Shown here: positions 1-28,454 of the stretch, in pieces | Layout of the letters: the number at the start of each line of letters is the position of its first letter | How positions within the stretch are numbered: position 1 is the first letter of the stretch | IMG/VR virus record: IMGVR_UViG_3300045135_002720 | Span: 1-28,454 of that record | Strand: one strand, 5' to 3' | Source: a virus | DNA length: 28,454 bases | Position numbers and translations under genes: made by a program | Notes under the pieces: generated by a model | Seen by the model: the letters and a program-made list of their open reading frames with translations, nothing else | What the model was told of the DNA's origin: nothing | The model's database searches: none

Positions 1-737
1 GTTAGCTGTGCTTTTGGTGCAAACTTAATCTGATCACTAGCTTGACCAAAACCCAATACTCCAGCTTTTTGAGCAGTTTGTAATGGGGCTGGTGAATCAG
101 TGTGCTGGGTAATAATATCAGCACCTTGAGAAATTAATACTTTAGCAGCATCTGCTTCTTTACTTGGATCATACCATGTGTTTACCCAAATGATATCTAA
201 ATCAAAATCTGGGTTTACAGATGTTGCTCCAAGATAGAAAGAATTAATTCCACGAATTACTTCTGGAATTGGAAAGGATGCGATATAACCAGCCTTTCCA
301 TTTTTGGACATGTGACCAGCTAGCACGCCTTGTACATAACGGCCTTCATAAAAACGAGAAGAATAAACTGCAAGGTTATCTCCAGTTTTATATCCCGTAG
401 CATGTTCAAACAAAATGTCTGGGTTTTCTTTTGCTACTTTAACAGTTGATTCCATATATCCAAATGAGGTTGTAAAAATCATATCAACACCGTTTGAAAT
501 CATGGTACGCATTACGCGAGCAGCGTCAGGCCCTTCGGGAACAGATTCTACGTATGTAGTCTCTACTCTATCTCCAAAAGTTTCTTCAACCAATTGACGA
601 CCTAGATCGTGTGAATAAGTCCACCCATGATCTCCAATTGGTCCTACATATACAAAACCGACTTTAAGAGGTTCTGCATAAGCGGTTGTGGCTACAGAAA
701 GTGCTAATGCACCTGCAGCAAGCAGTCTTTTAATCAT
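1..737 (-). CDS. BMP-family ABC transporter substrate-binding protein (3' end outside window)
   Basis: This is the N-terminal 245 residues of a periplasmic solute-binding protein of the BMP/PnrA-Med family, whose members deliver nucleosides or related solutes to an ABC importer. The start ATG is preceded by an AAGGAG site. Residues 1-21 form a signal peptide (basic MIKR, hydrophobic core, AYA before E22). There is no lipobox cysteine, so the product should be soluble and periplasmic rather than a lipoprotein. The mature part opens KVGFVYVGPIGDHGW and continues with family-typical stretches such as VPEGPDAARVMRTMISNGVD, FEHATGYKT and YEGRYVQGVLAGHMSKNG. The family usually has about 320-360 residues, so roughly a quarter is missing beyond the window edge. 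It is the last gene seen in a phage-like minus-strand array, which suggests capture from a bacterial host. The ligand cannot be told from sequence. Family assignment is firm; role in infection is inference. Confidence 0.9.
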   Translation of the reverse strand, partial: MIKRLLAAGALALSVATTAYAEPLKVGFVYVGPIGDHGWTYSHDLGRQLVEETFGDRVETTYVESVPEGPDAARVMRTMISNGVDMIFTTSFGYMESTVKVAKENPDILFEHATGYKTGDNLAVYSSRFYEGRYVQGVLAGHMSKNGKAGYIASFPIPEVIRGINSFYLGATSVNPDFDLDIIWVNTWYDPSKEADAAKVLISQGADIITQHTDSPAPLQTAQKAGVLGFGQASDQIKFAPKAQL

Positions 738-746
738 ATTTTCTCC

Positions 747-932
747 TTATCTAACTTCAAAAATCCAAGATACAGTTGATTCAATTGGCTTTTCGTTGTT
801 GTGCTTGTATGTGCCAGATGGCAGATGCACAGTCTCGATTACCGTTGAGTTAGTGTATTCAGTTTTTGGATCTTCAGTTTTTATGGCATTGTATATTAAT
901 GCCCCTGCAACTAGTGGAATAATAATTTCCAT
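747..932 (-). CDS. Small protein with N-terminal hydrophobic segment
   Basis: A 61-residue protein of unknown function. Residues 2-17 (MEIIIPLVAGALIYNAI) form one hydrophobic stretch that could be a membrane anchor. The rest is polar (TEDPKTEYTNSTVIETVHLP onward). The start is supported by a GGAGAG ribosome binding site and a TAATG junction in which the ATG overlaps the stop of the upstream APS-kinase-like gene. It lies 9 bases before the BMP binding-protein gene. A link to transport is possible but is only inferred from position. Confidence 0.65.
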   Translation of the reverse strand: MEIIIPLVAGALIYNAIKTEDPKTEYTNSTVIETVHLPSGTYKHNNEKPIESTVSWIFEVR

Positions 933-1381
933 TACAGTCTCTCCGTTTGTTTACCTTGTTGTTTAAGCATGTAATTTAGTACAACTTTACCAAGTTGTTG
1001 GTCGGTGTCATCAAACCATGCGTTTACATGGTAGTTGATTTCTTGAGGGTCTGGTTTTTGAAAAATAATGTTGGTGTCTTTATATTGACTTTCTTTTATA
1101 GTATCCATAAAAACTGTATAGTCTGCACTTATTAAATCTCTAGTTTTAGCTAAAGGACACACAAAGTCAATTACTGCTATTCTGTCTGCAAGAACTACTC
1201 CATCAGCAAGATGTAACATACGTTTTGCCTGTTCTATTCTAGCCTTAATACTAAAATCCCAATCATTATAACGTGTTCTTACGTCATCAGCGTTAATATG
1301 CACGCCACCAAGTAGATCTGCAAGAGGTTTAGCAAGTGTGGTTTTACCGCTACCAGGCAAACCAAATATTAATATTTTCAT
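932..1381 (-). CDS. Adenylylsulfate (APS) kinase-like P-loop protein
   Basis: A 149-residue P-loop kinase-like protein. The Walker A motif is GLPGSGKTTLA at residues 8-18. INADDVR follows at about residues 30-36, matching the DGDNVR substrate region of APS kinases. DFVCPLAKTRDLI at about 72-84 matches the FISPYRxxRD region, then VFMDTI and KDTNIIFQKP. Genuine APS kinase phosphorylates adenylyl-sulfate to PAPS, the sulfate donor of sulfotransferases. At 149 residues it is shorter than the usual bacterial CysC of about 200. Similar short proteins are often annotated as APS kinase in marine phages, and the true substrate may differ. The gene overlaps the next upstream gene by four bases (ATGA). 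The family is well supported; the exact reaction is not. Confidence 0.75.
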   Translation of the reverse strand: MKILIFGLPGSGKTTLAKPLADLLGGVHINADDVRTRYNDWDFSIKARIEQAKRMLHLADGVVLADRIAVIDFVCPLAKTRDLISADYTVFMDTIKESQYKDTNIIFQKPDPQEINYHVNAWFDDTDQQLGKVVLNYMLKQQGKQTERL

Positions 1382-1869
1382 ACTAAAATCTTTCTATCAA
1401 TTGGTGTGTCATCAAATGTAAAGTGTTTTATAAACCACTCATTATTTATACTTACTAAAGTAGCGTAAATAGTATCATCAAAAGAAAGGTTTTCTTCTGT
1501 GGGTATCTTAAATGGATACGAAATTTTATCTAACCATAATAAATTATCTCTTGTTTTAACAACTCTTCTTTTGATTGCTCTACAATACAGTGGGTTTGAC
1601 AAATCAAAAGGAGTTGCGTTTGCATCCATTCCCCAGTTAGGTCTTTTTAAAATTAGCTGTTGTAAGTCTTTACAGGTACAATCAAACTCAATTCTTTTAT
1701 CTATTTGAAGTAGCCTTGCAAAATAATCTCCTTGTAAAGACTTATCATCAACCGTTTCTTTATGACTATCTTTATTTCTATTAACAAATATTTTATCGAG
1801 AGTAAAAGATATGTTATAAGGTTTTTTGAATAAACCAAAAAAAGGATATTTTATTGAATTGAGATTCAT
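1378..1869 (-). CDS. Hypothetical phage protein
   Basis: A 163-residue protein that I do not recognise. It is basic at the N-terminus and soluble-looking, with no signal peptide or membrane segment. Three cysteines (C64 and C66 in FDCTCKDL, and one in LYCRAIKRR) and the tryptophans of RPNWGMD, LLWLDK and NEWFIKHF suggest a small folded domain. The start ATG overlaps the stop of a 47-codon gene (ATGA at 1866-1869), and its stop overlaps the APS-kinase-like gene. It therefore sits in a tightly coupled string downstream of the DNA polymerase. Confidence 0.7.
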   Translation of the reverse strand: MNLNSIKYPFFGLFKKPYNISFTLDKIFVNRNKDSHKETVDDKSLQGDYFARLLQIDKRIEFDCTCKDLQQLILKRPNWGMDANATPFDLSNPLYCRAIKRRVVKTRDNLLWLDKISYPFKIPTEENLSFDDTIYATLVSINNEWFIKHFTFDDTPIDRKILV

Positions 1870-2009
1870 CGTTTTTTTCGTAATTTTCTATTTTTTCTAA
1901 ACTTATTTAACAGTTTTACAAGTCTAACTGTTTTAAGTTTTTTTCTTCTTATTCGCGCATTAAAGGAGTCGCGTAGATTTTCACCTCTACTTTTATCTTT
2001 TTCAAGCAT
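1866..2009 (-). CDS. Small basic protein, 47 residues
   Basis: A short open frame between the DNA polymerase and the 163-residue hypothetical gene. It begins MLEKDKSRGENLRDSFNARI and ends NRKLRKKR. About 20 of 47 residues are Lys or Arg, so a nucleic-acid-binding role is possible but unproven. Support for it being real: a TAGGAGA ribosome binding site 6-7 bases before the ATG, a start 9 bases after the polymerase stop, and a TGA that overlaps the ATG of the following gene by four bases. It would otherwise leave a gap of about 150 bases in an array where nearly all genes abut. Confidence 0.75.
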   Translation of the reverse strand: MLEKDKSRGENLRDSFNARIRRKKLKTVRLVKLLNKFRKNRKLRKKR

Positions 2010-2018
2010 AGTTTTCTC

Positions 2019-4274
2019 CTAAAGTTCTGTAAGTTCTCCCCAACTAGGTCCAACCTCAAAATCAACTTTGATAGGACATCCAGGGATAGAAAGTCCTCTA
2101 TCTTTCTGAATACAACGTCTAGCGTTTTCAATGTAAGTTTCTACTAGATCATCTCTTACTTCGGACACGATTGAGTCATGTACTACTGTGAATGGTTTGA
2201 TTGCTTCTAAATAATCGTTTTCTTCAATCCACTCAATTAAATCAATTACGCCTAGAACATTAATATCTGAGGCAACTGATTGTACTAAAAAGTTTACTCC
2301 AGATCTAATAGCATGTTTAGACACACCTGGGTTAGGTGACTTAGCTTCTGGTAGTCTACGTTTACGACCGAAGAAGGAATATATAAAAGCGTGATTTTCA
2401 ATCTGTGAATTAGACGCGTCAATGAAACGTTTTAAAGCTTTTGCTTCACTGAAATACTTATTGATGAATTGTTTAGATTGTGGAACTGATATTTCCTCAC
2501 CTGCTTTAGCGTCTTTGTTTACTGTTTCAGCGATTTTTGCAGGACCTGCTTGATACATGATGCCGAAAGTAATTGCTTTAGCATACTGACGTTGTGCTGG
2601 GTATTGTTTCTTAACTTGATCAACATCAACTGGTAGGTTAAACATCTGTTTTGCTACATACGAATGAAAGTCAAGTTTATCAATAAAAGCCTTTTGCAAG
2701 AACTGATCACCACTCAACATAGCAGCATAATAAACTTCAGCTGTTCCTAAGTCACACTGTATTATCTTGTATCCCGGTCTTGCCTTGAACAGTTTTTTGA
2801 TGTCTTTGTTATCGCGTGGAATATTCTGATAGTTAAGGTTTCCACTGCTAGATAGACGCCCAGAAGTAGTACCATGAATATTAAAGCCAGAACGAAGCCT
2901 ACCATCTTTATCTACTCCATTTCTTATATTTGAAATATATGTTCCTGCTAGTTTAGTTTTCTCTCGTAAATCAAGAATAGCTTCAGCGAGTGGGTGTCCC
3001 ATATTAGCAAGAACTTCTTTGTCAGTTGATGGCGCACCTGTATCAGTTTTCTTCGTTACCTTCATACTTAGAATATTAAAGAATAACTCACGAAGATGAT
3101 AGGTTGAGTTAGGATTGAAATCTTTTCCTTGAGTACGCTCAAATCTTTGCACAGCTTCATGAGCCATAATCTCATCAAGACACTCTTCCATATCAATTGT
3201 ATACTGCTCTGTAAGATATGCTACTTGATCAATATCGATGGGACCACCATTCTTTTCAAGCCGCTTCATAGCGTGAGTTGCTGGCTTAAGAATGGTAGAA
3301 TATAAACTATTAAACTCTTCACTTTTATCTACAAGAGGTTTAAATTTCATGTATAGCTGAAATGTTGCGTCAGCATCTTTACACGCATAAGGTGCAAGAA
3401 TATCACTTGGCAACATACCGTAGTTAAAGTCTGCTAGTTTGACTTTATTTTTACGCGCCCATGTTTTCTTATAATCATCTAGTTCGCGTTCATAGTCTCC
3501 TAGATCGGTGAATCTCAATGCAAGAGGTTTTAGACCGTGAGTACCTACAGCTTCTTCTAAACAGTAATGAAGAAGCATAGTATCTTCATAGTCTGGAAAC
3601 TCAAAGCCTAGTTCTGTTTCCATGTAGTTTGTATCAAATTTTGAATTATGAAAAATACATTTACGATTTACAAATAGCATATGAAACCATTGTTTATGAG
3701 CATTAACAACGTCAATAGATACGTACAGACCTTGATGTGGCCTGGTAGAGATAGCTATGCCTAAGATTACACCAGTATGTGGAGATACACTGGTAGTCTC
3801 GATATCGACAACTAGTGTAGGAGCATCTTCTAATTCCTGCTTGTACTTACTGAATTGTTCTTCTGTCTCAATGAAGCAGTAGTCTTTATCTGCTTGTTTA
3901 CCTACATCTTCGCCTGATAACAGTTTTGGGATCTGTGAAAATGCACGTTGAATATCTTCTTCTAACTGTGGTTTTATTATACAAATTTTTGGATGCATAA
4001 TTGGAAGATATTTCTTCTCCAAGAATACGCCGTTGTATTTTTGCACCCCAGTCATGCCCGCAACGTATTTTAATGATTCTGCACCTACACATACTTTTAT
4101 TTTATACCCATCTAATTCTGACATATCTAAGTCTATGTCTTTCTTAAGAATTTTTTCTTTACCTGTTGAGTTTAAAAACTTGACATCATATTCTACGCCT
4201 TTGAGATACTTATCAATAATTTTATTAGCATCTTTTTCTGCTGTGCTTGGAAACACAAAACATACATCATTCAT
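2019..4274 (-). CDS. polA: Family A DNA polymerase with 3'-5' exonuclease domain
   Basis: The 751-residue replicative polymerase of the phage. The 3'-5' proofreading domain shows Exo I as VDIET (D157, E159), Exo II in FHNSKFDTNYM (D214) and Exo III as YACKD (Y296, D300). The polymerase domain shows TSGRLSS...NYQNIP at 470-486. Motif A is DLGTAE (D508, E513), motif B is RQYAKAITFGIMYQAG (R562, K566, F570, Y574), and motif C is VVHDS (H699, D700). The position equal to E. coli F762 is Phe (F570). Two motifs differ from bacterial Pol I: motif A is DLGTAEVYYAA instead of DYSQIELR, and motif C has Ser instead of Glu after HD. There is no 5'-3' nuclease domain. The N-terminal 150 residues are unassigned. 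The start overlaps the primase stop by four bases, as expected for a coupled replication operon. Confidence 0.97.
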   Translation of the reverse strand: MNDVCFVFPSTAEKDANKIIDKYLKGVEYDVKFLNSTGKEKILKKDIDLDMSELDGYKIKVCVGAESLKYVAGMTGVQKYNGVFLEKKYLPIMHPKICIIKPQLEEDIQRAFSQIPKLLSGEDVGKQADKDYCFIETEEQFSKYKQELEDAPTLVVDIETTSVSPHTGVILGIAISTRPHQGLYVSIDVVNAHKQWFHMLFVNRKCIFHNSKFDTNYMETELGFEFPDYEDTMLLHYCLEEAVGTHGLKPLALRFTDLGDYERELDDYKKTWARKNKVKLADFNYGMLPSDILAPYACKDADATFQLYMKFKPLVDKSEEFNSLYSTILKPATHAMKRLEKNGGPIDIDQVAYLTEQYTIDMEECLDEIMAHEAVQRFERTQGKDFNPNSTYHLRELFFNILSMKVTKKTDTGAPSTDKEVLANMGHPLAEAILDLREKTKLAGTYISNIRNGVDKDGRLRSGFNIHGTTSGRLSSSGNLNYQNIPRDNKDIKKLFKARPGYKIIQCDLGTAEVYYAAMLSGDQFLQKAFIDKLDFHSYVAKQMFNLPVDVDQVKKQYPAQRQYAKAITFGIMYQAGPAKIAETVNKDAKAGEEISVPQSKQFINKYFSEAKALKRFIDASNSQIENHAFIYSFFGRKRRLPEAKSPNPGVSKHAIRSGVNFLVQSVASDINVLGVIDLIEWIEENDYLEAIKPFTVVHDSIVSEVRDDLVETYIENARRCIQKDRGLSIPGCPIKVDFEVGPSWGELTEL

Positions 4275-5128
4275 TTCAAAAAAGTCTCCGCTTGTCTTTG
4301 GTTTAATTCGCCAGGATCAGTGCCTATAGGTAGTTTAATATTTCTTGATACTATGTTTCTAGTATCTAACATTTCTGCAATTTTTGAAGCTGCCATTTGT
4401 CCGGGAGCATCGGGGTCCATTAGAATATCAACCCTTGTCACACCAATACGATCTAGGATTTCTAACTTCTTACGACTAAAATTCGATGCACCGAAAATAC
4501 ATAGTGTATTGTGATATCCTAGTTGCCACATATTGAGCATATCAAATATACCTTCTACTAATATTACATAGTTTGTATTTTTAACTTTATCTAAAGGAAA
4601 AATAATTTCTGATACGCTAGCACCTTGAGGTCTACGGTAGTATTTTGGTTTGCCAGCAATCATTCCTGCATATCTTCCTTCTATGAATTTTAGTTTACCA
4701 AATTGATACACCGGTATGCAAAGGTAATCTTTCAGTCCAAGCTGTTGAGTTGTAAAAGCTTGAAACTCTTTCATCACCTTGCCTGCAATACCTTTAAACT
4801 CTCCTGCATATAAATGTCTCTCTTCTGGAAGCTTTATCTCGTCTTGTTCAACGACTTTTCTTATCTTATCTTTAAGCTTTTTGATTTTATAGGGTTGTTT
4901 ACTATCAACATCTAACCGTACAGTTTCTCCAATAGAAACCATAAATTTTGTTATACCTCCTGAGAAACCACAACTCCAACAATGAAAAACATTTTTCTCC
5001 AAGTTATAAGATAGACTTGGAGATTTATCTACATGCTCACCGCTTGTGCAGGAGATTAGAATCTCTGAAGGATTATTTGTTTTTCTATATTCAATACCTC
5101 TATGGTTTAATAAATCTACTAAGTCCAT
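4271..5128 (-). CDS. DnaG-like DNA primase (zinc finger plus TOPRIM)
   Basis: A compact 285-residue primase that would synthesise RNA primers for lagging-strand replication. The N-terminal CHC2-type zinc-binding module has ligands C27, H32, C50 and C53 (SCTSGEH ... FHCWSCGFSGG). The catalytic TOPRIM domain shows VILVEGIFDML (E192) and DILMDPDAPG (D238, D240). It is about half the length of bacterial DnaG: the C-terminal helicase-binding domain is absent, so contact with the helicase must use other parts or the neighbouring small protein. Its ATG overlaps the TAA of the 56-residue gene (TAATG), and its stop overlaps the polymerase start. Confidence 0.93.
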   Translation of the reverse strand: MDLVDLLNHRGIEYRKTNNPSEILISCTSGEHVDKSPSLSYNLEKNVFHCWSCGFSGGITKFMVSIGETVRLDVDSKQPYKIKKLKDKIRKVVEQDEIKLPEERHLYAGEFKGIAGKVMKEFQAFTTQQLGLKDYLCIPVYQFGKLKFIEGRYAGMIAGKPKYYRRPQGASVSEIIFPLDKVKNTNYVILVEGIFDMLNMWQLGYHNTLCIFGASNFSRKKLEILDRIGVTRVDILMDPDAPGQMAASKIAEMLDTRNIVSRNIKLPIGTDPGELNQRQAETFLK

Positions 5129-5298
5129 TAACCGCCCAACAATTTTTTCTTAGCATTATTTAGATATGTTTGATCAGCTGTATCTAAACATCCCCAGTAT
5201 CTAAGAAGCTTTAAATATAGATCCCACACTTCCTGATTATTCTTTTTGTAATATCCAGTTTCCATCCAATGCTTGAAAGCTTTTAAATATGGTATCAT
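5128..5298 (-). CDS. Small protein between helicase and primase, 56 residues
   Basis: A short open frame, MIPYLKAFKHWMETG at the start and NNAKKKLLGG at the end. It is rich in aromatic residues (four Trp, seven Tyr) and Lys, and has no recognised domain. The evidence that it is a gene is positional: its ATG overlaps the helicase stop by four bases (ATGA, 5295-5298) and its TAA overlaps the primase ATG (TAATG, 5126-5130). It thus fills the only gap between helicase and primase. A role as a helicase-primase adaptor is possible but is inference only. Confidence 0.78.
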   Translation of the reverse strand: MIPYLKAFKHWMETGYYKKNNQEVWDLYLKLLRYWGCLDTADQTYLNNAKKKLLGG

Positions 5299-6683
5299 AT
5301 GTCCTTTGCTCCTTCTTGTTTATCACTTCCAAATTTGACTACATTATGTGGTTTTTCACTTATGGTTTCTGACATGTTAGGGTTGATTTTCACACATGAC
5401 CAGTCCATAAACACATCAAAACTCATGTGTTTACCGTTACGCATTTTTGTTGTATGTATTGACACTTTATTTTCAAGGCTTCTATCTTCACCTTCAGGAG
5501 GCGGAAAAAAGTTAAAACTTCTGTCTGCAGAATCAAGAATACCTTTTGCAAACCTAGCTTCACCTGATGCATCTATTTGATACGGAGACAACATGGTAAT
5601 ATCATATTTTCTTGATAAAGATTTTAGATTATCTGCAATAGTTATCTGTGTTTGCCAATCTTTTTGGTTATCGTGTTTTACAATATTGACATAATCAACA
5701 ACACCCATGTTAAAGTTAGGATATTTAGATGAGAACATATTGCAATAATGATCAATTCTGTTTAATGTTAGTGATTCATCGTCAATCATAAATAATCTAT
5801 GATCTTTCATTTCAGGTTTTTCTATTTTTACACGCTTCTCAAAGTTCTTATAGTCTTTTGTATATTCTAAGTTTTTGAGAAGTTCATCAATCTTTTCTGA
5901 AGGTTTATAGAATGTCTCAAACTTAGCTTTAGCTATTTTAATTTTTTGTTGATCGTTTAGCTGATTTCTAAATATATCTAAGAAAGGAACTTCAGAAACA
6001 ATAGATAATACTCTATCGTAAACTTCTTTGTATCTCATTTCGATTGTAAAAAATGCTACTGTATTTCCTTGCAAGAACCTATTAAGTGCCAGATTTAGAG
6101 ATATGATTGATTTACCAGAACCCCTACGACCGCCTAGTAGAACAAGTTCTTGTGTTGCAAAACCACCATTGATTGCATCAAACTCAGAAGATAATCCAGA
6201 TGGATAAATCTTAAAGTCGTCTTCTGAGGGAAAAAAGTCTAGCTCTGCTACATCATATAATTCATCGTCGTGAGGGATAGCCTGATTCAGATGTAACAGA
6301 TGGTTTTGAAATTTATCAACTACTTCAACCTTTTCTAAATCATCTAGATCATCAACTAGCTTATCCATAAAATGGATAGTTTCATCTCTTATATAATAGT
6401 CTTGAAGTTGTGCAACAAGAAACTCATTTTGTATCTGATCGTTTTCATTATCTTCAGCACAGATTTGATTTTCTATATACTCTTGTAATCCTGTATCTTT
6501 CCTTAACGCAAGAATCTCGTCTGTTGATGGCAGACGAGTGTTTGCTTTGTAAAAAGATTTAATCTTATCAAACAGAACTGAGTTGATCCCAGAAAAATAT
6601 TGATTAAGTAATTTAGAATATAGATCATTACTCTGCGTGTCCAATAATCTACGCAGAGTAAGTTTTTGTAAATCTATTGCCAT
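5295..6683 (-). CDS. DnaB-like replicative DNA helicase
   Basis: A 462-residue RecA-fold helicase of the DnaB/SF4 family, expected to unwind the replication fork as a hexamer. Residues 1-150 are a divergent helical N-terminal domain. The C-terminal ATPase domain starts near YPSGLSSEFDAINGG (160-174). It contains Walker A GGRRGSGKS (184-192), motif H1a FFTIEMRY (catalytic E215), Walker B MGVVDYVNI (about 326-334) and H3 LSPYQID (Q369). A basic TTKMRNGK segment at 411-418 corresponds to the H4/arginine-finger region. An extra stretch of about 90 residues between H1a and Walker B (roughly 235-300) is longer than in DnaB. It lies directly upstream of the 56-residue gene and primase and directly downstream of an HTH protein gene. 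Confidence 0.92.
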   Translation of the reverse strand: MAIDLQKLTLRRLLDTQSNDLYSKLLNQYFSGINSVLFDKIKSFYKANTRLPSTDEILALRKDTGLQEYIENQICAEDNENDQIQNEFLVAQLQDYYIRDETIHFMDKLVDDLDDLEKVEVVDKFQNHLLHLNQAIPHDDELYDVAELDFFPSEDDFKIYPSGLSSEFDAINGGFATQELVLLGGRRGSGKSIISLNLALNRFLQGNTVAFFTIEMRYKEVYDRVLSIVSEVPFLDIFRNQLNDQQKIKIAKAKFETFYKPSEKIDELLKNLEYTKDYKNFEKRVKIEKPEMKDHRLFMIDDESLTLNRIDHYCNMFSSKYPNFNMGVVDYVNIVKHDNQKDWQTQITIADNLKSLSRKYDITMLSPYQIDASGEARFAKGILDSADRSFNFFPPPEGEDRSLENKVSIHTTKMRNGKHMSFDVFMDWSCVKINPNMSETISEKPHNVVKFGSDKQEGAKDI

Positions 6684-7447
6684 TAACCAGCCTTAACAGG
6701 AAATAATTTATCACGGGTAACATTTTTATACCCGCCATAGTCACCAGTTTTATATATAAGATATGATTCTCTACCAGTTTCTTCAATTACTTTACTAACT
6801 TTTTCACGTTGACGCAAGAACGCATCTAGTTTACGAGTAGGTAAAACTTCGTCTTCTAGCATCCAATAAATTTCGTAATGAATTCCTAGGGTGGGTTCAG
6901 TATATCTCCCAGCTTTGCCGTTTCTACCAGGTTTAAAAGGATAAGTCTCTACATACTTTTGAAAACCGTTTTCATGTAGTTCTAACCAATCCTCATCATA
7001 TACCTCACGAACAGTTGCAAATGAGTTTTCTTCAGCAAGAAATACTTTATCACCTGTATTAAATTTTACTTCTAAATCTTGAACTACGTGATCAACATTT
7101 GCAGCTTTGCCTTTGCCTCTTGCCCTAATAGGTATATTCATATCCACAAGAATCTTTTTAATTCTTTGAGGGCTGATGTGAAACTGCCTAGCTAAAGCTG
7201 ATTGAGTTTCTCCGGCAAGGTAGGAGTCTGCAATGTTTTGTTTTTCGATGGTAGTGAATATCTTATTACGAGCTTTCTTTTTAAGCTCTGCTTCACGTTC
7301 TAATTTTTCATGGAAATCTTTGATGATTTGATCTAATCGTTTAGTATTATATGCGATACCTAGGTGCTCACAAACGGCTTTTTTAGTTTTCTTAGCCTTA
7401 AGCATCCAGATAGCTTGACGAATTTTAGCTTCTGTGATTTCTGCCAT
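6683..7447 (-). CDS. Putative HTH DNA-binding protein opening the replication operon
   Basis: A 254-residue protein of unknown exact role. Two helix-turn-helix-like segments are visible. The first is at about residues 7-43 (IRQAIWMLKAKKTKKAVCEH, then LGIAYNTKRLDQIIKDF). The second is at about 66-108 (TIEKQNIADSYLAGETQSAL, then ARQFHISPQRIKKIL). A C-terminal domain of about 120 residues starts near VKFNTGDKVFL and is rich in Tyr and Trp. A CAGGAGAC ribosome binding site lies 6 bases before the ATG. It is the first gene after a good sigma70-like promoter and overlaps the helicase start by one base. It may bind the replication origin or regulate the operon; both are inference. Confidence 0.72.
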   Translation of the reverse strand: MAEITEAKIRQAIWMLKAKKTKKAVCEHLGIAYNTKRLDQIIKDFHEKLEREAELKKKARNKIFTTIEKQNIADSYLAGETQSALARQFHISPQRIKKILVDMNIPIRARGKGKAANVDHVVQDLEVKFNTGDKVFLAEENSFATVREVYDEDWLELHENGFQKYVETYPFKPGRNGKAGRYTEPTLGIHYEIYWMLEDEVLPTRKLDAFLRQREKVSKVIEETGRESYLIYKTGDYGGYKNVTRDKLFPVKAG

Positions 7448-7471
7448 AAATGTCTCCTGTGATTGTTTTTA

Positions 7472-7500
7472 ATTTTAACAAAAAGAAGAGTAATTAGCAA
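7472..7500 (-). promoter_or_regulatory. Sigma70-like promoter for the replication operon
   Basis: On the minus strand the -35 TTGCTA (7495-7500) and the -10 TAAAAT (7472-7477) are separated by 17 bases, matching the bacterial housekeeping consensus at 4/6 and 5/6 positions. Initiation would fall near 7465, about 18 bases before the ATG at 7447, with a CAGGAGAC ribosome binding site between. It is one of very few non-coding gaps in the window and precedes the HTH, helicase, primase and polymerase genes. It suggests use of host RNA polymerase. Confidence 0.6.
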
Positions 7501-7508
7501 GCTTTCAT

Positions 7509-7811
7509 TTAATGAGTAATGAGGTCATCATCCGCAAAGAAAAGATCAGATATAACGTTTCTTATTAAACCTGTATCAGTATATACGATGGTGTATTGTT
7601 CGTTGAAAAATCTATTTGTTCTATATAGTTTTTCAACATAAAAAGAACTATTATAAGACTCAATCAACTGATGATGATCGTCAGTGCCTTTTTTGATATC
7701 TGGGTAGTGTCTATCAGCTAATTTTTCATAGTACTTACATCTTTCTTTTGGGTGAAGTGATAATAGTACATCAAGAGTTTCATCAGATAGTTCTTCTAGT
7801 ATAAATTTCAT
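7509..7811 (-). CDS. Hypothetical acidic protein, 100 residues
   Basis: A 100-residue protein of unknown function beginning MKFILEELSDETLDVLLSLH and ending in the acidic FFADDDLITH. No membrane segment or known domain is seen. I prefer the ATG at 7809-7811 to the in-frame TTG at 7851-7853, because the longer version would translate through the perfect hairpin at 7821-7844 and has no ribosome binding site of its own. The only good Shine-Dalgarno, AAGGAGG, lies on the far side of that hairpin from the ATG. If the hairpin folds, the AAGG at its base is brought to normal distance from the ATG. Confidence 0.62.
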   Translation of the reverse strand: MKFILEELSDETLDVLLSLHPKERCKYYEKLADRHYPDIKKGTDDHHQLIESYNSSFYVEKLYRTNRFFNEQYTIVYTDTGLIRNVISDLFFADDDLITH

Positions 7812-7844
7812 ATAAAAACAAGGGATGGTGTCTCCACCATCCCT
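7812..7844 (-). terminator. Hairpin followed by T-rich run: rho-independent terminator or SD-presenting structure
   Basis: Minus-strand reading gives AGGGATGGTG, loop GAGA, then CACCATCCCT: a perfect 10-bp stem with a purine tetraloop (7821-7844). TGTTTTTAT follows immediately. This fits a rho-independent terminator for the upstream HTH-repeat gene (stop at 7876). It also lies between an AAGGAGG sequence and the ATG of the next gene, so it may attenuate transcription or control translation of that gene instead. Confidence 0.75.
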
Positions 7845-7875
7845 CCTTAACAATCAGAAAGTCAAGTGCTAGTGA

Positions 7876-8559
7876 TTATTCACCAGCAGCTTTAGGTGTG
7901 TAGTCTGCACAGCTTAGACCACGACGAGTAAGCACGGTCTTAACACCACGAACAGTTTTGTCAAAAGAGGTTGCAATCTCTTCAACAGTTTGATCGAGCA
8001 TGTCTTCGATACCTTCATAAGGATCAGACTTAACTGACTTCTTATCACGCTGTGGGGCTTTAAGACCCATAGAAAGAAGTTTACCGCGAATTGAGTTGAC
8101 AGAGCGACCCATTGCGTCAGCAATTTCTTCAAGAAATGCACCAGAAGATGCCATATCATTGATTTTTGCTTCTTCATCCTCAGAGTATGTGCGTGGAGTA
8201 ACTTTCTTTTCAGCTGGCTTTACATGCGCTGTCATTTCCAGTGAAAGAGCTTTACCGTTAATCTGGCGAGCAGTAAATTTACCACCCATAAAGTCTGCCG
8301 CAATTTCTTCAGCAGTCATATTACCAGAATTATCTTCCAAGAATGATGACAACGCATCAGTCTCTTCAGCAGAGAAGACAGGAGCTGCGCCTGGCTTCTT
8401 AGGCACGTCATATCCCAGCTTGCGCAATTTAGCTGTGACGGAACGACGTGGGAAATCGAACTCACTCATAAGTGATTCGATGATTTCTTCGGTTACACCT
8501 GAGCCTGCAACATCGTGCATACGAGTAACCATTTCATCAGTGTATTCAAACTTTGACAT
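7876..8559 (-). CDS. Protein with four tandem HTH-like repeats
   Basis: A 227-residue protein that appears to be built from four degenerate helix-turn-helix units. They lie at about residues 5-52 (core VTEEIIESL...RRSVTAKLRKLGY), 61-110 (MTAEEIAADF...ARQINGKALSL), 124-170 (LEEIADAMGRSVNSIRGKLL) and 180-220 (TVEEIATSFDKTVRGVKTVL). Each unit has an acidic EEI turn, a hydrophobic helix and a basic recognition-like helix ending in Leu-x-x-x-Gly-Leu. This resembles GcrA/sigma-region-4-like HTH folds. The start MSKFEY was chosen over an ATG 42 bases upstream because GAGGGGAAC lies just before it. The gene has its own leader of about 75 bases with a promoter and stem-loop, and it is followed by a terminator-like hairpin. 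It is therefore probably a separately controlled transcription unit for an abundant DNA-binding or regulatory protein. The function is not known. Confidence 0.8.
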   Translation of the reverse strand: MSKFEYTDEMVTRMHDVAGSGVTEEIIESLMSEFDFPRRSVTAKLRKLGYDVPKKPGAAPVFSAEETDALSSFLEDNSGNMTAEEIAADFMGGKFTARQINGKALSLEMTAHVKPAEKKVTPRTYSEDEEAKINDMASSGAFLEEIADAMGRSVNSIRGKLLSMGLKAPQRDKKSVKSDPYEGIEDMLDQTVEEIATSFDKTVRGVKTVLTRRGLSCADYTPKAAGE

Positions 8560-8597
8560 ATTTATGTTCCCCTCGAACTTAAAGTTTTGTTGAATTT

Positions 8598-8621
8598 TCA
8601 AGAGTTGTTTTTCGCTCTTGA
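8598..8621 (-). promoter_or_regulatory. Stem-loop in the leader of the HTH-repeat gene
   Basis: TCAAGAG (minus strand, 8615-8621) pairs perfectly with CTCTTGA (8598-8604) across a 10-base loop. It lies between the predicted transcription start and the ribosome binding site of the HTH-repeat gene. It has no T-run, so it is not a standard terminator. It may be an operator palindrome for the HTH protein or an mRNA-stabilising 5' hairpin. Confidence 0.45.
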
Positions 8622-8633
8622 CTTTATATAGAG

Positions 8634-8662
8634 ATATTACAGAAAAACTTTATAACAAGCAA
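8634..8662 (-). promoter_or_regulatory. Sigma70-like promoter for the HTH-repeat gene
   Basis: Minus-strand -35 TTGCTT (8657-8662) and -10 TAATAT (8634-8639) are separated by exactly 17 bases. A second AT-rich element (TATATAAAG) lies just downstream and could be an alternative -10. The predicted start near 8627 would give a leader of about 70 bases carrying the stem-loop at 8598-8621. The TTGCT of the -35 is shared with the promoter at 7495-7500. Confidence 0.5.
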
Positions 8663-8706
8663 CTGAAATGTGAAGGATTTTGGTGACTTGGTTCTTTTTC
8701 TTTTTA

Positions 8707-10449
8707 TTAAAAATCACCATTTATCACTTCTTTTTGGCTTGACCAATAGTCAATTATGTTTACACCAAGAGTAACAGCACGCTTATATTTTGAAGAAGCA
8801 TTATCTCCTCCTGTAATAAGTGCATAACAATCTTTTGTGACTGTTGAAGTTACTTTAAATCCTTTGCTTTCAAGTCGGTCTGCAAGATCATTTCGTGTCA
8901 TATCCAGTTTACCTGTGATACACACTTTACGAGCAGGAGTTCCAACAACTTCTTCAACCGTGACATTCTGTTCAAGCTGAAGAGGTAATGTTGTCACCCA
9001 GTCTTCGTTTTCGTCAAGCCAAGACAAAACTGATTCTACAGTAGAAGGACCAACACCTTTTATATATGTGGTTTCTATGTCTCTTAGATTTCTGAAAGCA
9101 GGTATCTTGCTAATAATTAATTTAGAAGCACGTCTACCGACTCCAGGTATACCAAGGGAAGCAAGAACAATGTCATAAGGTTTTGTTTTAGTTCTTTCTA
9201 TCTCGGCTTCGACTTTGGCACCGTTAGCACCAAGTTTACCCCAGCTTTGATTTTCATATAAATCAACAGGGTGTGTTAGTCCCATCTTCTGCACAGAAGC
9301 TGGACCTAATCCTTTGATATCAATGGTTTTGATAAAGTGTTCCAAAACTTTTGATGTATTTATATTATTCTTATCTGCTACCATCAGTCTAGGACCATCT
9401 CTCTTTGTATCGCTACCAATGGTCTGTTCTGCGTGACTTTTTGTAATCTTTATACCATGAGCAGAGTGTTCAACAACTCCAATGAATTTAGGTATAACTC
9501 CTCCTGCTCTCTCAATCTTGATCATATCGCCTAAACCAAGATTGTGTTCTTCAATGATTCCGATATTGTGCAAAGTAACTCTAGAGATGGTTGCATCATC
9601 TAATACAACAGGGTCTACAACACCTGTTGGATTGACTGTACCTGTACGACCAACTACCCAAAGCACATCTTGTAAAGAAGTAATTGCAGTTTCAACTTCA
9701 CGTTCTTTAAGTGCTACAGCAAATCTTGGATACTTTGATGTCCATCCGGCACCTTGTTCTCTATCCCACGAATCTGTACGATACACAATACCATCTCTAG
9801 GATAATCCCAAGCGTCATCATCAAATACAGTAAAAAATCCCATATTCTTGACAACCTTCATTCTGGTAGTATAATTCATTGTTACACCTAACCAGTCATG
9901 TGCTATGAATTTTATATTACGATCAATAAATTCTTGTAAACTATCTAAACCTAGTGCGCCACTCACATAGTTTCTATAATTGTCAACATCATTATCAGTA
10001 ACACACTCACCGTTGATTACTACTTCATCATCTTGTGTTTCAATACGTGCAGGAGCGCCCTTCAACATAGATAATAGATGAGTCACGTCAGTGCCTTGTT
10101 CGCCATTACCACGGGTAAGACCCATACGTAGTTTACCTCTACGATATATTAGAGTGAGGTTAGTTCCATCAATTTTGGGAAGCTTGACGTCTTTTTTCCA
10201 CGTATCTATCTCACTTTCATCATAAACTTTTTGAAGTGAATATAGTTTGTAAGGGTGAGTAACTTTACCGCCTTTATTACCTACATGTTTTGTAGGAGAG
10301 TCATGATCACGCCAGCCTTGTGCTTTCTCCATAGCTTCAAGCTTATCGTATAGCTGATCGTACTCAACATCTGTAATCATAGATGCAGAGTCATCATAGT
10401 AAGCTTGATTATGCTTTTGGATAATGTGTTTGAGTTCTTTGTAATTCAT
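8707..10449 (-). CDS. ligA: NAD+-dependent DNA ligase lacking the zinc finger
   Basis: A 580-residue NAD-dependent ligase that seals nicks after replication. The N-terminal Ia region (YKELKHIIQKHNQAYYDD, then DVEYDQLY) binds NMN. The adenylated lysine is K92 in KIDG. RGNGEQG (113-119), DGIVYR (219-224) and AVALK (244-248) complete the nucleotidyltransferase core. The OB fold carries GRTGTVNPTG (267-276) and RVTLHN. Helix-hairpin-helix repeats (IKGLGP, GIPGVG, IKGVGP) and a C-terminal BRCT domain (about 505-575, CITGKLDMTRNDLADRLESK) follow. The four zinc-finger cysteines normally found between OB fold and HhH are absent: only three cysteines occur in the whole protein, none there. This explains part of its shortness against the usual 670 or so residues. 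No clear ribosome binding site precedes the ATG; a TATTAT element lies 6 bases upstream. Confidence 0.95.
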   Translation of the reverse strand: MNYKELKHIIQKHNQAYYDDSASMITDVEYDQLYDKLEAMEKAQGWRDHDSPTKHVGNKGGKVTHPYKLYSLQKVYDESEIDTWKKDVKLPKIDGTNLTLIYRRGKLRMGLTRGNGEQGTDVTHLLSMLKGAPARIETQDDEVVINGECVTDNDVDNYRNYVSGALGLDSLQEFIDRNIKFIAHDWLGVTMNYTTRMKVVKNMGFFTVFDDDAWDYPRDGIVYRTDSWDREQGAGWTSKYPRFAVALKEREVETAITSLQDVLWVVGRTGTVNPTGVVDPVVLDDATISRVTLHNIGIIEEHNLGLGDMIKIERAGGVIPKFIGVVEHSAHGIKITKSHAEQTIGSDTKRDGPRLMVADKNNINTSKVLEHFIKTIDIKGLGPASVQKMGLTHPVDLYENQSWGKLGANGAKVEAEIERTKTKPYDIVLASLGIPGVGRRASKLIISKIPAFRNLRDIETTYIKGVGPSTVESVLSWLDENEDWVTTLPLQLEQNVTVEEVVGTPARKVCITGKLDMTRNDLADRLESKGFKVTSTVTKDCYALITGGDNASSKYKRAVTLGVNIIDYWSSQKEVINGDF

Positions 10450-10501
10450 ATTAAGATAATATCTGAAAAATAAGTATTAAGAAAGTATTAAGTAAAATCT
10501 T

Positions 10502-11089
10502 TTATGATTCATCACAAGCTTTTTTGACCTCAAGATCTAATGGTTGTTCTGATACTGCTGATACATACTTAGTATTAGTGTCAAACAACTCATGGTCTTC
10601 TATCCATATTGGAATGTTGAGAATTTTACTCAAATGAGTTAAGTAAGCCTCTTTATATAAAAACAGAGTTTCAGTAGATAGAAAAAAGTCTGGATTTAAA
10701 TAAGGAAGTTGTTTAAGGAACTTATCATATGTTTTACCGCCTCTTACTCGCTCTTGTTGAGTTTTAAGTATGTTTTGATCTCTTGAAATAACTGCCACTT
10801 TAACGTTATATATTTTTTTAGCATTTTGAATGAAAGCATGATATGAAGGAATACAAGCTTTTTGGTTCCTAAAATAAGGACACGAAATAGAAGTAAAATT
10901 ATGACGATGCCCAGTATCCTCTATTAAGGAAGGGTCATTCCACCAAGCACTAAATGGCTCATGATGATGACCCTCCCAATATTGTTTCATTCTCCATCCA
11001 TTTACAAATGGATGTTTAGAGAATACTTTAGACCACAGGTGATTACCTGACCCCTGCGGCCCCGTTAGAATTAGCAGATTGTTTTGCAT
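10502..11089 (-). CDS. Sulfotransferase-like P-loop protein
   Basis: A 195-residue protein with an N-terminal nucleotide-binding loop LLILTGPQGSGNHLW (residues 5-19). The GSGNH form, with Asn where kinases have Lys, is typical of sulfotransferase-like P-loops rather than ATPases. A second candidate motif is VAVISRDQNILKTQQER (about 98-114), which could be the 3'-phosphate-binding Arg region of PAPS-using enzymes. Histidine- and tryptophan-rich sequence (WEGHHHEPFSAWW) may shape the acceptor site. It overlaps the 3' end of the symporter gene by 47 bases. Substrate and activity are unknown; it could instead be a nucleotide-binding protein of a related fold. Confidence 0.6.
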   Translation of the reverse strand: MQNNLLILTGPQGSGNHLWSKVFSKHPFVNGWRMKQYWEGHHHEPFSAWWNDPSLIEDTGHRHNFTSISCPYFRNQKACIPSYHAFIQNAKKIYNVKVAVISRDQNILKTQQERVRGGKTYDKFLKQLPYLNPDFFLSTETLFLYKEAYLTHLSKILNIPIWIEDHELFDTNTKYVSAVSEQPLDLEVKKACDES

Positions 11090-12509
11090 TACTTAATACC
11101 AGTGTTAAAATAGGTGAACCAAAGATCGCGATTAGTGTTCCCATAAACGCAGTATCAGTATATCCTAATTTACCAGCAACAAACAAGATTTCTCCTACAG
11201 TGGCTGGTATGAGAATACCCCAAAACATTCCAAATTCATTTACCCACTGAGGTTTAAGAACTGAAATCATTGAGGGCAACCAAACAGCGGCTCTCAATAC
11301 AGCAAAGAAAAGGAACAAGTATACAAGTTGCATACCTGGTATATTAGCTACTGCCAGTCCTGCAACTGCCAAAGCTATCATACCCCAGCGAGCATAGTTG
11401 ATTACAGCTTTATCATCTGAACCACCTTTGAACTTGTTAAAGATGTCATGACCTGTCATGTTTGCAACGGATGCAAATTGTGAATCAAGAATTGCAACTA
11501 ATCCTGCAAAAATCATGAAAGCAAAAAAGATAGATGCAACTGGCGGCAAAAGTGTACCTATAACAATGGCGTTAGTGGTGCCAACCATGTTATTAGGAAT
11601 TCCTAACTCCAGTCCTGCAGCGAGAAACCCTAACATTCCCATAAGAATTGGAATCACAATAAAAATAAAAGATGCAATTACATATGATGGTATGATTGAT
11701 TTAAGTTTAATTGAAAAAGCACGTTGATAGAAAGAGTTGTCACCCCAAGGTCCACCCATGTGTCCTAAAAAGGCTGCTGCACCAAAACCTGTAAAGATAC
11801 CCCAAGCAAAAGGAGTTCCAAATATTTGAGCACCTTCACCTGTGCGACCACCTAGTCCTGAGACTACAACGTCCCAACCACCTGCACTTGAGATGGCCCA
11901 AGGCACAAGTACAACCGCACCTGCCCATACTACGCAGATTTTAATCATCTCTGTAACAACTGTTGCTTTTAGTCCTGTTCTAAACGAGTAGAGAATTGCA
12001 ACACCAGCCATTAAAAAAGTAGCAAGTGTATAATCAATTCCTGTTAAAACTTCAACCGTTTTAGAACCTGCTAAAAGGTTGATTGCGAAAGCACAAGTTG
12101 CTAAGATCATCATCTCTACTACAAAAAGTCCTTGTAGTCTTCCAGAGAATTTTTCTCTGAGATAGCCTGAAAAGGTAAATCCATCAGGCTTGTTAATCCT
12201 AATACGTTTCGCAAACCATGCAAAAGCTCCTAGAGTTAAGAAGTTTCCTAGACAAAACCAAAAAAGTCCTACTAAGCCATTGACATAAGCTTGTTGCGCA
12301 GAGATAAATAACCCAGGCGCCCATAGCCATGCTGCAGCAACACTCATACTGCCTTGAACAGTATTAAGTTCTCTACGAGCTACTAAGTAAGAGGTTTTAG
12401 TATCATTATACCCTCTTGAATACCAATAGGTCATTGCAAAGGCAACAACTCCATAGGCTAATAAAATAAGCAAGCCTGTACTAGGCTCAAATAAAGGAAA
12501 TAAATTCAT
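11043..12509 (-). CDS. Sodium/solute symporter (SSS family)
   Basis: A complete 488-residue secondary transporter of the sodium:solute symporter family, predicted in the inner membrane with about 13 helices. It starts with helix LLILLAYGVVAFAMTYWY. This is followed by the family-typical SYLVARRELNTVQGSMSVAA, AWLWAPGLFISAQQAYVNGL, then GLFWFCLGNFLTLGAFAWFA. Conserved loop features include GPWGDNSFYQRAFS and the FAGLVAILDSQFASVANM helix, corresponding to the Na+-site helix of the LeuT fold. Length is normal for the family and no frameshift is seen, so it is probably functional. SSS members carry sugars, amino acids, urea, acetate and more; the solute here cannot be assigned. It overlaps a methyltransferase gene upstream and a sulfotransferase-like gene downstream, so it is embedded in the phage operon and not a contig artefact. 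Confidence 0.92.
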   Translation of the reverse strand: MNLFPLFEPSTGLLILLAYGVVAFAMTYWYSRGYNDTKTSYLVARRELNTVQGSMSVAAAWLWAPGLFISAQQAYVNGLVGLFWFCLGNFLTLGAFAWFAKRIRINKPDGFTFSGYLREKFSGRLQGLFVVEMMILATCAFAINLLAGSKTVEVLTGIDYTLATFLMAGVAILYSFRTGLKATVVTEMIKICVVWAGAVVLVPWAISSAGGWDVVVSGLGGRTGEGAQIFGTPFAWGIFTGFGAAAFLGHMGGPWGDNSFYQRAFSIKLKSIIPSYVIASFIFIVIPILMGMLGFLAAGLELGIPNNMVGTTNAIVIGTLLPPVASIFFAFMIFAGLVAILDSQFASVANMTGHDIFNKFKGGSDDKAVINYARWGMIALAVAGLAVANIPGMQLVYLFLFFAVLRAAVWLPSMISVLKPQWVNEFGMFWGILIPATVGEILFVAGKLGYTDTAFMGTLIAIFGSPILTLVLSNAKQSANSNGAAGVR

Positions 12510-12999
12510 TGTCAGTGTAGTCCCATTTTAATCTACCGCGAGAACCCTCACGTTTATTTACAATTTTCATATTATACAGTTCTGCATAATGTTCTGCAAG
12601 ACTAAAGGTCCATCGATCAAACCATGCAAGTCGTGTGCCATTTGCAAAGGGTTCTCCGGGATTTACCTTCATACAGATTGTTCCATGATTATTTAAAAGA
12701 GAAAAAACTTTTCTCATCCTAACATCAACCCATGCAATATCATAGAAGTTTATAGAACCAAAACATATTATTAAATCATATGTTTGATCTGGTTCATAGT
12801 CTAAAATATCACACATGATATCTGCGTTAAAATTAAATGGATCAATTCCAGTGACGTTACCATGCTTTTTGAAAAGGTTGTCACCACAGCCTACATCTAA
12901 AACACAGTCTGCTCTTTTTACTAAACTGACAACGTGTGGGTCTTCATCTTCGCTAACGTAATCATATGTAAAGTATTCCTCTAAATTTTTAAAGGTCAT
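12487..12999 (-). CDS. Class I SAM-dependent methyltransferase
   Basis: A 170-residue protein with a Rossmann-type methyltransferase core. Motif I is VLDVGCGDNLF (33-43), followed by the acidic end of strand 2 GIDPF (51-55). MCDILDYEPDQTYDLIICFG (62-81) gives motifs II-III. It is about as small as this fold can be. The substrate is unknown. Its C-terminus overlaps the symporter start by 23 bases and its start overlaps the SGNH hydrolase. Alongside the sulfotransferase-like and hydrolase genes, a role in modifying a glycan or small molecule is plausible. Confidence 0.82.
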   Translation of the reverse strand: MTFKNLEEYFTYDYVSEDEDPHVVSLVKRADCVLDVGCGDNLFKKHGNVTGIDPFNFNADIMCDILDYEPDQTYDLIICFGSINFYDIAWVDVRMRKVFSLLNNHGTICMKVNPGEPFANGTRLAWFDRWTFSLAEHYAELYNMKIVNKREGSRGRLKWDYTDNEFISFI

Positions 13000-13690
13000 T
13001 ATTATTTCTCCATTTATTGTAAAAATAATCTGCGTATATTTTGTTAATACGTTTACTCATGTGAAAACCGTCTCTGTTTCTTTCTTCACTAATTAGATTC
13101 ATATTGTATTTACTAGTATATGTGAAAATTCCAAGACGTTTTAAAAATGATTTTTCTAAAGGATACCAACACCATGAGGGTAATGCAGCTTCATATACGT
13201 TTTCTATCCGTTGTTGTAAGAAATACTTGAAATTATCACGCATTTTAGCAGTATCTTGAATAAATTCAAAATTCTTGTCTAATCGACGATGTAAAAAACT
13301 ATACATTACAAAGACATCTCTGACGTCAAATATATTACAAGCTTTCTCATAAACTATCCTAATAGCGTCATTACCTGCACCGTCTATACCTAAGTTGATT
13401 GTAGGTATGTCAAAATGTTTTGCTAATTGACTGCACCAACTATGTTCTATTGGTCCACCTACATTTACAGTAAAACTATCTCCTAGACATAAATTTATGG
13501 GTTTATCCAAAAACTGCTCATAATCTAGACCTCTAAATCCCCAACTATTAAAGCTATAATTAAAGTTTTGTACTGGGTACGCATACCAATCTTCTAATGT
13601 GCGGTATGACTCAATTGGAGTATCCATTCCACAGGTTTTGTAGTTATGATTAGCCCTTCTTTGAAAATAAGCAAAATTATTGATTATCAT
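12989..13690 (-). CDS. SGNH/GDSL-type hydrolase
   Basis: A 233-residue esterase/acyl-hydrolase-like protein. Block I is NLCLGDSF with the nucleophile S72. Block II/III is NLGIDGAGND (99-108). The catalytic dyad motif D-x-x-H is RDGFH (D207, H210). The preceding NSWGFRG (48-54) is a frequent lead-in in SGNH proteins acting on polysaccharides. No signal peptide is seen, so it would act in the cytoplasm unless packaged in virions. Likely activities are deacetylation or deacylation of a sugar. Starts and stops overlap both neighbours. Confidence 0.8.
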   Translation of the reverse strand: MIINNFAYFQRRANHNYKTCGMDTPIESYRTLEDWYAYPVQNFNYSFNSWGFRGLDYEQFLDKPINLCLGDSFTVNVGGPIEHSWCSQLAKHFDIPTINLGIDGAGNDAIRIVYEKACNIFDVRDVFVMYSFLHRRLDKNFEFIQDTAKMRDNFKYFLQQRIENVYEAALPSWCWYPLEKSFLKRLGIFTYTSKYNMNLISEERNRDGFHMSKRINKIYADYFYNKWRNNNDL

Positions 13691-14636
13691 ATAACAATTT
13701 CTCAGCTGCTATACGTTTATCTAATGATTCTTTTGATATTGTTTGGTACTGATTAGAGTTTTTAGCCCATTTATTATATGTTGATCTAGTATCTTCAAAG
13801 TTTATTATGCTATTTTTCTTGTCTGCCATTGTATTCATTTTAATAGGAATTCCGTTTGGTAATTTTCTACGGAATTCTAAACCTTTTATGAACTTATATA
13901 AATCTGCTGAACCTTCTAGACGAAATAAATTAAATAAATATTGTTTATCTTTTGTTTGCATAAACTTGCTTATAAGATACCTAGTGCTACTGTAATCTTG
14001 TAGTGATATACCAAATCTGTCCTTTACATTATGAGTACACTTTGTTAACGTCTGTAAATAATCATCTATATCTGCGTGTATCGCATCATATTCAGCACGT
14101 TCAGTATTATGAAAGTTTTCACTAACCCAATAATCATAATCTTTATACTGATTTAGTTTTGCAATAAAGTAATCTAAATCGATATATTGTTTTGTATCTT
14201 CTTTATGGGTTTCTATACGTTCTTCTATGCTATATACATTTAATTTTTTTGTATTTTTTCTTATGCCCCAGCTAAGTGCGTACTCAAAAGGATCCCGTGT
14301 ACAGTAAATAATTCTATCATATACATGATTACAAAGATTATAAAAATCTGAATAATCTTCTGTTTTTTGTTTTTGACGATTTACTACGTGGTATTGCGCA
14401 ATTCTACTTACAAGATTTGCGCGATTATTTTTTAATAAATTGAAAATTTCTTCTATACTTTGTGTATAATTTAAGTCAAAATTTTTTATTAGTGTAAAGT
14501 TTTTATCTAACTCTACTCCATTTAATAGCTCATGAGTATTCCAATACTCTAAACCGGCACTATTTAAATACACTGTGAGTGCGCGTTGTAAATATGTACT
14601 ACCCACACCATCTGGTGTCAAAATTAAATAGTTCAC
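13677..14636 (-). CDS. Sulfotransferase-family protein
   Basis: A 319-residue protein resembling PAPS-dependent sulfotransferases. The 5'-phosphosulfate-binding loop is LILTPDGVGSTYLQRAL (residues 4-20). The 3'-phosphate-binding motif is IIYCTRDPFEYALSWGIR (109-126), with R114, D115, P116 and S122 in the expected spacing. The C-terminal 150 residues are unassigned and rich in Lys, Asp and Tyr. It abuts the DUF3310 gene (shared base at 14636) and overlaps the SGNH hydrolase gene. Its existence with a second sulfotransferase-like protein (10502-11089) and an APS-kinase-like protein (932-1381) is notable. The acceptor is unknown. Confidence 0.75.
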   Translation of the reverse strand: MNYLILTPDGVGSTYLQRALTVYLNSAGLEYWNTHELLNGVELDKNFTLIKNFDLNYTQSIEEIFNLLKNNRANLVSRIAQYHVVNRQKQKTEDYSDFYNLCNHVYDRIIYCTRDPFEYALSWGIRKNTKKLNVYSIEERIETHKEDTKQYIDLDYFIAKLNQYKDYDYWVSENFHNTERAEYDAIHADIDDYLQTLTKCTHNVKDRFGISLQDYSSTRYLISKFMQTKDKQYLFNLFRLEGSADLYKFIKGLEFRRKLPNGIPIKMNTMADKKNSIINFEDTRSTYNKWAKNSNQYQTISKESLDKRIAAEKLLYDNQ

Positions 14637-15097
14637 TATTCACTATCATGGATATATAATTGTAGTAATGCGTAATGTAGTACTTTCATGAGATCCTTAC
14701 GAGCATCGTCGCGAGAACCTTTTTTACCGTAACGTTGTGCGTATTTTAGCACATTACCAATACAAAATCCAGTGCCGTGTCCACCATCCATAATAAACTC
14801 AGTAGCTTGAAAACGGTCTTGAGAATAGTGTTCTCTGTACGTTGCGTCTATGTAGTTTCTAAAATCATTTAGTAACTGAGGCTCATTATATTTATACTGA
14901 ATCATTTTTGATTGAGGATGTTTTGCAGGGATAGGAGTATCTAGAGTGTTGTCTAGATAATCATAAATTTTTTGTTCTTCTGGTGCAGATCTGAATGCAC
15001 GAGTTCTGATTGTTCTACCACCGTCTGGTGATTCGTGAATTAGTCTGTCTTCTTCTCTAATACGACGTTTCATATAGTCTTCATGTCTTTCACGCAT
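14636..15097 (-). CDS. DUF3310-family phage protein
   Basis: A 153-residue protein whose C-terminal half, from about residue 97, matches the DUF3310 pattern: ATEFIMDGGHGTGFCIGNVL, then KYAQRYGKKGSRDDARKDLM and KVLHYAL. This domain is common in phages, often near replication or nucleotide-metabolism genes, and has no settled function. Residues 1-96 are very basic then acidic and do not resemble a known domain. The gene sits between an HTH protein and a sulfotransferase-like gene with single-base overlaps at both ends. Confidence 0.82.
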   Translation of the reverse strand: MRERHEDYMKRRIREEDRLIHESPDGGRTIRTRAFRSAPEEQKIYDYLDNTLDTPIPAKHPQSKMIQYKYNEPQLLNDFRNYIDATYREHYSQDRFQATEFIMDGGHGTGFCIGNVLKYAQRYGKKGSRDDARKDLMKVLHYALLQLYIHDSE

Positions 15098-15405
15098 TAT
15101 TTTACCTTTTGTTTGATAGCATTTAGAAGTTTAACTAAGTTTTCTTTTTTGTTAAGATTTACACCTTCAACTTCTATCTCTAGTATATCTTCTAATTCAC
15201 GGAGCATAACCTTAACTGTTTGAGATCTATCTTCTTCTTCAACTACAGGTTTTTCGTAAATTTTCAATTGTACTAATTTACTTATAACACTTCTATAACC
15301 TTTTGAGAAGTGACTTGCTAATTCATATACGTCTTTTAATCCTTCCTCGGTATACAATTTTATCAGTTCAGCTTCTTGCTCATCATTCCAAGCTTTAACG
15401 CTCAT
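15097..15405 (-). CDS. Small HTH protein related to the four-repeat protein
   Basis: A 102-residue protein. Residues 4-52 (AWNDEQEAELIKLYTEEGLK, then DVYELASHFSKGYRSVISKL and VQLKIYEKP) have the same helix pattern as each unit of the protein at 7876-8559, ending in a basic recognition-like helix. The second half is an acidic segment (LRELEDILEIEVEGVNL) and a Lys-rich helix. It is probably a DNA-binding regulator. It is adjacent to a PC4-like single-strand-binding protein. Confidence 0.68.
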   Translation of the reverse strand: MSVKAWNDEQEAELIKLYTEEGLKDVYELASHFSKGYRSVISKLVQLKIYEKPVVEEEDRSQTVKVMLRELEDILEIEVEGVNLNKKENLVKLLNAIKQKVK

Positions 15406-15672
15406 TTATTTCTCCAATTCTAATTCATATTGGTTGTTCAACGTATATCGTTTTACAACCTCTTTACTTGCATCTTCTAGTAAGGGGATTAGAGATGTAA
15501 CTTCATCTGCTGGTATGGAAAATCCAGATTTAGTAGGATACCATTGACCAGTATCCCCATCCATAGAATACTCTCTAATGTGAAGATAAAGTGTTTCTCT
15601 AAATTCATTTATTGTAACTTTAACTGCATTTCCGTTAGGCTTGTGAAACGCTGTTCCAAAATCTATATTCAT
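15406..15672 (-). CDS. PC4-like (transcriptional coactivator p15) ssDNA-binding protein
   Basis: An 88-residue protein with a PC4 domain. The core is VTINEFRETLYLHIREYSMD, then GDTGQWYPTKSGFSIPADEV and the C-terminal helix TSLIPLLEDASKEV. PC4 proteins dimerise and bind single-stranded DNA; bacterial and phage members are known, including one in T5-like phages. Here it may act in replication, recombination or late transcription. The start overlaps the upstream oxygenase stop (ATGA), and a GGAGAAAT site lies before the next gene. Confidence 0.78.
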   Translation of the reverse strand: MNIDFGTAFHKPNGNAVKVTINEFRETLYLHIREYSMDGDTGQWYPTKSGFSIPADEVTSLIPLLEDASKEVVKRYTLNNQYELELEK

Positions 15673-16253
15673 AATTTGATTGTCTGTTCTTTATTAATAA
15701 AATCAGTTAACCAGCTTGTTACTGGATACGCCTTGAATACTTGAATAAGAGAATACCTAGTTTCAGTTTTTGAATTGTTTATCATACCATGTGCTATTGT
15801 ATCAGGATCAAATATTACTGATTCACCTGTTTTTAATTTTATCTGCTCAACTTTTCCATCATGCTCAAATTGATATATAAAATCATCGCTTTCGGTTAGT
15901 GCAGTTAGTAATCTAAGATTATATTCAGATGCTTCTTTGATACCTTTATTATTGTCGTCTGTATGTAAGGGTGTTTCTTTGCCTGGTAGTTGTCTATGAA
16001 TTCTAATTCTTGTAGTTTGTACTTCAAAGTAATCTACTAAAGGTTTGAATAGTTTATAATAGGCTGTATGTGTAAAATCCTCTGGGTTTTCAGTATTACC
16101 CTCTCTGTAAAAATTGTGTATTTTTCCGTCTAAGCTTTTTAATGCAATTGCATCAATACAACCAGCTAAATCATAGTCCGTATGTTCTTCAAATAAAAGT
16201 TTATCCCAGTGTTTAAAATTGAAATCTAATTTTGTTTTAGCTATTGTAAGCAC
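15669..16253 (-). CDS. Fe(II)/2-oxoglutarate-dependent oxygenase, aspartyl/asparaginyl hydroxylase-like
   Basis: A 194-residue protein with the iron-binding facial triad H97-x-D99 (PLHTDDNN) and H155 (IAHGMINN), and the 2-oxoglutarate-binding R166 (TETRYSLIQVF), in a double-stranded beta-helix layout. The start is a GTG at 16251-16253 with an AAGGA ribosome binding site 8 bases upstream; no nearby in-frame ATG fits. Enzymes of this family hydroxylate proteins or small molecules. The target is unknown. A second oxygenase of this type lies 1.3 kb upstream with one large unknown gene between. Confidence 0.78.
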   Translation of the reverse strand: MLTIAKTKLDFNFKHWDKLLFEEHTDYDLAGCIDAIALKSLDGKIHNFYREGNTENPEDFTHTAYYKLFKPLVDYFEVQTTRIRIHRQLPGKETPLHTDDNNKGIKEASEYNLRLLTALTESDDFIYQFEHDGKVEQIKLKTGESVIFDPDTIAHGMINNSKTETRYSLIQVFKAYPVTSWLTDFINKEQTIKL

Positions 16254-17601
16254 TTAAATAATCCTTTATATTCTTACCCTCAACAGGTTTATCTAAATAG
16301 TCTTTGCCTAAAATCCAAATATTAGGATTTTTTTCATTTATTTGATTACACCAAGTTTCGTAACACTCTTTTACTCCCGATAAACCTCTAAGATATTGTG
16401 CATTAATAGTATGAAAAGCATTACTCCACCAAATAACTGAGTTATCGTCACTTGTTATTTTAGAAGTTACTTTATCTGGATCTTCACAAATATCACAATG
16501 AATATAAGAGTGCTTTAAAAGTCTATATCGATCCCAATGCTCTTTAATAATCTTTTCAGAACCCCACCACTCAATTTCTCTTTGCCATAACTCTTGACGA
16601 GTAAGCACTTGCGTTTCATTTCCACCTGTCTCATTTATTTTATATTTTCTAACTGCATATTCAAGGAATCGCGGGTAGTCTTCTCCGTTCCATTCTTTAA
16701 GTAATAGTTTTTTAAACGCGAGAGCTTGTTTACTGTAATCATAAAATACTACCTCAGTGTCTTCATAAAAATCAAATTTGTGTAGTATCATATTAGGTTT
16801 GAAGCTAGCAGCAACACTGTAAAGTTTTTTTATCTTATCAACATTTATATATTTTAAATCTACATAGTTTTCTGTGTTCCAAAAGAAAACACAAGTTGGA
16901 GCATAAGATACAATGTTATTAATCCAAGAAAGTTGATTGTCTAGTTCTTCTGCACTTGTAGTTGGATAGATGAATTCTTTTGATTCACGAATTTTAGGGT
17001 GAAAATTATATACTGTGAGATCATTTTGTAAAGAGGTGTTAATGAAGTTCCACCCATCAACTAGAGGTGTGCATATAGTTAGTTCTTCAGTAGGTTTTAA
17101 AGAAAGAGGCGTATAATCATCGTGAATATCTTTTGCGTGTCTGTCTGCAACTATCACAAAAGTATCCTCATCTGTTTTTTCTCCAAAAACTGGACGATCA
17201 AATTTTTCATAGTAATTTAAATTCACTAAAATACATTGTTTGTGTAATCCAAAATACCCGTTATGTCCTTCTGGATTATTTTTGTTCTTTTTTGACTTAT
17301 CCATAATGTGACCTGTGACAAAAAAGTTTTGATTTTTAATCCATTTTTCTATAAAAGTAAAAAAAGACGCGTCCTTAATAATGTGCCCAATTGATTGTAC
17401 GATACAGTATTCAACATCGTAATTGAGTGCTTCATCAAGAACTTCATTGATATCTTGTTTCACAATAATTGGTCCAAAATATTTAAATCTAGTAAAAAAT
17501 TCAGTTATTTCTTTTCTTTTTTGATCAATAGTCAAATTATGGTGTCTTGTATCGTCATATATTCCGACAACATAATTTTTGTTAATGCCCATTTTTCTCA
17601 T
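16237..17601 (-). CDS. Hypothetical protein, 454 residues
   Basis: A large soluble protein that I cannot assign to a family with confidence. Visible patterns include a Rossmann-like opening (KNYVVGIYDDTRHH), CVFFWNTENYVDLKYINVDK at about 258-277, VVFYDYSKQALAFKKLLL at about 308-325 and a Trp-rich C-terminal third (VIWWSNAFHTINAQYLRGLS). The last part is reminiscent of nucleotide-binding or methyltransferase-like folds with a bound sugar or peptide substrate, but no diagnostic motif is present. It is bracketed by two 2-oxoglutarate oxygenases and overlaps both. The start may be the ATG at 17592 (MGINKN), 9 bases inside, which has a GAGA sequence upstream. Confidence 0.75.
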   Translation of the reverse strand: MRKMGINKNYVVGIYDDTRHHNLTIDQKRKEITEFFTRFKYFGPIIVKQDINEVLDEALNYDVEYCIVQSIGHIIKDASFFTFIEKWIKNQNFFVTGHIMDKSKKNKNNPEGHNGYFGLHKQCILVNLNYYEKFDRPVFGEKTDEDTFVIVADRHAKDIHDDYTPLSLKPTEELTICTPLVDGWNFINTSLQNDLTVYNFHPKIRESKEFIYPTTSAEELDNQLSWINNIVSYAPTCVFFWNTENYVDLKYINVDKIKKLYSVAASFKPNMILHKFDFYEDTEVVFYDYSKQALAFKKLLLKEWNGEDYPRFLEYAVRKYKINETGGNETQVLTRQELWQREIEWWGSEKIIKEHWDRYRLLKHSYIHCDICEDPDKVTSKITSDDNSVIWWSNAFHTINAQYLRGLSGVKECYETWCNQINEKNPNIWILGKDYLDKPVEGKNIKDYLSAYNS

Positions 17602-18214
17602 AACTGGTTTCTACTAATTTCTCATAATCTTTTGTTTTAGCGCCGTGAACAATAATATGGTATCTATCTTCATCACTGTTATTAATGTAAGCGTGTTCGT
17701 TACCGACATCTAGTAGCATAGCTACTCCTGGTTTAAAGGGAACATATCCTTTGTGTCCACTCATTTTCATTAAACAACCTTTGGGATGATTTAAAGCCAT
17801 ATTAATAGGGGATAATTTGCTGTCAAAAGTGTCAACGTGAGGGGTGATATAACCACCTGGTTCTAACAGCATGAATCTAAGCCTAAAATATCTGCTATAA
17901 GGGAAATCATTCTTAAAAAAGTTAGTTGTCACCGGACATCTATCTGATATTTCAGTCCATTTATAGGGAGTATCATTATTTGATTTATATCCGTATTGTT
18001 CATAATGATTAGTTTTGTATGCATCAATGCCATGAATGCATAAACTTCTCCAGCCTTTATGCCTATAACCCCCAACGCCGTCTTGATCTCTGTGTTTAAC
18101 AAATTCATCTTTTAGTGCAACAGCTTCTTCATACATTTTTTCATAAGGAAAAGTGATGTCAAGTTGCAACCAAGGTAAATTACTTTCGTTTACTATCCAA
18201 TTAAAATCTTTCAT
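17582..18214 (-). CDS. Fe(II)/2-oxoglutarate-dependent oxygenase, aspartyl beta-hydroxylase-like
   Basis: A 210-residue protein with the iron triad H126-x-D128 (YITPHVDTF) and H174 (GNEHAYIN), and the co-substrate arginine R184 (DEDRYHIIVHG). The block RLRFMLLEPGGYITPHVD is typical of aspartyl/asparaginyl beta-hydroxylase-type folds. It probably hydroxylates a protein side chain or small molecule; the substrate is unknown. Its start overlaps the Fe-S carrier stop by four bases (ATGA), so both iron-related genes are translationally coupled. Confidence 0.82.
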   Translation of the reverse strand: MKDFNWIVNESNLPWLQLDITFPYEKMYEEAVALKDEFVKHRDQDGVGGYRHKGWRSLCIHGIDAYKTNHYEQYGYKSNNDTPYKWTEISDRCPVTTNFFKNDFPYSRYFRLRFMLLEPGGYITPHVDTFDSKLSPINMALNHPKGCLMKMSGHKGYVPFKPGVAMLLDVGNEHAYINNSDEDRYHIIVHGAKTKDYEKLVETSYEKNGH

Positions 18215-18750
18215 GAGTACATGTCCAATAAGTCTTCATCAAAAGCAAAACTAGTACCACAACCGCAGGAAGCTCTTGCTCCTGGATTTTCTACGGATAG
18301 TTGTTTATTCATACCGTTTACGACTAGATCTATTGTGCTACCATAAAGAAATTTTATACTTTCAGAATCAACCAATGACGGTGGATCTTCACAAAATTTG
18401 ATATCTCCATCTTCGACTTCTTCCGCGACATCAAATAAATAGTTGAAGCCACTACACCCTCCACCTGATACGCCAAACCTGAACATTTGACCTGGTTCAA
18501 GATTATTAAGAATATACATCTTAGCTTTTGCAGTTAAGTTTGGAAGTTGTCCGTTGTATTCAGATTCAATTATTGGAGCGTGTCCATGAAAATCTGCTAA
18601 TACTTTTTCTTCAAGAGTTGGCTCACGATTGTTGTGTCTATCAATTACGGCTTGTGCAAGTCGTGAAACTTCAGCTTTATCTACTTCTGCTTCAAGTTCT
18701 GCAAACCACTTATCTAAATCGTTTTGGTCTGGCATCTGATTTGTTGACAT
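18211..18750 (-). CDS. A-type iron-sulfur carrier protein (IscA/SufA/ErpA/HesB family) with N-terminal extension
   Basis: A 179-residue protein. From about residue 70 it is a complete A-type carrier domain with the three conserved cysteines: C99 in SGGGCSGFNY, and C162 and C164 in ASCGCGTSF. These proteins bind iron or Fe-S clusters and pass them to apoproteins. Residues 1-69 are an extra acidic, helical segment (WFAELEAEVDKAEVSRLAQA) not found in the ~107-residue bacterial proteins. It may tether the domain to a partner. A near-perfect Shine-Dalgarno lies before the start. The gene overlaps the glycosyltransferase upstream by 41 bases and the oxygenase downstream by four. Assignment to the family is firm; the client protein is unknown. 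Confidence 0.9.
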   Translation of the reverse strand: MSTNQMPDQNDLDKWFAELEAEVDKAEVSRLAQAVIDRHNNREPTLEEKVLADFHGHAPIIESEYNGQLPNLTAKAKMYILNNLEPGQMFRFGVSGGGCSGFNYLFDVAEEVEDGDIKFCEDPPSLVDSESIKFLYGSTIDLVVNGMNKQLSVENPGARASCGCGTSFAFDEDLLDMYS

Positions 18751-19876
18751 TATTAATCACCTCCATATATTGTTTTGCTACGTTTGTCCATGTATTAGTC
18801 ATTTCAACATTTTCAAGTTTAGCAAAAACTTCTTTTTTGTCGTGTGAATGATAAATCCATTGTAAAGCTTTTTTTAAATTTTGTCCAACAGGCTCATTTA
18901 TAAAAGTATGAGTATTCATCAATGTAAATGAGTCTCCTGGTTTTTGAGCAAAAACTTGGTTTGAGGTGATGTCAACAGCTGCTTGTTGTGTCTCAACTCT
19001 AACCCCGATATCTGGCGGTATAAAGTCTTCGTGTGGTCCAGAAGTTGGCAGTATAGGTAAGCACCCACAGGCCACAGCTTCTTGAATGTGCATACCAAAA
19101 CCTTCAGCTCTGTAAGGATGAACAACTACTTTACTAGATCTGTAAAGTGCACTCATGTCTTCATCAGAAAGTTCATCATCAATATAAATCACAGTCCCAC
19201 AACCAGTTTTATATTGCATTTTAATGATTTCATTAAGAACATTGTTTTGACCATATATGGCTGGATTATCTTTGATTATAAGCTTGGCATTATCAAATGC
19301 TTTAAAAGCACCGTGCCACTCATTGATAAGAATGTCCAATCCTTTTCTCCATTGTGAGTTGCCAACGTATAAAAAATTAAATTTGTCAGGATTAATACCA
19401 TACTTAGTTAACTTACTACCTTTTTTATTAAAAATAGTTTCATCAAAACCATTAGGCACGACAGTAATATCATTAGGATTCATACCGCCTTGAGTGATAA
19501 TATTTTTAATGTAATTCGATGGCACTATCAGATGATCAGCAAATGTTTCCCACTTATATTGCCACTCAAAAGGAACTTTTGGAAACTCCCAAGGTTGAAT
19601 AAAGATTACCTTAGTAGGATCATCTTTTGGCCATTGCCAGACAGGTGGATAAGAGTGTCTAATCTGTAAATCAACTGGATCTTCAATATCTACTGCTTCT
19701 AATTTTTTAAGTTTTTTGATTATGTCTTTACTTAGTTTAGAATCAGGATTGTATTCATCTAGTGGTGTTATAGATAGAGTTACATTTTTTTCTTTTTCTA
19801 ATAATAACGCTAGTTGTCTATTGATAATCGTTAAAGAGTGATTATCATAAAATTTTCCTACAAACTCAATATTCAT
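18710..19876 (-). CDS. GT4-type glycosyltransferase
   Basis: A 388-residue GT-B fold glycosyltransferase. The C-terminal nucleotide-sugar-binding domain starts near KFNFLYVGNSQWRKGLDILI (165-184). It carries the E-x7-E motif at E258 and E266 (RAEGFGMHIQEAVACGCLP) followed by SGPHEDFI. This is characteristic of retaining GT4 enzymes. It probably transfers a sugar onto a surface glycan, lipid or virion component. The TAATG start junction couples it to the next upstream glycosyltransferase gene. The final 40 bases are shared with the Fe-S carrier gene. Confidence 0.88.
   Translation of the reverse strand: MNIEFVGKFYDNHSLTIINRQLALLLEKEKNVTLSITPLDEYNPDSKLSKDIIKKLKKLEAVDIEDPVDLQIRHSYPPVWQWPKDDPTKVIFIQPWEFPKVPFEWQYKWETFADHLIVPSNYIKNIITQGGMNPNDITVVPNGFDETIFNKKGSKLTKYGINPDKFNFLYVGNSQWRKGLDILINEWHGAFKAFDNAKLIIKDNPAIYGQNNVLNEIIKMQYKTGCGTVIYIDDELSDEDMSALYRSSKVVVHPYRAEGFGMHIQEAVACGCLPILPTSGPHEDFIPPDIGVRVETQQAAVDITSNQVFAQKPGDSFTLMNTHTFINEPVGQNLKKALQWIYHSHDKKEVFAKLENVEMTNTWTNVAKQYMEVINNVNKSDARPKRFR
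18755..18764 (-). promoter_or_regulatory. Exceptionally strong ribosome binding site for the Fe-S carrier gene
   Basis: Minus-strand GGAGGTGATT lies four bases (AATA) before the ATG at 18748-18750. It matches nearly the whole anti-Shine-Dalgarno tail of 16S rRNA, far better than the 4-6 base matches seen for other genes here. It lies inside the 3' end of the glycosyltransferase gene. It suggests high translation of the Fe-S carrier relative to its neighbours. Confidence 0.75.
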
Positions 19877-20724
19877 TAATATGCTCTCTCAATATTTTCT
19901 AAAACATAGTTTTCAACGTGTTCATCTGGGATAGCAATTAACTTAGGCCACTGTGCGTCACCTAATCCAGAAGTTTTAAAATTATGTAATTCATGGTAGT
20001 TTTCCCATGTTACTTGTGACCAGATTTGATAAAAGGGATCTTTTTCAACTAAGTCTGAATGACCAATATTGTGTATTTTTTCATGAAGTTCTTTTTCTGG
20101 TCTACATAAACTCCAGTGTAATGCTACTAAAGGTGACATTAACCTTCCTGCGCCAGAACCAGATTTATCAGTCCAACGAGCATAAACATATGTGCTATCT
20201 TTTGACGTCACTACTCCTTGATTTTCCCCAAAGAAAGGAGTGTCATCTTCGTTCGCAATTAAAAGGGTATGACTTTCGCCTGATTCATCATTAAGTTTTT
20301 TATATGGAGTAGACCAGACCATACAAATATCAGCTTTGTTATAATAGTTTTCAACAAGTGGGCAGTATTCTAAAAAGAATTTTTTAGTGTTGATCAGCAT
20401 TTCATCAGCATCAAAGGAAAATATCCAATCATGTGAACATTGTGCTTTAAGAAAGTTTCTTTCGTAATTGTCATTTTCAATCGCTACTTCAGATTGATGA
20501 AAGTTTTCTTCAATAATTGAGATTTTATTATCCCCATCTATTTGAGATAATGAACTCCACAGAGCGTCTTCATCTATTGAAAAATCATTACCACTCCAAG
20601 TAATTCTGTCTTTGTCTATACCAAGGATAATTTCGTCTACATAATTGTAGTATCTTTTGATTGAATCAGCCAAAAACATGTTTGCATCGTAACTGATCAA
20701 ACTAATCGCAGATTTTTTCTTCAT
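19876..20724 (-). CDS. GT2-like glycosyltransferase
   Basis: A 282-residue GT-A-type glycosyltransferase-like protein. An N-terminal strand (SAISLISYDANMFLADSIKR) is followed by the metal-binding DxD motif D105-A-D107 in WIFSFDADEMLI. The C-terminal half has aromatic, acceptor-site-like sequence (ALHWSLCRPEKELHEKIHNI). It ends one base into the next gene (TAATG). It belongs to the block of sugar-transfer genes; donor and acceptor are unknown. Confidence 0.78.
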   Translation of the reverse strand: MKKKSAISLISYDANMFLADSIKRYYNYVDEIILGIDKDRITWSGNDFSIDEDALWSSLSQIDGDNKISIIEENFHQSEVAIENDNYERNFLKAQCSHDWIFSFDADEMLINTKKFFLEYCPLVENYYNKADICMVWSTPYKKLNDESGESHTLLIANEDDTPFFGENQGVVTSKDSTYVYARWTDKSGSGAGRLMSPLVALHWSLCRPEKELHEKIHNIGHSDLVEKDPFYQIWSQVTWENYHELHNFKTSGLGDAQWPKLIAIPDEHVENYVLENIERAY

Positions 20725-20732
20725 ATGTTTCT

Positions 20733-21449
20733 CTATTTTTTAACAGGAGTTGTTTTGAGAACTTTTTTCTTCAAGCCCATAATGCATATGCCGCTGTAGT
20801 ATTTTTTTGAATCACTCATACTATTTGAAATCCTATACTCTTTCAGTAGCACCTCGACTCTATTATCATTATCTGTAAACACATCATTTAACATCTGAGC
20901 TTGCACAGAGTTTGACTGTTGAGAAAAAATAACAACACACTCATTGGTAAGAGACGGTAAAATTTTATCAAAAAATGCTTGGTATATCTCAGGTGAGACT
21001 GGAGATACGTCAAAATAACACAAATCATATTTGTCTTTAAGTGTGACTTCCCTGAAGTCCCCTTCAATCAACTCAAAATTTTCTCTATTCATCTTTTCAG
21101 GGTGAGATCTATATCTCTCTAAATTTGCTTCAAGCTGTGATTTCATATTGTCCCAGATAAATCCTTCTGGCGCCCATTTTTGTGCTTCTCTATCATCATA
21201 CAAAAAATGTTCAATACCCGTTACCTTTGTTTTTGGGTTATCAAACAATGCTGAAATCGCAGTTGATCCTTTATACACACCTACTTCTAAGTATTTTGTG
21301 TTTACCTTTGATGCTAAATTATTAATTAAACATTTTAGTCTGATTGAAGACTGTCCGTGAATGTCTCTTTCTATGCCTGTTAATTTTGATCTTTCATTAT
21401 CTGACATTTTCAGTGATGTCTGAATGAAAGGAATTGATACTCTACTCAT
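20733..21449 (-). CDS. Class I SAM methyltransferase (Methyltransf_24-like)
   Basis: A 238-residue methyltransferase-like protein. Motif I is YLEVGVYKGSTA (about 53-65), with VTGIEHF as the strand-2 acidic end. FELIEGDFREV and YDLCYFDVSP follow as motifs II-III. This pattern matches the methyltransferase family often found in polysaccharide gene clusters. It may methylate a sugar. It lies between a membrane protein and a glycosyltransferase gene and overlaps the former by four bases. Confidence 0.78.
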   Translation of the reverse strand: MSRVSIPFIQTSLKMSDNERSKLTGIERDIHGQSSIRLKCLINNLASKVNTKYLEVGVYKGSTAISALFDNPKTKVTGIEHFLYDDREAQKWAPEGFIWDNMKSQLEANLERYRSHPEKMNRENFELIEGDFREVTLKDKYDLCYFDVSPVSPEIYQAFFDKILPSLTNECVVIFSQQSNSVQAQMLNDVFTDNDNRVEVLLKEYRISNSMSDSKKYYSGICIMGLKKKVLKTTPVKK

Positions 21450-21658
21450 TTATTTCTCCTTATTACATAATTATCAATTAAAAAGAATGGAATCATAAAA
21501 ACTAGATAAGCCAGCCAAAAAGTTACCAAAGGAATTAAATATAATAAACTAACTATAAGCCCTAAATAAGTAAGAACTAAAGTAAAAGGACCAGCTTTTT
21601 GTCGTTGTTTTTGAACGCTTTCATATAAATCATGTTTTGTAATAAATACTTTATCCAT
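21446..21658 (-). CDS. Small membrane protein
   Basis: A 70-residue protein with a basic, cytoplasmic-looking N-terminus (KHDLYESVQKQRQKAG). It has a hydrophobic region from about residue 24 to 62 that can form two transmembrane helices with a short turn, then a basic end (IRRNK). No family is recognised. It overlaps the start of the methyltransferase gene and the end of the glycosyltransferase gene. It could anchor glycan-modifying enzymes to the membrane, but that is inferred from position only. Confidence 0.7.
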   Translation of the reverse strand: MDKVFITKHDLYESVQKQRQKAGPFTLVLTYLGLIVSLLYLIPLVTFWLAYLVFMIPFFLIDNYVIRRNK

Positions 21659-22391
21659 TTTTTATCTCCTTGTCCAGCGTTTTATAAAATTTTGAGTTTG
21701 CCCATTTCGTCTGGAGTCTTTCAAGGTTTCTGCTTTCCATGGCTGATTTACTATCATTTCTTATTCTTTTTGTATCTCTTGATTCGTGATGGAAAAGTCG
21801 TACAGGTATCTGATAGATGTCGAAACCGTTTTGTCGTCCTGATAAGCAGTAATCGACGTCTCTGTTGTAAGTCCATTCAAAGGAGGGGTCAAAGTCGCCC
21901 ACGGAATTAATAAACTCCCGTCTAAGGTAGCAACCTCCAAATGTTGTCCAGGCAACAGATCTCGTGGAATCGTACTGTCCTGTATCAGTTTCAAGTTCCT
22001 GCTTAAAGGCTTGTTTGTTTTCCAATATAAGTCCACTTCCGAAATGATCTGGTTTATTGTCTGTGAACTTTCCTCCTGCACACTGTACGAAATATTCATC
22101 ACTCTCGTTTTTTGCTGGGTACAACAGCAAACAACCAAACATTCCTGCTTCTGGATATTTTTCAACATACTCTAAAACCTCCTCAAACCAACCATCATGG
22201 TGAGGAGCCATGTCAGCGTGAAGTATAAATATATCATCATCTGGAAATTGTTTCCACATTTTTTGAAACATTAAGTCACAACCAATTGCAGCGGCATCAC
22301 GTTCATAATAAACATCATATTCCCAAAATTGTTGTTTATGACCTTTGATTTCATTTTCAAAAACATATGGGGTAATAATTTTTACACTCAT
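21651..22391 (-). CDS. GT2-family glycosyltransferase
   Basis: A 246-residue GT-A glycosyltransferase. DIFILHADMAPHHDGWFEEV at about 48-67 holds the HAD metal-site variant of DxD. TTFGGCYLRREFINSVGDFD at about 147-166, followed by DVDYCLSGRQNGF and FHHES, matches GT2 acceptor/catalytic regions. I chose the ATG at 22389-22391 (MSVKII) because it forms an ATGA junction with the upstream methyltransferase stop and sits 8 bases after AGGA; ATGs 6 and 18 bases upstream are possible. Confidence 0.82.
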   Translation of the reverse strand: MSVKIITPYVFENEIKGHKQQFWEYDVYYERDAAAIGCDLMFQKMWKQFPDDDIFILHADMAPHHDGWFEEVLEYVEKYPEAGMFGCLLLYPAKNESDEYFVQCAGGKFTDNKPDHFGSGLILENKQAFKQELETDTGQYDSTRSVAWTTFGGCYLRREFINSVGDFDPSFEWTYNRDVDYCLSGRQNGFDIYQIPVRLFHHESRDTKRIRNDSKSAMESRNLERLQTKWANSKFYKTLDKEIKNG

Positions 22392-22918
22392 TTCCATTTT
22401 CCTAACCATAATTCATTTTGTTGACTTATATCTGCATATTTTTCTATTTTTTCTCTCCACCAGGAGGGTTTTTTTACTGTTTGATGCAGATTATGATTTT
22501 TAAATTTTTCTGGTGGTGGAGTGCTGGCGTAATCATATGCGATTGTGAAAGCAAATCTATTGCTAACCCTTTTCATTTCTAAAAATGCAGGATCTATTTG
22601 TTCAGGTAAAAGATGTTCAAGAACATCCCAAGCTGTAATAAAATCAAATTCCTTATTTTTAAAAGGTAAATCTAAAATATCAGCAATGTAATCCGCTGAT
22701 TTACACGCAAAGTCAACTCCAATAGCTTTTTCTACTCCAAGTGTTTTGATCTGTTGAATAAAATTGTTATGACCACAACCTACATCTAGTAAACTTGTAG
22801 GGTTTAAAGCAGCTATGGCTTCAAGGGCTTTATGCCCGTGATTACTTTTTCCATAGTATGAGTAAGCCTCATCATTGTAAATAAGTTCATATACTTCTTT
22901 TTCTGGGTTAAATTTCAT
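22388..22918 (-). CDS. Class I SAM methyltransferase (Methyltransf_11-like)
   Basis: A 176-residue methyltransferase. Motif I is LLDVGCGHNNF (about 43-53) and IGVDFA gives strand 2. DILDLPFKNKEFDFITAWDV, followed by LEHL, gives the motifs typical of ubiE-like enzymes. PSWWREKIEKYADISQQNEL follows near the C-terminus. The substrate is unknown. It overlaps the MptE-like gene upstream and the glycosyltransferase downstream by four bases each. Confidence 0.85.
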   Translation of the reverse strand: MKFNPEKEVYELIYNDEAYSYYGKSNHGHKALEAIAALNPTSLLDVGCGHNNFIQQIKTLGVEKAIGVDFACKSADYIADILDLPFKNKEFDFITAWDVLEHLLPEQIDPAFLEMKRVSNRFAFTIAYDYASTPPPEKFKNHNLHQTVKKPSWWREKIEKYADISQQNELWLGKWK

Positions 22919-23295
22919 CTAATTATGTACTTTTTCTCTGTTTCTTGAATTTGCCCTAATTGATCAAGTCTATTTTCAAAACCAAATAGATACAAAGTAT
23001 CAAAACCCATCTGATTGGCTAAACAAACTGCGTTTAACCCAGAGTTTAGGCTGTTTGTGTTATAGTGTCGTTTTGAATCAAATTCAAAAACTCTACCTGT
23101 TCTTCTATATTTTGGTGCTACTTTTGGTGTGGTAAATATTAATTTATCAGTTTTTGAAAGTAACTCTCTTACCATAGGCTCGTCTACAGCAAATATTAAA
23201 TTTGCCCATGCGCAATGAAAGTTAGTGCTAATCGTAAACTTATCCGGCTCAACAAGATTTTTAGTAGTTCCTCCACCCACTATATTACATTTCAT
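22915..23295 (-). CDS. MptE/DUF115-like protein
   Basis: A 126-residue protein with a Rossmann-like opening (CNIVGGGTTKNLV). NSLNSGLNAVCLANQMGFDT, followed by LYLFGFE, occurs at about 81-107. This resembles the 6-hydroxymethylpterin pyrophosphokinase MptE-like/DUF115 and sialyltransferase-like folds found in glycan and flagellin-glycosylation loci. It is shorter than most relatives, so it may be a minimal or reduced version. The start is crowded: AAGGA directly precedes the ATG, and the upstream 52-codon gene overlaps it by 11 bases. Confidence 0.55.
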   Translation of the reverse strand: MKCNIVGGGTTKNLVEPDKFTISTNFHCAWANLIFAVDEPMVRELLSKTDKLIFTTPKVAPKYRRTGRVFEFDSKRHYNTNSLNSGLNAVCLANQMGFDTLYLFGFENRLDQLGQIQETEKKYIIR

Positions 23296-23443
23296 TCCTT
23301 TTACTTTCTAATTCAGAGATACGTTTTTGTAACCAGTCTCTTACTTTTGGTTTCTTTTTCTTAATATCAAGTATACTTAATTCATGTTTTAGTATTGCAA
23401 TTACTGCCCAGTCAACGCTACTTAAATCAGTTTTTCCGTCCAT
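23285..23443 (-). CDS. Small charged protein, 52 residues
   Basis: A short open frame beginning MDGKTDLSSVDWAVIAILKH and ending in a Lys/Glu-rich helix (RISELESKRNEM). A GAGGAG ribosome binding site lies about 9 bases before the ATG. It fills the otherwise empty 126 bases between the SDR gene and the MptE-like gene, overlapping each by 22 and 11 bases. It could be a small helical adaptor. No function can be given. Confidence 0.68.
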   Translation of the reverse strand: MDGKTDLSSVDWAVIAILKHELSILDIKKKKPKVRDWLQKRISELESKRNEM

Positions 23444-24429
23444 GTTTTCGGAGTCTCCTCTGTTATAAACTCAATTGGTAAATGATATTCAAAGTCTCTA
23501 ACTTGTGGCCTAATCCAAGCTACCATTTCTTCTATAGTTTTATCTACAGTAATAGTTGCGTTATAGTTCCATTCTTCTCTAACTTTTTGACTAGAGCAAA
23601 ATGCATTTTTTACTTCACGAGGTCTGTCAGGAAAGTGGGTCAGACTCGGATATTTTCCACAATGATGTCCGACTTTGTAGGCTAACTGTTTAATGGTGAT
23701 TTCGTTGTCGTCAGGTCCAATATTATATACTTGTCTTGCAATATCTCTATCAGATTGCATAATCTTATATATAGCTTGAATACAATCTAAAACATTTGAG
23801 AAAGAACGCATTTGCTCTCCGTCACCATAAACTACTATTGGCTTTTTTTGTAAACAACGACTAATCATGATTCCTACTACGTTTCTAAAGGGATCATAAT
23901 ATCTTTGACCTACTCCAATAACATTATGAGGAACTACAGTTACAAAGTTTAATCCATGAATCTCATTTAACAACTCTAGATGTTCTTCAGCATGAGCTTT
24001 AGCTAATCCATACGGATCTACAGGTTTCCTAGGCATATCTTCTCTAAATGGCGGTACTTGATCTCCATACCTTGCCATTGATGAACAGTTTATTAGAAGT
24101 CTAACATTGTTAGCTAAACAAGCAGAAGCAACTGAAACTGTACCTGAAACAATTGAATTTACAGTACAAGCAGGTGAAAAAACACTTAAACCCTCATAAG
24201 GTAGTGCAGCAGTATGAAAAACACAATCTGCACCTTCACACAATTCTGTCATCAAGGCTGTGTCTTGAATATCACCTCTAATATATTCTACAGCTTCAGG
24301 TACGTTACCTTCAACGCCTCCAATCATGTTGTCTATACCAACTATTTTGTAGTTTCCTTTAGCTACTAGGTATTTAGCCATTGTACTACCTAGAAGCCCT
24401 GAAACTCCTGTTATTACTACTTTTACCAT
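23422..24429 (-). CDS. NAD-dependent nucleotide-sugar epimerase/dehydratase (extended SDR)
   Basis: A 335-residue extended short-chain dehydrogenase/reductase. The NAD-binding motif is TGVSGLLG (7-14). The catalytic Y140-x3-K144 is in DPYGLAKAHAEEH, with the serine pair in LLINCSSMARYG upstream. GDGEQMRSFSNVLDCIQAIY at about 212-231 is the sugar-nucleotide-binding region. It probably interconverts or dehydrates a UDP- or dTDP-sugar, in the manner of UDP-glucose 4-epimerase. The exact substrate is unknown. An AAGGAA site lies before the start, which overlaps the RmlB-like gene by seven bases. Confidence 0.88.
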   Translation of the reverse strand: MVKVVITGVSGLLGSTMAKYLVAKGNYKIVGIDNMIGGVEGNVPEAVEYIRGDIQDTALMTELCEGADCVFHTAALPYEGLSVFSPACTVNSIVSGTVSVASACLANNVRLLINCSSMARYGDQVPPFREDMPRKPVDPYGLAKAHAEEHLELLNEIHGLNFVTVVPHNVIGVGQRYYDPFRNVVGIMISRCLQKKPIVVYGDGEQMRSFSNVLDCIQAIYKIMQSDRDIARQVYNIGPDDNEITIKQLAYKVGHHCGKYPSLTHFPDRPREVKNAFCSSQKVREEWNYNATITVDKTIEEMVAWIRPQVRDFEYHLPIEFITEETPKTWTEKLI

Positions 24430-25388
24430 CTGAATTCCTTTTTATAATGTTGTACTAACTCTAATAGTTCTTTATCAAAATCTTTCTGAGGACTCCATCC
24501 AAGATTTTTAAGAGGCTCACAAGAAATTGCATATCTTACATCTTGTCCCGGTCTGTTATACGTAAAATCCAAAAACTGATTTGCGTCTGGCACTTTACGT
24601 TTTAGATTACCCATAAAATAAGCACTTAAAATTTTGTTTACAGTTTCTAAGTTAGTCTGCTCGTATTCAGAAGATATATTATATATACAATTTCTTTCTG
24701 CTTTTTCATATAGTGTCATAATAGCATCAGCCGTATCTTCTGAGTGAGTCCACGTTCTAATCGGTTTTCCCTCGTCATGCAGTTTTATTTTTTTACCTCT
24801 TGATAGTCTTTTTACGGCTAAAGGTATGAGTTTTTCTGGGTATTGATAATATCCATAATTATTAGAAGGTCTTGCTATGATATAATCAATTCCGTAAGTT
24901 CTAGAATATGCTTGTATTAACAAATCTGCCATCGCTTTAGATGCAGCATAAGGATTTGATGGTTTCATTTGTGAAGCTTCATCAAATAATCCGTTTGTTA
25001 GGTCGCCATAAACTTCATCAGTTGATATTTGAAAAAACAGCGGTTTATCAACCCTTAAAACAATTCTTTTATTTATCATATCAAGTAAATTTCTCACACC
25101 ATTTACGTTTGATTCAATAAAAGCTTCACAAGATTGATTACCTATATCTACATCAGATTCTGCTGCAAAGTTAAATATTACATCACACTCTGGTAACCAA
25201 GAGTTTAAATTAGCAATGTCTGTTTGAACCCACTTGAAATTTTTAAGATTAGCTCTAGTTAATGATTTATTATGGACATACGTAAATTTATCTATTCCAT
25301 ATACTTTCCACCCCTCACCCAAGAGTTTCTTAGTAAAGGTTGTACCTAGAAATCCAGCAAAACCTGTAACAATTGCAGTCTTAATCAT
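24423..25388 (-). CDS. dTDP-glucose 4,6-dehydratase-like (RmlB-like) SDR enzyme
   Basis: A 321-residue extended SDR. The cofactor loop is TGFAGFLG (8-15). ISTDEVYGDL (121-130) carries the catalytic D124-E125 pair diagnostic for RmlB-type dehydratases. Y147-x3-K151 lies in NPYAASKAMADLL. RPSNNYGYYQYPEKLIPLAV and IRTWTHSEDTADAI (RmlB: YxRDWLxVEDHA) fit the sugar-binding region. The product would be a 4-keto-6-deoxy nucleotide sugar, the usual substrate of the adjacent DegT aminotransferase. I chose the second ATG (25386-25388) because GGAG is 7 bases before it but only one base before the first. Confidence 0.88.
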   Translation of the reverse strand: MIKTAIVTGFAGFLGTTFTKKLLGEGWKVYGIDKFTYVHNKSLTRANLKNFKWVQTDIANLNSWLPECDVIFNFAAESDVDIGNQSCEAFIESNVNGVRNLLDMINKRIVLRVDKPLFFQISTDEVYGDLTNGLFDEASQMKPSNPYAASKAMADLLIQAYSRTYGIDYIIARPSNNYGYYQYPEKLIPLAVKRLSRGKKIKLHDEGKPIRTWTHSEDTADAIMTLYEKAERNCIYNISSEYEQTNLETVNKILSAYFMGNLKRKVPDANQFLDFTYNRPGQDVRYAISCEPLKNLGWSPQKDFDKELLELVQHYKKEFRW

Positions 25389-26367
25389 TATCATTCTCCA
25401 TCAAAGGATAACATATAATTCTGTCATATACTTGTTTTGATATGGGTAATCCTCTCAAAGGCACATAATACTTTTTCTGCTCATCATTTTCTGGTAGTTT
25501 GTTTTCTAAATGTATGTAAGGAAGACACATAGGTAAAAAACCATTATCATCAGCATGATTTGGAAGTATATCTCCCATATCTTGGCTATTCAATTTAAAT
25601 AGCTCATCAAAATATGAGTCTAAAATTTTGTCTCTTAAACTATCTATGTGAAAGGTATCCCAATATTGGAGAATGGCAGCTGCTGATATTTCGCTAATTT
25701 TAAAGTTACTTCCTCGCTCATTGAATTTTCTATCAACAAATCCAAAATTACAAGCAATTCTAACTTGTTCTTCAAGGTGTTTGTCAACAATAGCTAGTCC
25801 ACCTTCCCCAAAACCAATAGGTTTAGTGTGGTGTAAGGAAATAAAAGAAGCATTACCTAAGTTACAAGAGTTTATTCCGTTATAAAAAGAGTATGGAGTT
25901 GCTGCGTTATCAAATACTACTATCTTATCGTGTTTTTGCGCAAAATGTAGTATCTTATCTAGATCTTGTAAATGACCAAAACAGTTGGTCACTATCAAAA
26001 GTTTTCCATATTCATTCGCTAAATCATCGGTTAAGGCAAAATTTAAATCTTCATCGAAATCAACAATAATCGGTCCTGTTGCTGGACCTTGCGATGCGCT
26101 GGGGAAGTTAAAATCTTGAGTAACAACTCTGAGACTTTTTTCTGAAGTTCTTTGAAAAGAGAATATGATAGCGTGGAGAGCAGCGGTACCAGAGCATGTT
26201 GCTATAACAGCTTTTGAGTCATCTATTTTAAGCATTTCTTTTGCACGTTCTTCCAGTAAAGAACTTGCATGTCCACCGTTTGCAAATCGATTATGTTTAT
26301 GTGCGTGTAATAGATAGTTTTCTAAACCAACATAATCAATTGATTTTTTAGATATCAATGTTTTCAT
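25381..26367 (-). CDS. DegT/DnrJ/EryC1/StrS-type sugar aminotransferase
   Basis: A 328-residue PLP-dependent aminotransferase. The cofactor lysine is K182 in ISLHHTKPIGFGEGG, the family signature. D153 in VVFDNAATPYS would pair with the pyridine nitrogen. ATCSGTAALHAIIF (56-69) binds the phosphate. The family transfers an amino group from glutamate to a keto-sugar nucleotide. It is about 40 residues shorter than typical members, mainly at the C-terminus and interdomain loops. Its position between an RmlB-like dehydratase and an acyltransferase makes an amino-deoxy-sugar product likely. Confidence 0.92.
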   Translation of the reverse strand: MKTLISKKSIDYVGLENYLLHAHKHNRFANGGHASSLLEERAKEMLKIDDSKAVIATCSGTAALHAIIFSFQRTSEKSLRVVTQDFNFPSASQGPATGPIIVDFDEDLNFALTDDLANEYGKLLIVTNCFGHLQDLDKILHFAQKHDKIVVFDNAATPYSFYNGINSCNLGNASFISLHHTKPIGFGEGGLAIVDKHLEEQVRIACNFGFVDRKFNERGSNFKISEISAAAILQYWDTFHIDSLRDKILDSYFDELFKLNSQDMGDILPNHADDNGFLPMCLPYIHLENKLPENDEQKKYYVPLRGLPISKQVYDRIICYPLMENDND

Positions 26368-27115
26368 ATACTATTTTCCAATTAACATATGGGGTAATAC
26401 AATTATCTTGTAAGTGCGTTGCGTGACCTGGTATTGGGCATAAAGCTCCAACCTGTGAAAAAGCTTTCCAAGTCCACGAATCGTCAGCAAACACACCTGC
26501 TCTTAGTGCTTCAAACTTAAATCGCGCCCACGTTGACCCAAGAGCAGCTATTGTTAGCGTGGCACTAGGTATGGTTCTAAGATGTCCATAAGGTCCTGCG
26601 TGTAATTCACACTCTTTACTTCTGTCTAAAGTATATCTATCAGGATAGTCGTATGGGGCATAAAAACCCGTATATCCCTGCTCAAACACGTGTTTCATAC
26701 AGTGAAGGGCGTGTTCGACATGAATATAATCATCTTCACATACATAAATGATTTCTGATGGATTAGTTTCTGCTGTTTCAATTATAATTTCCATTAAATC
26801 TTGACAAGCATTTACGATTACTGGATGATACTGGGGATACGCGTGATTTTCTCTCAGTTCATTAAGAGGTGTAATATCTTTAATTTGGAAGGTAGCTTGA
26901 GTATTCTCTTTCATCCAACGCAGAGTTTCATATGAGGTTCTATCGTTAATGATAATGATAGTGTCTTCTGGCGTAAGTCCTTGTTGCAAGGACATATAAC
27001 ACTTGCGTAAGATTTCAAGCTTACCTTTACCTTCCCAACGAGGTTTATCTTTAGTGCCGTCCCCTAAAGATCCTGGAGACAAGTTCGCTTCACAACTTCT
27101 AAACAATACTATCAT
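26348..27115 (-). CDS. Glycosyltransferase-like protein (GT-A fold)
   Basis: A 255-residue protein. EDTIIIINDRTSYETLRWMK (about 50-69) and EIIYVCEDDYIHVEHALHCM (about 120-139) resemble the GT-A fold, with EDD as the metal-binding DxD equivalent. A later segment has Trp and His residues (DSWTWKAFSQVGALCPIPGH, then ATHLQDN) that may coordinate metal or bind acceptor. No close named family is recognised. It overlaps the acyltransferase gene by four bases (ATGA) and the aminotransferase gene by 20. Confidence 0.65.
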   Translation of the reverse strand: MIVLFRSCEANLSPGSLGDGTKDKPRWEGKGKLEILRKCYMSLQQGLTPEDTIIIINDRTSYETLRWMKENTQATFQIKDITPLNELRENHAYPQYHPVIVNACQDLMEIIIETAETNPSEIIYVCEDDYIHVEHALHCMKHVFEQGYTGFYAPYDYPDRYTLDRSKECELHAGPYGHLRTIPSATLTIAALGSTWARFKFEALRAGVFADDSWTWKAFSQVGALCPIPGHATHLQDNCITPYVNWKIVYENIDI

Positions 27116-27732
27116 GGTTTATCTGTTACTATCCCTGATTGAAAAAATTGTCTGTTTTGCATATCTTCAAATAGTGTTTCACCAGCAGACAAAGTATTTT
27201 CGTTTCCTATCTGAGTTTTAGGAACAATTTGTGTGTTAACTCCTAAAAAGTTTTCATCACCCATTTTAACAAATCCCATGCATCCAGCATACGGAGACAA
27301 TACATTGTTATCACCGAAAACAGCATCATGATGAATTGACGCATAAGCATTGAAGTTATTAAAACTACCAATCTGTGCATTTGCGTTCATCATAGAATAA
27401 GAACAAAACACATTTCCTATTCCCATTTTAGCTAGTGATGATATATGTGCTGTTTCAGCGACAACATTCGGAAAATGCATAATACTTTTCGTATACTTAC
27501 TTGTAAAATGTTCTATAAACTGTCGCCTCCACTTTTTATTTCCTGTGCCAAGGATGAATCGTGAGTTTTCCCGATAGTGAAATTTATCAGAACCTTCATC
27601 GCCAATAAGAATAGCTTTACCGTCATTCATGACAATAAAGCCTCCAAACTCGTCTTCAATTTGTTGTGGTAAAATAATTTGTGTGAATACTTCTTGGGCA
27701 AATCCTCCGTTGCCTAAAATGTATACTTTCAT
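27112..27732 (-). CDS. PglD/NeuD-family sugar O/N-acyltransferase
   Basis: A 206-residue acyltransferase. The N-terminal Rossmann-like domain opens KVYILGNGGFAQEVFTQI, as in PglD/NeuD. The C-terminal half (from about residue 90) shows hexapeptide repeats of a left-handed beta-helix (AHISSLAKMGIGNVF, NNFNAYASIHHDAVFGDNNV, GDENFLGVNTQIVPKTQIGN). The HH at about 134-135 contains the likely catalytic histidine. It would acetylate the amino-sugar nucleotide made by the adjacent aminotransferase. It is the first protein gene after the tmRNA, 18 bases from its predicted 3' end, with a GAGGGAA site before the ATG. Confidence 0.85.
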   Translation of the reverse strand: MKVYILGNGGFAQEVFTQIILPQQIEDEFGGFIVMNDGKAILIGDEGSDKFHYRENSRFILGTGNKKWRRQFIEHFTSKYTKSIMHFPNVVAETAHISSLAKMGIGNVFCSYSMMNANAQIGSFNNFNAYASIHHDAVFGDNNVLSPYAGCMGFVKMGDENFLGVNTQIVPKTQIGNENTLSAGETLFEDMQNRQFFQSGIVTDKP

Positions 27733-27749
27733 GATTCCCTCTTTATGTT

Positions 27750-27996
27750 ATGCCACACTTCTGTTCCAAGGCAGTGGCCGCCCGATAGATTATGCCGCTA
27801 AGGGCATATCCATAGGTGCAAAGTTATCGTTTGCAGTTATTTAAGTCTTGCGGTTGAGGTCGCTTGCGCACCTGCTTCTCGTTTTGATTTTTACTACGTC
27901 TGTCGATCCTATTTCATCCCCTCTGAAACTGTAGTCGCCTACAAATTGGTGGAGATGCGGGGTACTGCCCCCCGGTCCAGTCCGTCTATTCTATCT
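27750..27996 (-). ncRNA. ssrA: Permuted two-piece tmRNA (transfer-messenger RNA)
   Basis: Read on the minus strand, the acceptor piece comes first. The T-arm CGGGG / GGCAGTA / CCCCG lies at 27958-27974, then the acceptor 3' strand CATCTCC (27951-27957) and ACCA ending at 27947. A 25-base spacer with hairpin TGTAG-GCGA-CTACA follows. The coding piece then begins GGGGATG (27915-27921), pairing with CATCTCC over 7 bp, including the G3-U70 pair read by alanyl-tRNA synthetase. AGGATCGACAG resembles the tmRNA D-region. A hairpin AGGTGC-GCAA-GCGACCT lies at 27857-27873. The resume frame GCA...TAA (27790-27834) encodes ANDNFAPMDMPLAA and is preceded by TAACT. After the stop, TCTATC (27784-27789) can pair with GATAGA in the acceptor piece (27990-27995). 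tmRNA rescues stalled ribosomes and tags the nascent protein for proteolysis. The permuted order is typical of alphaproteobacteria. The outer ends are approximate. Confidence 0.92.
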
Positions 27997-28362
27997 CTAC
28001 TCAAACGAAGCACTAATATCTTTGTATACTAAGTCTAATCCTTCAGTAAGTCCTGTCAAAATAGCTATAGCAAGCGCACCAAAGAATAAAATTAAAGGAC
28101 TTGATAAAATTAACCACCAATAAGTGCGAAATATACCGTGTCCGTATTCAAGACGATATGCACGTTTGCGTTCAAACCAATGGGCTATCCACCGTATAAA
28201 CGCTTTTATTTTTCCAGTTACCCACTCTCCCACAAAATGTCTTGCTAGACGCATTACAATGAGAACGGGACTACTAATTACTTCCCAAATTATAAGTAGT
28301 ATATCTACGGCAAAGTCAACACAATTATCAATTGTGAACCACTTTTTAATTTTTCGTAGCAC
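27997..28362 (-). CDS. Membrane protein, 121 residues
   Basis: A protein with probably two or three membrane segments: about residues 14-38 (VDFAVDILLIIWEVISSPVL) and 82-104 (WLILSSPLILFFGALAIAIL). Between them is a basic, Trp-rich, possibly amphipathic region (KAFIRWIAHWFERKRAYRLE). No family is recognised. The start appears to be a GTG at 28360-28362, two bases after the stop of the previous gene; no good ribosome binding site is seen, so translation may be coupled. Its stop codon directly abuts the tmRNA acceptor piece. Confidence 0.68.
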   Translation of the reverse strand: MLRKIKKWFTIDNCVDFAVDILLIIWEVISSPVLIVMRLARHFVGEWVTGKIKAFIRWIAHWFERKRAYRLEYGHGIFRTYWWLILSSPLILFFGALAIAILTGLTEGLDLVYKDISASFE

Positions 28363-28364
28363 TA

Positions 28365-28454
28365 TTACTCATGTTCGCCACCAAACGCTCGTGAATTAAT
28401 TCCGTTATCTACACGATTGGTAAAAAATGTTGGGTTTGTTCTGGCAACTTCAAA
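28365..28454 (-). CDS. C-terminal end of an unidentified protein (5' end outside window)
   Basis: An open frame from the window edge to TAA at 28365-28367 encodes 29 residues ending VDNGINSRAFGGEHE. Nothing identifies the family from so little sequence. The stop lies two bases before the GTG start of the membrane protein, the tight spacing usual in this array, which supports it as a real gene end. Confidence 0.55.
   Translation of the reverse strand, partial: FEVARTNPTFFTNRVDNGINSRAFGGEHE

What the first reader, a model, noticed from the sequence alone, without database searches (positions are those of the whole stretch)
27790..27834. Distinct degradation tag ANDNFAPMDMPLAA
The resume frame GCA to TAA has an opening shared with alphaproteobacterial tags (A-N-D-N-aromatic-A; Caulobacter begins ANDNFAEE). 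It has a proline- and methionine-containing middle (PMDMP) that is unlike them, and a C-terminal LAA suited to ClpXP recognition. A phage tag differing from the host tag in the SspB/ClpA-binding part could alter which protease handles tagged proteins. It may also identify the host lineage.
Basis: partly seen in the sequence, partly recalled or inferred. Interest (0 to 1): 0.7.

Follow-up and report, generated by a model that had tools for sequence, protein, structure and literature searches.

The report
Marine phage two-piece tmRNA tag
A marine virus of bacteria carries its own copy of a bacterial ribosome-rescue RNA; the 14-residue "destroy me" tag it encodes is a real but ordinary variant of a tag type common in such viruses, and its odd middle part seems tied to a fold in the RNA rather than to a new protease preference.

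Summary
Window 27790-27834 (minus strand) is the tag frame of a circularly permuted, alpha-type tmRNA (Rfam RF04321, 111.5 bits; RF01849, 104.1 bits) encoding ANDNFAPMDMPLAA. The gene has a fully paired acceptor stem with the G3-U70 alanine pair and a 25-nt intervening segment, in a marine T5-like phage contig.

A scan of 84,980 bacterial and archaeal species genomes found no copy, but the identical tag sits in two other viral contigs, near-copies (MDMQLAA, MDLRLAA, EDMPLAA) occur in others, and cultured roseophages carry "APMEM" tags. A Rhodobacterales replicon encodes ANDNRAPMAMAA, so a P/M middle is not foreign to alphaproteobacteria. The ANDN start and C-terminal AA are kept, so a protease switch is unsupported.

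Possibly new: the PMDMP codons form the 5' arm of a hairpin whose 3' arm is the AA-stop codons plus downstream bases. Across phage tags the silent third bases of codons -4 and -2 covary (22 of 27 pair; 8.5 expected). The same tags ride on different tmRNA bodies. In relatives, not in this window, the excised intervening segment holds small genes under purifying selection.

The parts
27947..28011 (-). tRNA-like 3' piece of the permuted tmRNA (T arm, 3' side of acceptor stem CATCTCC, ending CCACCA); its first bases overlap the end of the upstream ORF
   Evidence: RF04321 and RF01849 alignments; acceptor strand and CCA located by script
27922..27946 (-). 25-nt intervening segment to be excised; UUGUAG-GCGA-CUACAG hairpin, no ORF
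   Evidence: IVS length 25
27749..27921 (-). mRNA-like (coding) piece, 5' end GGGGATGAAATAGGATCGAC; 3' end approximate
   Evidence: RF01849 ends at 27749, AACAGAA motif; acceptor strand GGGGATG pairs 7/7 with CATCTCC, with G3-U70
27790..27834 (-). tag reading frame, resume codon GCA to stop TAA: ANDNFAPMDMPLAA
27787..27811 (-). hairpin over the second half of the tag and its stop codon; with the outer CC/GG closure it runs from 27816 to 27782 and contains the PMDMP codons as its 5' arm
   Evidence: covariation in relatives
27997..28362 (-). upstream 121-aa ORF, hydrophobic in part, whose stop codon lies inside the tmRNA 5' end; linked to tmRNA in several other viral contigs
   Evidence: relatives; tmRNA in 6 of 10 of these contigs, not all adjacent

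Best explanation
A phage-borne, circularly permuted (two-piece) alpha-type tmRNA. Its transcript is presumably cut by host tRNA-processing enzymes into a tRNA-like piece and a coding piece, charged with alanine at the G3-U70 acceptor stem, and used with the host's SmpB to rescue ribosomes stalled on truncated mRNA during infection, adding ANDNFAPMDMPLAA and sending the product to the host's ClpXP-type proteases. Shown here: the gene, its frame, its acceptor stem and covariation, its family and its phage setting. Inferred: processing, charging, SmpB use, degradation. The variable PMDMP middle is best read as a stretch whose codons must form helix 5 with the AA-stop codons and downstream bases, leaving the ANDN start and the AA end as the protein signals; this last step is inferred from covariation.
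For: Rfam matches to RF04321 and RF01849 far above cut-off. The acceptor stem pairs 7/7 in the window, and pairs 5-6 are A-U, U-A here against G-C, C-G in most relatives, i.e. changes on both sides (pairs 1-4 were fixed by the search pattern). Phage setting: T5-like PolA (41% to T5-like phages), primase, DnaB-like helicase, D5-like regulator, NAD ligase. Five of 35 PolA relatives' contigs hold a permuted tmRNA. Identical tag in L005 (a T5-like phage, PolA 66%) and L006. Two-piece tmRNAs are already reported in marine phages (PMC9004378). No SmpB in the ten contigs searched, so the host's would be used. Hairpin: window fold; silent third bases of codons -4 and -2 pair in 22 of 27 tags, 8.5 expected, 0 of 20,000 shuffles as high; structure 75.5% paired against 25-51.5% when slid.
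Against: No RNA or protein data. ARAGORN does not call the window copy. Phage copies score 84-126 bits on RF01849 against 237-310 for bacterial ones, so parts of the pseudoknot region are diverged or lost. The hairpin column pair was picked as the best of about 600 and re-tested on overlapping sequences that are related to each other; the ANDNFAPMALAA group partly lacks it (4-5 of its variants do not pair at that site).
Confidence: 0.88

Rival explanations
1. The phage tag differs from the host tag in order to reroute tagged proteins to another protease.
For: The exact tag is absent from held bacterial genomes. Position -4 is Pro instead of the common Ala; from own knowledge of E. coli work, ClpA is more sensitive than ClpX to that position.
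Against: The N-terminal ANDN block and C-terminal AA are kept. Position -4 is freely Ala, Arg, Gln or Pro in relatives and follows base pairing. The host and its tag are unknown, so no comparison exists.
Confidence: 0.08
2. A decaying remnant: a tmRNA picked up from a host and no longer functional, the tag drifting freely.
For: Lower covariance scores than bacterial tmRNAs; not called by ARAGORN.
Against: Double compensatory changes in the acceptor stem, intact CCA, open tag with stop, silent-site covariation, presence in many phages.
Confidence: 0.04
3. A decoy that competes with or poisons the host tmRNA rather than tagging proteins, as reported for the tag-less tmRNA of phage DS6A (cited in PMC11915505).
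For: A phage precedent exists.
Against: A full tag frame is kept and its last residues are conserved, which a decoy would not need.
Confidence: 0.05

Closest known systems
Permuted (two-piece) tmRNA of Alphaproteobacteria, Rfam RF01849/RF04321
   Same: Gene order (tRNA-like piece, intervening segment, coding piece), acceptor stem, resume region, ANDN tag start, AA end, AACAGAA motif
   Different: Score about one third of bacterial copies; 14-codon tag rather than the 12 codons of the bacterial replicons sampled here; no sspB neighbour (Sinorhizobium has one)
tmRNA of Methylophilales phage Melnitz (PMC9004378)
   Same: Phage-borne permuted alpha-type tmRNA from the sea; 14-residue tag ANDNYVPVDYALAA
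   Different: T4-like rather than T5-like phage; downstream glutamine riboswitch, none above cut-off in the window
tmRNAs of cultured roseophages and Rhodobacter phages (RcXuper ANENFAPMEMRLAA, DSS3P8 and V10 ANINNAPMEMAIAA, MAL1 and MD18 ANTNAAPMEMAIAA)
   Same: Same length and same P-M-acidic-M middle
   Different: Separate branch of the tmRNA-body tree; different residues in ANDNF
Helix 5 of E. coli tmRNA (PMC1168896)
   Same: A hairpin using the end of the tag frame
   Different: E. coli has the stop codon in the loop; here the loop is mainly codon -3 and the stop codon lies in the 3' arm

Membership tests
Permuted alpha-type tmRNA | Covariance-model match above curated cut-off | tested here: met
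   RF04321 111.5 bits (cut-off 47), RF01849 104.1 (cut-off 50)
Permuted alpha-type tmRNA | tRNA-like 3' piece encoded upstream of the coding piece, with an intervening segment | tested here: met
   CCACCA at 27947-27952, coding piece from 27921, 25 nt between
Permuted alpha-type tmRNA | 7-bp acceptor stem with G3-U70 pair (alanine identity) | tested here: met
   GGGGATG with CATCTCC, 7/7 pairs, third pair G-U
Permuted alpha-type tmRNA | Tag frame with resume codon, stop codon and hydrophobic AA end | tested here: met
   ANDNFAPMDMPLAA*
Permuted alpha-type tmRNA | Cut into two RNA pieces in the cell | not testable with these tools
   needs RNA from infected cells
Functional trans-translation RNA | SmpB-dependent tagging | not testable with these tools
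   no SmpB gene in ten phage contigs, so host SmpB is required
Host tmRNA captured recently from a bacterial chromosome | Identical tag in a bacterial genome | tested here: not met
   0 matches in genome contigs

The most novel reading that the evidence does not exclude
In phage two-piece tmRNAs the second half of the tag is set mainly by RNA folding: the codons form a covarying hairpin with the stop codon in its arm (unlike helix 5 of E. coli), and tag cassettes are exchanged between tmRNA bodies by recombination. In relatives of this gene the excised intervening segment is itself a gene slot for small proteins.
Probability: 0.4. Interest if true: 0.55.

Novelty: new member of a known kind. 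Interest (0 to 1): 0.35.

Why it matters
It adds T5-like marine phages to the carriers of two-piece tmRNA, shows that phage tags form their own pool from which this one is drawn, and gives a testable reason (RNA folding) for why tag middles vary while their ends do not. It also warns against using tag peptides to assign hosts.

Tried and rejected
Host tags therefore come from alphaproteobacterial ssrA copies on large replicons in the plasmid collection. No SAR11 or SAR116 tag was obtained. Folding energy of tag segments against synonymous recodings gave only a weak trend (mean z -0.51, 31 of 49 negative); for the window tag z was -1.5, p 0.11. The consensus fold by alifold of 25 tags returned no structure, so the helix rests on covariation at two column pairs and on single folds. 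A megablast of 25 kb of the window against phage records found nothing. The promoter and terminator scan was at chance.

Full report
What is there. The minus strand of 27749-28011 is a circularly permuted tmRNA gene. In transcript order: tRNA-like piece 28011-27947 ending CCACCA; a 25-nt intervening segment 27946-27922 that can form a GCGA-loop hairpin; coding piece from 27921, with the tag frame at 27834-27790 and the AACAGAA motif before about 27749. The upstream ORF (27997-28362) ends inside the tmRNA 5' end and the next gene starts at 27732, so the RNA is packed between genes.

Is it a working RNA? The acceptor stem pairs at all seven positions, including the G3-U70 pair that marks alanine tRNAs. 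At pairs 5 and 6 the window has A-U and U-A where most relatives have G-C and C-G, so both sides changed together (pairs 1-4 were fixed by my search pattern and say nothing). Phage copies score clearly lower on RF01849 than bacterial ones (84-126 against 237-310 bits, where the whole gene was held), so they are a diverged class. ARAGORN calls many relatives but not this copy.

Where it is. The record is a 28-kb virus contig. PolA is 41% identical to T5-like phages, with primase, DnaB-like helicase, a D5-like regulator and a NAD ligase in T5 style. PolA relatives up to 90% identical exist only as uncultured contigs; of 35 such contigs, mostly fragments, five hold a permuted tmRNA. None of ten contigs searched encodes SmpB.

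The tag compared. A degenerate pattern for the first 11 residues finds two other viral contigs (L005, a 107-kb T5-like phage with PolA 66% identical, and L006) and nothing in the 84,980-species genome set. Near-copies in viral contigs are ANDNFAPMDMQLAA (L064), ANDNFAPMDLRLAA (L066, L070, L082), ANDNFAPMALAA (many) and, in a 203-kb contig, ANDNFADEDMPLAA. Among close T5-like relatives the tags are ANDNFAPEMRLAA (PolA 89%), ANDNFAIEDYRIAA (84%), ANDNFAPQELALAA (83%), ANDNFAPVSLALAA (78%) and ANDNIAPKDYALVA (75%). Cultured phages have APMEM tags: RcXuper, DSS3P8, V10, MAL1, MD18. Alphaproteobacterial replicons gave ANDNRAPMAMAA, ANDNRAPVALAA, ANDNFAPVAVAA, ANDNYAEARLAA, ANDNKVALAAVA and VNDNNAGYALAA. 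A P/M middle is thus neither unique nor foreign. Note that the patterns fix ANDN plus F/Y-A, so the constancy of that start is shown only by the copies found by covariance model or by DNA similarity, where it is common but not universal (ANENF, ANINN, ANTNA, ANDNI, ANDNR).

Tag and body do not travel together. In a tree built without the tag codons, the window is next to L015 (ANDNFAIEDYALAA), L005 is next to L169 (ANDNFAIEDYRIAA), and L006 lies beyond strongly supported branches, although the three tag sequences differ by only a few bases. Tag exchange by recombination, or an old tag kept in some lines, would both give this; the near-identity of the DNA on bodies 62% alike favours exchange. 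Nearest-neighbour supports are moderate (93/86 and 93/89).

Why the middle looks odd. Folded alone, the codons P-M-D-M-P are the 5' arm of a hairpin closed by A-A-stop and the next bases. In an all-pairs scan of 50 tags the best covarying pair was the third base of codon -4 with the third base of codon -2. Among tags with GCN at -4 and GCN or GTN at -2, where both bases are silent, 22 of 27 form a Watson-Crick pair against 8.5 expected, reached in none of 20,000 shuffles; after correction for about 600 pairs scanned this is about 0.03 or better, but the shuffles ignore relatedness. On 25 14-codon tags the structure is 75.5% paired against 25-51.5% when slid, and the covariation score 0.239 exceeds all 500 shuffles (mean 0.129). 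A second pair, codon -7 third base with the third base after the stop codon, gives p 0.0005. In the window, L005 and L064 the helix is shifted by one base, and Pro (CCC) to Gln (CAG) at -4 goes with GCG to GCT at -2. E. coli helix 5 has its stop codons in the loop and was only weakly supported by covariation (PMC1168896); here the stop codon is in the arm. The energy test against synonymous recodings is only weakly in favour.

Mechanism. Most likely ordinary trans-translation from a phage-supplied RNA: processing by host enzymes, alanine charging, host SmpB, tag addition, host ClpXP. Only the anatomy is shown. Reviews place the SspB motif in the tag and the ClpX contact at its C-terminal residues (PMC8138137, PMC9382460); in the E. 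coli tag the SspB motif is N-terminal. Here ANDN and the terminal AA are kept. So the idea that this tag changes the protease has no support beyond Pro at position -4.

Novelty. Two-piece tmRNA in marine phages is published: 53 of 133 distinct phage tmRNA structures, nearly all marine or aquatic (PMC9004378). This is a new member. The covarying tag hairpin and the genes nested in intervening segments of relatives (see noticed in passing) were not found described in the searches made, which cover open-licence papers only.

Noticed in passing
L168, L169, L171, L005, L208, L064, L024, L033, L028, L041, L058, L074, L085, L012, L010, L019 and others: The intervening segment of permuted phage tmRNA genes (18-260 nt) often holds a small ORF of 34-76 codons, several hydrophobic. 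Homologous pairs show dN well below dS (L005/L208 0.06 vs 0.99; L024/L033 0.07 vs 0.51; L168/L169 0.18 vs 0.73; L028/L058 0.08 vs 0.73), and L005/L208 keep the ORF while the tag differs. Longer than in shuffled segments at p<0.05 in 24 of 37 segments of 100 nt or more. Genes nested in the excised part of a tmRNA; no report found in the searches made.
   Followed up: partly
L168, L169, L019, L024, L026: Some nested ORFs end in ...MMGA(N/K) and take their stop codon from the tmRNA's own GGGGGCGAA(A/C)TAGG sequence, so the ORF runs into the mature coding piece.
   Followed up: partly
window 27997-28362 and L192-L206: The 121-aa ORF upstream of the tmRNA has 15 relatives (55-66% identical) in viral contigs including 134-kb and 203-kb ones; six of ten of those contigs hold a permuted tmRNA. 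Possible linked cassette.
   Followed up: partly
L178 (Sinorhizobium meliloti pSymB record): An SspB family gene lies directly downstream of ssrA, linking tag and adaptor in the bacterium.
   Followed up: no
L002 2395-2858 and L003 2238-2705: Roseophages MAL1 and MD18 carry a GOLLD RNA just upstream of the tmRNA, overlapping a tRNA-Arg call.
   Followed up: no
L057 / G052: A marine archaeal MAG contig encodes a permuted tmRNA with tag ANDNFAPLAAAA and the same 76-codon nested ORF as viral contig L023; probably misbinned phage DNA.
   Followed up: no
window 3-737, 11043-12509, 18211-18750, 22388-27732: Host-like cargo in the phage: a PnrA/BMP-type substrate-binding protein, a sodium:solute symporter, an Fe-S biogenesis domain protein, and a sugar-modification block (two NAD-dependent epimerases, DegT-type aminotransferase, methyltransferase, hexapeptide transferase).
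   Followed up: no
window 15406-15672: An 88-aa PC4/p15 transcriptional coactivator-like protein (PF02229, 41.3 bits).
   Followed up: no
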